From Actinomycetota bacterium (GTDB lineage Bacteria > Actinomycetota > Acidimicrobiia > Acidimicrobiales > RAAP-2), in contig JAJPJV010000018.1 in assembly GCA_021324045.1 (NCBI GenBank), positions 1-64,000 on the forward strand: 64,000 bases of DNA, written 5' to 3'. A program made the position numbers and the translations under genes. Under the pieces are notes generated by a model that saw only the letters and a list, made by a program, of their open reading frames with translations, did not search any database and was not told where the DNA came from. Shown piece by piece: positions 1-64,000 of the stretch; positions within the stretch are counted from its first letter, which is position 1; the number at the start of each line of letters is the position of its first letter.

Positions 1-20
1 AGTCAACTTTTTGTCGAGGC

Positions 21-977
21 TTGCTGGCGGTGAACGCCGACATCGTCGCGGCCAGCGCGCTCGTGGGCCTCCTGGTGGGGATGACGGGAGCGGGAGGAGG
101 GGCGCTGATGACGCCCATGCTGGTCCTGCTCTTCTCGATCAAGCCCTCTTCGGCCATCTCCTCGGACCTGCTCGCAGCGGTCCTGATGCGCCCATTTGGA
201 GCCGCCGTGCACCTGCGCCAAGGCACGGTGAACCTGGCGCTTGTGGGGTGGATGGCCGCGGGGTCCGTGCCGGCCGCCTTCTTCGGTGCCTACCTTCTCC
301 ACCTGTTCGGGGGCACGAGGGTAGCTGAACATAATGTTGAAATTGCCCTCGGCGCGGCGCTCCTTCTCGGGTCGGGAGCCATGGTCGCCCGATCCGTGCT
401 CGATCAGCGAGGGACCGATCTTCGACCCCGAACAGCCGTCAATGCGGTTCGGACACGACCACTGGCCACCGTTGGTATCGGAGCGCTCGGGGGGCTCGTG
501 GTGGGGATGACGTCGGTGGGGGCGGGGTCGCTCATGATCGTCCTGCTGATGTTCTGCTACCCCGCGCTCGAGGCCAGGCAGCTTGTCGGAACGGACCTGA
601 CCCAAGCTGTCCCCCTTAGTGCTTCCGCGGCCCTCGGAGCGTTGGTGTTCGGCCATGTGGTGCTGCCGCTCACCGCAGCGATCATCGTGGGAAGCGTCCC
701 CGCAGTGCTCGTCGGCTCATGGCTGTCTGCGACCGTGCCCGATCGTTGGGTACGCCCCGTGATCACTGCGGTGATCTCGGTTTCCGGTCTGAAGTACGTG
801 GGCGTGAGCTCGACGCAGCTGCGGTGGGTCGTCGCCCTCGTCCCGGTCCTCGTCGTCGGCCATTGGGCCCTCTCCCGTCGTGCGATGGCTGTGTCCCGCC
901 GAGCCGCGACGAGCGGAATCCCAATCGACGAGGGCCTACCCGCCAGGCCGGGGCCCCAAGCCCCGAGCGCTGATTGA
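21..977 (+). CDS. TauE/SafE-family membrane exporter (sulfite/anion exporter-like)
   Basis: Probable anion or organosulfonate exporter of the cytoplasmic membrane. The 318-residue protein is almost wholly hydrophobic and has the twofold internal repeat of the TauE/SafE family: GLLVGMTGAGGGALMTP near residue 16 and GGLVVGMTSVGAGSLMIV near residue 155, each followed by helix pairs. The TTG start at 21 is the first available; GTG at 30 is an alternative. The frame stays open to the left edge, so a slightly longer N-terminus outside the window cannot be excluded. Substrate is not readable from sequence. The family call is firm; the transported compound is unknown. Confidence 0.85.
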   Translation: MLAVNADIVAASALVGLLVGMTGAGGGALMTPMLVLLFSIKPSSAISSDLLAAVLMRPFGAAVHLRQGTVNLALVGWMAAGSVPAAFFGAYLLHLFGGTRVAEHNVEIALGAALLLGSGAMVARSVLDQRGTDLRPRTAVNAVRTRPLATVGIGALGGLVVGMTSVGAGSLMIVLLMFCYPALEARQLVGTDLTQAVPLSASAALGALVFGHVVLPLTAAIIVGSVPAVLVGSWLSATVPDRWVRPVITAVISVSGLKYVGVSSTQLRWVVALVPVLVVGHWALSRRAMAVSRRAATSGIPIDEGLPARPGPQAPSAD

Positions 978-1051
978 CTCGTCGAGCAGGGAAAACCACG
1001 GCGTACGAGCGGCTGGCCCGGGTCTGACACGGCCTCGTCGGGCTCCGTTGT

Positions 1052-1068
1052 TACGATCGTCATCCATG
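1052..1068 (+). promoter_or_regulatory. Leaderless-type -10 element before the LCP leader peptide
   Basis: TACGAT at 1052-1057 ends 8 nt before ATG 1066. This spacing places the transcription start at or next to the ATG. No clear -35 hexamer is visible. The same hexamer recurs 7 nt before the threonine aldolase ATG at 15319. Confidence 0.45.
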
Positions 1069-1113
1069 GGCCTGCCGTTCGACGGGGTTCTGGCATGCCG
1101 TGATGGCCGATGA
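1066..1113 (+). CDS. Putative 15-residue leader peptide overlapping the LCP gene start
   Basis: A short ORF, ATG 1066 to TGA 1111-1113, encoding MGLPFDGVLACRDGR. Its stop overlaps the start codon of the LCP gene as ATGA (1110-1113). A TACGAT hexamer ends 8 nt before its ATG and the LCP start has no good Shine-Dalgarno sequence. The arrangement suggests a leaderless leader peptide whose translation hands ribosomes to the LCP ORF. This is inference from layout only; I recognise no known leader-peptide family. Confidence 0.35.
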   Translation: MGLPFDGVLACRDGR

Positions 1114-2753
1114 CGGGAGTCGCCAATGAAGTCGGGCTGAGAGCGCTCGAGGAGGAGATCAACCGTCAAGGCTCACGGCCACCACTGAGGTCGAGGAGGC
1201 CTCCCCGGCGTCCGAGGACGCGGCGTCAGCGCTTGCGACGGACTCTTCTCGCTGCGCTTGCCGTCGTGCTCGTTGTTGTTCTGAGCGGTATCGGGTACCT
1301 CTACTACCTCACCCACGACTTGAGACGGGTGACGGTGAAGGGCCTCAGCGGAACGCTCACGACGGGGGCCGAAGCAGGGACGGAGAACATCCTCATGGTC
1401 GGGTCGACGTCGCGTTGTGCGCTCACAGTGCAGAACCCAGCGTACGGATTGTGCTCGCAAGGGGTCACCGGCGTGAATAGCGATGTGATCATGATCCTGC
1501 ACGTCGACTCGGCTCACCATCGGCTGGCGCTGCTCTCCATACCCCGTGACCTCTTCGTCCCCAATAGCCGCACGACGGGGCCGAACAAGATCGATGCCGG
1601 CCTTTATCAGGGTCTCAGCCAACTGGTGGCATCGATTCAGGAAGATTTCGGAATTCCGATCCAGCACGCGGTATCGCTCAACTTCGATCAGTTTGCCAAC
1701 GTCGTCAATGCTCTCGGCGGGATCAACATGTCGTTCACCATGTCGGTCTACGACGCCTATTCGGGCCTTAACGTCAAGGCAGCCGCCTGTGTGCACTTGA
1801 ACGGAACGCAAGCGCTCCAAGTGGTTCGAGCTCGACACTTGCAGTATGACGCGCCCGGGACGAAGAGCCCCTACGCCCAGTACTGGCCCCAAGAGACCCA
1901 GAGCGACCTGGCTCGGATCCGTCGCGATCACGAGTTCCTCCGCGTCCTGGCAGCGGCGGTCGCAAAGAAGGGGATTGCCAACCCCATCACCGATATCGAC
2001 CTGATCAACTCCCTCAAAAGCGATCTGACGTTTGATCAGTCCTGGTCGGTGAACGACATGGCACACCTGTTGCTGGAGTTCCATTCGGTGAATGTCAACT
2101 CCGTTCCCCAGCTCACGTTGCCCGTTCAAGTAGTCACGGATCCTCAGGGATCCGGTGGCGGCCTTCTGTACCAGGGTTACAACTACGGAGACAGTGAGTT
2201 TCCGGCCGAGCCCCAGGATCAAGCAGCAATCGATCAAGTGCTGGGGATCAAGCCGAACATCAATCCGATGACAGGTCGGCCTCTTCCCGCGCCGTCTTCA
2301 GTGACGGTTTCGGTCATGAACGGTACTGGGACCTACAACCAGGCAACAGATACCGCCAACGCGCTTTCGGCACTCGGATTTCACGTGTTGGGCGTCGGCG
2401 ACGTTCCGAGCGTGGGCGATGTATCGGAGACCGTCGTCTACTACGGATCGCATGCTCCAGCCGTCGAAGCAGCCGCTGAGGAAGTTGCCCGCTCCATGAG
2501 CGGTTCGGTCATCATGGCCTATGACCCGAGCCAGGTTACCTCCGGTGCCGAGGTGACGGTCGTGACCGGGACCCAGTTCGCCGTGAACGCGCCAGCTCCG
2601 GCCGGCACGGGGACGTCGAGCAACGCAGCGACGCCTCCGAGCGTCGCTGCGATTGCGCCACCCACGCCGCCATCGTCGGGCTTGAAGCCTTGGGATCCTC
2701 GTGCATGCGCGCCCGGCGCCGTCCCGACTGCGCCCGTGCCCAACCCCACATGA
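1110..2753 (+). CDS. LytR-CpsA-Psr (LCP) family protein with LytR_C domain
   Basis: Membrane-anchored cell-wall glycopolymer ligase. LCP enzymes attach teichoic acid, arabinogalactan or capsule polymers to peptidoglycan from polyprenyl-phosphate precursors. The 547 residues comprise a basic cytosolic N-terminus, one transmembrane helix around 49-70, and an LCP domain around 90-350 with the diagnostic segments DVIMILHVD, LLSIPRDLFV and NKIDAGLYQG. A LytR_C domain follows around 395-460 (VTVSVMNGTG), then a Pro/Ala-rich tail. The LCP plus LytR_C combination is typical of Actinobacteria. Start ATG 1110 overlaps the stop of a putative leader peptide. Confidence 0.9.
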   Translation: MTGVANEVGLRALEEEINRQGSRPPLRSRRPPRRPRTRRQRLRRTLLAALAVVLVVVLSGIGYLYYLTHDLRRVTVKGLSGTLTTGAEAGTENILMVGSTSRCALTVQNPAYGLCSQGVTGVNSDVIMILHVDSAHHRLALLSIPRDLFVPNSRTTGPNKIDAGLYQGLSQLVASIQEDFGIPIQHAVSLNFDQFANVVNALGGINMSFTMSVYDAYSGLNVKAAACVHLNGTQALQVVRARHLQYDAPGTKSPYAQYWPQETQSDLARIRRDHEFLRVLAAAVAKKGIANPITDIDLINSLKSDLTFDQSWSVNDMAHLLLEFHSVNVNSVPQLTLPVQVVTDPQGSGGGLLYQGYNYGDSEFPAEPQDQAAIDQVLGIKPNINPMTGRPLPAPSSVTVSVMNGTGTYNQATDTANALSALGFHVLGVGDVPSVGDVSETVVYYGSHAPAVEAAAEEVARSMSGSVIMAYDPSQVTSGAEVTVVTGTQFAVNAPAPAGTGTSSNAATPPSVAAIAPPTPPSSGLKPWDPRACAPGAVPTAPVPNPT

Positions 2754-2811
2754 GCCACATCCCCTCTGCCGATCGCCCACGGGCCCATTTGGGCAACCAG
2801 GTCCGAGGTTC

Positions 2812-2851
2812 GCTGACCCGTCGCTGTCGCCGCCCGCCAGGGCGGGTCAGC
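2812..2851. terminator. Hairpin between convergent genes
   Basis: GCTGACCCG (2812-2820) pairs with CGGGTCAGC (2843-2851), with a second GC stem inside. It lies between the LCP gene and the convergent enoyl-CoA hydratase gene and overlaps the latter's stop codon. There is no T-run, so it is a candidate bidirectional terminator only. Confidence 0.4.
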
Positions 2852-3596
2852 CTCGAGCCGAGAGGCGCTCGAGCTGCGCGCGAACCCGGTCGATCGTCTC
2901 GGGGGACTGCCAGAAAGTGGTTGCTGCCGATCCTCCTTCGGCGCTCGATCGCATCCGTTCCAATGCCGGGCGCCGGAGCTGCTCTTTTGTGAGGCGGTAG
3001 GCCTCGGCTGGAAGGGACCCGAGCTGGTTCGCCCGGAGCATCGCACGTTCTGTGAGCTCTTCCGGAGCGACGATTTCGTCGACCAGTCCAAGTGCGATCG
3101 CTTCATGGGGGTCGAGGAGCCGTGCCCCGAAGACCACCGATTCGGTGTGGCGCCCGCAAGTATGGCGAAGGATCTCGAGGGCCTCGACAGGGAACGTGAC
3201 GCCGACAGAGAGCTCGGTCGCTCCGATGCGCGCGTCTTGAGCCATCAGGCGTGCGTCGCAGGCGGCAGCGACGATGCAGCCGCCTGCGACTGCAGCACCG
3301 TTGATCGCCGCCACGGTCGGCTTTGGGTACGAGAAGACCAATGTGAGTGCTCCCCCCAGCTCGGCGAGCAGGGTGGAGACGTAGTCCTTTCCACCCTCAA
3401 CCAGCTGGCGGAGGTCCAATCCCGCTGAGAAGGTGCGTCCGGTTCCGGTGAGGATCACGGAACCAACCGAGGGCTCGTCGGCGAGTGACTGCAGCGATGC
3501 TTGCAGGTCGCGCAGCAGCGCGACGTCGATCGCGTTCACCTTGCCATTTGCGAAGGCAATCACCGCGACCTCGCCGTGCTGCTCCACCTCGATCAT
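2847..3596 (-). CDS. Enoyl-CoA hydratase/isomerase family protein
   Basis: Crotonase-superfamily enzyme, probably hydrating or isomerising enoyl-CoA in fatty-acid or amino-acid breakdown. About 249 residues. The CoA/oxyanion-hole region reads GGCIVAAACDARLMAQDARI, followed by GATELSVGVTFP, which carries the Glu in the position of the first catalytic Glu. A second Glu occurs in the following helix (HTESVVFGARL). I start it at ATG 3596 because a strong ribosome site (GGAGGGAGG) lies just upstream; a longer frame to 3632 would include that site. It diverges from the FAD oxidoreductase, with an inverted repeat between them. Exact substrate unknown. Confidence 0.85.
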   Translation of the reverse strand: MIEVEQHGEVAVIAFANGKVNAIDVALLRDLQASLQSLADEPSVGSVILTGTGRTFSAGLDLRQLVEGGKDYVSTLLAELGGALTLVFSYPKPTVAAINGAAVAGGCIVAAACDARLMAQDARIGATELSVGVTFPVEALEILRHTCGRHTESVVFGARLLDPHEAIALGLVDEIVAPEELTERAMLRANQLGSLPAEAYRLTKEQLRRPALERMRSSAEGGSAATTFWQSPETIDRVRAQLERLSARG

Positions 3597-3660
3597 GGTT
3601 CCTCCCTCCGTTTGTCCCGCCACCGCGACCATAGCGACCAGCGCAAGCTCTCACGAAACG

Positions 3661-3686
3661 CTTACGCCGGTCCTTACTTCCGTAAG
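3661..3686. promoter_or_regulatory. Inverted repeat in a divergent promoter region
   Basis: CTTACG (3661-3666) and CGTAAG (3681-3686) form a perfect 6-bp inverted repeat with a 14-bp spacer, in the roughly 100-bp gap between the divergent enoyl-CoA hydratase and FAD oxidoreductase genes. A dimeric repressor of the TetR type would fit, but none is encoded beside it. Inference. Confidence 0.3.
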
Positions 3687-3694
3687 CCCTTCGC

Positions 3695-5152
3695 GTGGAG
3701 CACACTGCAGAGGTGAGCGTTCCTGATGCCGTCGTGGTGGGTTCAGGCCCGAATGGCCTCGCAGCGGCGGTCACGCTTGCTCGCGCAGGCCTGGAGGTCG
3801 AAGTTTACGAGGGCGCGAATGAACCCGGTGGGGGGTGCCGGACTGCGGAGCTCACGCTCCGGGGGTTTCGTCACGATGTCTGCTCTGCCGTGCATCCGCT
3901 GTTGGCGATCTCGCCGTTCTTCCAGAGCATCGATCTTGAAGCGAGGGGGGTGCGTTTGCAGAGGCCTGAGATCGCCTTCGCTCATCCGCTCGATGATGGC
4001 AGTGCGGGAGTTGTCACGGGATCGGTCACGGACACGGCTCGGCGCTTGGGGCGAGACGGCCGGCGTTACGAGCGTCTGTTCGCTTCGACGGTGGAAAGGA
4101 TCGAGGTTGTCGCCGAATCGGTGCTCGCTCCGCTCCTTCGCCTGCCATCGCATCCGTTGGCGGTGGCTCGCTTCGCTGCGACCGCGGTCCTGCCCGCAAG
4201 CTGGTTGGCAGAGGGCTTTCGTACTCCACGGGCTCGCGCCCTATTGTCAGGCGCGGCGGCCCACTCGATGCAGTCCCTTGGCGCTCCGCTCACTGCAGGC
4301 TTCGGCCTTTTCCTGACGGCTTTGGCCCATGTGGTGGGATGGCCGTTGGTCGAAGGCGGTAGTGCCCGCATCGCTGCCGCGCTCGTCGATGAACTCGAGT
4401 CTCTCGGCGGGCGCGGGGTTGTCGATCACTGGGTGAGCGATCTTCGAGCGCTTCCGCCAGCGACGCTGGTCATGCTCGATCTCTCGCCGCGAGGGGTTCT
4501 CGAATTGGCGGCCGCTGATCTCCCGCCGTCTTGGCGCCGAGCGTTCGAGGGCTACCGCTTCGGTCCAGGCGTCTGCAAGATCGACTGGGCACTCGAGGGG
4601 CCCGTTCCCTGGCGGGCGCCCGAATGTCGCAACGCAGGGACGATCCATCTCGGAGGTACCGTCGAAGAGATCGCAGCGAGCGAGGCCGCGGTAGTGAAGG
4701 GACGCTTGCCGGAGCGGCCTTATTGCATCGTGGCCCAGCCCGCAGTTGTGGATTCGACCCGAGCCCCGCAGGGGCGACATACCCTCTGGAGCTATTGTCA
4801 CGTCCCTTCTGGATCTTCCGCCGACATGACTGTTCAGGTGGCGGCCCAGATCGAGCGGTTCGCTCCGGGCTTCCGTGACCTGGTGCTCGCTCACAACGTG
4901 ACGACGGCGGCGGAATTTGAACGTTACGATCCCAACTACGTCGGTGGCGACATCAACGGTGGTCTTGCCAGCGTGCGCCAGACCCTCTTTCGACCGACGA
5001 TGCGGTTCGACCCGTACCGCTTGCCACTCAAGGGGGTGTATCTGTGCTCTGCTTCGACGCCGCCTGGTGGGGGTGTCCACGGGATGTGCGGTTACTGGGC
5101 TGCCCGTTGCGCCCTCTTTGACCTTCACCGCGGCCGCGCTCGCCGAAGCTGA
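3695..5152 (+). CDS. Phytoene desaturase-like NAD(P)/FAD-dependent oxidoreductase
   Basis: FAD-dependent amine-oxidase-fold enzyme of the CrtI/PYROXD2 group (COG1233). The N-terminal dinucleotide motif is VVVGSGPNGLAAAVTLARAG at residues about 13-32, continuing to the GGG-C of the GG motif. The C-terminus has the second FAD-contacting stretch, GVYLCSASTPPGGGVHGMCG. Length of 485 residues fits the family. No phytoene synthase or other carotenoid gene is adjacent, so a carotenoid role is not supported and the PYROXD2-like branch of unknown substrate is more likely. GTG 3695 is the first start; GTG 3713 is an alternative. Confidence 0.8.
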   Translation: MEHTAEVSVPDAVVVGSGPNGLAAAVTLARAGLEVEVYEGANEPGGGCRTAELTLRGFRHDVCSAVHPLLAISPFFQSIDLEARGVRLQRPEIAFAHPLDDGSAGVVTGSVTDTARRLGRDGRRYERLFASTVERIEVVAESVLAPLLRLPSHPLAVARFAATAVLPASWLAEGFRTPRARALLSGAAAHSMQSLGAPLTAGFGLFLTALAHVVGWPLVEGGSARIAAALVDELESLGGRGVVDHWVSDLRALPPATLVMLDLSPRGVLELAAADLPPSWRRAFEGYRFGPGVCKIDWALEGPVPWRAPECRNAGTIHLGGTVEEIAASEAAVVKGRLPERPYCIVAQPAVVDSTRAPQGRHTLWSYCHVPSGSSADMTVQVAAQIERFAPGFRDLVLAHNVTTAAEFERYDPNYVGGDINGGLASVRQTLFRPTMRFDPYRLPLKGVYLCSASTPPGGGVHGMCGYWAARCALFDLHRGRARRS

Positions 5153-5268
5153 CCCGTCATCCTGTCGCACGGGCAGGGCCGAGGCTTCCTTGCCCATCAC
5201 TTCCCTTGTTACTACCTTCTAGCCATTACGTTCTTGCCAATCAAACTTTCGTGCCAGCTATAGCTGCC

Positions 5269-6489
5269 ATGAACCCTCGGCTCCCAGTAGCACTCTCCGA
5301 TGTGATCGGGGCCGCTCGGTCCCTTGCGGGAGATGTCGTGCGTACACCGACCACCCGATCGCAGGCGCTTTCTGAGCTCACCGGAGCCGACGTGCTGGTG
5401 AAGTTCGAGAACTTGCAGTACACAGGGTCCTTCAAGGAACGTGGCGCACTCGCGAAGCTTCGATCACTCACCGAGGACGAGAAGCGCCGAGGCGTTGTGT
5501 GCATGTCGGCGGGAAATCACGCCCAGGCGGTCGCCTATCATGCTGCTCGGCTGCAGATATCCGCAACCGTTGTCGTCCCCGAGCGGTCGTCCTTCTCGAA
5601 GGTTGCCCGAACCAGAGCGCTGGGAGCCGAGGTCCTTGAGCGGGGACGGTCGCTCGAAGAGGCTGCGGGAGCAGCGACCGCCCTTGCCGCGCAACGGGGC
5701 CTCACAGTGATCCATCCATTTGACGATCCAGTGGTGATCGCTGGTCAAGGCACGGTTGCCCTTGAGCTCCTCGAAGACCAACCGGATCTGGACATGTTGA
5801 TCGTGCCCGCTGGGGGTGGGGGACTCATTGCAGGGATGGCAGTGGTGGCGAAATCGTTCCGTCCCGCAGTCGAGGTCGTGGGGGTCCAGTCGATGCTGTT
5901 CCCGAGCTTTGCCGCACCGGCGTCGAGTCCTGCGGCCTCGCCGGGTGCTGGATACCCGACGATCGCCGACGGGATCGCGGTCAGCACACCGGGTCTGCTC
6001 ACCAAGCAGATCATCGACGAGCTCGTCGACGCATGGGTCACCGTTCCTGAGGCGACCATCGAGAAGGCGGTGGCCGTCTATCTCGAACGGGAAAAGGTGG
6101 TAGCTGAGGGCGCAGGTGCGGCAGGCCTTGCCGCGATGCTCGATGATCCCGATCGTTTCAGAGGCCGACGTGTGGGGCTCGTCGTGTCTGGTGGCAACAT
6201 TGACCTTCAACTGCTTTCGACGGTCATCACGCGTTCACTGATTCAGACGGGCCGGCTGACGGTGCTGCGTACCTCGTTGTCCGACGTGCCCGGCTCACTT
6301 GCCGAGCTCACTGCGATGGTGTCGGAATATGGCGGCAATATCGTCGAAGTGACCCATCGTCACCGTGACCTTGAGTTTCCGGCTCGGTCCGCCATCGTCG
6401 AGCTCACAGTTGAGACCTTCGACGAGGACCACGGGCGCCGGCTCAGGGATGTGATCGAGCGAGGGGGCGCGCCAAGGGCCTCGGGGTAA
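5269..6489 (+). CDS. ilvA: Threonine ammonia-lyase with C-terminal ACT domain
   Basis: PLP-dependent threonine dehydratase converting L-threonine to 2-oxobutanoate and ammonia, for isoleucine synthesis or threonine catabolism. About 406 residues. The PLP lysine is K56 in TGSFKERGA, the phosphate-binding glycine loop reads PAGGGGLIAGM, and a C-terminal ACT domain covers about residues 325-400 (TVLRTSLSDVPGSLAELTAM). A single ACT domain is the short catabolic/actinobacterial architecture. I chose ATG 5269 because upstream in-frame codons from 5206 do not resemble the family N-terminus. Next to threonine chemistry elsewhere in the window (aldolase at 15.3 kb), but not in one operon. Confidence 0.88.
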   Translation: MNPRLPVALSDVIGAARSLAGDVVRTPTTRSQALSELTGADVLVKFENLQYTGSFKERGALAKLRSLTEDEKRRGVVCMSAGNHAQAVAYHAARLQISATVVVPERSSFSKVARTRALGAEVLERGRSLEEAAGAATALAAQRGLTVIHPFDDPVVIAGQGTVALELLEDQPDLDMLIVPAGGGGLIAGMAVVAKSFRPAVEVVGVQSMLFPSFAAPASSPAASPGAGYPTIADGIAVSTPGLLTKQIIDELVDAWVTVPEATIEKAVAVYLEREKVVAEGAGAAGLAAMLDDPDRFRGRRVGLVVSGGNIDLQLLSTVITRSLIQTGRLTVLRTSLSDVPGSLAELTAMVSEYGGNIVEVTHRHRDLEFPARSAIVELTVETFDEDHGRRLRDVIERGGAPRASG

Positions 6490-6930
6490 TGGGGGGCGCC
6501 TGGACAACGCATGGCGACTAGGGAGAGATTGGGACGCGCGCTGTCAAGCTCGGCCCGCACCAATTCTCCGACATTCGAGTGGCCCGTCAAGGGTCTTCTC
6601 TCGCTCCCGTGTACGGCCACCGCGCTGAGCGTCGCGCAATGACGTTCGAGAACCAAGCGCCGCCGGTCCTGCTCCCTGGGGATCCGAGCGGTCTTCTTGC
6701 CGATCGCTTTCGATATCCCCCACGCTCCGCTGTCTTTGTGGCGAGCCCCTTCATGGCGATGAGGTCGTCTTGACGGCCAATCGAGAGGCGACGACGAAAC
6801 GGAGCTCCCTGGGTCCTCCAGCCCTACGCACGACACTCCGTGGCCGTTGCTGGAACACGTGGTGGCCACTAGCTTCCCCACGGGGACCCTCTGGGGGTCC
6901 TTTACTCTCGTCGGAGGTTCCTTCGGGCTC
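6490..6930. other. 441-bp stretch without a recognised gene
   Basis: Lies between the threonine dehydratase stop and the small hydrolase. Both strands hold only short or antisense frames whose translations look like no family I know. It presumably contains the promoter of the hydrolase gene, but I see no convincing element, tRNA or structured RNA. Confidence 0.6.
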
Positions 6931-7518
6931 ATGACACAAGGTCGAATTCGCGGGCTCGTACTCGCACCGGGTGCCGGGGCAGGAAGCGATCATTCAGGCC
7001 TCATCGCGATCGGTGAGGCCGCGGAGGCAATCGGCATCAGGGTGAAGCGGATTGATTTTCCGTACCGCTTGGCCGGCCGCAAGAGGCCCGACCGCCCTGA
7101 GGTGTTGGCAGCGACCATTCGGGACGCCGCTGGGGCGTTCGCCAGAGCCCTGGAAGCGAGTCAGGCCGAGCTGGCGCTTGGCGGGCGCTCGATGGGGGGT
7201 CGGATCTGCTCGATGGTCGTCGCTGAGGGGCTTCCGGCAGCAGCACTCGTCCTGGTGAGCTACCCGCTGCATCCACCGGGGCGTCGGGATCGCCCGCGGA
7301 CGGGTCATTTCGGCGCGATCCATGTTCCCTGCCTCTTTGTCTCTGGAACCCGCGATGCGTTTGCCACCCCGGAAGAGCTCACCACCGCCACTGCGGCGAT
7401 CGACGCTCCGGTTGCTCACGAATGGATCGAGGGCGGTGATCACAGCCTGCGAGGAGCCGACGCCCGCGTGGCGGACATCGTCGCCCGGTGGCTTTCAGAG
7501 CTTGGAACGGTAGCGTGA
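6931..7518 (+). CDS. Alpha/beta hydrolase of the KANL3/TEX30 (dienelactone-hydrolase-like) type
   Basis: Small cytosolic alpha/beta hydrolase of 195 residues. The nucleophile elbow GGRSMGG gives Ser87, Asp142 lies in SGTRDAF, and His171 in GGDHSL, a complete catalytic triad in the expected order. The N-terminus LVLAPGAGAGSDH supplies the oxyanion-loop glycines. ATG 6931 places the first strand correctly; the frame is open further upstream but does not look like protein. A DUF2630 gene starts 8 bp downstream and may be cotranscribed. Substrate unknown. Confidence 0.8.
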   Translation: MTQGRIRGLVLAPGAGAGSDHSGLIAIGEAAEAIGIRVKRIDFPYRLAGRKRPDRPEVLAATIRDAAGAFARALEASQAELALGGRSMGGRICSMVVAEGLPAAALVLVSYPLHPPGRRDRPRTGHFGAIHVPCLFVSGTRDAFATPEELTTATAAIDAPVAHEWIEGGDHSLRGADARVADIVARWLSELGTVA

Positions 7519-7525
7519 GTGGATC

Positions 7526-7765
7526 ATGGAGGATGCTGACATTCTGGAACGGATCTCCGCCCTCGTCGACGAAGAGCATCGCCTGCGAGGTCAGCCTTCC
7601 GGAACGCTTGGCGAGGAGCAGAGAGCCCGCCTGCAATCCATCGAGCACCAGCTCGATCAATGCTGGGATCTGTTGCGTCGGCGCCGTGCGCGAGAGGAGT
7701 TCGGGCTGGATCCGAGTCGTGAACAGCCTCGGCCGGAAGGGGAGGTGGAGTCCTATCTCCAGTAG
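7526..7765 (+). CDS. DUF2630 family small protein
   Basis: A 79-residue, charged, predicted helical protein. The sequence pattern DILERISALVDEEHRLR, then LDQCWDLLRRRRAREEFG and the ending GEVESYLQ matches the actinobacterial DUF2630 family. Function of the family is unknown. It starts 8 bp after the hydrolase stop. A TAGCGT hexamer ends 9 nt before the ATG and could serve as a -10 for a leaderless transcript. Confidence 0.85.
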   Translation: MEDADILERISALVDEEHRLRGQPSGTLGEEQRARLQSIEHQLDQCWDLLRRRRAREEFGLDPSREQPRPEGEVESYLQ

Positions 7766-7937
7766 GGTTCAGGTTCCTTCCTAACACGGCGCCTGCGCGT
7801 CGCCTGACCCAAGCCTCCGATCTTCCGAGCCCGATGTCGAACCTGGCAGACCATTCTGGCGCGCAGAGGGTGGTCCTCTGCGCGCCGAGAGAAGGTGAGG
7901 TTCGACGACGTGGCGGCCACGAGGTGCCCGGTTACGG

Positions 7938-8448
7938 GTGTTTGGTGCTCTGCTCGCGTTGCTGTCAGGGGCGGGTGCCGCTCAGCTGCTCGCAGCAGGG
8001 CCGGCATCTGGGGGAACGTTGGGAAGCTCGAGCTGGGTGGTGACGACGTACGCGTTCGCCTTCACGACGGCGAGCAGCGCCTCCCTGACCAAGGTTACGA
8101 TGTCCGTTCCCTCCGGGACATCAGGCGCAGTGGGCTCGGCAACGCCTACGGCCTCGGGGCGGGATTGGCCAGCCTGAGCGGCCCGATGTTGGCCTACACC
8201 CTTTCTGCACCGACCTCGGGTCGTGGCCCGGAGTACCGATTTCCATCAGTTTCGTCGGACTTACGAATACCTCGATTCCTGACTCGTACGATCCGACCAC
8301 CACCACTTTTCCAGGCGTTCTCGGAATCGGTGTAAGGAAGGATCGAGGTTGCCGATGTCGGGCGATCGACAGTTCGCATGACAAACGAGATCGAGCTCCA
8401 CGGCTGTCCGAGCTCAAACGACCGCATTCTGACAGACCGACCTCGTGA
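7938..8448 (+). pseudogene. Frameshifted secreted protein gene (two apparent single-base losses)
   Basis: Three reading frames must be joined to read one protein. From GTG 7938 the first frame gives a signal-peptide-like Leu/Ala-rich start, then YAFAFTTASSASLTKVTMSV. Near 8139-8150 the text jumps one base back and continues as GLGAGLASLSGPMLAYTLSA. Near 8215-8225 it jumps one base back again and continues as VPISISFVGLTNTSIPDSY, running to a stop at 8446. The pattern resembles secreted actinobacterial repeat proteins in which a beta strand is followed by ITGLTNTS-type text, a loose resemblance from memory. Two losses within 80 bp mean gene decay or sequencing error. Function unknown. Confidence 0.6.
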
Positions 8449-8685
8449 CATTCCTGCTCGGCGCTCACCCGAAGAGCCGATGGCGATTGGCGCGTGGCTG
8501 GGCCTCGGCTGGACCTCGATCCGGATGACGCTGCTGCACAAGGTCACCGAGCGGCGCACTGCGGCATCGTCCTGACTCGAACTGTCCTGGTCGCCGATCC
8601 GTGGTGGTTGGCGCTGACCGTGTTCCTCGCAGCAGGTGTCGTGATGGTTCGCAGGCGGCGAAGCCGCGGCCGACGGCCTCATCGA

Positions 8686-9105
8686 TCACCCGGGGAGATG
8701 GTTCGTTCCCTCCTCGGGGGCCTCAGTCCTTCCTCGAGCGGTTAGTGCGGCCTCGACGAGCTGGACCGGTCCGAGACCCGCGGCGAGGGATGCACGCTCT
8801 ATGAGGCCGTAGAGATAGGTGCACAGGCTCCGGACCGCCACGGCGGGATGGCGGGGCAACAGCGGGATGGGCTCGCTCTCGGCGTCGAGTGGCGAGGTGT
8901 CCAGCAGTGCCTCGCGAAGGCCGAGAAGGGCGGGAATGAGCCCTGCCCGGTCGGTACCGGTCTTGCGCATCCAGAGGCTGAGCGCGAGCTCGACGCTCAG
9001 ATTTTCCTCCGCGAGGTCCTCGGGCTCGAATGTGGCCAGCTCACGGCCGAAAAGCAGGGCCAGCTTGTGGGCCGCTGGATTCGTCTCTGTCGTCTCTGAG
9101 GGCAC
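8686..9105 (-). CDS. Conserved-looking hypothetical protein
   Basis: A 139-residue acidic, leucine-rich, predicted helical cytosolic protein that I do not recognise. It begins MPSETTETNPAAHKLALLFG from GTG 9103-9105 and ends in a Glu/Gly-rich tail. It has no signal peptide, membrane segment or metal motif. The composition looks coded and no equally good frame covers the same stretch. It is divergent from the Ku gene. A short plus-strand frame (8494-8745) overlaps its 3' end and is less convincing. Confidence 0.55.
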   Translation of the reverse strand: MPSETTETNPAAHKLALLFGRELATFEPEDLAEENLSVELALSLWMRKTGTDRAGLIPALLGLREALLDTSPLDAESEPIPLLPRHPAVAVRSLCTYLYGLIERASLAAGLGPVQLVEAALTARGRTEAPEEGTNHLPG

Positions 9106-9245
9106 GGGCTCTAGTGTGACGGATGGGTGTCACAGACTGGGGGACCCTGCGAGAGCAGCGGTGGTTGGTGGCGAACGTGGGCTCGTTGGAGCCTGGCACA
9201 GAAATCGTTCGTCGAGGACCCCGAGCCTGGGTAAGACTGTCGGTC

Positions 9246-10202
9246 ATGGCGCGTAGCATCTGGTCAGGGGCACTGAGTTTCGGCCTGGTCAACGTGCCTG
9301 TGGCCCTCTATCCAGCGACCCGGGACCGGACGATCCGCTTCCATCAGCTCCAGGCTGGCACCTCGGACCGTATTCGGTACAAGAAGGTCAACGAGCGGAC
9401 TGGGAAGGAGGTCCCGCCCTCGGAGATCGTGAAGGGCGTCGAGGTCGGCGACGGCGAGTACGTCATCCTCTCAGACTCGGATCTCGAGGCGGCTGAGCCA
9501 GCTCGATCGAGGTCGATCGAGATCACCGACTTCGTCGAGCGCGGCGACGTCGACCCGATCGGGTTTCGAGCGAGCTATTACCTGGCTCCTCAAGGCGAGC
9601 ACGCACGGCGCGCCTACGCACTACTGCGACGGGCGATGGCGGAATCGAACAAAGTAGGTGTCGCCACGCTGGTCATGCGCAACAAGGAGTACCTGGTGAC
9701 CATCCATCCTGGGCCTGAGGTGATGGTGTTGGAGACCATGTACTTCGCGGACGAGATTCGCTCGCCGAGCGAGGTGCTCCCTGACATGCCTGGCGACGAG
9801 GTGTTCAGCGAGCGCGAGCTCGCCACTGCGGCCTTGCTGATCGACTCGATGACGAGCGAGTGGGAGCCACAGCGCTACCGAGACACCTATCGGGAAGCGG
9901 TGCTCGAGATCGTCGAACGCAAGCGAGCTGGAGAGGAGATCGTGGTGCAGGAAGCGCCGCCGCCTCCCAAGGTCGTCGACCTGATGGCGGCGCTCCAGGC
10001 GAGCGTGGATGCCATTAGCCATCAGGGCACCACCAAAGCTCCTGCTCGCCGGGGCCGGAGCACCGCCCGACCGTCAGGAGGGAAGAGCCAAGGCCGGGCC
10101 CGCGCTACGGGTGCTGCGAGTGGACGTGCCGAGGGGGAGCGAAGGGCATCGACCCCCAAGGAGCCGGCTGGAAAAAAGATTTCCAAGCGCAAGGTGTCTT
10201 GA
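9246..10202 (+). CDS. ku: Ku DNA-end-binding protein (non-homologous end joining)
   Basis: Bacterial Ku homodimer subunit that binds double-strand DNA ends and recruits LigD. About 318 residues. The N-terminus MARSIWSGALSFGLVNVPVA is diagnostic, and the core contains YYLAPQGEHARRAYALLR and the later METMYFADEIR stretch. A Lys/Arg/Ala-rich basic tail from about residue 265 is typical of longer actinobacterial Ku proteins. ATG 9246 is chosen on family alignment; the frame extends to 9123 with non-homologous sequence. No ligD lies in the window. The HTH gene at 10254 follows closely. Confidence 0.95.
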   Translation: MARSIWSGALSFGLVNVPVALYPATRDRTIRFHQLQAGTSDRIRYKKVNERTGKEVPPSEIVKGVEVGDGEYVILSDSDLEAAEPARSRSIEITDFVERGDVDPIGFRASYYLAPQGEHARRAYALLRRAMAESNKVGVATLVMRNKEYLVTIHPGPEVMVLETMYFADEIRSPSEVLPDMPGDEVFSERELATAALLIDSMTSEWEPQRYRDTYREAVLEIVERKRAGEEIVVQEAPPPPKVVDLMAALQASVDAISHQGTTKAPARRGRSTARPSGGKSQGRARATGAASGRAEGERRASTPKEPAGKKISKRKVS

Positions 10203-10253
10203 CGCGTCACTATCGGCCGATCTCAGCCGTAGGATGGCGCCGCGGCACGAAAC

Positions 10254-10643
10254 ATGGACTCAGCACAATTTCGACGGCGCCAAAAGACCCTTCGCGACGA
10301 AGCGGTCCGCTGCATCGCGGACCTCGATGTCGCGATTGACGGGCTGATTCGGGAGCTCCAAGGCCTGAAGCGGGCGAATCGTACGAAAACTCGGCGGCTG
10401 GCGAGAGGTGATGGGGCGTCCGAGGTCACCCGGGCCCTCAGGGTCGGAACCCGCCATGCAAACCTCAACGCTGCGCTCGTTCGGGTGCAGCAGAGCCGGC
10501 ATCGAGCGCAGCGTGCGTTGTTCCTCATGGCCGAGCACGAGGGGGAGAGCCTCGCCGAAGTCGCTCGCACATGGGGCATCTCGCGTCAACTCGTCTCTCG
10601 CATGGTCGGCGAAAGCCCTCGGCGTCCTGCCCGCCGTCGCTGA
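10254..10643 (+). CDS. Small helix-turn-helix protein
   Basis: A 129-residue basic protein. The C-terminal 30 residues contain a sigma-region-4-like helix-turn-helix, SLAEVARTWGISRQLVSRMV, ending in an Arg/Pro-rich tail. The first 90 residues are predicted helical with many Arg and Leu. It follows the Ku gene by about 50 bp and could be a DNA-binding accessory factor or regulator. I do not recognise a named family, so function is left open. Confidence 0.6.
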   Translation: MDSAQFRRRQKTLRDEAVRCIADLDVAIDGLIRELQGLKRANRTKTRRLARGDGASEVTRALRVGTRHANLNAALVRVQQSRHRAQRALFLMAEHEGESLAEVARTWGISRQLVSRMVGESPRRPARRR

Positions 10644-11182
10644 TCATCCGGCGACAGGGCGCGCGCATCGGTACGCCTCACGGCGGGATCTGGGGACGGA
10701 TTGGGGTTCGCTTGGGGAGGAGGGAGCGCCCATTTGGGGATCGCATCCTCGCAGCTGGGGAAGGATCCCGGTTCTCGGGGGACAAGCTTTGGAAATCGCG
10801 GCAGGCTCTTGACCCTGTTGACCAGGGGGCGCAGGCTACTCACTGTTCGGGTGGCTGAAGCCCGCCACAGTCTCGGGGAGCACCGGGAGGTGTTGTTCGA
10901 GGCGAGCCGAAGAGAAGCCGAAAGGTGGACCTGAGGAGGGCCCGAGGACGTCGCAAGACGATCCGGAGGCGCCGGGTGCCCATTGGGGCCCGGTTGGGCG
11001 GAGGAAAGGTGCCCGGAAGGCGGCTCTGCGTGAGTCGACGGCTTCCCTGGAGCCGGCGACTTCTTACCGGGTCGGGGTTGTCCGACACGGCCCCGATTGC
11101 AGGTACGGCAGGCCGCCGCGGGCGTGGCCCCGAGGAGCACGGACGGCTCCGGCTGGACGGTTACTCGGGGCTGCGTCGCGTT
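10644..11182. other. 539-bp GC-rich stretch without a recognised gene
   Basis: Between the HTH gene and the 3' end of the nucleotidyltransferase gene. Open frames on both strands give low-complexity Arg/Pro/Gly-rich text. At the left end there is a G-tract array, GGGG at 10692, 10703 and 10714 (exact 11-bp steps), then GGG at 10722 and GGGG at 10736. I compared it by eye with RNase P and tmRNA landmarks and found none. Confidence 0.55.
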
Positions 11183-12070
11183 TTAAGCAAGGTGCGACCA
11201 CAGTCGGGCGGGGCGTTCCCCGCGCCCCACCTGGGCGGCAATCTCCATCTGGGCGAGGCGGAGGTCGTCGGGGTGGGTGACGCCGATGCAACGGCTCTCC
11301 GTCGGCAGGACAACGAATCGATGGGTTCGGTCCCTGCCTTCGACGAGCTCCCCGACGAGCTCTGGGAGCAAGACCTCGCCAGGGAGTTCGTGAGCTGGTC
11401 GCGCCATGGTCGAGGTGAGCACGGGGCGAATCGAGGGTGCGAACGCCCAGAGGTTCATGGAGACAAAGGCGCTTGCGTCGAGCTCCCGTGGCTCTCGGCC
11501 GTCGTTGGCGACGAACGCCCCACCAGGCTCCGGGGTGACCTGACGGCGCTCGTCAATGCGTGCGAGGAACCCATCGGCGTCCACCACGCACAGGCCACGG
11601 GTGACCGGCTTGCGACCGATCGTTGAAGCGCGGAGCCGAAATCCCACCAATGCGTGAGCAGTCGTTTCCTTGCCGAGGTGCTCGACGAGGAGCCTCATGG
11701 CATCACTGCCGTAAAGGTCGTCCGCGTTGGCCACGCCGAAACCATGGTCGGTGCTCGGGAGGTCGTCGAGCGCGCAGAGCACCGCATCGACGGTTCCTCG
11801 GGGGGCTGGCTGGACGGCAAAACGCACGTCGACAGCGGTTGGCCATGTGCGAGCCACGTGGTAGCGGATCGCTGGTCCGGTGGTGGGATTGACGACGATC
11901 ACGATCCTGCCGAAACCCGCTGCGATCGCATCGCTGGCAATCAGGTCCACAATGGCTTCACCGGTGGGCCCCACGGGCGCCAGCGGTTTGCATCCGCCGT
12001 AACGACGGGCCTGTCCTGCGGCAAGGATCACGAGCGCGGGCGCGCTCGAACTTGCCGGGTGGTCGCTCAC
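11183..12070 (-). CDS. Nucleotidyltransferase of the sugar-phosphate/MobA-like type
   Basis: Rossmann-like NTP transferase, 295 residues. The N-terminal motif LAAGQARRYGGCKPL (residues about 15-29) is the G-rich NTP-binding loop with the catalytic Arg and Lys. ANADDLYG around residue 114 supplies the metal-binding Asp. The family activates sugar phosphates or related substrates with an NTP. It is the last gene of a four-gene minus-strand operon: its GTG overlaps the KAS III stop by 4 bp. The company of acyl-condensing enzymes is unusual for such an enzyme. Substrate unknown. Confidence 0.75.
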   Translation of the reverse strand: MSDHPASSSAPALVILAAGQARRYGGCKPLAPVGPTGEAIVDLIASDAIAAGFGRIVIVVNPTTGPAIRYHVARTWPTAVDVRFAVQPAPRGTVDAVLCALDDLPSTDHGFGVANADDLYGSDAMRLLVEHLGKETTAHALVGFRLRASTIGRKPVTRGLCVVDADGFLARIDERRQVTPEPGGAFVANDGREPRELDASAFVSMNLWAFAPSIRPVLTSTMARPAHELPGEVLLPELVGELVEGRDRTHRFVVLPTESRCIGVTHPDDLRLAQMEIAAQVGRGERPARLWSHLA

Positions 12071-13002
12071 GGCCCCCAGCGTAAAAGAGCGCTCGCCCAG
12101 GTCATTCCCCCGCCGAAGCCGCTCAGCAGCACGAGGTCGCCCTCGTGCACCCGCCCCATGCGAGCGGCTTCCTCGAGCGCCAGGGGGATGGACGCCGATG
12201 AGGTGTTGCCGTAACGGTCGATGACGACGGCGGTGCGCTCGATCGGGATTCCGAGCCGCTGGCCAGCCGCAGTGATGATCCGGAGGTTGGCTTGGTGCGG
12301 AACAAACAAGGCGACGTCTTGGGCTCGGATTCCGGCGTCCCCGAGCGCACGCTCGGCGGATTCGACAACGACTCGGATTGCCCGGCGGAAGATCTCCCGT
12401 CCGTCCATGGCGAGATAGCCACCGTGGTCACAGGTGAGCAGCTGACGGAGCGAACCGTCGCCATTGAGGTTGGCACTCAGGAGGTTGCCCTCGCCTTCTG
12501 CAGGCTCGAGCACTACGGCACCGGCACCATCACCGACGAGCACGGCCATCGTGCGGTCATCCCAGTCGGTGATGCGGCTGAGGACCTCAGAGCCGACGAG
12601 CAGGATGCGACCAGAGCCGGTGGCGATGAGCCCGGCGGCGACGACGAGCCCGTAGACGAAGCCCGAGCACGCGGCGTTCAGGTCGAAGGCCGCTCCAGCC
12701 GTGCCCAAGGCGTCCTGGACGATGGCTGCTGTCGACGGGGTCACGGCGTCGCCGGTCGCCGTCGCCACGATGACCACGTCGATGTCGGCACCAGTGAGGC
12801 CGGCTCGTTCGAGTGCCTGTCGCCCGGCGTCGATGGCAAGGCTCGAAGCGGTACCCCCGATCCGGCGTTCCCTGATCCCTGTACGCTCGGTGATCCATTT
12901 GTCACTCGTGTCGAGGCGCGCGGAAAGATCCTCGTTGGTGAGCACCTTGTCGGGAACGGCCGCCCCACAGCTGCGCAGGACCATTCCCCGACCTGGCCTC
13001 AT
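12067..13002 (-). CDS. Beta-ketoacyl-ACP synthase III family enzyme
   Basis: KAS III condensing enzyme of 311 residues, which in FabH joins acyl-CoA to malonyl-ACP to start fatty-acid chains. The triad Cys112 (AACSGFVYG), His236 (PHQANLRI) and Asn266 (YGNTSSASIP) is complete. The N-terminus carries WITERTGIRERRI, a FabH signature. It may be the housekeeping FabH, but its 4-bp overlaps with a thiolase upstream and a nucleotidyltransferase downstream, without fabD, acpP or fabF, suggest a dedicated acyl-transfer role. Family certain, pathway not. Confidence 0.85.
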   Translation of the reverse strand: MRPGRGMVLRSCGAAVPDKVLTNEDLSARLDTSDKWITERTGIRERRIGGTASSLAIDAGRQALERAGLTGADIDVVIVATATGDAVTPSTAAIVQDALGTAGAAFDLNAACSGFVYGLVVAAGLIATGSGRILLVGSEVLSRITDWDDRTMAVLVGDGAGAVVLEPAEGEGNLLSANLNGDGSLRQLLTCDHGGYLAMDGREIFRRAIRVVVESAERALGDAGIRAQDVALFVPHQANLRIITAAGQRLGIPIERTAVVIDRYGNTSSASIPLALEEAARMGRVHEGDLVLLSGFGGGMTWASALLRWGP

Positions 13003-14267
13003 GTTCGTGCCTTTCGTGTTCCTAGGCAGAAGATCCCCACGTACCCTGCATCACCATCGATCACGCCGCCGGTGTTGATGGCGACACCGAGGCGTGCCCC
13101 TTCGACCTGGCGCTGACCGGCACGACCCTCCAGCTGGGTTACGAGCTCGACGAGCTGTGCGATTCCGGTCGCACCGAGTGGGTGTCCCCTACCAACGAGC
13201 CCGCCGGAGGGGTTGACTGTGATCCCGGGGCCGCCGATCGTGGTGGCGCCCGCCAATGTCGCGGGACCGGCCTCCCCTGGGGCGAAGAAGCCGAGCGATT
13301 CAAGGGCGAAGAGCTCTTCAGCACTCGTGGCGTCGTGGAGCTCTACGAGGTCGAAGTCCTCAGGTCCGATTCCAAAGGCGTTCCAGGCGGCCTCAGAGAC
13401 TTCGGTGAGGCGCTCGTGGTAGTCGAGGTCGCCATTGCCGGAGCGGGCGAGCGATCCGACGAAGTAGGGACCATCGTCTTGTTGTCCGCGTGAGCGCTGA
13501 AGTACGACGGCCGCCGCGCCGTCGGTGAAGGAGCTGCACATCAGTCGGGTCAGGACGCCGGCGACCGGCGGGGAAGCGAGCACCTCATCGATGGTGACCG
13601 TTTGCTGCCACTGGGCGAGTGGATTCCGTGCGGCGTGGCTTCGGGCCTTCGCGGCCGCGGCGGCGATCTGGCGAACGGTGCTGCCGCGTTCTTTCATGTG
13701 CTGTTCGGCCCAGCGGGCGTTGAGGCCCATGAGCACGCTCATGGCGGGGTCGGCGTCCTTCCCGAGACGCGCGTGGAGATCTGCCCGGTAGTCGGCTGGC
13801 AGGCCATCTTCGATGCCCGCCAGGGTGGCGCTCCGGTCGCCAGTCCACATCTTCTCTACCCCGATCACGAGGACGGGGAGATGACTACTCCGAGCGGCGA
13901 GCAAGCCGAGATGGATGGCGCTGGAGCCACCTGCACAGGAGTTGTCGACATTGATGACCGGTACATTCCCCAGGCCCGACTTCCGCAGCCAGGCTTGCCC
14001 GCGAACGCACCCCTGCTCGTTGAGGCGGCCGCCGGTGGCATTCGAAGCGACGACGAGGCCGAGTTCGTCCGGCTCGATCCTGGCGTCGGCGATGGCATCA
14101 GCTAGGGCTTGTTGGGCCAGAGCCTGGGGAGACAGGTCGCGGCGATTGAACGACGTCATGGCGGCGCCCCGCACGACGACGCGCTCGTCGACCAGGTTGG
14201 TCTCCTCGAGGTCCCGTCGTGAGGTCATGTCGAGGGCATCGAGCTGAACATTGGTCACGGAACTCAT
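12999..14267 (-). CDS. Thiolase-family (SCP2-like) acyltransferase
   Basis: Thiolase-fold protein of 422 residues. The nucleophile Cys lies in DNSCAGGSSAIHLG and the conserved His in GRGHPLGATG. The C-terminal motif that normally carries the second catalytic Cys (C-x-G-G-G) reads NTGGVIDGDAG instead, as in SCP-x/lipid-transfer-type thiolases that do not run the standard Claisen condensation. The protein starts [10 protein letters not shown] at 14267, overlapping the LLM oxidoreductase stop by 4 bp, and its own stop overlaps the KAS III start. Role is probably acyl-CoA or sterol/polyketide-type processing; the substrate is not readable. Confidence 0.8.
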   Translation of the reverse strand: MSSVTNVQLDALDMTSRRDLEETNLVDERVVVRGAAMTSFNRRDLSPQALAQQALADAIADARIEPDELGLVVASNATGGRLNEQGCVRGQAWLRKSGLGNVPVINVDNSCAGGSSAIHLGLLAARSSHLPVLVIGVEKMWTGDRSATLAGIEDGLPADYRADLHARLGKDADPAMSVLMGLNARWAEQHMKERGSTVRQIAAAAAKARSHAARNPLAQWQQTVTIDEVLASPPVAGVLTRLMCSSFTDGAAAVVLQRSRGQQDDGPYFVGSLARSGNGDLDYHERLTEVSEAAWNAFGIGPEDFDLVELHDATSAEELFALESLGFFAPGEAGPATLAGATTIGGPGITVNPSGGLVGRGHPLGATGIAQLVELVTQLEGRAGQRQVEGARLGVAINTGGVIDGDAGYVGIFCLGTRKART

Positions 14268-15262
14268 CGCGTCGTCTCCGCCGGCTCGCGTCCGCCGGCC
14301 GGTGTGTCGAAGCGGTCGACTAACGCGCCGAAGTGGTCGAGCGGATGGTCATCGGCGACCATGAGGACGAGGTGCCTTGCACCAGCCTCTCGGTATTGCC
14401 AGATCGTGTCTGCACATCTGGAGCTCGGCCCGGCGACGAGGTGGCCGGCGAATGCGCGTGCCGGGATGCCGAAGAGCTTCGACAACCATTCGGACCCACG
14501 CTGGAGTGCCTGCTCTCGACTCCCGACATGGACGGCCAGGGTGACCGCCGGAGTGATTTCCCCAGGCTCCCTGCCCGCGGCTTCTGCGTGGCGCGCCAGT
14601 TGTGCGAGTTTGCTCCGGTAGCCCTCGAGCGACAGGAACAGAGGGACCCAGCCGTCTCCCCAGTGTGCGGTTCGTCGGAGAGCCGCGTCGCTCGATCCGC
14701 CGAACCACAGAGGAACCGGCGGCGAGGGTGGGTCCTGACGGTATTGCAGTCCGGGCTCTTCAGCCGTTGCCCAGGCGCGGCGGATCGCATCGAGTGCGAG
14801 GTCCATGGTCTTCCCACGAGTGTCGAACTCGCCACCAGCGGCCTCGTACTCGCCGCGATGGCGACCGACTCCCAGGCCGAGGACGAATCGACCCTGGGAG
14901 AGCACCTGCAGCGTCGTGGCCTGTTTGGCCACGACGGCAGGCTCGCGCAGGGGGAGTTGCAGCACGCAGGACCCAATCGCAGCGCGGCTCGTGCTCGTCG
15001 CGACTGCAGTCAGCGTGGTGAGACATTCCAGGATCGGCTGGCCCCAGAAGAGGTGATCCGGGGCCCACAATGCCGCTGCACCCAGTGCCTCGGCTTCACG
15101 CGCGAAGCCGAGAAGGCTTGCCATCGGAGAAGGTTTCGTACTCACTGTCCCACTAGGATTACCGAAGGTATTACCGCTTTGAACTGGGGAGATACCGTCT
15201 GGTACGAGCGGTAGGAGTAACCCGAGCCCATCATTTACGACCTTTGGTCGTACCAGGTGCAT
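14264..15262 (-). CDS. LLM-class (probably F420-dependent) oxidoreductase
   Basis: Luciferase-like TIM-barrel oxidoreductase of 332 residues. Family landmarks are [16 protein letters not shown] in the first barrel strands, the segment [20 protein letters not shown], and [20 protein letters not shown]. In Actinobacteria this group mostly uses F420 rather than FMN, which is an inference here. It heads the four-gene operon with thiolase, KAS III and nucleotidyltransferase. Start taken at ATG 15262; the next 25 residues may not all be translated, as the barrel begins later. It is divergent from threonine aldolase with about 56 bp between starts. Confidence 0.8.
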
Positions 15263-15305
15263 ACGCCATCTTAGCTAGGAGGAGGCGCCGCCTGCGAGCT
15301 GGGGC

Positions 15306-15321
15306 TACGATCGCTGCAATG
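15306..15321 (+). promoter_or_regulatory. Leaderless-type -10 before threonine aldolase
   Basis: TACGAT (15306-15311), seven bases, then ATG 15319. The spacing puts the mRNA 5' end at the start codon. No obvious -35. Confidence 0.5.
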
Positions 15322-16338
15322 TCGTCCCTCGTCGACTTGAGGAGCGACACGGTGACCCGGCCGACCAAGGAGATGCGCCGGGCGATGGCGGAGGCCGAGG
15401 TCGGTGACGACGGCTATGGGGAAGACCCCACCGTCAACCGTCTTGAGGATTGCTACGCCGAGATCACCGGCACCGAAGCTGCGCTCTTCGTTCCCTCGGG
15501 AACCATGGCGAACCAAATCGTGCTGCGGGTGTTGGCGCCGCCTGGCTCAATGGTGATCGCAGGGGCCCACCACCACGTGGTCCTTCACGAGCGCGGCGCG
15601 GCAGCCCGAAACGCATCCGTGCAGTTCCACCTGCTCGAAGACCTCGACGGGGGAATGGACCCCGGCGCCGTCGCTGCTGCGATCGCCTCGGGCACGTACC
15701 ATCAGCTCGCCCCCTCGTTGGTCTGGCTGGAGAACACCCATATGGCCGCCGGGGGCGTACCTTTGAGCCTCGATACCCTTCACGCCCTTCGTGAGGCGGC
15801 TGGGAGCCTGCCTGTCCACATGGACGGAGCGCGGCTGTTCAATGCAGCCGTCGCACTCGGGGTCCCTGCACGAAGCCTGGTCGGTCAGGCCACGACGGTC
15901 ATGACCTGCTTGTCGAAGAGCTTGTGCGCGCCGATTGGCTCGGTGTTGGCGGGGCCCGCCGACGTCGTTGCCGCTGCACGCCTCGAGCGTCGTCGTCTCG
16001 GCGGGGGAATGCGCCAAGCAGGCGTCGTGGCCGCTGCGGGAATTGTGGGCTTGTCCTCAATGATCGACCGGCTCGCAGAGGATCATCGGCGTGCTCGCCG
16101 CCTTGCCGAGGTAGTCGCGGAGCGCTGGCCGGACTGTGCTCTGGACCCTATGTCGGTGCGCACGAACATCGTCGTCTTCGAGCACCGGAACCCCCGGCTG
16201 CTTCTCGACCATCTCCGCAGGAGCGGCGTCCTCGCGGGGGCGATCAGGCCGAACGTTGTACGGCTCGTCACGCACCACGACGTCGACGACAGCGACATCG
16301 ACCGAGCGATCCGCGCGTTGGCGTCGGCGCCAGAGTGA
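15319..16338 (+). CDS. ltaE: Low-specificity L-threonine aldolase
   Basis: PLP-dependent aldolase splitting L-threonine or allo-threonine to glycine and acetaldehyde. About 339 residues, normal for LtaE. Family landmarks are [19 protein letters not shown] at the N-terminus, [22 protein letters not shown], and the PLP lysine K200 in [15 protein letters not shown] 15319 is supported by the N-terminal match and by a -10 hexamer seven bases upstream, so the transcript may be leaderless; a longer frame from 15244 is ignored. Stands alone between the divergent LLM operon and the ECF sigma gene. Confidence 0.92.
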
Positions 16339-16406
16339 GGCCGTGCAGGCCCGGATACTGCGCTTCGCCAGGGATCTCTCGGCGTGGCTCGAACGTATAA
16401 CCATCA

Positions 16407-17042
16407 GTGCCTGGGACCACGAGCGAAGGTGCGCGCGAGCGAGTAGCTGAAGACGAGCGCGAACATGGGTGCACGGGGTTGAGCGCGGAGGTCTCCGACG
16501 AGGCCCTACTGGGTGCGATGGCCGTCGGAGACGAGACAGCAGCCGTCATGTTCGTTCGGCGTTATCAGCGTCGCGTCTACGGCCTTGCCGTTGCCACGCT
16601 CGGAGATTCGCAATCGGCCGAGGATGTGGCTCAGGAAGCCTTCCTGCGAATCTGGCGGAATGCCCAGATCTTTGATGCCCGAAAGGGTTCGGTCAGCACG
16701 TGGGTACTGACGATCACCCGGAACCTCGTGGTCGACGCTCTTCGGGTTCGCCGGATGACGCCGGTCGATCCGAGTCAGCTCTGCGAGGTGGGTACTGGGT
16801 TTCTCCTCGGGATCGATGAAGACCCGCCAGGAGGGTCGGACGTCACGCCAGAGGTGCGAAAAGCCCTCGCCGATTTGCCGGCCGAACAGCGCAGGGCTCT
16901 GGTCATGGCCGCAATCTACGGTTTTACCGCAGCTGAAATCAGCGCCTACGAAGGGATACCGCTGGGAACCGCGAAGACCCGCATTCGCTCAGGCCTGGCA
17001 AAACTGCGGGGCGCCATTGGCGTTGAGGGGCCGCTGGCATGA
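16407..17042 (+). CDS. ECF-family RNA polymerase sigma factor
   Basis: Group 4 sigma-70 factor of 211 residues. Region 2 spans about 40-115 (DSQSAEDVAQEAFLRIW is region 2.2 to 2.3) and region 4 about 150-205 (LPAEQRRALVMAAIYGFTAA plus the helix-turn-helix GIPLGTAKTRIRSG). The next gene overlaps by 4 bp (ATGA) and encodes its likely membrane anti-sigma factor, the SigK/RskA-like layout. TATAAC lies 5 nt before GTG 16407, so the message may be leaderless. The stimulus and regulon are unknown. Confidence 0.92.
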   Translation: MPGTTSEGARERVAEDEREHGCTGLSAEVSDEALLGAMAVGDETAAVMFVRRYQRRVYGLAVATLGDSQSAEDVAQEAFLRIWRNAQIFDARKGSVSTWVLTITRNLVVDALRVRRMTPVDPSQLCEVGTGFLLGIDEDPPGGSDVTPEVRKALADLPAEQRRALVMAAIYGFTAAEISAYEGIPLGTAKTRIRSGLAKLRGAIGVEGPLA

Positions 17043-17809
17043 GGTCGACTCCATCCGGCAGAAAGGACGCGCCGCTTTCCTGCGAGACCACACAGGGGCT
17101 GCTCGCAGAGCTTGCCCTCGGTGTCTTGACCGGGAGGGAGCGCGCAGGGGCCATCGAGCACGTCGAGGAGTGTCCTCGATGTCGCCTGAGTCTTCGCGAG
17201 CTCGCCAGTGCAGCGGACGCCCTCTTGGCGTTGGCTCCCGAGGCCGATCCTGGTCCCGACCTTGAAGTCCGAGTGCTCGATCGTCTCCGCCGGGCCGAGC
17301 ACCTCCCACCTCGACGGCTGAGCCACTGGTGGCGTGTCGCGGTCGTGGGGGGTGCGGTCACGGTTGCCGGACTGTCCACGGCTTTGGGTCTGGTTCTCGG
17401 CAGCCAAACGCAGCCGGCTGGGGTGGGCAATGCGCTTACCTCCAGGGCACGGCTCGTCAACGCGCTACTCCGAGAAGGTCCGGCCGTCCGTGGAGAGGTG
17501 TCGCTCCTCGCTGATCGGTCGAACTGGATTTTCATGGCCGTCAGGGATGCTGGGGTCACCTCCCGCGTCGAATGCGAGGTGACAACGAGGCAGGGTGCAA
17601 CCTTCGACGTCGGCACCTTCTGGCTCGACCATGGGGCCGGCACCTGGGTCAGCAAGTTGGTGACTTCGCCGAGCGACCTCCGAAGTGCCAAGGTGGTCGG
17701 GCCGAACGGCGTGGTGTTGGCAACCGCCTCCCTTGACGCCGACCGAGCGGTCCGCTCACGCTCGGCGCGCTATCCGGAGCCGCCCGCGGGACACCGTACC
17801 GATCAGTAG
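17039..17809 (+). CDS. Anti-sigma factor with zinc-finger-like (ZAS) N-terminus
   Basis: Single-pass membrane anti-sigma factor of 256 residues. The cytosolic N-terminal domain contains HVEECPRC, the H-x3-C-x2-C core of zinc-associated anti-sigma domains, at about residues 40-47. A transmembrane helix covers about residues 100-122 and an extracytoplasmic RskA-like domain of about 130 residues follows. Its start overlaps the sigma gene stop, so the two are translationally coupled. The 3' end overlaps the convergent ahcY 3' end by 7 bp. The signal sensed outside the membrane is unknown. Confidence 0.85.
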
Positions 17810-19305
17810 CGATAGGTGTCCGGCTTGAAGGGTCCCTCTCTGGGCACACCGATGTACTCTGCCTGTTCCTCGGTCAGCTCGGTGAGCTTCGCACCAAGGG
17901 CCGGTAGATGGAGGCGAGCAACCTTCTCGTCGAGGTGCTTGGGAAGGACGTAGACGGCGTTTTCGTAGCGCTGCGCATTGGTGAACAGCTCGATTTGCGC
18001 CATGGTCTGGTTGGTGAAGGAGTTCGACATCACAAAACTTGGATGTCCGGTGGCGTTTCCCAGGTTGAGCAGCCGGCCCTCCGACAACACGATGACGGCG
18101 TGGCCGTCGGGAAAGATCCATTTGTCCACCTGGGGTTTGATGTTGACTCGCTTTATCCCAGGGGTTGCGGCCAGTCCGGCCATATCGATCTCGTTGTCGA
18201 AATGCCCGATGTTCCCCACGATGGCTTGATGCTTCATCTGCGCCATGTGGGCAGCTGTGATCACGCGCTTGTTGCCGGTGGCGGTGATGAAGATGTCGGC
18301 CTCCGAGACCACGTCTTCGACCGTTCTGACCTCGTATCCCTCCATCGCCGCTTGGAGCGCGCAAATGGGGTCGATCTCGGTCACGACCACTCGGGCACCC
18401 TGACCCCGAAGGGATTGGGCGCACCCCTTCCCGACGTCTCCGAACCCGCAGACAACAGCAAGCTTTCCGCCGATCAACACGTCGGTTGCTCGGTTGAGAC
18501 CGTCGATCAACGAGTGCCGGCATCCGTACTTGTTGTCGAACTTCGACTTGGTGACCGAGTCGTTGACGTTGATCGCAGGGAACAGCAACGTCCCGTTCCG
18601 TTGGCGCTCATACAGGCGGTGGACTCCGGTCGTAGTCTCCTCCGTCACCCCGCGGATGCCATTGGCGATCGAGGTCCAACGGTGGGGGTCTGATTTCATG
18701 CCAGATGCCAGGCGCCGGTAGACGACGCCAAGTTCTTCGGATTCGGCGCTGGCAGGATCAGGCACAGCGCCTTGCTTCTCGAACTCCACGCCGAGGTGGA
18801 CGAGGAGGGTAGCGTCTCCGCCGTCGTCGAGGATCATGTTCGGCCCGCCATCAGGCCACAGCAAGGCGCGCTCGGTACACCACCAGTACTCTTCGAGCGA
18901 TTCCCCCTTCCACGCGAAGACCGGGACACCTTTGGGGTCTTCGGGTGTGCCCTCAGGGCCGACCACGACCGCCGCCGCGGCGTGGTCCTGGGTTGAGAAG
19001 ATGTTGCAGCTAGCCCAGCGGACACGTGCGCCGAGAGCGACCAGGGTCTCGATGAGCACAGCGGTCTGCACGGTCATGTGCAACGACCCGCTGATGCGCG
19101 CACCCGCGAGGGGCTTGGTCGCGGCGAATTCCGATCGCATCGCCATCAACCCGGGCATCTCGTGCTCGGCAAGCTCGATCTCGCGTCGCCCTAGCTCTGC
19201 CAGCGACAGATCGGCGACCCGGAAGGGTGGCTCCTCGTTTATGGTCACGGATTCATCCTCCAAAAGGGTCGTGGTCCGCTCAGGATAGGGGGTCGTGCTC
19301 GCCAT
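17803..19305 (-). CDS. ahcY: Adenosylhomocysteinase
   Basis: NAD-dependent S-adenosylhomocysteine hydrolase, which removes the product inhibitor of SAM methyltransferases as adenosine plus homocysteine. 500 residues, in the bacterial/mycobacterial size class with the extra insertion. The NAD motif reads [17 protein letters not shown], the substrate region [17 protein letters not shown], and the protein ends in PDTYRY with the conserved terminal Lys/Tyr-type tail. No SAH riboswitch is visible in the short upstream gap, which ends in tRNA-Arg. The adenosine formed can be used by the adenosine kinase at 47.4 kb. The 3' end overlaps the anti-sigma gene tail to tail. Confidence 0.95.
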
Positions 19306-19390
19306 GACGAGCCACGCCGGACTTGGAGGAGGCTCCTGCCGACGGTCCTGACGCTTGTGCTGCTCTAACCTGGTGAACTGCTCGCACCTC

Positions 19391-19466
19391 GCCCCAGTAG
19401 CTCAGAGGATAGAGCGTCGGTTTCCTAAACCGTGCGTCGCAGGTTCGAATCCTGCCTGGGGCGCCA
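19391..19466 (+). tRNA. tRNA-Arg, anticodon CCT
   Basis: Acceptor arms GCCCCAG (19391-19397) and CTGGGGC (19456-19462), discriminator G, then encoded CCA (19464-19466). The T-loop has GGTTCGAATCC and the anticodon loop TTCCTAA places CCT at positions 34-36, decoding AGG. The D-arm contains AGCTCAG-AGGA-TAGAGC. A hicBA remnant lies just downstream. Confidence 0.95.
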
Positions 19467-19526
19467 CGTCCGCTACCAGCGCCTTCGCGACAGCGAAAGC
19501 GTTCCACGGCGCGAACCACCACCCCG

Positions 19527-19542
19527 TAGAGTGGTTCTGGTG
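19527..19542 (+). promoter_or_regulatory. Leaderless-type -10 before hicB
   Basis: TAGAGT (19527-19532), seven bases, then GTG 19540. This favours GTG 19540 over GTG 19531, which would overlap the hexamer. Confidence 0.4.
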
Positions 19543-19740
19543 CAGTTCACGGCAGCGGTCACGCACGAAGGTGGGTGGTACGTCGCGCGCGCCTTGGAGG
19601 TCGAGGTGACCAGCCAGGGTCGGACGGTCGACGAGGCCTTGGCGAACTTGCGGGAAGCACTCGAGCTGTACTTCGAGGACGAGACCATGCCCGAGGTCGT
19701 CGAACCTCCCGTCATCGCTACGGTCCAGCTGTCGGCGTGA
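19540..19740 (+). CDS. hicB: HicB-family antitoxin
   Basis: Antitoxin of a type II HicAB module, 66 residues with an RNase-H-like HicB fold. It starts MQFTAAVTHEGGWYVARALE from GTG 19540, matching typical HicB N-termini, and contains VTSQGRTVDEALANLREALE followed by the acidic YFEDE stretch. Its stop overlaps the hicA GTG start as GTGA. Gene order antitoxin-toxin is the less usual HicBA orientation but common in Actinobacteria. The partner toxin is frameshifted here. Confidence 0.8.
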   Translation: MQFTAAVTHEGGWYVARALEVEVTSQGRTVDEALANLREALELYFEDETMPEVVEPPVIATVQLSA

Positions 19741-19957
19741 GCCCGGCACTGCCGGTCGTCGGTGGCGCCGACGTCATCGCCGCGTTGTCCAAGGTCGGTT
19801 TCGTGCAGGTGAGCCAGCGAGGCAGCCATGTCAAGCTCCGAGGCCACGATCGAACGGTCATCGTGCCGAGATGCATCGGGAGCTCGCGACCGGCACCCTC
19901 CGCTCGGTGCTCAGACAGGCCGGTCTCACGCCAGCGGAGTTCATTGCCCTTCTCTGA
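19737..19957 (+). pseudogene. hicA: HicA toxin gene, frameshifted
   Basis: HicA toxins are small double-stranded-RNA-binding-fold mRNA interferases. From GTG 19737 the frame gives the complete first half, LPVVGGADVIAALSKVGF and VSQRGSHVKLRGHDRTVIVP, including the catalytic-type His in GSHVKL. After VP the frame is lost. Two bases on, another frame gives HRELATGTLRSVLRQAGLTP and ends EFIALL with TGA at 19955-19957. Reading the gene as VPMHRELATG would need removal of two bases around 19868-19870. The toxin is therefore broken, or two bases are sequencing errors. Confidence 0.7.
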
Positions 19958-20130
19958 CGCCCTCACTTGGTGCAGCCAGTGCGGCGCACCTTGGTGTGCC
20001 GGACGGCCAGGGTGATGGCCAGCCCCTGACCAACGGATCAAGGTTCGCATTCTGGGTGGCTGGGGCGCCATTGTGATGTCTCAAGACATCGAGGACCGAC
20101 GTGAGGACATCGTAGAGCGGTCCTGAGCAC

Positions 20131-20878
20131 TCACGGGGTCCACTGGTCGTCCTTGGTCGGGTCGAGGACGAGCCGGCGTAGTGGTGAGCCGTCGAGACCC
20201 ACGATCTCAGCATGGCGATCCGCCAGCCGTAGGAGGCGCGCCCGACTCCGGGTGGTGGAGCCGTCGCGGGAACCAAGCGTGACTTTGCCCGCCTCGTCGA
20301 CCCGGTCGAAGCGCAGCCTGCGGCCACCTACCTTGACGAAGCTCGGCGACGCGGCTGCCTTCTTTCGGGCGCCATCGGCCGACGCCGGCGCGGCCGACCG
20401 GATGGCGCGCTGGGGGCGGACCTCGTTGTAGGGCCATGACAATGGGACCGGGCGCCACGGTGCTCGGTTGGTTACTTTCAGCCTCACCGGGTCCGGCGCG
20501 TCCCCTCCGCCGTGATGGCAGCCGCCCTGGCCAGGCGCTGGCCCATTCGGCCGAGCCCATGGGCGATGAGGATCTCGTGCACCGTGGATTTCGTGATCGA
20601 AAAGCCCTGGTTCAAGAGGCGAACAGCGTACTGGCGACAGCCGGGACCGCGAGGGCGAGGAGCCACTCGACGACGTGGGTGGCGTGGCCTCGGGCATCTG
20701 GGGCTTGCGCCGTTCCTTGGACCACAGTGCTCGAGGCCGCAGGGTCGGCCACCTCCTCCCACTCGTAGTAGCGGGTTCTCAAGATTCCGAACGTCCTGCA
20801 GGTCGTCGCCACATTGTCAGTCTTCGCACCATGTGCGAACACGGCGACACGGCGCTGGTAGATGATCTCTGCTGGGTC
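20131..20878 (-). mobile_element. Degenerate IS481-family transposase with its catalytic core deleted
   Basis: Three fragments in three frames, ordered along the minus strand. The 5' fragment (20878 to about 20700) has the helix-turn-helix text VATTCRTFGILRTRYYEWEE. The middle (about 20640-20484) has GFSITKSTVHEILIAHGLGR and ends in AAAITAEGT, where the DDE domain should begin. The 3' fragment (about 20440-20131) resumes at YNEVRPQRAI, after the DDE domain, and continues to LRRLVLDPTKD. About 200 codons of DDE core are missing. Near 20070, GATGTCTCAAGACATC may be the remnant of one terminal inverted repeat; the other end is not found. Not mobile on its own. Confidence 0.75.
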
Positions 20879-21137
20879 ACGGTGATGGGCTCCCTGGTCT
20901 CGTGGCGGACACCACAGAGTCATCGCAGGACCCGCCTCTGGCGGGGGGAGTACAACCTCATCTCGTGGACGGGAAGGCCTAGCGTGGATGGCGCGCGTCT
21001 CCTCCTCAAGGCGAGGCCGCGGCCCACCACGGCGCTCGGGCCGATGGTCAGCCTGGAGTCGTCGGGGCTGACGAGTTCGACCTCGAGGTGTTGATCGCAG
21101 GGCTTGTAGGGACTGTCGACGACGGCCTATCTCTCAT

Positions 21138-21431
21138 CTAGGACGGAGCGCAGACGTCCGAGTTGTTGTCGCCAGTTGCCAGGCCGTCAGCACCGTTGCC
21201 GTCCGCGGCGTTCGGGTTCCCAGGTTCCGAGACATGACCAGAGGTGCTGTTACCCCAGTTCTGGCCGCGGCCGAAGGCTCCGAAGGAACCGGACGAAGCG
21301 CTGGTCCCACACTGCGCGCCGGAAGGGATCTGGCTCGGTGGGTTGTAGTGGTCCGCAGCACCTGCTACAGCAGGAACACCAAGCATGCCGACCACAGTGG
21401 CAAGGGTGATTGCGATGGCCCGAATCCGCAT
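21138..21431 (-). CDS. Small secreted Gly/Asn/Ser-rich protein
   Basis: A 97-residue protein with a clear Sec signal peptide, MRIRAIAITLATVVGMLGV followed by AVAGAA, cleavage expected about residue 25. The mature part is rich in Gly, Asn and Ser and has two cysteines (GAQCGTS and a C-terminal DVCAPS) that could form one disulfide. A strong ribosome site, GAAGGAGG, lies about 6 bp before ATG 21431. I do not recognise the family. It is on the accessory side of the IS481 remnant. Confidence 0.65.
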   Translation of the reverse strand: MRIRAIAITLATVVGMLGVPAVAGAADHYNPPSQIPSGAQCGTSASSGSFGAFGRGQNWGNSTSGHVSEPGNPNAADGNGADGLATGDNNSDVCAPS

Positions 21432-21637
21432 TCCCGTCCCTCCTTCGCTCGTCAAGCTCCCGATGCCGCTTCTCCGCCCAGTTTTGGTTGCCGGGCTCTC
21501 GATCCTACGCGCGGTGGGGACCGCGAGCACGGAGCGCAGCTGCGAGCGCTCCGACACCAAAGGAGCACTTGTGCCGGTCGAGCCAGTGCGTCGTGGATTC
21601 GTGGATCTCTCTCCGCGGAGCGAGGGTTCATGGCACG

Positions 21638-21943
21638 ATGAGATTCATGGAGCAGATCCTTGCCGGGGTCTTCGAGATGGACCCAACGCAGCGTGACGCA
21701 TTTCTTTCCGCACGGGTGGAATTAGCGCGACGCTCCCGTCAGGAGCCAGGGTGCGTCGACTACGTATTCGCCCCCGACCCGCTGGAAGCAGGACGCGTCA
21801 TCCTGTTCGAGCGGTGGGAGAGTGAAGAGGCCCTCGCCGAGCACCGGCGAGGGCTCGCATCAAACCCGCCAGAGGACCCTGGGATCGCCCTGCTCCGATC
21901 TCAGGTGCAACAATTCGCTGTCACCGAAGTCCACCGATTGTAA
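21638..21943 (+). CDS. Antibiotic-biosynthesis-monooxygenase (ABM) domain protein
   Basis: Small dimeric alpha/beta-barrel protein of the ABM/quinol-monooxygenase family, about 101 residues. Landmarks are the central SRQEPGCVDYVFAPDP and LFERWESEEALAEHRRGL, the family core strand and helix. Such proteins oxidise quinols or act as cofactor-free monooxygenases, and many have no known substrate. Start could be ATG 21638 or ATG 21647. It precedes an amidohydrolase gene by about 210 bp, and may belong to the same catabolic set. Confidence 0.75.
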   Translation: MRFMEQILAGVFEMDPTQRDAFLSARVELARRSRQEPGCVDYVFAPDPLEAGRVILFERWESEEALAEHRRGLASNPPEDPGIALLRSQVQQFAVTEVHRL

Positions 21944-22153
21944 GGCTTTGTGGCGGCGCTGGCTTCCGAATCACGGCCAACTCATGTACGGACAGACCAT
22001 GCACGCCGGTAAGGGTGCATTCCGTCGCCGCGCCATCTGGCTCAGACGGCGTCTGGACGTCGAATTGTCTCCTGCGATGAAGGATTGTGAAATGATGGGC
22101 GCACAAGAGAGCCACGCACGTATGCACGAACGCTCTACGAAGGGGGATGTGCA

Positions 22154-23323
22154 ATGGTCAAGCTAGCAGGGGATCTTCGAGTCATCGACGCCGACACACA
22201 CTTCACCGAACCACCCGATCTTTGGACCAAGCGCGCCCCTGCGGAGTACAAGGAACGCGTCCTGCACATAGAAGAGATTGACGGTCAGCCCACCTGGGTT
22301 GTTGACGGCGCGCAGCTGGGCTTTGCCCGGGGAGGCGGTGTCGTCGACCGCGACGGCGAGAAGGCTCCGTTCGTCGAATCCCTGGTGTGGGGGCATGACC
22401 GTGTCCACCCTGGGGCTTATGACCCCAAGGTTCGCCTCGCGGTTCTGGATGAATGCGGTATCCACGCTCAAGTGCTCTTTCCGAGCGCGATCGGTCTCGG
22501 AGGTCAGAGCGTCAATACCGTCGTGAAGGATCCGGCCCTTCGGCTCCTTTGTGTCGAGATCTATAACGACGCCATGGCGGAGCTGCAGGAGGAGTCCGGC
22601 ATGCGCTTCCTTCCGCAACCAGTGATGCCGGCTTGGGACATCGATGCGTGCGTGAGAGAGGCTCAACGCGTTGCCCGGCTCGGGCTTCGGGGTGTGAACA
22701 TGACGTCGGATCCGCAGGACCTCGGTACGCCAGATCTCGCCAATCCAGCGTGGGACCCGTTCTGGGAGGTTTGCGCCGATCTCAACTTGCCCGTGCACTT
22801 CCACATCGGCTCGAGCAACACTGCGATGGATTTCTACGGCAACTACTTCTGGCCTTCCCAGCACGAGTACGTGAAGCCAGCCATCGGTGGATCGATGCTG
22901 TTCATCAACAATGCCCGTGTCGTCATCAACACCGTGTTCGCTGGAATCTTCGATCGCTTCCCCAAGCTGACCATGGTGTCGGTCGAGAGCGGGATCGGGT
23001 GGATTCCCTTCATCCTCGAGACGATGGACTATGAGCTATGGGAGAACGCTCCGAAGCAGGCAGCCGAGCTCTCCAAAATGCCCTCGGAGTACTTCAAGGA
23101 GCATTGGTACGCAACATTCTGGTTCGAGCGCAACCAAGGTGATGTCCAAGGGTTGATCGATAAGGTCGGCGAAGACCGAGTCCTCTTCGAGACCGATTTT
23201 CCGCATCCGACGTGCCTGTATCCCGCACCCTTGGAGTTCATGGCGGAGAAGATGAATACTTTGCGCCCGGAGACACGCCGCAAAGTGATGGGCGAGAACG
23301 CCGCGCGCTTGTATCGGCTCTGA
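22154..23323 (+). CDS. Amidohydrolase-family metal-dependent hydrolase (COG2159)
   Basis: TIM-barrel metalloenzyme of the amidohydrolase-2/ACMSD-like decarboxylase group, 389 residues. The N-terminal metal motif is VIDADTHFTEP (D-x-H), and the C-terminal FETDFPHPT carries the catalytic/metal Asp. Relatives decarboxylate or hydrolyse aromatic acids. A good ribosome site (AAGGGGG) lies about 8 bp before ATG 22154. Convergent with an SDR gene 37 bp away; with the ABM protein, SDR and aldehyde dehydrogenase this looks like an aromatic or xenobiotic catabolic neighbourhood, which is inference. Confidence 0.85.
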   Translation: MVKLAGDLRVIDADTHFTEPPDLWTKRAPAEYKERVLHIEEIDGQPTWVVDGAQLGFARGGGVVDRDGEKAPFVESLVWGHDRVHPGAYDPKVRLAVLDECGIHAQVLFPSAIGLGGQSVNTVVKDPALRLLCVEIYNDAMAELQEESGMRFLPQPVMPAWDIDACVREAQRVARLGLRGVNMTSDPQDLGTPDLANPAWDPFWEVCADLNLPVHFHIGSSNTAMDFYGNYFWPSQHEYVKPAIGGSMLFINNARVVINTVFAGIFDRFPKLTMVSVESGIGWIPFILETMDYELWENAPKQAAELSKMPSEYFKEHWYATFWFERNQGDVQGLIDKVGEDRVLFETDFPHPTCLYPAPLEFMAEKMNTLRPETRRKVMGENAARLYRL

Positions 23324-23360
23324 AGCGCTCAGCCTGGGTCGAACCAGGAGGGATTGAAGC

Positions 23361-24215
23361 TCAGGACACCAATGACCGCATGGCAAGGGCCGTGGCGGCA
23401 GTAGTTCCGGCGTCGACTGGGAGCGCGACCGCCGTGATCCACCGGGACTCTTCGCACGCGAGGAACAGCGCCGCCCAGGCCACGTCCCACGCCGTCCCTT
23501 CTGTGCCCAGCAAGCCGCATTTGCGCCTAGCCTCGCGGAGTTCGCTCCCTCCGGTGTTCCCCATAGGCGTGTAGAGGTGGCCGGGCACGATGCAGTTGAC
23601 GCGGATGCCACTGCGACCGTAGCTGTATGCCATATCTGTCGTGAGCGCGAGGACCCCGCCTTTGGAAGCGGCATAGCTGGGTGACCCAAAACCGCGGATT
23701 GCCGCGATCGACGATACGTTGACGATGGATCCGCCGCCACCACGGCGCATCAGGGGAATGGCGAACCGGCTCATCAGCAGCACCCCTTTGACGTTCACGT
23801 CGAAGACTTGGTCCCAGTGGGTTTCGTCAACCTCTTCGACGGAGCCTCTGCCGACAACGCCAGCGTTGTTCACAAGGACATCGAGTGAGCCAAAGCGATC
23901 GGCTACCTCTGCGACGGCGCGGGAGCAGTCCGCCTGCACTGATACATCGCCGATGACGATCGCACAGCGTCCACCAGCCCTTGAGATCAACGCCTCGGTG
24001 TTGGCTGCCCGTTGAGGGGAGACGTCAACGAGCCCAACTGATGCCCCTTGCGCGGCAAAGAGGATCGAAATTGCCGCGCCAGTCCCGAGCACCTCACCTT
24101 CGTGCCCTGCCCCGGTGACGATGGCCACCTTTCCGGCAAGCCTCGTTCCGCTGACCGATGCACCAGTATCGTTTGAGAACCGATCCATGGTCTCTGCCTC
24201 AGGCCGACCGCTCAT
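23361..24215 (-). CDS. Short-chain dehydrogenase/reductase
   Basis: NAD(P)-dependent SDR of 284 residues. The dinucleotide motif reads TGAGHEGEVLGTGAA, which has a few residues more than the classical TGxxxGxG. NNAG is at 116-119, and the catalytic Ser168/169, Tyr181 and Lys185 lie in NVSSIAAIRGFGSPSYAASK. C-terminal VALPVDAGTT is the classical SDR ending. Its start overlaps the end of the upstream dimeric-barrel gene by 17 bp, so the two are cotranscribed. Substrate unknown. Confidence 0.88.
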   Translation of the reverse strand: MSGRPEAETMDRFSNDTGASVSGTRLAGKVAIVTGAGHEGEVLGTGAAISILFAAQGASVGLVDVSPQRAANTEALISRAGGRCAIVIGDVSVQADCSRAVAEVADRFGSLDVLVNNAGVVGRGSVEEVDETHWDQVFDVNVKGVLLMSRFAIPLMRRGGGGSIVNVSSIAAIRGFGSPSYAASKGGVLALTTDMAYSYGRSGIRVNCIVPGHLYTPMGNTGGSELREARRKCGLLGTEGTAWDVAWAALFLACEESRWITAVALPVDAGTTAATALAMRSLVS

Positions 24216-24522
24216 TGAGCAGCTCGTAGACGGTGACCGTCGGTGCCGGGTCCAATCCCAACGCGGGCGAGATCTCCAGCTCGCCGCTCTGAAGGGCTCT
24301 CCCGAGAGCTGACAGTGTCATTTCGAGATCGTCGGCCTCGATCTCAAAGATTGCGATGTAGGGGTATCGGCCCTCCCCGATCCGGCGAAATCGCCGTCCG
24401 ACGCTAGCACCGGAGATGGCAAGGATCTGCGGGAGGTGGGTCTCGTCGTACCACTTATTGAAGTCGTCCTCTCGGTCCGAGGACGCGGGAGCTGACTCGA
24501 CGATCATGATTCCTTTTGGCAT
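24199..24522 (-). CDS. Dimeric alpha/beta-barrel protein (DUF4286/EthD-like)
   Basis: Small protein of 107 residues with ferredoxin-like fold features: MPKGIMIVESAPASSDRED at the start, FNKWYDETHLPQI, the signature of EthD and DUF4286 proteins (W-Y-x-x-x-H), and a final beta strand TVTVYELLNE. Members usually accompany oxidative degradation genes and have no proven catalysis. It is the first gene of a two-gene unit with the SDR. Function open. Confidence 0.7.
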   Translation of the reverse strand: MPKGIMIVESAPASSDREDDFNKWYDETHLPQILAISGASVGRRFRRIGEGRYPYIAIFEIEADDLEMTLSALGRALQSGELEISPALGLDPAPTVTVYELLNERSA

Positions 24523-25060
24523 GACGACCTCGCCTTTCGATCAGGTTCTCAGTCGGTCAGGGCCTGGGCAGGCCCGCCCTCAAGGGATCCGGCCCAGGCA
24601 ATCGAGCCCCGGCATGTGCCGGGATCCTGAACCGGAACTCGTGGAAGTGCCAGCACGCGATCCCCAAAGGTGTTCCAGATGCGTGCCCATGTCACACCGG
24701 AGGTCATGTCAGCCTGCGCACGACTGCTCCGGTTCCACAGGATCTCGGATTCGATGGATGGCGACCCCGGCTCCTGTCGAGGACGGCAACTTGGCGTTCA
24801 GGTTGTAACGAGAGCGAGTCCCGACATCGGGACGAGGCGCATCGGACCAGGTGCGACCAAGCGGATGATCGACCCCGCGGGGACAGGGCCGAACTGGTTT
24901 TCGAACAGCTCGAAGGCGGCGAGCAGCCCGTTCGGTCAGCCCCCGCACCTCCATGCCCGCCACCGTGTTCCCGCTGTCCACGGACAGCACCTTCTCAGTC
25001 TGCCATAGTGCTGACGGTTCCGGCGTCTGCACGGCTAGGCAATCCCATAGGCTCTAAGGC
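24523..25060. other. 538-bp stretch without a recognised gene
   Basis: Between divergent units (DUF4286-SDR leftward, aldehyde dehydrogenase rightward). Open frames up to about 110 codons exist on both strands but none resembles a protein family or has a ribosome site. The right end carries the putative promoter of the dehydrogenase. Confidence 0.55.
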
Positions 25061-25063
25061 ATG
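25048..25063 (+). promoter_or_regulatory. Leaderless-type -10 before the aldehyde dehydrogenase
   Basis: TAGGCT (25048-25053), seven bases, then ATG 25061. No Shine-Dalgarno sequence precedes the ATG. No clear -35. Confidence 0.45.
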
Positions 25064-26491
25064 CTCTTCATCAACGGATCGTGGGTGCCCGCTTCAACCG
25101 GGCAGATGTTCGAATCGCGCAACCCAGCGACGGGTGAGGTCCTCGGATCGGTGGCTGACGGAGACGCTGAGGACGCCCGGGCTGCGATTGCCGCGGCACG
25201 CGCCGCGTTTGGTTCGTGGTCTACGACGACCGTGTACCAGCGTTCGGCGTTTCTCTATGAGGCGTGGCGGATCATGATGGACCGGCGCGAAGACCTTGCC
25301 CGTCTCATGACGACGGAGCAGGGGAAGCCACTGCGCATGTCTCGGAACGAAGTCGGCTACGCGGCTGATTTTCTCCTATGGTTCGCGGAGGAAGCCAAGC
25401 GCATCTATGGGGCAACCATTCCCTCCGCGCGTGCCGATCAACGGTTCATGACGATGTACCAACCGGTCGGGATCGCCGCTGCGATCACGCCCTGGAATTA
25501 CCCGATTTCGATGTTGACACGGAAGATGGCGCCTGCACTCGCGGCAGGGTGCACGATCGTGGTGAAACCAGCCAAGCAGACGCCACTGTGCGCAGTCGAA
25601 ACCTTCAAAGTCTTCGAGGAAGCTGGTTTTCCGGCGGGCGTGGTTAACCTGGTGACATCCAGCAGGGCTCGAGCGATCGCCCATGAATTCCTCACCAATC
25701 GCGATGTACGCAAGATCACCTTCACGGGCTCCACAGAGGTTGGAAAAGAGATTGCTGAGGGTGCCGCGGCGCAGTTGAAGCGCATCTCGCTCGAGCTCGG
25801 CGGCCATGCCCCCTTTATCGTCTTCGAGGACGCCGACCCGGTTCATGCGGCTCGAGGCGCCTCGCTCGTGAAGTTTCTCAACACTGGGCAAGCGTGCATC
25901 TGTCCGAACAGGATCTTCGTCCATCGTTCCATTGCCGATCGATTCATTGCCGAACTCACGGCACGGGTCGAGAAACTCCAGCCGGGGAACGGGTTGGATG
26001 ACGGTGTGACGGCTGGACCGCTCATCGACGAAGGGGCGATGGAAAAGATGGCGGCACATGTCTCGGATGCCAAGGGAAAGGGGGCAACGGTGACGACCGG
26101 TGGCTATCGCCTTACGGATCCCCCATTCGATGCGGGCACGTTCTATGCGCCCACTGTCCTCACCGATGTCACGCCAGAGATGTTGATCTACCGTGAGGAA
26201 ACATTTGGGCCGATTGCTCCGGTCATCGTGTTCGATGACGACGAGGCGGTGATTGACATGGCCAATGACACGACGTACGGGCTCGCCTCCTACCTCTATA
26301 CGAACAACCTGAAGCGTGCGATGACCGTCGCAGAGCGGCTTGACTTCGGCATCATCGGCGTAAATGACATCAATCCGACGTCTGCCGCTGTTCCCTTCGG
26401 CGGGATCAAGGAGAGCGGAGTGGGCCGCGAGGGTGCGCGAGAAGGCCTTCTTGAATATCTGGACCAAAAGGTGGTCGGTTTCGCACTTTGA
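25061..26491 (+). CDS. gabD: NAD(P)-dependent succinate-semialdehyde dehydrogenase-like aldehyde dehydrogenase
   Basis: Oxidises an aldehyde, probably succinate semialdehyde, to the acid. 476 residues, the normal size. Landmarks are the cofactor motif FTGSTEVGKEIAEGAA, general-base Glu245 in LELGGHAPF, nucleophile Cys279 in NTGQACICPNR, and the C-terminal PFGGIKESGVGREG. The tight NTGQACICPNR and GMNDINPTSAAV-like text (here GVNDINPTSAAV) fits the GabD branch. Substrate assignment is by resemblance only. No gabT in the window. A G/C hairpin follows the gene. Confidence 0.88.
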   Translation: MLFINGSWVPASTGQMFESRNPATGEVLGSVADGDAEDARAAIAAARAAFGSWSTTTVYQRSAFLYEAWRIMMDRREDLARLMTTEQGKPLRMSRNEVGYAADFLLWFAEEAKRIYGATIPSARADQRFMTMYQPVGIAAAITPWNYPISMLTRKMAPALAAGCTIVVKPAKQTPLCAVETFKVFEEAGFPAGVVNLVTSSRARAIAHEFLTNRDVRKITFTGSTEVGKEIAEGAAAQLKRISLELGGHAPFIVFEDADPVHAARGASLVKFLNTGQACICPNRIFVHRSIADRFIAELTARVEKLQPGNGLDDGVTAGPLIDEGAMEKMAAHVSDAKGKGATVTTGGYRLTDPPFDAGTFYAPTVLTDVTPEMLIYREETFGPIAPVIVFDDDEAVIDMANDTTYGLASYLYTNNLKRAMTVAERLDFGIIGVNDINPTSAAVPFGGIKESGVGREGAREGLLEYLDQKVVGFAL

Positions 26492-26593
26492 TCAGGGCGT
26501 GCTCGTCGAGGAAGGGAGGTGCCTCCGAAAGGGCATTCGATCGGTCCGCACCATGAGCGAGTGTGCCTACCGACTCTGTGTGGTTCTCGGAAC

Positions 26594-26608
26594 CCCCCGG
26601 CGGGGGGC
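26594..26608. terminator. GC hairpin between convergent genes
   Basis: CCCCCC (26594-26599), loop GGC, GGGGGG (26603-26608), between the dehydrogenase and the convergent pdxH gene. No T-run follows, so this is a candidate terminator by position and shape. Confidence 0.45.
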
Positions 26609-26631
26609 CTGCCGATGCGCGAGGCTTGACG

Positions 26632-27234
26632 CTAGGGCGCGAGGCGTTCGATCAGCCAATGGCCGTCTCCACGCCGGCGATACCGGAGCCGATCGTGGAG
26701 GCGGTCAGGCTGCTCCTCCCACAGCTCGACGGTGTGCGGCACGATTCGATAACCGCCCCAACGGACGGGACGCTGAAGGTCTGCTTCCGCGGGGAAGGTC
26801 CGAGCCAATTCGCTGACCTGTTCCTCGAGGCTCTTACGGTCTGGTATCACCTCGCTTTGATGGCTCGCGATGGCACTTCTTCGTGCTCCGACCGGCCTCG
26901 AGGCCCAGTAGGCGTCAGATTCCGCATCGCTGACGGTTTCGACAGGACCCATTAGCCGGACCTGGCGGTGGCGTGGAACCAGCCAATGAAAGACGACAGC
27001 GGCCTTGGGGTTCTCACTCAGGTCGCGTCCCTTGGCGCTCGAGCGGTCGGTGAAGAACACGACTCCTCGGTGGTCGAGGCCACGTAGCAATACCATCCGC
27101 GCCGCGGGTTCACCGTCAGCCGATGCCGTCGCCACGGTCATGGCTTCTGGCAGAGGCTGCCCCGCGGTCCGTGCCTCCTCCAGCCAGGCGCCGAGCTGCA
27201 CGATCGGGTCAGCGGCGACCGAGTTTTCGTCCAA
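26632..27234 (-). CDS. pdxH: Pyridoxamine/pyridoxine 5'-phosphate oxidase
   Basis: FMN-dependent oxidase making pyridoxal 5'-phosphate from pyridoxamine or pyridoxine phosphate. 200 residues, normal for PdxH. Landmarks are MTVATASADGEPAARMVLLR, the FMN site GVVFFTDRSSAKGRDL, and the C-terminal signature PDRLHDRLRYRRRGDGHW ending in RLAP. Supplies PLP for enzymes such as the threonine dehydratase and aldolase in the window. Convergent with the aldehyde dehydrogenase; the VOC gene lies upstream by 39 bp. Confidence 0.93.
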   Translation of the reverse strand: MDENSVAADPIVQLGAWLEEARTAGQPLPEAMTVATASADGEPAARMVLLRGLDHRGVVFFTDRSSAKGRDLSENPKAAVVFHWLVPRHRQVRLMGPVETVSDAESDAYWASRPVGARRSAIASHQSEVIPDRKSLEEQVSELARTFPAEADLQRPVRWGGYRIVPHTVELWEEQPDRLHDRLRYRRRGDGHWLIERLAP

Positions 27235-27273
27235 TGGCCTTGGCTCATCTCCTGTCGCAGATCAGCACGTGCT

Positions 27274-27873
27274 TCAGGCGAGTGTGGTGGTCGGCACCCA
27301 GGACACCCGTCCATTTCGACGGAGCTCCGAAACTGCCGCCACCGGGTCTGGGTCCGAGAACAGTCGCGTATCTGAGTAATCAGCGGGCCTTCCGGTCGGA
27401 TCGATCACCCACCATGACGCCTCGAGGGCGATGCCATTGGGGTCGGTGAAATAGATGGATCGCAAGAACCCGTGGTCGACGACGTCTGTGACTTCGCTTC
27501 CGGCAGCCTTCAGGCGAGCCCTGAGGGCGAGCAAAGCATCCTCGTCTGGGACGTTGAACGAGAGGTGGTCGAACTGGATCGCCCGCGGGTCCGGAATACC
27601 GGCCGGCTTCGCGAACGGCTCGGTCTCGGAATCCCGGTATTCGAAGAACGCCACAGTGCTACCGGGGCCGAACTCGAAGAAGTAGTGGCGAAATGACGGT
27701 CCGGCGAGGTGGGCCACGAGTCGGGCGCCGAGGACGCCGTCGTAGAAACGGACGGTCGCGTCCATGTCGGTCGTGACGAGGGCCAGGTGGTGAATGCCAC
27801 GCCAGCGTAAGGCGTCAGGCCCTCCTCGTGGCATCATCGCCGGGTCGACCTGCTGCGCATTCGCCGGATCCAT
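27274..27873 (-). CDS. Glyoxalase/VOC-superfamily protein
   Basis: Vicinal-oxygen-chelate fold protein of up to 199 residues with two beta-alpha-beta-beta-beta modules. Landmarks are GIHHLALVTTDMDATVRFYD (metal-binding His), QFDHLSFNVPD (second His), and SIYFTDPNGIALEASWWVID (Glu). This three-ligand pattern is that of ring-cleaving dioxygenases or lyases. It starts divergently from glgE. Several in-frame start codons occur before the first strand, so the exact N-terminus is uncertain. Substrate unknown. Confidence 0.82.
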   Translation of the reverse strand: MDPANAQQVDPAMMPRGGPDALRWRGIHHLALVTTDMDATVRFYDGVLGARLVAHLAGPSFRHYFFEFGPGSTVAFFEYRDSETEPFAKPAGIPDPRAIQFDHLSFNVPDEDALLALRARLKAAGSEVTDVVDHGFLRSIYFTDPNGIALEASWWVIDPTGRPADYSDTRLFSDPDPVAAVSELRRNGRVSWVPTTTLA

Positions 27874-27944
27874 CTCTCCGAGGCTACAACCGCGGGGCGG
27901 AGCTGGCGACGTCGCCTGGGCCTCGGCCCGCGCCTACCGTGTCA

Positions 27945-27959
27945 CGTAATCGTTTTACG
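27945..27959. promoter_or_regulatory. Short inverted repeat before glgE
   Basis: CGTAA (27945-27949), spacer TCGTT, TTACG (27955-27959), located 22 bp before the glgE ATG. Could be an operator for the glucan operon; arms are only 5 bp, so chance is possible. Confidence 0.25.
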
Positions 27960-27980
27960 ACTGGAGATTGGCCTGGATCC

Positions 27981-30135
27981 ATGGTGAGGCGCCGTTCCGT
28001 CGGCGACCGGCGGCCACAAGAGGAGGAACGATCGGCGAACAGCAGTGCGCGGGCGAGGTTCTCCCGGCGTGACCTTCCCGAGGTTCCGACGGGCTGGACC
28101 TCGGCCGACTCAAGCCGAACTCCGCCGCCCCCCCGATCGGTTGTCTCGCGCTGCGTGATCGAAGCCGTGACCCCTCAGGTGGACGGAGGCCGTTTCCCGG
28201 TCAAAGCCATCGTTGGCGACACCGTAAAGGTCGAAGCTGACATCTTCATGGACGGGCACGCCGTGGTGGCGTGCGACCTTTGGTTCCGCCAGAGCATGCG
28301 TGGCCCCCGGAACGCCCCGGTTCCCCGCACGCCACTGGATCGACCTGAGCACTGGAGCGCGATCGCGATGCGACCGCTTGGGAATGATCGTTGGGAAGGT
28401 CACTTCGTGGTGACCAATCTTGGCGAGTACCGCTTTGTCATCACAGCGACAGAAGACCGATTCGCGACGTGGCGGCGCGACGTGATGCTCAGGATCGAGG
28501 CCTGCCAGCAATTGGACGCGGATTTGGCGGAAGGTTTGGTGCTCCTTGAGAACTTGGCGAGTCGTGCCGAGGGAGCCGATTCACAGATGCTGGTGTCGGC
28601 TGCCAGAGCTTTGGCATCCATCAGCTCGGCCGATCAAGGCGAGCTCAGCCGACGGGTCGTTGAGATCCTTACCGAGAATCTCAACACCTGCGCTCGCCGA
28701 TATGTCTACGACGGGGACGCGACGTGCACTCCCGAGTTCCCAGTCGTCGTGGATCCTGCATATGCCCAGTTCAGCTCGTGGTATGAGCTCTTTCCGCGCT
28801 CGACATCACCGGATCCCAGACGTCCGGGGACCTTTCGAGACGTGATCGATTGGCTTCCGTACATCGCGGGGATGGGTTTTGACGTCCTCTATCTCCCGCC
28901 GATCCATCCGATCGGTCTCACGAACCGCAAAGGTCGTGACGGTGTGACAACCGCAGGGAGCAAGGATCCTGGGAGTCCCTGGGCGATCGGCAGCGCAGCT
29001 GGCGGCCATACTGCGGTCCATCCGGAGCTCGGGACAATCGAAGATTTCGATCGCCTGGTCACAGAGGCTCAGCACCACGGGATCGCCGTGGCCCTGGACA
29101 TGGCGTGGCAAGCCTCACCGGATCATCCGTGGGTGCGTGAGCACCCCGATTGGTTTCAGAGACGCCCGGACGGGACGATTCGCCACGCGGAAAACCCTCC
29201 CAAGCACTATGAGGACATCTACCCGATCGACTTCGCAACGTCGTCGTGGCGCGAGCTGTGGATAGCGCTGCTGATGGTCACCGAGTACTGGATTGACCAC
29301 GGCGTATCGATCTTTCGTGTTGACAATCCCCATACCAAACCGTTCCGGTTCTGGGAATGGCTCATCGGCGCCGTCAAAGAGACCCATCCAGAGGTGATCT
29401 TCCTCTCCGAGGCCTTCACGCGCCCCAAGGTGATGAAATATTTGGCGAAGTTGGGATTCAGCCAGTCCTACACGTACTTCACGTGGCGAACCACCAAATG
29501 GGAACTGGAGTCCTACCTCACCGAGCTGACGCAGCCAGATGTAATCGATTACTTTCGCCCCAATTTCTGGCCGAATACCCCGGACATTCTCCCGGAACAT
29601 TTGCAGATTGGCGGGCGCCCGACATTCATGGCGAGGCTCGTGCTCGCCGCAACGTTGTCTTCCAATTATGGTATCTACGGCCCCGCCTTCGAGCTAGGCG
29701 AATGCCTGCCGAGATCTGCAGGATCAGAGGAATACCTGGGATCCGAAAAATACATCGTGCGCACCTGGAACCTTCATGATCCGAGAAGCCTCGCGCCCTT
29801 CATTGGACAAGTGAACCGTATTCGCCGTGAAAATCCCGCCCTCGCCCAGATGCGAACCCTCCGCTTGCACAAGGTTGACAACGAACAGCTGATCGTTTAC
29901 TCGAAGACCGCAGGGTCCAATGTGATCGTCGTCGTCGTGAATCTCGATTTCCGCTACCGACAGTCGGGTTGGGTGGACCTCGACATCGCCGCGCTGGGTC
30001 TCGCTCCAGATGCGCGATACACGATGCACGACTTGCTCACCGGCACGAAGTACCCGTGGCAAGGTCAACGCAACTTCGTCATGCTCGACCCTGAGCTCCC
30101 TGCGCATATCTTTCGTCTTGAACGGGATCCCCGCG

Positions 30136-30143
<8 letters not shown>
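27981..30143 (+). CDS. glgE: Alpha-1,4-glucan:maltose-1-phosphate maltosyltransferase
   Basis: GH13_3 enzyme that transfers maltosyl from maltose-1-phosphate to an alpha-1,4-glucan. About 720 residues. An N-terminal beta domain begins SRCVIEAVTPQVDGGRFPVK, typical of GlgE. The catalytic nucleophile is Asp448 in FRVDNPHTKP and the acid/base Glu477 in FLSEAFTRP, both in the exact GlgE form. ATG 27981 is chosen; the frame extends to 27828 with unrelated text. It is the first gene of a five-gene operon; its stop overlaps the treS-mak start by 8 bp. Its substrate is made by the next gene's product. Confidence 0.95.
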
Positions 30144-33566
<3,423 letters not shown>

Positions 33567-33570
<4 letters not shown>

Positions 33571-35711
33571 CGTCGAGCACGTCACCGCTCGATCCCTCCC
33601 TGTTGGCGCGAGCAGAGCGCCACGGTGTGATCCCGTCGTATCTCGGAACGGACGGGAAGGTTCGTCATGCCAGCCGCGAGAGCGTGGTCGCTGTCGTTGA
33701 GGCGTTGGAGGCAGACGATGGCGAAACCCGCGACGCGGGCAGCATCATCGATCCGGTTGTGGTGGCATGGCTCGGTCGAGCCTCGCGTATCTCGGTGCGA
33801 CTTCCGAGCAGCATAGATCCGCGGTCGGTTTGGGTGACGCTTCGGCGCGAAGACGGAGAGGAGTTTCGACACAGGCTCTCGACGCTCGTCACTGGATCGG
33901 TTCGTAGCTCGCCATCGGACGAGGGTCGGGTGAACACCTACCAGTTGGCTATCGAGTTCGTCTTCAGTGCCACAAAGCTGACCGAACAGCTGCTGCCCGC
34001 TGGCTATCACCGCTTATGGATCGAGGGCCCGACCCTTCGTGCATCGTCACTATTACTTGCTGCCAGCCGTTGTCCAGCAGCTAGTCGAGGTTGGGGCCTG
34101 TTTCTTGCTCTGCACGGACTTCGTACTGGCAATGATTGGGGGATTGGTAGTTATGCGGGCCTGGGCGAAGTCACGCGATGGGTGCGATCACTGGGGGGTT
34201 CGACCGTGGCAACCTTGCCACTCAATCCGATCTTCGTCGACGCCGCCGACCCGAGTCCGTACCTTCCTGTCAGCAGGCTTGCTTACAACGAGCTCTATGT
34301 CGATCTTGCCAGCTTGCCGGAGGCGGCCTCAGAGGAAGGGCGCGCGCTGTTGGACTCGTCGTCCTTTCGAGCAACGGTCGATGATGCACGGCGCTCGGTT
34401 CTGGTCGACTATCGCCTGGTCTCACGCATGTACCATGAAGCGCTTAACGTCTTCTCCTCGGCTCTCACCTCGGGGCCATCGAACCGACAAGAATCGTTCT
34501 GGCGATTCGTCACTGAGAACCCGCACATGATCGACTATGCGAGATTCCGGGCAACGGTCGAACGATATGGCCCTGGGTGGAACAAGTGGCCCTCAGTTCC
34601 TGCGGTGCATCGGGGGTCTTCGCCAGGATCATCGGAATCGATGTCATCACGCGTATCGGACCCTGTCGTTCTGCGACATCTCTACGGCCAATGGGTGGCG
34701 GACGAGCAGCTCGCAGCGGTGGCAGCCTCCGCGGGCACCGGCACGGGTCTTCTGATCGACCTTCCGGTGGGAGTTCATCGATGGGGGTTCGATTGCTGGT
34801 TCGAGCCCGACGCCTTTGTCGAGGCGCTGGAAGTGGGAGCTCCCCCAGATCATTTCTTCGCCGAAGGGCAGAACTGGGGATGCCCACCTCTTCATCCTGA
34901 ACGTATTCGCATCGCCGGTTACCGCTATCCGATCGCAGTGCTCCGTCACGCCCTCCGATATGCCAAGGCGCTCCGCATCGACCACGTCATGGGGCTGCAC
35001 CGTTTGTACTGCATCCCCAAGGGCTTCGATGCGCGCGATGGCGTTTATGTGGGTTACCACGCAGATGAGCTCCATGCCATCGTCGCAATCGAGGCGGCCC
35101 GCGCCGGTGCGATTGTGGTTGGGGAGGATCTCGGGACGGTTCCCGAGGTCGTACGCACTGAAATGACGAGGGACCGGATGTTGAGGAGTTGGGTGCTGCA
35201 GTTCGAGATTGCGCCAACGGATCCCCTTCCGGACCCACCACCAGACGTCGTGGCGTCACTGGGTACTCATGACCTTCCGAGGTTCGCGGCCTTCTGGGAG
35301 GGATCGGATATCGACGATGATCTTGCCGCCGGCAGGATCGACCCCGGTGATGCGGAAGTTGCCCGGCGCCAACGAACAGCGCTTCGCCGGACGATCGCCA
35401 GCGCCATCGAGGCCGCTTCTGGCTCGGAGGGTCCGGTGATTGACGATCGTGTGGACGACGCTGCGATCCTCGAGGCGCTCCGCGGTTGCCTTCGTCATCT
35501 GGGAGAAAGCAGGGCGTCCTTGGTCCTCTGTGACCTCGAGGACCTGTGGCTCGAGCGGAGGCGTCAGAACAGGCCAGGTTTGATCGCGGGGATGACCAAC
35601 TGGCGCCGTCGAGCCGCGCGAACGCTTGAGGCCGCACAGGGTGACCCCGAAGTACTCAAGACGTTGCGCCACCTTGCCATCGCTCGGTCTGCAGAGCAGC
35701 GTTGGTCATGA
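33567..35711 (+). CDS. malQ: 4-alpha-glucanotransferase (amylomaltase)
   Basis: GH77 disproportionating enzyme moving glucan segments between maltodextrins. 714 residues, with the N-terminal extra domain usual in Actinobacteria (about 1-150) and a GH77 barrel beginning GWGLFLALHGLRTGNDWGIG. The nucleophile is Asp472 in RIDHVMGLHR and the acid/base Glu520 in VGEDLGTVP. Start overlaps the treS-mak stop by 4 bp; its stop overlaps the glgB ATG by 4 bp (ATGA). Position within the operon suggests use of the short glucans released by GlgX. Confidence 0.93.
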
Positions 35712-37657
35712 GCGAGCTCAGTAGGCGAACCGAGGCGCCGAGAATGATGCTCTCCGACGACGACCTGCACTGGTTCAACGAGGGCACGCACCGGCGGTTG
35801 GCCGAAAAGCTCGGTGCCCATCCCCTGGGCGACGGTGGTGGTGTGTACTTCGCAGTCTGGGCCCCGAGCGCCCGGCAAGTCAGCGTGATAGGTGACTTCA
35901 ACCAATGGAATCCGCGAGCGGATGTGCTGTACCCCCGAGCGTCATCGGGGATCTGGGAGGGGACCGTCTCAGGTGCAGCGGTGGGTGACGTCTACAAATT
36001 TGCGATCACGACCCCAAGCGGGTCGATCGTCGACAAGGCCGACCCGGTTGCGTTCGCGACGGAGGTTCCCCCCCGCACCGGATCAATTGTTTGGGCGCTC
36101 GACTACCACTGGCACGACGACCTGTGGATGGCCTCCCGGGGCAGAAGCTTGCGTCTCGACGCGCCGATCTCGATCTATGAGGTGCACCTCGGGAGCTGGC
36201 GTCGACCGAGCAGAGATCCAAGGCGCTTCCTCACCTACCTTGAGATCGCAGATCCGCTTATCGAGCATGTACATGAGGCGGGGTTTACTCATGTCGAGTT
36301 CCTTCCGCTCATGGAGCACCCCTTCTACGGATCGTGGGGTTATCAGATCACCGGGTACTTTGCTCCGACGAGTAGGTACGGAACGCCACAAGACCTCATG
36401 GCCCTGATCGACCAGCTACACCAGGCCGGTATCGGCGTAATCATTGACTGGGTTCCGTCACACTTCGCCAATGATGCGTTTGGTCTCGCAGAGTTCGATG
36501 GTACGCACCTCTACGAGCACGCCGATCCCCGCCTTGGTGTCCATCCAGAATGGAATAGCCTCATCTTTAACTATGGTCGCCATGAGGTTCGTAGTTTTCT
36601 CGCTTCATCGGCGGAGCATTGGCTTGCTACCTATCACGCTGATGCGCTTCGCGTCGACGGCGTCGCCTCCATGCTTTACCTCGATTACGCGAGGTCAGGT
36701 GGGGAATGGGTCGCGAACCGCTACGGAGGTCGTGAGAACCTCGACGCTGTCTCGTTCCTTCGTCAGCTCAACGTCGGTATCTATGCTGATCACCCCGACG
36801 TGCAAACAGTAGCGGAGGAGTCGACCGCTTGGCACGGAGTCTCCCGCCCAGTGGAATTCGGTGGCCTGGGCTTTGGCTTTAAGTGGGACATGGGGTGGAT
36901 GCACGACACCTTGCAATACCTGAACCGTGACCCTATTTATCGGAGATACCATCACGAGGAAATCACTTTTCGATCGGTCTATGCCTTCAGCGAGAATTTC
37001 GTGCTCCCGTTGTCACACGACGAGGTCGTTCATGGGAAGGGGTCCCTCCTAACGAAGTTCTCCGGGGACGACTGGCAGAAGTTCGCCACGCTCCGTTTAT
37101 TGCTCGCGTATCAGTTCAGCCTTCCAGGAAAGAAGCTGCTCTTCATGGGAACCGAGATGGCACCATGGACCGAGTGGGACCACGAGGGAGAAGTGCCATG
37201 GGGATTGCTCGAATACGCATCGCACGCAGGGACCTTTCGCCTCGTATCGGACCTCAACCGTCTCTATCGTGAAATTCCAGCGCTTCATGAGCGTGACGCA
37301 GACCCGGCCGGGTTCGAGTGGGTCGAGCTCGACCAGGCGTCCGACATCAGTGTGATCAGCTTTCTCCGGCGAGCGCGCGATCGCTCTTCGCTGCTCGTCG
37401 TATGCAACTTCACTCCTGTGCCACGCCATGATCATGCGGTCTACGTTCCGCTCGTGGGACGCTGGGACGAGATCCTCAATACCGACGCTCGCGAATATTG
37501 GGGAAGTGGGGTCGGGAACCTTGGTGGTAAGGATACGGTTCCGGCTCCTCATGACCCCGATGGCCGCCCGGTTCTGCTCCTGAGCGTTCCGCCGCTCGGA
37601 TGTGTCATGCTGGCACCGAAAACTCGATCGGACGGGCAGGATCCCTCTCCATGTTGA
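35708..37657 (+). CDS. glgB: 1,4-alpha-glucan branching enzyme
   Basis: GH13_9 enzyme that introduces alpha-1,6 branches. About 649 residues, shorter than the 730-residue mycobacterial and E. coli forms because it lacks the N1 domain: the single CBM48 begins at about residue 35 (YFAVWAPSARQVSVIGDFNQ). The nucleophile is Asp317 in LRVDGVASML and the acid/base Glu370 in TVAEESTAW. ATG 35708 overlaps the malQ stop. Branching converts GlgE linear glucan to the mature polymer. Confidence 0.95.
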   Translation: MSELSRRTEAPRMMLSDDDLHWFNEGTHRRLAEKLGAHPLGDGGGVYFAVWAPSARQVSVIGDFNQWNPRADVLYPRASSGIWEGTVSGAAVGDVYKFAITTPSGSIVDKADPVAFATEVPPRTGSIVWALDYHWHDDLWMASRGRSLRLDAPISIYEVHLGSWRRPSRDPRRFLTYLEIADPLIEHVHEAGFTHVEFLPLMEHPFYGSWGYQITGYFAPTSRYGTPQDLMALIDQLHQAGIGVIIDWVPSHFANDAFGLAEFDGTHLYEHADPRLGVHPEWNSLIFNYGRHEVRSFLASSAEHWLATYHADALRVDGVASMLYLDYARSGGEWVANRYGGRENLDAVSFLRQLNVGIYADHPDVQTVAEESTAWHGVSRPVEFGGLGFGFKWDMGWMHDTLQYLNRDPIYRRYHHEEITFRSVYAFSENFVLPLSHDEVVHGKGSLLTKFSGDDWQKFATLRLLLAYQFSLPGKKLLFMGTEMAPWTEWDHEGEVPWGLLEYASHAGTFRLVSDLNRLYREIPALHERDADPAGFEWVELDQASDISVISFLRRARDRSSLLVVCNFTPVPRHDHAVYVPLVGRWDEILNTDAREYWGSGVGNLGGKDTVPAPHDPDGRPVLLLSVPPLGCVMLAPKTRSDGQDPSPC

Positions 37658-39771
37658 ACCTCAGGGTCTGGCCGGGGAGTCCGTTTCCGCTCGGTGCTAC
37701 ATGGGATGGCGAGGGAGTCAATTTCTCCATTTACTCGGAGAACGCCACTGCGGTCGAGCTGTGCCTGTTCGCTTCGTCCGATTCGGCGGTGCCGATGACC
37801 CAGATCCCGATGTCTGCGACGACTGACCGCATTTGGCATGCATATCTTCCAGACGTTCGCCCAGGCACTTTGTACGGCTATCGCGTCGATGGTCCCTATC
37901 GTCCCCAGGAGGGGCACCGTTTCAACCCGGCCAAGCTCTTGATCGATCCCTATGCAAAGGCCGTCAGCGGGTCGATCCAGTGGACCGATGAGCTCTACGG
38001 ATACACCATCGGAGATCCAAGAGAAGATCTCTCGTTCGATCCGAGAGACTCGGCAGGCAGGATGCCCAAGTGCGTCGTCATCGATCAGGCATTCACCTGG
38101 GGCGACGATCGTCCGCCGAACATCCCCTGGAACCGGAGCCTCATCTATGAGTGCCACGTCCGAGGTATGACGATTCGCCATCCTGCCGTTCCCGAACGGG
38201 TTCGAGGGACTTACCTAGGGCTCGCCTCGGACCCCGTTATCGACCATTTGAAAGCACTCGGTGTCACCGCAGTCGAATTAATGCCCGTTCATCAATTTGC
38301 AGCTGATCGCCACCTCATCGAGCATGGATTGACCAATTACTGGGGATACAACTCCATTGCTTTCTTCGCTCCACACGTAGGCTACGCGAGCGCGGGCATC
38401 GGCCAGCAAGTGAACGAATTCAAGTCAATGGTCCGAACGCTGCATCGTGCTGGCCTTGAGGTGATCCTTGATGTTGTCTACAACCACACAGCCGAGGGCA
38501 GTCATCTCGGACCGACGTTGTCGCTTCGTGGGGCTGATAACGCTGTCTACTACCGTCTCGATCCAGAGAACCCCAGGTTCCACGTCGACTTCACGGGCAC
38601 GGGGAATAGCCTGAACATCGTCCACCCACGGACCATGGCGCTCGTGATGGACAGTCTTCGCTACTGGGTCACCGACATGCATGTGGACGGGTTTCGCTTT
38701 GACTTGGCGCCCGTCCTCGTGCGGGGGTATGAGGCTGGGCAGTCCAGTGCGTTCTTCGAAATCGTCCAGCAGGATCCTGTGCTGTCGACGGTGAAGCTGA
38801 TTGCCGAGCCATGGGACGTCGGTCCGGACGGCTACCAGTTGGGTCGCTTTCCACCCGGGTGGGCCGAGTGGAACGGCGCATATCGGGATTGCGTACGCCG
38901 GTTCTGGCGTGGTGATGCGGGACAGCTTCCCGAACTGGCCTCTCGGCTGACAGGGTCGAGTGACATCTACGCGCCAAGCGGGCGGCGAATGTACGCGAGC
39001 GTGAACTTCATTACCTGTCACGACGGGTTCACGCTCACGGACCTTGTCAGCTATGAGCGCAAGCACAATGAAGCGAACGGTGATGGTGGTTCCGACGGTG
39101 CCGACGAGAACTACAGCAAGAACTGGGGAACCGAGGGTCCGACCGGATCACTTCGGATCCAGCACCTGCGCGACCGAATGAAGCGAAACCTGCTTGCAAC
39201 CCTCGCCGTCTCTCAGGGAGTGCGCATGCTCCTCGGAGGTGACGAGATCGGACGTACCCAGCTCGGGAACAACAATGCCTATTGCCAGGACAACGAGATG
39301 AGCTGGATCGACTGGGAGGTCGGCCCCAGCGGAGAAGAATTTTTGTCTTTCGTCCGTTCGATCTTCAAGATCGTGGCTGAAAACCCCACCTTGCGACGTC
39401 GAGACTTCTTCGGCGGGCAGACGGCGCGAAACCGCGCGACGAAGGAAATCTCCTGGATCCGCCCGGACGGGCGGGAGATGACACAGGAGGACTGGCATGA
39501 TGCAGAGAACCGGTCGATTGGCCTGCTGCTCTTCGGGGGAGCTGCCGACGAGGTCGACGAGCGTGGCCGCTGGGCCAAGGGCCATACCGTTCTTTACTTG
39601 GCCAACGCAGCCAATCGCTCGAAGCTCTTCACGCTGCCCGGTCTTGAGGTCCCCGGGAGATGGGAGGCTCTTCTGGACACCGCGCGCCCTATGGGATCCC
39701 CGCGCTGGGTCACGAATCCCCAGGTGAACGTCACAGCCCACTCGTGTCTGCTGCTTCGGCACGTCGAATAG
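37651..39771 (+). CDS. glgX: Glycogen debranching enzyme GlgX
   Basis: GH13_11 isoamylase-type debranching enzyme, 706 residues. An N-terminal CBM48 (about 1-150) opens with PGSPFPLGATWDGEGVNFSI. The nucleophile is Asp351 in FRFDLAPVLV and the acid/base Glu386 in LIAEPWDVG. ATG 37651 overlaps the glgB stop by 7 bp. Completes an operon able to make (TreS-Mak, GlgE, GlgB) and trim (GlgX, MalQ) alpha-glucan. No glgA, glgC or glgP is in the window. A 21-bp tandem duplication covers its stop codon. Confidence 0.95.
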   Translation: MLNLRVWPGSPFPLGATWDGEGVNFSIYSENATAVELCLFASSDSAVPMTQIPMSATTDRIWHAYLPDVRPGTLYGYRVDGPYRPQEGHRFNPAKLLIDPYAKAVSGSIQWTDELYGYTIGDPREDLSFDPRDSAGRMPKCVVIDQAFTWGDDRPPNIPWNRSLIYECHVRGMTIRHPAVPERVRGTYLGLASDPVIDHLKALGVTAVELMPVHQFAADRHLIEHGLTNYWGYNSIAFFAPHVGYASAGIGQQVNEFKSMVRTLHRAGLEVILDVVYNHTAEGSHLGPTLSLRGADNAVYYRLDPENPRFHVDFTGTGNSLNIVHPRTMALVMDSLRYWVTDMHVDGFRFDLAPVLVRGYEAGQSSAFFEIVQQDPVLSTVKLIAEPWDVGPDGYQLGRFPPGWAEWNGAYRDCVRRFWRGDAGQLPELASRLTGSSDIYAPSGRRMYASVNFITCHDGFTLTDLVSYERKHNEANGDGGSDGADENYSKNWGTEGPTGSLRIQHLRDRMKRNLLATLAVSQGVRMLLGGDEIGRTQLGNNNAYCQDNEMSWIDWEVGPSGEEFLSFVRSIFKIVAENPTLRRRDFFGGQTARNRATKEISWIRPDGREMTQEDWHDAENRSIGLLLFGGAADEVDERGRWAKGHTVLYLANAANRSKLFTLPGLEVPGRWEALLDTARPMGSPRWVTNPQVNVTAHSCLLLRHVE

Positions 39772-39793
39772 GTGCTTCGGCACGTCGAGTAGG
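39752..39793 (+). repeat. 21-bp tandem duplication across the glgX stop codon
   Basis: Copies at 39752-39772 and 39773-39793 begin TGCTTCGGCACGTCGA and differ at one base. Each carries a TAG stop in the same place, so the second copy is untranslated. Probably a recent slippage event; a transcript could not form an obvious hairpin from it. Confidence 0.8.
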
Positions 39794-39887
39794 GCTCGGA
39801 GCCGCCCGCGCGACGTTCTTGGGGGAGCCAGATGGCTCAGGATGAGCAGCGGCAAGGCCGCGCCAACGGTCTGAGTCTCACGGCAGA

Positions 39888-40232
39888 ATGGATGCTGTGA
39901 CGGTCGAACCCGAGGAGCTTCCTGCAGAGGAGCAGCAGCGCCGTATGGGTGAGCTGATCGAGCTCATCGAAATGATGCGCCCTGCGGTGCAAGCCGATGG
40001 CGGTGACTTGGCCTTGGTGCGTGCCGATGTCTGCTCGGGAGTGGTCGAGGTGGAGCTGCGCGGTTCGTGCAGTTCTTGCGCCATCAGCGCCGCCACGCTT
40101 CAGGGGGGCGTCGAGCGAATCTTGCGCGACCGTTTGCCCTGGGTGACCGAGGTGGTGGGCGGTGTCGATGAGACGATCGACCCCTTCGAGAGCGCGGCAC
40201 TCGGCCAGGGCGGCTACGTCCCTCGCTTCTGA
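39888..40232 (+). CDS. NifU C-terminal-domain iron-sulfur scaffold/carrier protein
   Basis: Small Nfu-type Fe-S carrier, 114 residues. The domain spans about 20-95: MRPAVQADGGDLALVRAD then RGSCSSCAISAATLQGGVER, whose C-x2-C binds the cluster. The C-terminal tail is not conserved. ATG 39888 overlaps a CAGAAT hexamer that ends seven bases before GTG 39897, so translation may begin at GTG 39897 on a leaderless mRNA. Downstream is the glycosyltransferase gene, 60 bp away. Confidence 0.9.
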   Translation: MDAVTVEPEELPAEEQQRRMGELIELIEMMRPAVQADGGDLALVRADVCSGVVEVELRGSCSSCAISAATLQGGVERILRDRLPWVTEVVGGVDETIDPFESAALGQGGYVPRF

Positions 40233-40295
40233 GCCGAGGGCCGTTCATGCACCGTGGTTGCGCGGGCCGACCCAGGCCGGGAAGGCTTGGCGCCC

Positions 40296-41672
40296 ATGGC
40301 GGAGATCATCGGGAGCTCCGAGACTGAACGCCATCGGTCGTGGCGGCCAGAAGTCGCCTGGCAACGGGTTCGGGCCTCGTGGGAACGCAGCAAGCACCTC
40401 GGCGTCCCACCGGCACGGCCAGCGAGGCCACCAGAGCCTGGCTGCCTTCGGATCGCGTTCCTGACCTATCGGGGCAACCCGCGATGCGGTGGTCAAGGGG
40501 TCTACACGCGTCATCTGAGCCGGGAACTGGTTGCGCTGGGCCATTCGGTCGAGGTCTTCGCTGGACAACCGTGGCCCGAACTCGACGAAGGCGTGGGATT
40601 CACGCCGGTCCCAAGTCTCGACCTCTATCGAGATCCCGACCCGTTCCGCCTGCCGCACCCGCGTGAGATCCGGTCGGTGGAGGACGCCCTCGAGTTGGCG
40701 ATCATGCTCAGCGCGGGCTTCGGCGAGCCGCGGACATTCTCACGGCGCGTGCGCGCCGTGTTGCAGAGGCGTCCCGGTGCCTTCGACATCGTGCACGACA
40801 ACCAGTGTCTGGGGAGCGGCATGCTTGGGATCCTCAAGGACGGCTGGCCGCTGCTCACGACCCTGCACCATCCGATCACGGTCGACCGCCAGCTGGCACT
40901 CGCACACGCCACCAGCCTCTGGCAACGATTCACGCTCAGGCGATGGTTCGGCTTCCTCCACATGCAGGCACGCGTTGCGCGACGCCTCCCGGCGATCATC
41001 ACGGTCTCGGAGTCTTCGAAGAGCGACATCGCAAGCCAGCTCTTGGTGAAGTCCGACCGAATTACCGTCGTCCCGGTCGGAGTCGACCATACCGTCTTCC
41101 GTCCGCAGGGGGTGCGTCCGATTCCAGGGCGCATCATCGTGACCTCCTCGAGCGACGTCCCCATGAAGGGCCTCCTCCCGCTCCTCGAAGCAGTGGCAAA
41201 GTTGCGGGTCGAGCGCGGGATTGAGCTGATCGTCGTCGGCCAGCCTCGTCCTGGGGGTCGGGTGGACCGCGCAATCAGGGAGCTCGATCTGGCCCACGCG
41301 GTGCGTTGTGTGCACGGAATCTCCGACGAGGCCTTGGCGCGGTTGTATGCCGAGGCAGAGGTCGCCGTGGTTCCCTCTCTCTACGAGGGTTTCTCGCTCC
41401 CCGCCATTGAAGCGATGGCTTGCGGTGTTCCGGTCGTGGCGACCACAGGGGGAGCGCTTCCAGAGGTAGTCGGCAAGGACGGGGAGACGGGGGTGCTTGT
41501 GCCCCCGGATGATCCCGGAGCACTGGCTCACGCGATCGCGAGACTCCTTGATGATCCAACGTTGCGCGCGCGTCTTGGAGATGCCGGGCGGCGCCGGGTG
41601 TTGCGGCGCTACACGTGGGGGGTGACGGCCCGTCAAACGGTCGAGTGCTATAGGGCACTGCTTTCGTGTTGA
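40296..41672 (+). CDS. GT4-family glycosyltransferase
   Basis: Retaining GT-B glycosyltransferase of about 458 residues. The N-terminal acceptor domain starts LRIAFLTYRGNPRCGGQGVY (GGxG loop). The C-terminal donor domain has EGFSLPAIEAMACGVPVVAT with the E-x7-E-type pair. ATG 40296 is preferred to ATG 40254: a GGGAAGG sequence lies about 10 bp upstream. First gene of a set (glycosyltransferase, methyltransferase, barrel protein) with 4-7 bp overlaps. Sugar donor and acceptor are unknown. Confidence 0.88.
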   Translation: MAEIIGSSETERHRSWRPEVAWQRVRASWERSKHLGVPPARPARPPEPGCLRIAFLTYRGNPRCGGQGVYTRHLSRELVALGHSVEVFAGQPWPELDEGVGFTPVPSLDLYRDPDPFRLPHPREIRSVEDALELAIMLSAGFGEPRTFSRRVRAVLQRRPGAFDIVHDNQCLGSGMLGILKDGWPLLTTLHHPITVDRQLALAHATSLWQRFTLRRWFGFLHMQARVARRLPAIITVSESSKSDIASQLLVKSDRITVVPVGVDHTVFRPQGVRPIPGRIIVTSSSDVPMKGLLPLLEAVAKLRVERGIELIVVGQPRPGGRVDRAIRELDLAHAVRCVHGISDEALARLYAEAEVAVVPSLYEGFSLPAIEAMACGVPVVATTGGALPEVVGKDGETGVLVPPDDPGALAHAIARLLDDPTLRARLGDAGRRRVLRRYTWGVTARQTVECYRALLSC

Positions 41673-42406
41673 CCATCGATCTCGACCGCCTTGGCCTCCG
41701 CAAGGGGACGCGAGCCCTCGATGTCGGCTGCGGCCTTGGTCGTCACGCGTTCGCGATCGCCAGGAGCGGGGCGTGGGTAGTTGCCCTCGATTTGGGTGCC
41801 GATGAACTTCGCCACGTGCGCGCGGTCGTGACAGCGATGCTGTCGTCCGGTGAGCTTGCTGCAGATTCCGCAGTACCGGTTGCGCTTCGAGGAGACATCC
41901 TGACACTCCCGTTTCCTGATGAGACCTTCGATGTGGTCGTCGCATCCGAAGTGCTCGAACACATTCCCGACGACGAAAACGCGATTGCAGAGCTCGCAAG
42001 GGTGCTGCGCCGCGGAGGAACGCTCGCCGTCACTGTCCCTCGCTGGGGTCCTGAGTGCTTGAACTGGCTGCTTTCAAAGGAGTACCACTCCGTTCCGGGG
42101 GGGCACGTACGGATCTACCGCCGTTCCGAGCTCCGCCGTCGGTTACGTTCCTGCGGCTTGGTGCCGAAGGGGGCTCATTATGCCCATGGTCTGCATTCGC
42201 CTTACTGGTGGCTCCGGTGCCTGGTCGGACCCTCGAACGAGGAAAACCGTGCGGTTGCCGCGTACCGTCGCTTCCTCGAATGGGACATCGTCCATGGGCC
42301 TCGTATCACGCGAGCGCTTGACCGCCTGCTTAATCCGCTGATTGGCAAGAGCCTCGTGATCTACCTGACCAAGGATCCCGTTGATCGGGTTGCGGTTGAA
42401 GTGTGA
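41666..42406 (+). CDS. Class I SAM-dependent methyltransferase (Methyltransf_11 type)
   Basis: Rossmann-fold methyltransferase of 246 residues. The SAM motif is ALDVGCGLGRHAFAIARSG at about residues 16-34, and motif IV-V text is FDVVVASEVLEHIPDDENA. The C-terminal third (YRRSELRRRLRSCGL and later KSLVIYLTKDP) is a smaller domain seen in methyltransferases paired with GT4 enzymes in Actinobacteria. Starts inside the GT4 stop (GTG 41666). Substrate unknown; the product of the preceding glycosyltransferase is a plausible one. Confidence 0.88.
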   Translation: MLTIDLDRLGLRKGTRALDVGCGLGRHAFAIARSGAWVVALDLGADELRHVRAVVTAMLSSGELAADSAVPVALRGDILTLPFPDETFDVVVASEVLEHIPDDENAIAELARVLRRGGTLAVTVPRWGPECLNWLLSKEYHSVPGGHVRIYRRSELRRRLRSCGLVPKGAHYAHGLHSPYWWLRCLVGPSNEENRAVAAYRRFLEWDIVHGPRITRALDRLLNPLIGKSLVIYLTKDPVDRVAVEV

Positions 42407-43524
42407 TCGATATGGTCAGGGCAAGTGCAGATCTGCCGGAAGTTGCCGGAGTCCTCACCAAAGAGGAGCTGCTCGCGACTGGATCGGCCATCGCTGCCGT
42501 GCAGCGACCCGATGGGATGATCCCATGGTTCGAAGGCGACCACTGCGATCCCTGGAACCACGTGGAATCGGCAATGGCTCTCACGGTCTGTGGCCTCCAC
42601 GACGAGGCGCTCCGTGCGTACGATTGGATCATCAATGCACAGCTCGGCGACGGCTCGTGGTTCAACTACTACTTCGCTGACGGCAGTGTCAAGGACGCCC
42701 GGCTCGACACGAACGTCTGCGCGTATATTGCGACCGGTGCCTGGCACCATTTTCTAGTGACGGGCGCGCTCGACCACCTCGAACGGATGTGGCCGGCCGT
42801 TGAGCGGGCGGTCGAATTCGTCCTTCGATGGCAGGGTTCAGACGGTTCGATCGCTTGGGCGATCGACCCAGCTGGGCGAAGGGAGCGGTACTCGTTGCTG
42901 GCAGGCTCCTCGTCGATCTTTCACAGCCTCCGCTGCGCAATCGCGGCAGCAGAGCTATTGGGCAAGGAACGACCGCACTGGGAACTCGCCGCCGGTCGTC
43001 TCGGGCACCTTGTCAGGCACCATCCCGAGACGTTCGCGCCGAAGTCGGAGTTCGCAATGGACTGGTACTACCCCGTGCTCAGTGGAGCACTTGGAGGTCC
43101 TGACGGCGCCAAGCGGATCGAGCAAGGATGGGAAGCCTTCGTGCTCGCTGGGTCCGGCGTCAGATGCGTATCAGGCAGCAACTGGGTGACGGCAGCCGAG
43201 ACCGCCGAGTGTGTCCTGGCGCTCGACGCACTCGGGGTCGAGGCCGCCGCTGTGGAGCTCTTCGCCGCTGGCCAACAGCTTCGCTTGGTCGACGGTTCGT
43301 ACTGGACAGGGTTGGCATTCCCGGAACGGCGATCCTTCCCGGCGGACGAGCGAACGACGTACACGGCAGCCGCGATGGTGCTCGCCGCCGACGCCCTGTC
43401 TCGCGCGACCCCTGCCTCTGGGCTCTTCCGGGGCGAAGGCCTTCCCGCCCCGTTGGACCTCGCCGACCCCGACTGCCCATTGGCGGAAACGTGCCCGCGT
43501 CGTGTGGAGCGATCGAACGTTTGA
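42403..43524 (+). CDS. Prenyltransferase/squalene-cyclase-like alpha-barrel protein
   Basis: A 373-residue helical protein with repeats of the terpenoid-cyclase/prenyltransferase alpha-alpha barrel type: IAAVQRPDGMIPWFEG, IINAQLGDGSWFNYYF, and VLRWQGSDGSIAWAID are QW-like motifs. It lacks the DxDD acid motif of squalene-hopene cyclases, so it is probably not a canonical cyclase. Homologues in Actinobacteria are often annotated as prenyltransferase without biochemical support. It starts inside the methyltransferase stop and is followed by a convergent methyltransferase. I call it a barrel protein of unknown activity. Confidence 0.7.
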   Translation: MIDMVRASADLPEVAGVLTKEELLATGSAIAAVQRPDGMIPWFEGDHCDPWNHVESAMALTVCGLHDEALRAYDWIINAQLGDGSWFNYYFADGSVKDARLDTNVCAYIATGAWHHFLVTGALDHLERMWPAVERAVEFVLRWQGSDGSIAWAIDPAGRRERYSLLAGSSSIFHSLRCAIAAAELLGKERPHWELAAGRLGHLVRHHPETFAPKSEFAMDWYYPVLSGALGGPDGAKRIEQGWEAFVLAGSGVRCVSGSNWVTAAETAECVLALDALGVEAAAVELFAAGQQLRLVDGSYWTGLAFPERRSFPADERTTYTAAAMVLAADALSRATPASGLFRGEGLPAPLDLADPDCPLAETCPRRVERSNV

Positions 43525-43536
43525 CGGGGTTCTCGC

Positions 43537-44226
43537 CTACTGGCGGCGCAGGACCCGAAGGCTCCCGCACTCGCCGTCTTCGATCCATTGTCCGCTTTCG
43601 ATGGCTTGACACCACAGCTCGTAGGGGGGTCGACCCCCGTCTGCGGGGTTCGGGAACACGTCATGGATTGCCAACCACCCGCCTTGAGCGACATGCGGGG
43701 CCCAGCCGTCGAAATCAGCCTGAGCCACCGCCCGCCCATGCCCGCCGTCGATGAAGCAGAACGACAGCGCGGTCCGCCAGTGGGCAGCGATCGTTGCCGA
43801 GTCTCCAATGACGCCGATCACGCAGTGCTCGAGGCCGGCCTGGGCAATGGATCGTCGCCAGTGCGGGAGCGTATCGATGCGCCCGTCCTCGGGGTTGACG
43901 AGTGTGGGATCGTGGTGCTCCCAACCGGCTTGGTTCTCCTCTGATCCATGGTGGTGATCGACACTGAAGAGCACGCTGCTGGTTGCCTCGGCAGCAGCTC
44001 CGAGGTAGATGGTCGATTTTCCGCACCACGCGCCGATCTCGACCATTGCCACCGGCTCTGGGCTCCCTTGGAATGCTCGGCCTGCACGCAGACCTGCCTC
44101 CAAGAGGGCAGCTCCTTCGTCGTCAGGCATGAAGCCCTTCGTCGCGCGTGCACGAGTCACCAGCTCATCGAGTCGGTCACCTGGCAGAACGACACCTCGA
44201 AGCCGTGCAGGGGGTGCGTCTGTCAT
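43537..44226 (-). CDS. Class I SAM-dependent methyltransferase (Methyltransf_24 type)
   Basis: A 229-residue methyltransferase. The SAM motif is MVEIGAWCGKSTIYLGAAAE, and the later FCFIDGGHGRAVAQADFDGW carries the acidic pair typical of catechol-O-methyltransferase-like enzymes. It converges on the barrel-protein gene with a 12-bp gap. It starts just past the end of pepN, overlapping that gene's stop by 4 bp, so it may be cotranscribed with pepN, not with the GT4 set. The substrate is unknown. Confidence 0.85.
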   Translation of the reverse strand: MTDAPPARLRGVVLPGDRLDELVTRARATKGFMPDDEGAALLEAGLRAGRAFQGSPEPVAMVEIGAWCGKSTIYLGAAAEATSSVLFSVDHHHGSEENQAGWEHHDPTLVNPEDGRIDTLPHWRRSIAQAGLEHCVIGVIGDSATIAAHWRTALSFCFIDGGHGRAVAQADFDGWAPHVAQGGWLAIHDVFPNPADGGRPPYELWCQAIESGQWIEDGECGSLRVLRRQ

Positions 44227-46814
44227 GGAACGATCACTCGTTCGAGAACCTCGCGCAACCTCCCACGCTCCCGCTCGCCGAAGGCAACATTGACCGCCAG
44301 ACGCTCAAGCGATTGCTCCACCGTCCGTTGTCCCGCGCGTATTGGATGTTCACGGAGAAAAGAGGTCACTTTCTCGGCAAGTGCCGCATCTCCGCAGAGG
44401 GCTCGGACCCCATCCAGCATGCGCGCGTGGGAGTTATCGGGAAAGCGTTCGATGATCGCTGACCAGTTTTCGGTGATCCGCTGCCATGTCACGGGGCCGA
44501 CCACGCGGTTGGTGAGGAGTGCGAGGATGAGGTAAGGGGCGTTCTGCGTCCGGACTTCTTCCAGTGCGAGGTCGAACGTTCGTGCGCCCAGTTCGACGTC
44601 GGGGAACTTGGCGAGCGCGGTCAGATAGCGAAGCTCCTCCTGCGGGGTTGCGGCAGCACGGTAACGGGCGAGCATCTTCTCGTAATCCGCTGTGAGGGCA
44701 CTTGCTGCGACGACCTCGAGCACGGCTGCTTCGATGTCGGGGTTGATGGGGACCGGTCCCTCTTTACGGTTGGCTTCGTCGAAGCGGCGGCGCGCATCTG
44801 CGCGGATCGCCTCATCCTCTCCGATCGTTCCGAGAGCGCCGATGAGCAGTGCGCGCAGCGTGGGGATCCGCTCGCCCTCGTTTTCTGAGGGGTCCCAGCC
44901 CAGCTCTCGGGCTCGAGGCCCGAGCAGGGAACGGGTTGCTGCCGCCAAGATCGGGCGATCACCCTCGCCGACGACGCGGTCGCAGAGCCCAAGCGCCCCG
45001 GCGACGGTGGAAAAAGTGCTCGGCTCGCTGTCATGGCCGAGATGTCGTGCAAGGGAGAAGAAGTCCTCGAGGGGCCTGCGACCGGACAGGACCAGCGCCC
45101 AGGTGTCAGCCACCAGGTTCGAACGCTCGAGCGCATCGAGTCGATCGAGGTGTCCGGCGAGGCGCTCGAGGTCGCTGGTCTCGTAGGCGACGCGGTAGAC
45201 GCCCCACCCTCCCGCATTGACCACCAAGGGTCCGTCTGATGGAGCCAGAACGGGGTCCTCGATGCTCTCGGCCGTGAGCAACAGCCGCTCTGTCGATACA
45301 GCATCACGCTGATCGAGCCGGCGCATGAGCACAGGGACGTTCCACCGCGGCGGTTCTTGGCCAGGTTCGCTCCCACGTGCAGAGGCGTCGTAGGAGAACG
45401 GTTCTTGGACCAAGCGGCCAGGTCGGAGCGAGACGAGCGGGTGTCCTCCCTGGAGGATCCATGAGTCCATCAGTGCTCTCACCGGCTCACCGCTCGCATC
45501 CTCCAAGGCGTCCCAGAGGTCACTCGTGACCGTGTTTCCGTGCGCGTGCGCGACGAGGTACGCACGGACCCCACGGCGGAACGCATCGGGCCCGATGTAC
45601 TGCTCGAGCATTCGGAGGACGCTCCCGCCCTTTTGATACGTGAGGACATCGAACATACCTTCGGCTTCCTCGGGCGATCCGACCGGGTATTCGATGGGCC
45701 TGGTGGACCGCAACCCGTCCACGGCGAGCGCAGCCTCCCGCTCGAGTCCAAAGCTGACCCAGCGCTCCCAAGCTGGGCGAAAGGCGTCGACGCAGAGCAC
45801 CTCCATGAAGGTGGCGAAGGCCTCGTTGAGCCAGATCCCTTCCCACCACTGCATCGTGACCAGGTCGCCGAACCACATGTGCGCGATCTCGTGCGAGACA
45901 ACGTCTGCCACCCGTTCGAGCTCCGTCCTGGCGGCTGAGGCCGGATCGATCAGGAGTGCAGTTTCGCGGAAGGTCACGCAGCCCAGGTTCTCCATCGCGC
46001 CGAAGGCGAAATCCGGGATGGCGACGAGGTCAAGTTTCTCTGCCGGGTAGGGGATGTCGAAGTACGACGAGAAGAACCGGAGGGCGTGGGCAGCGACCTC
46101 GAGTGCGTACGAAGTGAGATGGCCCTTGCCCGGGACGTGGACCACGCGGACCGGGACGCCATCGACGTCAACGGGCTCGGTTGCCTCCAGTGGCCCGACG
46201 ATGAGGGCGACGAGATAGGTGGACATCGGCATGGTAGGAGCGAAGCGGACCCGAAGGCGTCCGTCCTCTTCGTGGTCCACCTTGACGATGGGGGAGTTGG
46301 AGAACGCGGCGAGGCTGGGATCGATGAGGAGGGTGACCTCGAAGGAAGCCTTACGATCGGGCTCGTCCCAGCAGGGGAAGGCGCGTCTGGCATCGGTCGC
46401 CTCGAGCTGGGTCGTCGCGATCGTTCGGGTGATGCCGTCTTGGTCGACGAAGGTGCTGCGGTAAAAGCCGCGGAGTTTGTCGTTGAGCGATCCAGCGAAA
46501 CGGCAACGCAGCACGTAGCGCCCGGGTTCCAACACCTGGGGAACGGTGAAGGTGACACGCTCGTCCTTCTCGTCAAGGGCGATGCTCGCGGTGTGCACGA
46601 TGCCGCCGCCGAGGTCCACTTCAGCGCGCTCGATGCTGAGCTCTGCCGCGTTGCAAATGATCCGGTCGACGGGGGCGACGACTCGAATGTCGATCTCAGC
46701 GGACCCGGTGAAGGTCCCTGCGTCGAGGTCGGGCGCCAGGCACAGGCGATAGACGGTGGGTTCGACGGTGCGAGGAAGCCGGTATGGGGCGTCGGGCGTC
46801 GAGCTGGAGGACAT
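44223..46814 (-). CDS. pepN: M1-family aminopeptidase N
   Basis: Zinc metallopeptidase releasing N-terminal residues from peptides. 863 residues. Substrate loop is GAMENLG, the zinc site HEIAH with distal Glu in WLNEAFATF, and the C-terminal ERAP1-like helical domain covers about 530-860. Start taken at ATG 46814 (MSSSSTPDAPYRLPRTVEPT), which matches family N-termini. The frame is open 104 codons further (from GTG 47126) with protein-like but unrecognised text, which could be an extension or a separate small gene. Neither start has a strong ribosome site. Confidence 0.9.
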   Translation of the reverse strand: MSSSSTPDAPYRLPRTVEPTVYRLCLAPDLDAGTFTGSAEIDIRVVAPVDRIICNAAELSIERAEVDLGGGIVHTASIALDEKDERVTFTVPQVLEPGRYVLRCRFAGSLNDKLRGFYRSTFVDQDGITRTIATTQLEATDARRAFPCWDEPDRKASFEVTLLIDPSLAAFSNSPIVKVDHEEDGRLRVRFAPTMPMSTYLVALIVGPLEATEPVDVDGVPVRVVHVPGKGHLTSYALEVAAHALRFFSSYFDIPYPAEKLDLVAIPDFAFGAMENLGCVTFRETALLIDPASAARTELERVADVVSHEIAHMWFGDLVTMQWWEGIWLNEAFATFMEVLCVDAFRPAWERWVSFGLEREAALAVDGLRSTRPIEYPVGSPEEAEGMFDVLTYQKGGSVLRMLEQYIGPDAFRRGVRAYLVAHAHGNTVTSDLWDALEDASGEPVRALMDSWILQGGHPLVSLRPGRLVQEPFSYDASARGSEPGQEPPRWNVPVLMRRLDQRDAVSTERLLLTAESIEDPVLAPSDGPLVVNAGGWGVYRVAYETSDLERLAGHLDRLDALERSNLVADTWALVLSGRRPLEDFFSLARHLGHDSEPSTFSTVAGALGLCDRVVGEGDRPILAAATRSLLGPRARELGWDPSENEGERIPTLRALLIGALGTIGEDEAIRADARRRFDEANRKEGPVPINPDIEAAVLEVVAASALTADYEKMLARYRAAATPQEELRYLTALAKFPDVELGARTFDLALEEVRTQNAPYLILALLTNRVVGPVTWQRITENWSAIIERFPDNSHARMLDGVRALCGDAALAEKVTSFLREHPIRAGQRTVEQSLERLAVNVAFGERERGRLREVLERVIVP

Positions 46815-47437
46815 GGTCCGCGAGGCTACCGCCCGGGATTCGGGAGACACTGCTCGTCCATCGCGTTGGTGACCGGTCCGATCCGCGGGGCTGTGGAGTT
46901 CCATGACGTACCCTCCGGGGTCGTTTGTGCGTCCCGGCATCAACACCGGCGTGCCCTCGGCATCGAAGCCGTCTTTCACGGCCAGTTCCTCGGCAGCTGC
47001 CCGCGACGGCGGCATGCACACCAGCGGGCACCGGGCGCGGCAGGAACCACCGAGTGCGGCCGAGATCGCGTGCGAAAGCGATGCCTCCTCCGGAGCAGCT
47101 GTGAGGTATGGCTGGGTTGCGAGCACCAGGTGGTCGGGTCCGCCGGAGCGGTCCGGAGCTGGTTTCTTGGTGACGCGAGGTCCCCACTCCAGCTCCAGCC
47201 AGTGGCACCGAAGTGGGGGCCTGCGCTCTTTAAACGCGCCCTGCGGTCGGACGTGTTAGCCAGCCCTGCGGTCGGACGTGGGCCAGCCGATGGCGGGTCG
47301 GGGACGGGCCCTCTCGGAGAGTTGTTGGCGGCGGCCCGTCGCTGGCACCGTCTCGAGGCAGATACGAACGTATGTTCTGGACCGATCCGGCGGCAGGGCC
47401 GGCGCTCAAGGACGGCAGCGGTACCGTCGGGGAGGTG
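46815..47437. other. Intergenic stretch between divergent pepN and adenosine kinase
   Basis: Contains the in-frame upstream extension of pepN (to 47126), a pair of 18-bp direct repeats at 47238-47280, and an inverted repeat CCCCACT (47182-47188) with AGTGGGG (47212-47218). No independent protein on either strand is convincing. It presumably holds both promoters. Confidence 0.5.
47238..47280. repeat. Two 18-bp direct repeats, 25-bp period
   Basis: GCCCTGCGGTCGGACGTG occurs at 47238-47255 and 47263-47280 with no mismatch. The intervening text TTAGCCA is similar to the bases after the second copy. A tandem regulator site or replication slippage are both possible. Confidence 0.75.
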
Positions 47438-48448
47438 ATGATGAATTCGGATTCCGGTGCCCTTGACGTCGTTGGCGTTGGGAACGCATTGGTCGACGTG
47501 ATCTCGGCTACCTCAGGAACCCAGTTGAACGCGCTCAACCTGTACGAGGGGGCGATGACCCTGGTGTCCAAGGAGCGTGCGGAGGCGATCTACGAGGCGA
47601 TGGGTGCGACCACCGAGATGTCGGGTGGCTCGGCTGCGAACACCGTGGCCGCCATCGCCGCGCTTGGTGGTGCAGCTGGGTATGTGGGCAAGGTGGCTGA
47701 CGACGAACTCGGACGGGTGTTCACCCACGACATGAAGGCATCGGGTGTGACGTTCGAGCCAGCAGATGCCGGAGACGACGGCCACTTGGGGACGGGGCGC
47801 TGCCTTGTCCTCGTCAGCCGGGACGGTGCGAGGACCATGGCGACGTACCTCGGGATCGCCTCGACGGTGAGACCAGGGGAGCTCCCGGCCGAGTTCTTCT
47901 CCCGCGGGCGAATCTTGTATCTCGAGGGGTACCTCTGGGACCTCCCACCGGCCAAGGAGGCGATGCGTCGAGCAGCCCGCACCGTCCACGACGCGGGTGG
48001 GTCCGTGGCGTTGTCGTTGTCGGACCCGTTCTGTGTTGAGCGCCACCGGCGGGACTTCCTGGACCTGCTCCTCGGGGACGTTGACGTCCTCCTCGGCAAC
48101 GAGGAGGAACTCGTGCAGCTGTTCGCTGCTCGTTCGGCGGAGGAGGCGCTTGCTGCGGCAGAGCAAACCGGCTTGCTGGTGGCAATGACTCGTGGTGCGG
48201 CTGGATCGGTGGTCGTCACCGCTCACGGTCCGGTCGCGGTCGCGGCGGCTCCCGTGGACCCTGTCGTGGATACCACCGGTGCTGGCGATCTGTTCGCGGC
48301 CGGGTTCCTCTATGCCCTCACCCATGGTGCAGATCCGGTCGAAGGCGCTCGTCTCGGTTCGTTGTGCGCGGCGGAGATCCTCGGCCACTTCGGTGCCCGC
48401 CCCGAGCGGGATCTCGCTGCGATGGCGAGGGCTGCTGGGCTCGTGTGA
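47438..48448 (+). CDS. Adenosine kinase/PfkB-family sugar kinase
   Basis: PfkB ribokinase-fold enzyme of about 336 residues, most like bacterial adenosine kinases. N-terminal LDVVGVGNALVDVISATSG, substrate lid GGSAANTVAAIAALGG, and the C-terminal DTTGAGDLFAAGFLYAL with the catalytic Asp and anion hole. The ribosome site GGGGAGG precedes two adjacent ATG codons (47438 and 47441), and 47441 has the better spacing. Adenosine from the SAH hydrolase in this window is a plausible substrate; fructose-type sugars cannot be excluded. Confidence 0.8.
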   Translation: MMNSDSGALDVVGVGNALVDVISATSGTQLNALNLYEGAMTLVSKERAEAIYEAMGATTEMSGGSAANTVAAIAALGGAAGYVGKVADDELGRVFTHDMKASGVTFEPADAGDDGHLGTGRCLVLVSRDGARTMATYLGIASTVRPGELPAEFFSRGRILYLEGYLWDLPPAKEAMRRAARTVHDAGGSVALSLSDPFCVERHRRDFLDLLLGDVDVLLGNEEELVQLFAARSAEEALAAAEQTGLLVAMTRGAAGSVVVTAHGPVAVAAAPVDPVVDTTGAGDLFAAGFLYALTHGADPVEGARLGSLCAAEILGHFGARPERDLAAMARAAGLV

Positions 48449-48458
48449 AGACGCTCTG

Positions 48459-48474
48459 TAGGATGCGTTCAGTG
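48459..48474 (+). promoter_or_regulatory. Leaderless-type -10 before the small membrane protein
   Basis: TAGGAT (48459-48464), seven bases, then GTG 48472. ATG 48463 overlaps the hexamer, so GTG 48472 is preferred as the start. Confidence 0.45.
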
Positions 48475-48918
48475 CATGCTCGCCTGTCGATCCCGCGGCA
48501 GCACTCGAAGGTCTCACCTGAGGTTGCCCATGGGCGCTCAGTTCGTGCCCGCTGGTTCTCTCGTCGCGCCGTCGGGCTTCACGTGGCGGTGCTTCTGTGG
48601 GTCCCTGGCTGCCTGATTGCTGGGTGGTGGCAAGTGACCCGAGCGCTCGACGGAAACGGCCTGAGCTATCTGTACTCCGTCGAGTGGCCAGCGTTCGCGC
48701 TGATCGGGATATGGGTTTGGTGGGTGCAGCTGCACACGGATCCCGAGACGGTGGGCGCTCGTGCGCAGCGACGCCTGGAAGCAGCTGTGCGGCAGCAAGG
48801 TAAGCCCGTGGCGGCAACCCGCCGGCGAGAGGAAGAAGATGAAGCGTTGGCCGCCTACAACGACCGTCTCGCCGAATTGGCCGCGACCGGAAAGCCGAAG
48901 ACCTGGCGGCGGTCATGA
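48472..48918 (+). CDS. Membrane protein similar to the actinobacterial glucitol-operon activator-like family
   Basis: A protein of about 148 residues with two predicted transmembrane helices: VGLHVAVLLWVPGCLIAGWW and, after a short loop, FALIGIWVWWVQL. The pattern W-Q-V-x-x-A-x-x-G-N-x-L-S-Y-x-Y-S-V-E-W-P between them matches small actinobacterial membrane proteins annotated that way from sequence only. A charged helical cytosolic tail (EAAVRQQGKPVAATRRREEE) ends the protein. Its stop overlaps the GDPD start. Function unknown. Confidence 0.65.
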   Translation: MHARLSIPRQHSKVSPEVAHGRSVRARWFSRRAVGLHVAVLLWVPGCLIAGWWQVTRALDGNGLSYLYSVEWPAFALIGIWVWWVQLHTDPETVGARAQRRLEAAVRQQGKPVAATRRREEEDEALAAYNDRLAELAATGKPKTWRRS

Positions 48919-49796
48919 CATTGTCGGAGAATCCCTGGCTGTATCGCCGGGTCATTGCGTACGCGCACCAGGGCGGAGCGCTCGATGCCCCCTCGTCGAC
49001 CCTGTATGCGCTTCGGCACGCCGTCGATGCTGGCGCAACCGCGCTCGAGCTCGATGTCCACGCAACGGCGGATGGCGAGCTCGTCGTCTGTCATGACGCG
49101 ACGGTCGATCGAACGACGAACGGGTGCGGAGCGATCGCCCAGCTATCGCTGGAGGAACTCCGCCGGCTGGACAATGCCTACTGGTTCGTCCCCGGACTGG
49201 ACGCCGTACGGGGCCGCGAGCCCTCCGAATACGTGTTTCGCGGCCGTGCCCCCGAGGACAGGGAGTTTGGAATCCCTACGCTTCGTGAGGTCTTGGCAGC
49301 CTTTCCCGACGTGGTGCTGAACATCGACATCAAGCAGACCGCTCCCGCAGTGAAGCCGTACGAAGCCACGCTCGCTTCGTTGCTCAACGAGTACGAGCGA
49401 AGCGACGACGTGATTGTGACCTCCTTCGACGAGCGGGCGATCGAGGCGTTCTCGAGGCTGGCACCGAACGTGCCGACCGCGGCAGGACCAGGGACAACGA
49501 CTGCTTTCTGGGTCGCGGCGCATGCCGGGGGTGATCTGCCGCCCCTGACGTCGCTCGCGTTCCAGGTGCCCGAGCGCCATGGGGTGCTCAGCGTCGTCGA
49601 CGAGTGTTTCGTTGACGCCGCGCACCGTCACGGGCTCGCCGTCCACGTCTGGACGGTCAACGACCCCGACGCCATGAGGCGTCTGGTCGATCTCGAGGTC
49701 GACGGCATCATGTCGGATGTCCCGAACAGGCTGGTGGGCGTGCTGCGGGAGCGAAATGCGTATTGGCCAGGATCAAGGCGGCAAACGTCAGGCTGA
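48915..49796 (+). CDS. Glycerophosphodiester phosphodiesterase
   Basis: GDPD TIM-barrel enzyme that cleaves glycerophosphodiesters to glycerol-3-phosphate and an alcohol. 293 residues. Catalytic/metal motif: AHQGGALDAPSSTLYALRHA then ELDVHATADGELVVCHD, giving the paired Glu/Asp and His expected. C-terminal WTVNDPDAMRRLVDLEVDGI is the family ending. The text AHQGG replaces the usual H-R-G, so the first His context is slightly unusual. Cotranscribed with the small membrane protein (4-bp overlap). Confidence 0.9.
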   Translation: MTLSENPWLYRRVIAYAHQGGALDAPSSTLYALRHAVDAGATALELDVHATADGELVVCHDATVDRTTNGCGAIAQLSLEELRRLDNAYWFVPGLDAVRGREPSEYVFRGRAPEDREFGIPTLREVLAAFPDVVLNIDIKQTAPAVKPYEATLASLLNEYERSDDVIVTSFDERAIEAFSRLAPNVPTAAGPGTTTAFWVAAHAGGDLPPLTSLAFQVPERHGVLSVVDECFVDAAHRHGLAVHVWTVNDPDAMRRLVDLEVDGIMSDVPNRLVGVLRERNAYWPGSRRQTSG

Positions 49797-49834
49797 GGGC
49801 TGGTTGATGTCACCGCCGTGGCCGATGCGGACGT

Positions 49835-49918
49835 TCAACCGCGGCCGCAATTGGGCTTCTTGCCGTGATTCGCTTTCTTTTTGGTTCGGAGCTTGCGCTT
49901 CACCGTTCGCTTCGACAC
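49835..49918 (-). CDS. Ribosomal microprotein bL37-like
   Basis: A 27-residue, strongly basic protein. N-terminus SKRTVKRKLRTKKKANHGK, then KPNCGRG. The core K-A-N-H-G-K-x-P-N matches the bL37 peptide known from the mycobacterial 50S subunit (recalled as KANHGKRPN). A -10-like TACAAT ends 9 nt before GTG 49918, so the message is probably leaderless. It shares the intergenic gap with ychF, on the opposite strand. Its size puts it below the limit of most gene finders. Assignment is by motif, without an alignment. Confidence 0.7.
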   Translation of the reverse strand: MSKRTVKRKLRTKKKANHGKKPNCGRG

Positions 49919-49927
49919 AGCGCCGCG

Positions 49928-49933
49928 ATTGTA
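49928..49933 (-). promoter_or_regulatory. -10 element for the bL37 microprotein
   Basis: TACAAT on the minus strand, nine bases before GTG at 49918. No -35 is evident. Confidence 0.45.
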
Positions 49934-49982
49934 GTCCGTCGGATCCGATCTGTGCTCCGCCGACCACTCGCTCCCGCCCCGT

Positions 49983-49997
49983 TAACGTCGCCTTGTG
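49983..49997 (+). promoter_or_regulatory. Leaderless-type -10 before ychF
   Basis: TAACGT (49983-49988), six bases, then GTG 49995. No -35 is evident. Confidence 0.35.
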
Positions 49998-51077
49998 CAA
50001 CGTCTCGGCCTGGTCGGATTGCCCAATTCCGGCAAATCGTCGCTTTTCAATGCCTTGACCGGAGGACATGTCCCGGTCGCCCCCCACCCGTTCACCACCA
50101 CCGAGACGACTGTCGGGGTCGCGCCGCTCCCAGACGATCGCTTGGACGCGTTGGCGCAGTTGAGCCACAGCCGAAAGGTTGTGCATGCCGGTGTCGAGGT
50201 GGTCGACATCGCGGGGTTGGCGCCCGGGGCCTCGAGTGGCGAGGGGATGGGCAACCGCTTCCTGGCCGGGATCCGTGAGGTTGATGCCTTGCTCTTCGTG
50301 CTGCGATCCTTCCACGACGAGGCGGTTCCCGGGCTGTCCGATCCCGTTGCAGCGCTCGATGCACTCGAGCTCGAGCTCGTGCTCGCCGACGTCGCATCCC
50401 TAGAACAGCAGTCTGAGAAGCGCCGCAAGCAGGCCAGGCTGCGAGGCGACCGCTCGCTCGCCGCCGAAGCGGACGCAATCGATTCCGCGATGACGATCCT
50501 CCAGACCGGGACGCCGTTGTACCGGGCAGAGCTCTCCGCAGAGACCCGTGGACGTCTCCGCGGCTCGTTCCTGCTGACGGACAAGCCCGTGCTGGCAGTT
50601 GTGAACCTCGGGGACGACCAGATCGAGGCTGCGGCAGACATCGTCGGCCCGGTCGCCGAGCGCCTCGATGGAGCCGGTGAGGCGCTCGGTGCGTGCGTGC
50701 AGCTCGAGGCAGAGGCGGCGCAGCTCCCACCCGACGAACGAGCTGAGCTGCTCTCGGGGCTCGGACTCGGCGACGGTGTCCTCCCGAGGGTGGCGCGGGC
50801 GGCATTTCAGCTGCTCGGGCTGCGCACCTTCTTTACGACAGGGGAGAAGGAGTCACGCGCCTGGACGTTCCGCGCAGGGGCCAAGGCACCTGAGTGTGCG
50901 GGCACCATTCACTCCGACCTCGAGCGAGGGTTCATTCGTGCCGAGGTCATCCACTGGGATGAGCTGGTCGACCTGGGTGGGTGGGCAAGGGCGAAGGCCG
51001 CCGGGCGTCTTCGGGTCGAAGGGCGGGACTACGAAGTCCTCGACGGTGATGTTCTTGAGATCCGGTTCAACGTGTAG
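49995..51077 (+). CDS. ychF: YchF/Ola1-family redox-regulated ATPase
   Basis: Translation-associated P-loop ATPase, 360 residues. G1 is GLPNSGKSSLFNAL (residues 6-19), G3 is DIAGLAPGASSGEGMGNRF, and the C-terminal TGS-like domain contains FRAGAKAPECAGTIHSDLER, near-identical in the family. The region G4 is changed from the GTPase NKxD form, as usual for this ATP-preferring clade. GTG 49995 is preceded by a -10-like TAACGT. The DUF192 gene starts 11 bp after the stop. Confidence 0.95.
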   Translation: MQRLGLVGLPNSGKSSLFNALTGGHVPVAPHPFTTTETTVGVAPLPDDRLDALAQLSHSRKVVHAGVEVVDIAGLAPGASSGEGMGNRFLAGIREVDALLFVLRSFHDEAVPGLSDPVAALDALELELVLADVASLEQQSEKRRKQARLRGDRSLAAEADAIDSAMTILQTGTPLYRAELSAETRGRLRGSFLLTDKPVLAVVNLGDDQIEAAADIVGPVAERLDGAGEALGACVQLEAEAAQLPPDERAELLSGLGLGDGVLPRVARAAFQLLGLRTFFTTGEKESRAWTFRAGAKAPECAGTIHSDLERGFIRAEVIHWDELVDLGGWARAKAAGRLRVEGRDYEVLDGDVLEIRFNV

Positions 51078-51088
51078 CAACGAGCGGG

Positions 51089-51469
51089 ATGATGATCATC
51101 GCGAGGAGTCGGATGCGAGCAGGATGGTTGCTTCGAGACGGTGAGGTCCTGGCGGCCGTAGAGCTGGTCGAGTCCACCTTGAGCCGCTACCGCGGATTCA
51201 TCGGCCGTCCGATGCCCGAATCAGCGCTGCTGCTCCCCAGGACCCGTTCGGTGCACACCTTCGGGGTGAGCCGTACACTCGACGTCGCCTTCTTGACCGA
51301 CGAGCTCGCCGTCGTGGCAACGACGACGCTGCGTCCATGGCGAGTGGCGTTTCCTCGGCGCGGCTGCCGGACCATCCTCGAGGCACCCGCCGGTTGGTTC
51401 GAGCGATGGGCGCTGCGCCCGGGCGACTTGCTGGAATTCCACCCGACCAACAGCGAGCGACCCACGTGA
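51089..51469 (+). CDS. DUF192 family protein
   Basis: A 126-residue protein of DUF192 (COG1430). Landmarks: VESTLSRYRGFIGRPMPESA and ARPW-type text (here LRPWRVAFPRRGCRTILEAP) ending GWFERWALRPGDLLEF. The family fold is a small beta barrel of unknown function. ATG 51113 is an alternative start. It is between ychF and rsmI and overlaps rsmI by 4 bp. Confidence 0.85.
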   Translation: MMIIARSRMRAGWLLRDGEVLAAVELVESTLSRYRGFIGRPMPESALLLPRTRSVHTFGVSRTLDVAFLTDELAVVATTTLRPWRVAFPRRGCRTILEAPAGWFERWALRPGDLLEFHPTNSERPT

Positions 51470-52377
51470 ACGAGGAGAAGCGCACTGGCCAGCTGGTCCT
51501 GGTCGCCACCCCGATCGGAAATCTGGGTGACGTCTCGGACCGGGCCAGGGCGGTGCTCCGGAGCGCGGACATCATCTGCGCCGAGGACACACGTCGGACG
51601 CGCAAGCTGCTGTCTGCCCTCGCCATTCCTGCAGGGCGCCGACTGGTCTCCTTGCACAGCCATAGCGAGGTTGAACGTACTCCCCAGGTCATCGCCTGGG
51701 TCGCTGAGGGCCGAACCGTTGCCCTCGTCAGTGACGCTGGGGTCCCGGTGATCTCCGACCCCGGACAGCGACTCGTCCGGGAAGCAGCCAGGCATGGGTG
51801 CCAGGTCACCGCGGTCCCAGGACCTTCGGCGTTGTTGACGGCCTTGGCCGTCAGTGGCTTACCTGCCGACCGCTTCTGTTTCGAAGGATTCCTGCCACGC
51901 CGGGGGGCGGAACGGAGGAGGTGCCTCGAAGCGCTCGCTTCAGAGCAGCGGACGTGCGTTCTCTTCGAGGCTCCGGGGCGGCTCCATCCCACGTTGTGCG
52001 AGCTCTTGGAGCGCTGTGGCGACCGCGACATTGCCATCGCTCGGGAGCTGACCAAAGTGCACGAAGAGGTGTGGCGGGGCAGCTTGGCACGAGCGGTCGA
52101 AGCCTTCGCTCGGCGGGCCGTCCGAGGAGAAGTGGTGATCGTCCTGGGTGGGAAGGCTCCCGGTGCTGAGACGCCCTCCGATGTCGAGGTCCGCCGAGCC
52201 CTCGAGGAGCGCCTGTCTGCCGGAGAGGGTCCCCGCAAGGCAGCGGAAACCGTCGCCGATGAGCTGGGGGTTCCGCGTCGTCGCGCGTACCGGATCGCCC
52301 TGGTGGCGCGCCACGAGACCCCCGGTACGCTACCGCCGTGCCACCCTTCTACATCACCACCCCCATCTACTACGTGA
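51466..52377 (+). CDS. rsmI: 16S rRNA (cytidine(1402)-2'-O)-methyltransferase
   Basis: Tetrapyrrole-methylase-fold rRNA methyltransferase acting in the P-site decoding loop. 303 residues. N-terminus LVLVATPIGNLGDVSDRAR, then AEDTRRTRKLLSAL and VSDAGVPVISDPGQRLV are the family signatures. GTG 51466 overlaps the DUF192 stop; the frame is open earlier without family resemblance. The C-terminal helical domain (about 240-303) ends with an Arg-rich helix. Its last 40 bp overlap the metG start. Confidence 0.93.
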   Translation: MNEEKRTGQLVLVATPIGNLGDVSDRARAVLRSADIICAEDTRRTRKLLSALAIPAGRRLVSLHSHSEVERTPQVIAWVAEGRTVALVSDAGVPVISDPGQRLVREAARHGCQVTAVPGPSALLTALAVSGLPADRFCFEGFLPRRGAERRRCLEALASEQRTCVLFEAPGRLHPTLCELLERCGDRDIAIARELTKVHEEVWRGSLARAVEAFARRAVRGEVVIVLGGKAPGAETPSDVEVRRALEERLSAGEGPRKAAETVADELGVPRRRAYRIALVARHETPGTLPPCHPSTSPPPSTT

Positions 52378-53882
52378 ACGATGCCCCGCACGTGGGGCAT
52401 GCGTATGCGACCGTGAACGCCGACGCGATCGCGCGGTGGCACCGGCTTCGCGGCGACGAAGTGTTCTTCCTCACCGGCACCGATGAGCACGGCGCGAAAG
52501 TAGCCGAGACTGCACATGAGCATGGGCTTTCCCCGAGCCAGTGGGCGGACCAAACCGCACGCCGCTTTCGCGATACCTGGCAGAGGCTGAATATCTCCAA
52601 CGACGACTTCATTCGGACCACAGAGGATCGCCATCGTCGCACCGTTCAGCAATTTCTCGGACAGATCCATGACAACGGCTACATCGAGCTCGGGACCTAC
52701 CGTGGCCTTTACTGCGTCGCGTGCGAGGACTACTACACGCCTGAACAGCTTCATGACGGGAATTGCCCTGTGCACAGTCGGCCTGCGATCGAGATGGAAG
52801 AGGAGAATTACTTCTTCCGTCTGAGCGCCTTCGAAGAGCGCCTCCTCAGCTGGTATGCGGAAGTGCCCGATGCCGTGCAGCCACCCGCTCGACGCAACGA
52901 GGCGCTCGCCTTCATCAAAGGCGGCTTGCGCGACATCTCCATCACGCGCACCTCACTCCGTTGGGGGGTTCCGGTACCCTGGGACGACCGTCACGTCTTC
53001 TATGTCTGGTATGACGCATTGGTCAACTACCTGACGGCGATCGGGTATGGCAGCGATGATCCGGCGTGGACCAAGTGGTGGTCGGCTGTTCATCATGTGA
53101 TTGGCAAGGAGATCGTTCGTTTCCATTGCGTGTGGTGGCCAGCGATGTGCATGGCAGCCGGCATTGATCCCCCACGCCACATTTTTGCTCATGGCTGGTT
53201 GCTCGTTGGTGGCGAGAAGCTTTCCAAGACCTTGATCCGACAGGTCGGTGAGGAACGGGGGACGCCGCTCAGCCTGACCGAGGTTGCTCCGGCAGCCTTG
53301 GTCGAGCAGTTCGGCGTCGACCCCTTGCGCTATCACTTGCTCCGCGACACGCCGTTTGGAAGCGACGGCGAATTCTCCTACGAGAGCATGGTGTCTCGTT
53401 TCAACGCAGATCTTGCCAACAACCTCGGCAACCTGGTGTCACGGGTGGCGCGAGTCGTCGAGTCCAAGTGCGGAGGGATCGGTCCCCCGCCATCGCCGGA
53501 CAGCCCCCTGGCGACCGCTGCGGCAGAGAGTGTCTCCGCGGCTCAGGCTGCATGGGAGCGCTTTGCACCGCACGAAGCGCTCGAGGCGACATGGCGCCTC
53601 ATCGGTGCAGCCAACGCGGAGCTCGAAGCTACGGAACCATGGAAGGCAGAGCCTGGCCCAGCAGTGAACGCCGTCCTTGGGAGCGCGCTCGAGGCACTGC
53701 GGATCATCGCGTTGCTGGTTTCCCCGGCAATGCCGGCGAGTGCTCAGGAGATCTGGCGACGGATCGGTTTGGGTGGTTCGCCAGAGGATCAGCGTGTGCC
53801 TGCGGACGCGGCATGGGGGTCGTATCCGGGAGGGCTTCACGTGGAAACCGGGCCAGCGCTGTTTCCTCGCCGCCGTGAGTGA
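52338..53882 (+). CDS. metG: Methionyl-tRNA synthetase
   Basis: Class I aminoacyl-tRNA synthetase, 514 residues, the short form without the C-terminal dimer domain. HIGH is HVGH at 18-21, and KMSKS appears as KLSKT at 294-298. The zinc knuckle CVACEDYYTPEQ ends in CPVH, a C3H-type set as in actinobacterial enzymes. The anticodon-binding helix bundle covers about 370-510. Start GTG 52338 lies 40 bp before the rsmI stop, which implies coupling. Followed by tatD, the same order as in Mycobacterium (metG, tatD, rpfB, ksgA, ispE). Confidence 0.96.
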   Translation: MPPFYITTPIYYVNDAPHVGHAYATVNADAIARWHRLRGDEVFFLTGTDEHGAKVAETAHEHGLSPSQWADQTARRFRDTWQRLNISNDDFIRTTEDRHRRTVQQFLGQIHDNGYIELGTYRGLYCVACEDYYTPEQLHDGNCPVHSRPAIEMEEENYFFRLSAFEERLLSWYAEVPDAVQPPARRNEALAFIKGGLRDISITRTSLRWGVPVPWDDRHVFYVWYDALVNYLTAIGYGSDDPAWTKWWSAVHHVIGKEIVRFHCVWWPAMCMAAGIDPPRHIFAHGWLLVGGEKLSKTLIRQVGEERGTPLSLTEVAPAALVEQFGVDPLRYHLLRDTPFGSDGEFSYESMVSRFNADLANNLGNLVSRVARVVESKCGGIGPPPSPDSPLATAAAESVSAAQAAWERFAPHEALEATWRLIGAANAELEATEPWKAEPGPAVNAVLGSALEALRIIALLVSPAMPASAQEIWRRIGLGGSPEDQRVPADAAWGSYPGGLHVETGPALFPRRRE

Positions 53883-53932
53883 TGACGTTTGCGCCATTGG
53901 GCAGACCGTCGACATGACAGGGTGAGGGAGTT

Positions 53933-54739
53933 GTGATCTCACGAAGCACCGGTTGCGGATGGACAGATTCACACTGTCACTTGCAGGATGCCTATGAACC
54001 GCCCGCCGACGCGCTTGGTCGCGCATTCGAAGCCGGGGTCGAACGCGTGGTCTGCGTGGGAACCGACGTCTCCACGTCACTGGCCGCGGTGGCGCTTGCC
54101 CGAGGAGACGGAGGTGACGGTGCAGCGAGACCCGTGGTGTCCGCTACCATTGGCCTCCACCCGCACCAGGCGACCGAGGGCATCGACGGGATCGCGCGCC
54201 TCGTTCACGAGGCGGTCGCGACCGGCGACCATACGGTCGTGGCCGTTGGGGAGTGCGGCCTCGATTACCACTATGAGCATTCACCTCGCCACGTCCAGCG
54301 TTCCGTCTTCGCTGATCAGATTGCGTTGGCGAAGCAATCCGGGTTGGCGCTGGTCATTCATGCTCGGGACGCTTGGGACGACCTCTTCGACATCCTTCGT
54401 GCTGAGGGCCCACCAGAGCGTGCGGTGCTCCATTGCTTCACCGGCGGGCAGGACGAGGCTCGGCAATGCCTCGATGCAGGACTGACACTTTCTTTCAGCG
54501 GAATCGTCACCTTCAAGAACGCGTCGAGTGTTCGTGAGGCCGCGGCGATGTGTCCGCTAGACCGCTTGCTGGTCGAGACTGACAGCCCCTTCCTCGCTCC
54601 GGTCCCTCACCGTGGCCATGTCAACGAGCCGGCGTTCGTCCCTCTTGTGGGAGCGGCGATTGCCAGGTTGAAGGGAATGACCGATGTAGAGCTGGCTTGC
54701 TCGTCCACAGCGGTCGCACAAGCACTGTTCGGTTGGTGA
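53933..54739 (+). CDS. tatD: TatD-family metal-dependent DNase
   Basis: TIM-barrel metallohydrolase, 268 residues. Metal ligands are visible in order: TDSHCHLQDA (H-x-H), VGECGLDYHY (Glu), VIHARDAWDD (His), LHCFTGG (His) and LVETDSPFLAPVPHRG (Asp). TatD enzymes act as 3'-5' exonucleases and in DNA quality control. The head of the metG-tatD block in Mycobacterium-like order. A 24-bp perfect palindrome follows its stop. Confidence 0.94.
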   Translation: MISRSTGCGWTDSHCHLQDAYEPPADALGRAFEAGVERVVCVGTDVSTSLAAVALARGDGGDGAARPVVSATIGLHPHQATEGIDGIARLVHEAVATGDHTVVAVGECGLDYHYEHSPRHVQRSVFADQIALAKQSGLALVIHARDAWDDLFDILRAEGPPERAVLHCFTGGQDEARQCLDAGLTLSFSGIVTFKNASSVREAAAMCPLDRLLVETDSPFLAPVPHRGHVNEPAFVPLVGAAIARLKGMTDVELACSSTAVAQALFGW

Positions 54740-54763
54740 GATCACTGATCGTTTTCAGTGATC
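54740..54763 (+). terminator. Perfect 9-bp hairpin after tatD
   Basis: GATCACTGA (54740-54748), loop TCGTTT, TCAGTGATC (54755-54763), directly after the tatD stop. No T-run follows. Unusually AT-rich for this genome, so terminator or operator of the next gene are both plausible. Confidence 0.5.
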
Positions 54764-54848
54764 ATTGCGCAACCGCCGTATCCGGATCCCTCGCATTTGC
54801 TTGCGCGGAGGCTAATCCCTAGGATTCCTCTGTTCCCGAGACGGCCCT

Positions 54849-55466
54849 GTGGTCGTCGCTCGGGGCTCCCTGTCCCCGGAGAAGGGTGGAGATCTGAGGA
54901 CAAAGAGCACCGGCGGGAAGCGGCTCCTTGTCGGGGGGCTCCTCAGCGGGGCATTGCTCGGAGGGCCGCTCTCGCTCCTTGGCTCCGGCGCTGCGACGAA
55001 CGTCGCTACTTCTGACGGCGCCAGCGGTGGTCGGGCTGCTGCGGTTGCCCCTGCGCGCCTACCCGGCGTTTGGCTTGGTCCGTCGGAGCTCACTCATTTT
55101 GCCGTTCCGATGCCCTCGACAGCGCCTTCAGCACCGACGACACCGATGTCGGCACCGCCGACGACCACGACCACAGAGCCGCAGGTCGTGCAAGCTCCGG
55201 CAGCGGTCGCACCGGCGCCGTCGAGTTCGGCCACGGGCATCGCGACCTGGTACGCGGCGGCTCCTGCAGGGACGTGTGCTAGTCCGGTGCTCGACTTCGG
55301 CACGACGCTGCGGATCACCGACGATGCAACCGGTGCGTCGATCACCTGTTTGGTCGAGGACCGTGAGGCTGATAATCCGGGCCGGGTGGTCGATCTGTCC
55401 GAGGAAGGATTCTCCGAGCTGGCGCCGTTGAGTCAAGGGGTGATCGAGGTCACCATTTCCTGGTGA
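54849..55466 (+). CDS. RlpA-like double-psi beta-barrel secreted protein
   Basis: Secreted or membrane-anchored wall protein of 205 residues. The N-terminus is basic with a hydrophobic helix, LLVGGLLSGALLGGPLSLLG (about 26-45); a Thr/Pro/Ala-rich linker of about 60 residues follows; the C-terminal domain (about 125-205) is RlpA-like, TGIATWYAAAPAGTCASPVL and VEDREADNPGRVVDLSEEGF, with the catalytic Asp of the DPBB fold in VEDRE and VDLS. It occupies the slot between tatD and ksgA that holds rpfB in Mycobacterium and yabE in Bacillus. The start is the first one available and is uncertain. Confidence 0.75.
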   Translation: MVVARGSLSPEKGGDLRTKSTGGKRLLVGGLLSGALLGGPLSLLGSGAATNVATSDGASGGRAAAVAPARLPGVWLGPSELTHFAVPMPSTAPSAPTTPMSAPPTTTTTEPQVVQAPAAVAPAPSSSATGIATWYAAAPAGTCASPVLDFGTTLRITDDATGASITCLVEDREADNPGRVVDLSEEGFSELAPLSQGVIEVTISW

Positions 55467-56296
55467 GCCTTTCGCGCTCAGAAATTCACCGCATGCTCGC
55501 CGAACACGGAATTCGGCCGAGCAAGGCACTCGGTCAGCACTTCGTTGCAGACCCCAACACCATTCGTCGCATCGTTCGTCTTGCTGGGGTGCAGCGCGGC
55601 GACAAGGTGGTCGAGATCGGTGCGGGCCTTGGCTCACTCACGACAGCATTGGCCGAATGCGGTGCGCAGGTTGTCGCGGTCGAGATCGACCACCGCCTTG
55701 CCGCCGTCCTGCGTGAGCAGGTAGCGCCATGGCCAGTGACGGTGGTCGAAGCGGACGCGCTCCGGCTCAACTGGGACGAGCTCTTGGGGCCGCAGGACCA
55801 CTCACGAAACTGGAAGCTCGTGGGGAACCTCCCCTACAACGTTGCCACACCGTTGGTTCTCCATGTGCTCGAACATGTTCCCCAAGTGGAATCGCTGTTC
55901 ATCATGGTCCAACGCGAGGTGGCGGAGCGCCTGGTGGCGATCCCAGGTGATGCTTCCTATGGCGCGGTATCGGTGAAGGTTGCCTATTGGTCCCATGCGA
56001 CGCTCGCGGGTCGCGTCCCGGCGACCGTGTTCATCCCACAGCCTCGCGTCGAGTCCGAGCTCGTCCGCATCGGCCCGCGTCGGGCGGATGCGGACCGAAG
56101 CTTTTATCCTCGTTTTGAGTCGATCGTGCGGGCTGGGTTTGCCCAGCGCCGCAAGATGCTGCGGCGATCGTTGGCACGTGCAGTTGCTCCCGAAGCCTTC
56201 GCGTTTGCCGGCGTATCGCCGGAAGCGAGGGCCGAGGAGCTCGGTCTTGAGGCATGGTCTCGACTCGCCGCCTACGGAACAGGGAAAGTGCCATGA
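55463..56296 (+). CDS. rsmA: 16S rRNA (adenine(1518/1519)-N6)-dimethyltransferase
   Basis: KsgA dimethyltransferase of the 3' end of 16S rRNA. 277 residues. SAM motif VVEIGAGLGSLTTALAECG, catalytic NLPYNVATPL (motif IV), and the C-terminal helical domain with GFAQRRKMLRRSLA. Starts 4 bp inside the RlpA-like gene and its stop overlaps the ispE ATG (ATGA). Well-conserved position. Confidence 0.96.
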   Translation: MSLSRSEIHRMLAEHGIRPSKALGQHFVADPNTIRRIVRLAGVQRGDKVVEIGAGLGSLTTALAECGAQVVAVEIDHRLAAVLREQVAPWPVTVVEADALRLNWDELLGPQDHSRNWKLVGNLPYNVATPLVLHVLEHVPQVESLFIMVQREVAERLVAIPGDASYGAVSVKVAYWSHATLAGRVPATVFIPQPRVESELVRIGPRRADADRSFYPRFESIVRAGFAQRRKMLRRSLARAVAPEAFAFAGVSPEARAEELGLEAWSRLAAYGTGKVP

Positions 56297-57195
56297 TGAC
56301 TTCATTGCCTGACGAATCGGGAGGGGCCCTCGAACCACAGGGGGCTGTGCGACTCTTTGCCCCCGCGAAGCTCACTCTGTCCCTGCGGGTTACCGGGGTC
56401 CGTTCGGATGGGTATCACGAGCTCGCATCAGAGATGGTCTCCATCGACTTGGCCGACGAGCTGGTCATCGAGGCCGATCCCACGAAGATCGAGATCGTCA
56501 TGGAGGCGCTGGATCCTGATCTCGTCGCCCGTTCGTCAGTCCCCATGGGTCCGAACAACCTCATTTGGAAGGCGTTGCGTGCCGTTGGCCGAGGAGGCCG
56601 GGTCCGGTTGACCAAACGGATCCCCGCGGCCGGGGGGTTGGGTGGGGGATCGAGTGATGCTGCAGCGATCCTCCGTTGGGCGAGTCAGCGTGACCTGGGT
56701 ACTGCGATGCGGCTGGGTTCTGATGTCCCGTTTTGCGTGATCGGAGGGCGAGCTTTTGTCGAGGGCCGAGGAGAACGGATCACGCCGTTGCCGTTTGAAC
56801 CACGTTCGTTCATCCTGCTTGTCCCCCCCTTTCTCATGAGCACCGCGACGGTGTACGCGGCCTGGGACCGGCTCCATGGCAGGCGAGGGAACGGACAGGT
56901 CGTCGATCGCGAAGCCGCGGCACCCCTGAACGACCTGACGACGGCAGCGCTGGCAACCGACGCTCGGCTGGCCCAATGGCGGGATGCGTTTGCGAGGCTG
57001 GTCGGGCGTGCGCCGCGGCTCGCAGGGAGCGGGCCGACATGGTTCGTAGAGGGTGACCTTGCCGAGCTCGGTCTCGAATCGAGAGCCACGCTCGAGGTGA
57101 ACGGGTCAAAGGGTGTTCTCTTGACTGTGCGCGCCGTCCCGAGCGAGTGGGCTGGACCGAGCGAGCAAGGCGGCAGCCGAGCGAACGGCAGGTGA
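56293..57195 (+). CDS. ispE: 4-diphosphocytidyl-2-C-methyl-D-erythritol kinase
   Basis: GHMP-kinase of the non-mevalonate isoprenoid pathway, phosphorylating CDP-ME. 300 residues. ATP motif AAGGLGGGSSDAAAIL, N-terminal RLFAPAKLTLSLRVTGVRSD, and C-terminal APRLAGSGPTWFVEG. ATG 56293 overlaps the rsmA stop. Convergent with bS22, with a gap of only 2 bp between stop codons. Confidence 0.94.
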   Translation: MMTSLPDESGGALEPQGAVRLFAPAKLTLSLRVTGVRSDGYHELASEMVSIDLADELVIEADPTKIEIVMEALDPDLVARSSVPMGPNNLIWKALRAVGRGGRVRLTKRIPAAGGLGGGSSDAAAILRWASQRDLGTAMRLGSDVPFCVIGGRAFVEGRGERITPLPFEPRSFILLVPPFLMSTATVYAAWDRLHGRRGNGQVVDREAAAPLNDLTTAALATDARLAQWRDAFARLVGRAPRLAGSGPTWFVEGDLAELGLESRATLEVNGSKGVLLTVRAVPSEWAGPSEQGGSRANGR

Positions 57196-57197
57196 AC

Positions 57198-57296
57198 TTA
57201 CTTCCCAGCTCGGCGTTGCCAGCGAGTTGCCTTGAGCATCTTCTTGTGCTTCTTCTTGCGCATCCGCTTGCGTCGTTTCTTGATCAGGGAGCCCAT
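57198..57296 (-). CDS. Ribosomal microprotein bS22 (AURKAIP1/COX24 domain)
   Basis: A 32-residue basic protein, MGSLIKKRRKRMRKKKHKKM followed by LKATRWQRRAGK. The M-G-S-x-I-K-K-R-R-K-R-M opening and the K-K-K-H-x-K-x-L pattern match the small-subunit peptide bS22 of Mycobacterium and the AURKAIP1/COX24 domain of mitochondria. Start ATG at 57294-57296. On the minus strand TAGCCT (57307-57312) ends 10 nt before it and the transcript may be leaderless. Convergent with ispE. Confidence 0.85.
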   Translation of the reverse strand: MGSLIKKRRKRMRKKKHKKMLKATRWQRRAGK

Positions 57297-57368
57297 GCCG
57301 TGCGGCAGGCTATCAGGTCGAGCGAGGACTGAATCTCCGTCAGCGTGGGCTCGATCGAGAGACAGCGC

Positions 57369-57623
57369 TCAGCGACGAGGGCACCGGTGGTCGCACCTTC
57401 GAGCGGCGCGGGGAAGGATGCGCCGGGAGCAGGGTGAAGGCGCTCCCTGCCCCCGGCGCTCGTGGCCGCTGAGGGTGGAGCGGCCAGGCCGCAGGAGGCG
57501 GTGCTCGCACATGACCAGGCCTGTCGGTGCGCCGGCGAACCAATCGACGACCCCAGGGTGACGCCGGGCGGTGACTCCATCGTGCCCTCGATCGTCGGAA
57601 GTTGGTGGGTGATCTCGCCGCAT
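57369..57623 (-). CDS. Candidate small basic protein, unrecognised
   Basis: An 84-residue Arg/His-rich frame, beginning MRRDHPPTSDDRGHDG. The main support is a perfect ribosome site, AAGGAGG (57629-57635), 5 bases before the ATG. A direct-repeat operator candidate lies just upstream (57663-57701). The protein text resembles no family and overlapping frames exist on the same strand, so it may also be a remnant. Confidence 0.3.
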   Translation of the reverse strand: MRRDHPPTSDDRGHDGVTARRHPGVVDWFAGAPTGLVMCEHRLLRPGRSTLSGHERRGQGAPSPCSRRILPRAARRCDHRCPRR

Positions 57624-57662
57624 CAGCGCCTCCTTGCGTTGATCGCAAGGCTGACATGGAGT

Positions 57663-57701
57663 TCTAAGGAAGCCCTAAGTGCTGGCCGAGGCGCTCCTAA
57701 G
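57663..57701 (-). promoter_or_regulatory. Direct repeats in 11-bp register (OmpR/PhoP-type boxes)
   Basis: On the minus strand CTTAGG occurs as CTTAGG (57701-57696), CTTAGG (57679-57674) and CTTAGA (57668-57663). Distances between boxes are 22 and 11 bp, one or two helical turns, as in OmpR-family sites. Located just beyond the histidine kinase stop and 28-78 bp before the candidate small gene. Control by the adjacent response regulator is inference. Confidence 0.4.
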
Positions 57702-57727
57702 AATCCCCTTGTCCTCGTGGGAGCCGA

Positions 57728-59095
57728 TCAGTCGTCGGCGGCGATGCCGGCCGGGGCAGGGACCGTCGGGAGCTGCAGCTCGAAGAGGGTTCCCCCGTCT
57801 GGAGCGTTGGTGACCTGGACCGATCCCCCCTCATCGTGTGCGACCTGGGCCACGATGGCCAGCCCCAGCCCGGATCCCGGGAGTCCTCGGGCCGAGGGTG
57901 CCCGGTAGAAGCGGTCGAAGACGTGGGGCAGGTCCTCGGGCTTGATGCCTGGGCCATGGTCTCGGACGGTGACCTTTCCTCGTGCACTGGTCACCTCGAC
58001 GAGCCCGCCATCGGGGCTCCACTTCAGGGCGTTGTCGAGGAGGTTACCGACCGCCCGCATGACCCGGTCCCGATGTGCGTGGACCCATGACTCCTCGAGG
58101 GACGACTCGAACTGGACCCCTCGTGGACGTCCGTGCGACGCCGCGAGCTCGACCGCGTCCTCCACCAACTCGTCGAGCCGGAAGTGAGACGGTTCGGAGA
58201 CCGCATGATCTCCACGCGTCAGCTCGGCGAGGTCGCCGACGAGCTGGGTCAGCTCCTCCATCTGGGTGAGCACGTCGCTCACCAGGACGGCCCGGTCCGT
58301 TGGTGGGAGCTCCTCGACCCGCCGAACGACCTCGAGGTTGGTGCGAAGGCTCGTCAGCGGGGTCCGCAACTCGTGTGCAGCGTCGAGGACGAGCTGACGC
58401 TGTGACTCCCTTGAGCGTTCCAAGGCTTCGAGGAGTCGGTTGAACGCCCGGCGAAGGCGACCGAGCTCGTCGACGCCTCGCGCGTCGAGCCGCCTCGAGA
58501 CGTCCGTGGTATCAGCGAGCTCTTCGACGGAGGTGATCAGGTTGTTAAGTGGCCGTAACGCGGCTCGGGCGATCACCCAACCAAGGATTACGGCAAGCAC
58601 CACAGAGGTGACCGCGATGATGACGAGTGCCCAGGTCAGGGTGCCGAGCTGGCTGTTGACTCCGGTCAATGGAGTCGCCAGCTGGAGCGTTGCGTTCTCG
58701 ATGATGGGAGGGAACGGGGGTGGCTGCAACAGCTGGATCTTGATTTCGGAGTCGTACTCGCGAAGTTGTGTGCCTTTGACCGTGACATCGGTGAAGAACG
58801 GCGAAGCCCCATCAGCGACTGCAGTCGTCGCGTTCGTCACTGGGAGATGTCCGTAGACGATCGGTGTCCCGTCCTTGAGGACGATCTGGACCGTGACGCC
58901 CGCTGTCTCAAGAGCTCGCTGCAGCGCGTGGGTCGTCCCAGACGTGGGGGCCTTGGCGGCTGCATTGCGAAGGGTGCTGTCAACGGAGCTCGCAAGCGAA
59001 TTGCTTGACGAGACGTAGGCACCGATCGCAGCGACGAGCGCTGCAAAAATCGCAGCTGCCGTAGCGGCAAGGATAATCCGAGTCCGGAAGGTCAT
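57728..59095 (-). CDS. Sensor histidine kinase (MprB-like)
   Basis: Membrane sensor kinase, 455 residues. Two transmembrane helices (about 7-28 and 155-178) enclose an extracytoplasmic domain of about 125 residues; then HAMP, HisKA with phosphoacceptor His241 ([10 protein letters not shown]), HATPase with [11 protein letters not shown] at 350-360, RDHGPGI at 379-385 and the GxGLGLAI box. ATG 59095 overlaps the response-regulator stop by 4 bp. The signal is unknown; the MprAB/CseBC-like order (regulator then kinase) suggests envelope stress. Confidence 0.92.
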
Positions 59096-59763
59096 CGCTC
59101 TCGGAGAACGTAACCGACCCCGCGAACCGTGTGGATAAGCCGCGGTTCTCCGCCGGCCTCTGTTTTGCGGCGAAGATAGCCGACGTAGACGGCCAAGGAG
59201 TTCGTTCCTGAGTCGAAGTCGTAACCCCACACCCTCTCGAGAAGGATCTCCCGCGTCAGAACTTGACGCGGGTGGCGGAGCAGCAGCTCCAGGAGGTCGA
59301 ACTCGATGCGAGTAAGCGTGAAGACCCGATCCCCGCGGCGGGCGTCACGAGTATTGAGGTCAAGCTCAAGATCGGCGAACTTGAGCGTCTCCCCCTCGCT
59401 GCTCACTCGCCGTCGCAACAGAGCTCGTAAGCGAGCGAGCAATTCGGCGAGGGCGAACGGCTTGACGAGGTAGTCGTCGGCGCCCGCGTCCAAGCCCTGT
59501 ACTCGGTCATTGACCGCGTCCCGAGCGGTGAGCATCAACACCGGGGTGTCATCCCCTGCAGCGCGCATCCTGCGGCAGATCTCGACGCCGTCGAGGTCCG
59601 GAAGCTGCAGATCGAGAATGACGGCGTCGGGCGGCGTCAAAGCCAAGGCCTCCAACGCCGAGCTTCCATCCTTTGCCATGAGAACCTCGTACCCCTCGAG
59701 ACGCAGCGCGCGATCGAGTGAGCCGCTCACGGCGGGATCGTCGTCGACGACGAGAACCTTCAC
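59092..59763 (-). CDS. OmpR-family response regulator
   Basis: A 223-residue regulator: receiver domain with acidic pocket D7-D9, phosphoacceptor Asp51 ([10 protein letters not shown]) and Lys101 (LVKPF), then a winged-helix DNA-binding domain (about 130-223) with the recognition-helix text [23 protein letters not shown] 59763 is chosen because it gives the exact receiver N-terminus; the frame is open to 59934. About 30 bp upstream an inverted repeat TGGTCC (59793-59798)/GGACCA (59806-59811) may be an autoregulatory site. Cotranscribed with the histidine kinase. Confidence 0.93.
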
Positions 59764-59999
59764 GTTTGGTCCGTTCCTTGGTTCGCTGTTGATGGTCCTC
59801 GTTTGGGACCAGGGGTGCTCGCCACGTCCTTGCTCGGGCTCCACAGCGAGCTGTCTGGCCGGAGCATACCGTCGCTCCCAACGCTCGAAACGGCCATGGC
59901 ATTGAGTCCAGACACGCTTGGCGGTGGCGGGCAACCGAGTGACCTCGGGCCGGGCCGCCTGGGAAGCGAGTGCGGTCGCTGTAGCGTGGGCGGGAGCAT

Positions 60000-60074
60000 T
60001 GGCGGGTAGTTCAATGGCAGAACGCCTGACTTTGGATCAGGAGGTTGGAGGTTCGAGCCCTCCCCCGCCAGCCA
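60000..60074 (+). tRNA. tRNA-Gln, anticodon TTG
   Basis: Acceptor arms TGGCGGG (60000-60006) and CCCGCCA (60064-60070), discriminator G, encoded CCA (60072-60074). The anticodon loop CTTTGGA places TTG at 34-36, and GGTTCGAGCC is the T-loop. The integrase of an integrative element starts reading back toward it from 61.3 kb, so its 3' end is the probable attachment site. Confidence 0.95.
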
Positions 60075-60131
60075 TATATTTCCTGGTAGAAGAGCTGCGT
60101 GGTTCCGCTAAGCGACCCCTGAGGCCCCGAA

Positions 60132-60151
60132 TGTCAGCGCTTTGTCAGCGC
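60132..60151 (+). repeat. Two direct repeats next to the attachment site
   Basis: TGTCAGCGC at 60132-60140 and 60143-60151, with an 11-bp period, between tRNA-Gln and the integrase stop codon. Plausible integrase arm-type binding sites. Confidence 0.5.
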
Positions 60152-60153
60152 AT

Positions 60154-61293
60154 TCAGCCAAGGAGTGTCGCGGAGAGCCGTTCGCCGGCGTCGCGCGCCA
60201 TGCTCGGCACGGTGTGGACGTAGAGGCTCATGGTGATCGCCGGCGTCGAGTGACCGGCCAGTTCTTGAATCACTTTGAGCGGCACACCGGCTTTTGCCAT
60301 GAGCGAGAACGCGGTGTGGCGCAAGTCGTGGAGTCGGATGCGCGGAAGGTCGGCAGCCTTTACCAGCGCGTCGAAACGATCGCCCCAGAAATCGGGGTGG
60401 TACGGACGGCCCAGCTCGTCGCAGAAAACGAATCCGCTGCTCTCCCAAGCCTCACCGGCTCGCAACCGCTCGGCCTTTTGCGCCTTTTCGTGAGAGCGAA
60501 GGAGCGCCACGAGTTTGTCGTCGAGTGGGATCGACCGGCGTCCTGAGGCGGTCTTGGGCTGCGAGGGAACGGGTTTGCCGTCGACGGCGAGCAGGGTCGA
60601 GACGATGGCGAGGGACTCGTTCGCGAGGTCCACGGCATCCCACTTGAGCCCGGCCAGCTCTCCTCGGCGTAGTCCGCGTGTCAGGAACAGGACCCAGGCT
60701 GCTTCGAGCCGGTCCCCGCGAACGGAGGCCAAGAATTGGCGAGCCTGCTCTTCGTCCCACGTCCGCATCTCTGCGCGTTGCACTCGCGGCCGCTCCACCC
60801 CGACCAGTGGATCGCGACTGACGATCCCGTTGCGCGCGGCCCATTTCGTGGCTGCCTTGAGCACGCTCACGGCCACTTGGACCGTCCGTTCCGATAGGCC
60901 CTCGCGTCCAGTGGCGCTCCTTGTGGTGCGTAGGCGCTCGACGAGCGACGAGACGTCAGCGGGTGTGAGCGCGGCCACCTTCTTTGCACCGAGCGCGGGC
61001 ACCAGGTACCACTCGATCGCTCCCTGGTACTGCGCCAACGTCGACGGACGAAGCCCGCGGGAGCGCTGCGCCGGAATCCAGTGGTCGGCGAGGAGCTGGC
61101 GCACCGTCAGTGGCTGGTCGGGCGTCCAGCGCCCCTCGACGACCGCACCAAGCACCGAGGCGAGGTGGCGCTGCGCGTCGCGCCGGGTGCGAAATCCGCC
61201 TTTGGTGTGCTGTCGTCGCTTGCCGGTAGCGGGGTCGCGGGTCTCCCAGTACGCGGTGTACGTGGTCCCACGCTGGCGAACGAATCCACGCAT
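60154..61293 (-). CDS. int: Tyrosine-type site-specific integrase
   Basis: Phage-type integrase, 379 residues. N-terminal arm-binding domain about 1-60 (with WETRDPATGKRRQHTKGG), SAM-like core-binding domain about 60-165, catalytic domain about 175-379. Active-site residues: Arg209 in GLRRGELAGL, His322 and Arg325 in HDLRHTAF, His348 in LAGHST, and nucleophile Tyr358 in SLYVH. The stop is close to tRNA-Gln, the usual arrangement of a tRNA-targeting integrase. Start is 1 bp after the end of the upstream HTH gene, so the two form one operon. Confidence 0.95.
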   Translation of the reverse strand: MRGFVRQRGTTYTAYWETRDPATGKRRQHTKGGFRTRRDAQRHLASVLGAVVEGRWTPDQPLTVRQLLADHWIPAQRSRGLRPSTLAQYQGAIEWYLVPALGAKKVAALTPADVSSLVERLRTTRSATGREGLSERTVQVAVSVLKAATKWAARNGIVSRDPLVGVERPRVQRAEMRTWDEEQARQFLASVRGDRLEAAWVLFLTRGLRRGELAGLKWDAVDLANESLAIVSTLLAVDGKPVPSQPKTASGRRSIPLDDKLVALLRSHEKAQKAERLRAGEAWESSGFVFCDELGRPYHPDFWGDRFDALVKAADLPRIRLHDLRHTAFSLMAKAGVPLKVIQELAGHSTPAITMSLYVHTVPSMARDAGERLSATLLG

Positions 61294-61953
61294 CTATTGC
61301 TCCTCCTCGGCGATGAGTCCCAGGTGCTTGGCTCGTTTCACGAGGCGGGCCGTCTGTGCTTTCGACCTCGCCGTGAGCCGCGCCGTCTCAGCGATCCGTT
61401 GACGAGGATGCGTCCGCCCTGCCGCGATGTAGGCCTGCGCCACCCGGCGAAGCTCGTCTTTAGGGACGCCGCGCCGGCCAGGACTGCGCGGGCGCGAGCT
61501 GGCAGGAAGGGCGGGAATAGACGAGCGGTCGAGCTGCACGGCGGGGAGCACCATGCGGAGTGCATCATCTGCGTACCGAGCGCCGAGGTCGACGAGGCGG
61601 GCAAGGGGGACCTGGCGCAACATGCGAGCCTCCAAAGGCTCTGTCGTCTCAATCAGGATGCCGGTGGCGACGGTACGGCCACCGCGGATCGCGAGTCGGA
61701 CCCAGGTTGCCGCCTTCTCACCTGCGAACGCCACCCAACGCTCCGTCTTCTCGCCATCAGCGAGTTGATCCCAGATCTCGGGCGTGATGGCGCGGACACC
61801 GCCCTCGGGCTCGCCATCGTCGCCAAGCGCCACCAATCGCACAGGGAGATCGTAGGGAGTGCGCGGTGACAACACAACGTCATGTACTGGCTTTCTGCTA
61901 ATCGGGTCGTCGAAGTCAATCCAAGAAACGGCGCGCTCGTTTCTCGGTGACAC
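61294..61953 (-). CDS. Element-encoded protein with C-terminal helix-turn-helix
   Basis: A 219-residue protein. Residues 1-150 form a domain of unknown type (WVRLAIRGGRTVATGILIET is a strand-rich stretch). The C-terminal 70 contain GRRGVPKDELRRVAQAYIAA and TARSKAQTARLVKRAKHLGL, a helix-turn-helix widespread in actinobacterial elements next to integrases. The GTG start lies in the loop of a 12-bp perfect hairpin (61931-61969), suggesting post-transcriptional control or repressor binding. Adjacent to int (0-bp gap). Probable regulator of element excision; inference. Confidence 0.7.
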   Translation of the reverse strand: MSPRNERAVSWIDFDDPISRKPVHDVVLSPRTPYDLPVRLVALGDDGEPEGGVRAITPEIWDQLADGEKTERWVAFAGEKAATWVRLAIRGGRTVATGILIETTEPLEARMLRQVPLARLVDLGARYADDALRMVLPAVQLDRSSIPALPASSRPRSPGRRGVPKDELRRVAQAYIAAGRTHPRQRIAETARLTARSKAQTARLVKRAKHLGLIAEEEQ

Positions 61954-61969
61954 CGTTAAACGAGCGCGC
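61931..61969. promoter_or_regulatory. 12-bp perfect inverted repeat around a start codon, with a nested palindrome
   Basis: GCGCGCTCGTTT (61931-61942) and AAACGAGCGCGC (61958-61969) are perfect complements, separated by 15 bp that hold the GTG of the HTH gene. Inside the loop CGGTG (minus strand) faces CACCG around one T. A third CTCGTT lies at 61977-61982. In the leftward mRNA this gives a stable hairpin that buries the start codon; in DNA it could be a repressor operator. Confidence 0.6.
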
Positions 61970-61986
61970 TAAGTGTCTCGTTCCGT

Positions 61987-62001
61987 TACAAACCATTTGT
62001 A
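61987..62001. promoter_or_regulatory. 15-bp palindrome in the divergent control region
   Basis: TACAAA (61987-61992), spacer CCA, TTTGTA (61996-62001), a perfect 6-bp inverted repeat. AT-rich within GC-rich surroundings. Candidate operator for the rightward genes. Confidence 0.45.
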
Positions 62002-62251
62002 CGGTGATCGCATGATGTCAAACATCACTCAATTACCTGCTCATATCTATTTGACGGACCACCCGGCACTTTCCGTGCCCCGGGAGGCGCGAAAGATCGA
62101 GCGCAGCGACACGCCAACTTGTGACTTCGCTGAGGCCTCCGGGGTGCATGAGCAAATGGTTCCCCGGGACTCAGCGGTCCACCGAAGTGACGCGCGGTCT
62201 TCTCGCTCACGCGCTGTCCCTGCTCGCTCGCAGCATCGCGGGGGTGCGGTA

Positions 62252-62449
62252 ATGACTGCCACCTACACCGCTGCTCAAGTCGCCGAGCTCATGGGCGTGA
62301 GCGAATGGGTCATCTATGAGTGTGTGCGTCGCGCTCAGCGTGGCGAGGACGCAGGCCCCATCGGCACGATGGCCATCCGGGTCGGGCGCCGGCTCGTCTG
62401 GCCCCGTGCTGCAATCCAACGGCTCCTAGTCGTGGAGGAGCAGCAGTGA
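62252..62449 (+). CDS. Excisionase/MerR-like small HTH protein
   Basis: A 65-residue winged-helix protein of the excisionase (HTH_17) type: YTAAQVAELMGVSEWVIYEC is the recognition helix-turn-helix, and RVGRRLVWPRAAIQRLL is the wing and final helix. Such proteins direct excision by integrases or act as small repressors. ATG 62252 is the family-like start; the frame is open to 61973 but the upstream text is not excisionase-like. Overlaps the next small ORF by 1 bp (TGATG). Confidence 0.8.
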   Translation: MTATYTAAQVAELMGVSEWVIYECVRRAQRGEDAGPIGTMAIRVGRRLVWPRAAIQRLLVVEEQQ

Positions 62450-62619
62450 TGCTCGAGGTGCTTTGCGACGGGATCCTCGGCCTCGACCTGGCCTGGCACC
62501 ACGGGATCAGCCGTGTCGCGCTCGCCTGCGCCGTTGATAGCTCCGGCTCACTGAACGAGCGGGCCTCCGTCGACACCGACGACAGTTTTGACACGGTCGA
62601 AGGGAGGTGGTCGCGATGA
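62449..62619 (+). CDS. 56-residue ORF between excisionase and primase
   Basis: ATG 62449 shares its first base with the excisionase stop (TGATG) and its stop overlaps the primase start (ATG 62616). The protein begins MLEVLCDGILGLDLAWHHGI and is acidic in its second half. The tight packing supports translation; I recognise no family. Could also be a spacer without function. Confidence 0.45.
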   Translation: MLEVLCDGILGLDLAWHHGISRVALACAVDSSGSLNERASVDTDDSFDTVEGRWSR

Positions 62620-63428
62620 CGCTTGCCGAGTTCGCTCAGTGGTACGCCAGCTCGGGATACGCGGTGTTCCCCGTTCAGCCTTGCGACAAGCGTCCCCTCG
62701 GGCGCCTCGCGCCCCACGGTCTGCGCGACGCGACGACCGATGCCACCCAGATCGAGCGGTGGTGGCGCGCCGAGCCGGAGGCGAACGTCGGCGTGGTCAC
62801 GGGACGCTGTTTCGACGTGCTCGATGTCGACGGTCCAAAGGGATGGCGTTCACTGGCTCGTCTCGTGGAAGCGCACGGTTGCCTGGAGATCGGCCCCACC
62901 GTTGCCACGCCCGGCGGAGGGATGCACTACTACTACCGGCCCACGGGGATCGGGAACCGCGCAGGCTTCGTGCCAGGGATCGATTGGCGCGGCAAGGGCG
63001 GCTACGTCCTTGGGGTCGGGTCCGTCCACCCGAACGGCGGCGTTTACGAGTGGGCGGTCACACCGCACGAGATGCCGCTTCGCGACGCGTGCCCCTGGCT
63101 CGTCGAGCTGCTCGGACCATCGGCGGCTCCGATCGCTTCGCCACCGGTCCTTCGGCGGACCGTTGCCGAGCCATATGGCCGTAGCGCACTCGAAGCCGAG
63201 TGCGCTCGGGTCTTGAGTGCCTCGATCGGAACGAGAAACGCCACCCTCAACGTCGCCGCCTACAACCTGGCCCAGCTCATCGCTGCAGGAGCGCTGCAGG
63301 CTCGCGAGGTTGCCGACCGGCTGCTTGTGGTTGCAGCACAGGTGGGCCTTGGCGAGCGCGAGGCGCGTCGCACCATCGCCTCGGCCTTCCGGGCCGGCGC
63401 GACCCAACCTCGGCGGGTGCCCTTGTGA
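62616..63428 (+). CDS. PrimPol-type bifunctional DNA primase/polymerase
   Basis: Archaeo-eukaryotic-primase-fold (AEP) protein of about 270 residues. N-terminal YAVFPVQPCDKRPLGRLAP is the prim-pol opening; catalytic acidic residues are Asp67, Asp70 and Asp72 in FDVLDVDGP; the later GGGMHYYYRPTG carries the conserved His. A C-terminal helical extension (about 190-270) contains ATLNVAAYNLAQLIAAGAL. ATG 62616 is supported by a GGGAGG ribosome site 8 bases away. Pairs with the RepA-like helicase downstream (4-bp overlap) as the element's replication module. Confidence 0.87.
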   Translation: MTLAEFAQWYASSGYAVFPVQPCDKRPLGRLAPHGLRDATTDATQIERWWRAEPEANVGVVTGRCFDVLDVDGPKGWRSLARLVEAHGCLEIGPTVATPGGGMHYYYRPTGIGNRAGFVPGIDWRGKGGYVLGVGSVHPNGGVYEWAVTPHEMPLRDACPWLVELLGPSAAPIASPPVLRRTVAEPYGRSALEAECARVLSASIGTRNATLNVAAYNLAQLIAAGALQAREVADRLLVVAAQVGLGEREARRTIASAFRAGATQPRRVPL

Positions 63429-64000
63429 GCATGCCCGACGACTTCGATCGTGTGGTCTTCGAGCTCGCATCGCGGGCACCCGCGCACAACGACCGGGCCG
63501 TGGAAGGGATGATTCCCGAGCCCACGACGTGGGCGCCCGTCGATCTCGCCCCCGTCGTGCTCAGAGACGCAACGGTAGACCCGCCCAGCGTACTTGCTCG
63601 CTCGGATGGTGTTTATCTGCTCTATCCCAGCCGCGTGCACGCGTTCCAAGGGGAGCCAGAGAGCCTGAAGTCCTGGGCTGCTCAGCTCGCCGCCATGCAG
63701 GTGATCTCGTGGGGTGACGACGTCTTGTACATCGACTTCGAAGACACTGAAGTCGGTGTCGTGTCGCGTTTGCGTGCCATGGGGCTCGCAGCTGGGTCGA
63801 TCGCGTCCCATCTCGTCTACATCCGTCCCGATGAGCCGCTCCGGATGCGTCACAATGCGCTCACGCCGGCAGGTGTCGAGTTTGAGAATCTCTTGGCCAG
63901 GCGGTCGTTCGCGCTCTGTGTCATCGACGGCGTCACCGAGGCGATGGCGATCGAAGGTCTCGACCTGTTGAGTAATGCGGACGTTGCCACGTGGATACGC
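63425..64000 (+). CDS. RepA-like AAA ATPase (partial at right edge)
   Basis: GTG 63425 overlaps the primase stop and the frame stays open to the window end (192 codons). The Walker A is HAFQGEPESLKSWAAQ, with Leu where GK(S/T) usually has Gly, as in related RecA-fold helicases of actinobacterial elements. The Walker B text VLYIDFEDTEVGVV follows at the right distance, and later FALCVIDGVTEAMAIEG. Together with the primase it can account for element replication. C-terminus not available. Confidence 0.8.
   Translation, partial: MSMPDDFDRVVFELASRAPAHNDRAVEGMIPEPTTWAPVDLAPVVLRDATVDPPSVLARSDGVYLLYPSRVHAFQGEPESLKSWAAQLAAMQVISWGDDVLYIDFEDTEVGVVSRLRAMGLAAGSIASHLVYIRPDEPLRMRHNALTPAGVEFENLLARRSFALCVIDGVTEAMAIEGLDLLSNADVATWIR

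Follow-up and report, generated by a model that had tools for sequence, protein, structure and literature searches.

Background

Stl of SaPIbov1 binds palindromes in the region between the divergent regulator and rightward genes, where its sites overlap the promoters (PMC4936726). The locus described here resembles this system (stl-str and str-xis of SaPIbov1) in having a divergent control region with an integrase gene on one side and excision and replication genes on the other, and in carrying an inverted-repeat site in the gap between the regulator and the rightward gene (PMC4936726; PMC6695447). The sites themselves differ, since Stl recognises 6-bp repeats that are separated by 5 bp and overlap promoters, whereas the palindrome here measures 39 bp and is situated upstream of the two putative -10 boxes. 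Furthermore, Stl has its helix–turn–helix (HTH) at the N-terminus, whereas the regulators of the relatives of our element have it at the C-terminus. The SaPI Stl system may be taken as a functional precedent, and not as a demonstrated relative; the likeness to phage-inducible chromosomal islands lies in gene layout alone.

A second point of comparison is provided by SLP1-like AICEs, with which the element shares a tyrosine integrase at a tRNA gene, an xis-like gene, and a Prim-Pol gene that precedes a second putative replication gene (PMC3218068). The combination that characterizes AICEs, a tyrosine integrase at a tRNA together with a Prim-Pol/Rep module, is found here. An FtsK/SpoIIIE-type Tra would also be expected of the class, whereas our element is known only up to the point where the contig stops (65565), its other end being outside the assembled sequence. 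AICEs have been reported in Actinomycetales, whereas the present host is listed under Acidimicrobiales. Finally, Actinobacteria commonly have leaderless genes in which a TAnnnT motif precedes the start by about 12 bp (PMC3160421); here, TACGAT and TACGGT stand exactly 12 nt before the GTG at 61842 and the ATG at 62012, respectively.

The element and its genes

The window, that is, the whole stretch of 64,000 nucleotides analysed, comes from an Actinomycetota bacterium (contig JAJPJV010000018.1). At its end it takes in the left-hand portion of an integrative element inserted at tRNA-Gln(TTG), in which the integrase and a regulator are read leftward, and an Xre-like gene, xis, Prim-Pol and AAA genes rightward (Table 1). 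A search for attR as the second end of the element found only the tRNA copy.

Table 1. Features of the element and its control region (positions in the window).
Feature	Position	Strand	Remarks
tRNA-Gln(TTG), presumed attachment site	60000..60074	+	
Tyrosine integrase	60154..61293	-	PF00589, E 6.7e-22
Regulator gene, longest frame 219 aa	61294..61953	-	directly upstream of int; predicted C-terminal HTH, from homologous integrase-linked proteins
GTG, likelier (leaderless) start of the regulator gene, 182 aa	61840..61842	-	TACGAT at -12 and coding signal
Putative -10 box TACGAT, leftward leaderless promoter	61849..61854	-	12 nt 5' of GTG 61842
39-bp near-perfect palindrome	61931..61969	none	candidate (probable) protein-binding site
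GTG, start codon of the earlier note	61951..61953	-	first possible start in frame; probably not the real one
Third CTCGTT	61977..61982	+	rightward promoter, -35 to -30 region; no more copies than expected by chance
TACAAACCATTTGTA (TACAAA-CCA-TTTGTA)	61987..62001	none	overlaps rightward -10 box
Putative -10 box TACGGT, rightward leaderless promoter	62000..62005	+	12 nt before ATG 62012
Xre-like gene, apparently frameshifted	62012..62252	+	TAA of the C-terminal frame overlaps the xis ATG
Excisionase-like HTH_17 protein (xis)	62252..62449	+	E 2.5e-4, below the Pfam curated cut-off (weak)
Prim-Pol replication protein	62616..63428	+	PF09250, E 3.6e-39
AAA_25 ATPase	63425..64000	+	runs beyond the window to contig position 64567

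The regulator itself has no database family match, and near relatives of the 219-aa protein were found in none of the viral contigs, genome contigs, phages, plasmids and 100 related genomes searched; its predicted structure (mean pLDDT 38.5) was unusable. Neighbours of homologous integrases nevertheless yielded eight position-equivalent proteins that share a C-terminal HTH pattern, several of which match HTH_23/HTH_28 weakly, whereas the window protein does not. In several of these eight relatives, an Xre gene, an xis gene or both are read in the direction opposite to the regulator.

As for the Xre-like gene of the window, its N-terminal half fits the relatives in one frame and its C-terminal half (from SKW) in another. 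Close to the recognition helix it is about 11 nt shorter than the homologous locus L017, and either half by itself gives a weak match.

A near-perfect palindrome in the divergent control region

In the gap between the divergent integration and excision/replication genes, we find exactly the arrangement GCGCGCTCGTTT CT CGGTG A CACCG TT AAACGAGCGCGC, in which the outer 12-bp arms (61931-61942 and 61958-61969) are perfectly inverted, and the inner 5-bp arms, CGGTG at 61945-61949 and CACCG at 61951-61955, flank the central base at 61950, with a 2x2 mismatch between the two arm sets. This bears out the earlier note's description of 12-bp hairpin arms around a nested CGGTG-T-CACCG, the T being the minus-strand reading of A61950 on the plus strand. 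Overall, 17 of the 19 pairs match. The resulting palindrome score of 13 is the highest in the window, where the runner-up reaches 10; ten Markov-shuffled 64-kb sequences gave best scores of 8-11, all lower, and nowhere else in the window does a perfect 12-bp arm pair enclose a 15-nt loop. The dyad thus exceeds chance as judged against shuffles and background windows. A terminator at the palindrome was looked for, and none was found.

The earlier note took absence of the palindrome from related elements as counting against its reading. None of the eight homologous loci carries it, and viral and genome collections gave either no match or only hairpins without the inner CGGTG/CACCG, so that the sequence of the palindrome is unique among the relatives and scanned records. 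This lack in relatives is compatible with an operator specific to the element. Such non-conservation would also fit a palindrome devoid of current function, a relic or chance occurrence such as an operator left over from an Xre-like regulator that has since lost its intact gene, and the Xre-like gene does appear to be frameshifted. We consider this rather unlikely, given that the arms are still perfect across 12 bp, far beyond what the shuffles produce.

The start codon of the leftward regulator

The earlier note had placed the start codon of the regulator within the hairpin and proposed, as one possibility, an RNA switch on the leftward transcript. The GTG at 61953 does lie inside the palindrome and is the first start following a stop; as the real start it is doubtful, and several lines of evidence favour GTG 61842 instead. 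Mean coding score in the long frame is -0.03 over codons 1-40 and +0.25 over codons 41-219, a contrast that is not decisive alone, as several of the training frames also begin low. Among six candidate starts, only GTG 61842 (codon 38) has TAnnnT at the leaderless position. The window contains 5282 NTG trinucleotides, of which 24 show this arrangement, such that the chance of a hit among six candidates is a few percent. GTG 61953 has neither TAnnnT at -12 nor a Shine-Dalgarno sequence.

The homologous integrase-linked regulators show the same signal. In five of the eight (L017, L028, L045, L037 and L048), exactly one start within the first 50 codons bears TAnnnT, against a base rate across the homologous loci of 64/10509 NTG (0.6% per NTG), and a Shine-Dalgarno sequence precedes none of these five starts. 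Two extra homologues, L082 and L084, have one candidate start each with TAnnnT at -13/-12; four others (L083, L085, L087 and L088), in which the reading frame is not settled, were excluded. A mild point for the longer frame is that the residues W..DP.S in its N-terminus are similar to L017 and L045. Because of the coding potential, the leaderless promoter signal and the homologues taken together, we favour GTG 61842, 111 nt downstream of GTG 61953, as probably the real start. The leaderless signal shared by these regulators may also serve as a practical aid for assigning their start codons.

This bears directly on the proposed RNA switch, in which the leftward mRNA would start upstream of 61969 and the hairpin would hide GTG 61953 until opened. 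The predicted RNA hairpin is indeed very stable (-26.7 kcal/mol, z -5.3) and the GTG in it would be paired, but the plus strand folds equally well (-27.1), as expected for a DNA dyad. A consensus search recovered no sigma-70-like promoter at or upstream of the palindrome, a search for alternative pairings or structures returned none, and in no relative does this hairpin sit at a start codon. The rightward ATG 62012 likewise looks leaderless. If both genes are leaderless, then the palindrome is untranscribed DNA within an intergenic region of about 169 bp, and the stable RNA hairpin would therefore form in neither mRNA. With the probable start shifted in this way, we regard the RNA switch as very improbable. 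It appears that taking the first possible start codon for the real one gave a DNA palindrome the look of an RNA switch, a tempting misreading that the present analysis corrects.

A candidate operator between two transcription units

The reading that we favour, and hold to be the probable one with some reserve, is that the palindrome is an element-specific DNA-binding site that separates a pair of divergent transcription units, both probably leaderless. The leftward unit would comprise the regulator and int, with a transcript start at about GTG 61842, and the rightward unit xis and Prim-Pol behind the disrupted Xre-like gene, starting at ATG 62012. A dimeric regulator encoded by the element probably binds the dyad; the likeliest candidate is the product of the gene next door, with the C-terminal HTH predicted from its relatives. 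Once bound, it would govern the choice between staying integrated and excising or replicating. The centre of the dyad (61950) stands at -62 relative to the rightward start and at -108 relative to the leftward one, and its main target would therefore be the rightward promoter. The dyad would act as an operator or as an activator site, mainly on expression of xis and Prim-Pol, with either sign of regulation being conceivable.

The operator that the earlier note offered as its other possibility is hence plausible, as suggested by a strong palindrome in a divergent control region and by a repeat at nearly equal distance in L017 (see below). We would regard the palindrome as a real and new example of an ordinary kind of site, with a role that is likely ordinary as well. 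What it may offer is the probable location of the switch between integration and excision in such elements of a little-studied bacterial group.

The notion of a cooperative operator fares less well, as it rests on a further half-site and a small palindrome that both occur at chance frequency. The half-site, CTCGTT, is present where it was described, in addition to the copies contained in the palindrome arms, but it is one of 52 occurrences of CTCGTT/AACGAG in the window; some 6-mer is found three times in a 170-bp control region with a shuffle P of 0.22, and such a threefold 6-mer is present in 46% of background windows. Similarly, the perfect TACAAA-CCA-TTTGTA repeat exists, yet the window holds 28 repeats of its class (6-bp arms that match perfectly, separated by 3 nt). 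We have thus set aside a three-copy half-site for the window, although such repeats are significant in L015, L028 and L045.

CTCGT boxes beyond the AAA gene

The half-sites also invite another explanation, namely autoregulation of the kind known from iteron plasmids. The element's replication protein would recognise CTCGT boxes at two places, an origin beyond the AAA gene and the palindrome. Consistent with this, 14 CTCGT boxes are clustered at contig positions 64552-64815, just beyond the AAA gene, and CTCGTT recurs in the palindrome arms and at 61977. However, 13 of the 14 cluster boxes read CTCGTC, and this difference in the sixth base from the CTCGTT of the control region makes the connection a lead only. 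Moreover, three CTCGT per 100 bp are found elsewhere in the window too, and the initiator is hypothetical. We judge this explanation to be quite unlikely for the palindrome.

The cluster itself (contig C47 64552-64815, corresponding to L004 4552-4815), which is outside the window, includes three 9-bp tandem copies of GGACGAGAT and a 30-bp palindrome, and looks like an iteron-type replication origin.

Control regions of related elements

We find no sequence common to the window and the control regions of its relatives, and no k-mers shared across the nine control regions beyond shuffles. What recurs, in part of the family, is the presence of an element-specific repeat. L017 has an inverted repeat with 16-bp arms, CAGGGTTTCCGGAATC / GATTGCGGAAACCCTG, unrelated in sequence to the window palindrome and centred at -60.5 from the rightward leaderless ATG 2207 (TACAGT at -12), while L045 has 9-bp arms close to the rightward start. 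Of 723 background windows, 5 (0.7%) contain an inverted repeat with a score of 13, versus two of the nine control regions, a count that includes the window, which was chosen for its repeat; six of the nine lack a significant inverted repeat. One could extend this to an unnamed family of integrase-linked C-terminal-HTH regulators with leaderless promoters, whose target dyads are specific to each element and diverge rapidly. These dyads would sit some 60 bp before the leaderless start on the rightward side, in a position like that of class I activators, and the element would be switched on by activation and not by loss of repression. We put this forward as a long shot.

Direct repeats are also present among the relatives. 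In the control region of L028 (2773-2913), CACGGTTCC occurs threefold and GCATAGTTGAGGC twice, likely an operator or iteron array, and threefold repeats are likewise found in L015 (CCGTTAC) and L045 (CCTAGCC). The remaining relatives gave no significant repeat. Two other palindromes lie near integrase homologues: one of 47 bp, ACGAGCGCCTCGACCGCCTCCGTCTCGGAGGCGGTCGAGGCGCTCGT, at 346-392 of L006 (contig C50 of the same genome), near a distant homologue, and a near-perfect one of 38 bp, GGTAGTTCAAGCTCCGCCATGACGGAGCTTGAACTACC, at 3116-3153 of L021, near another.
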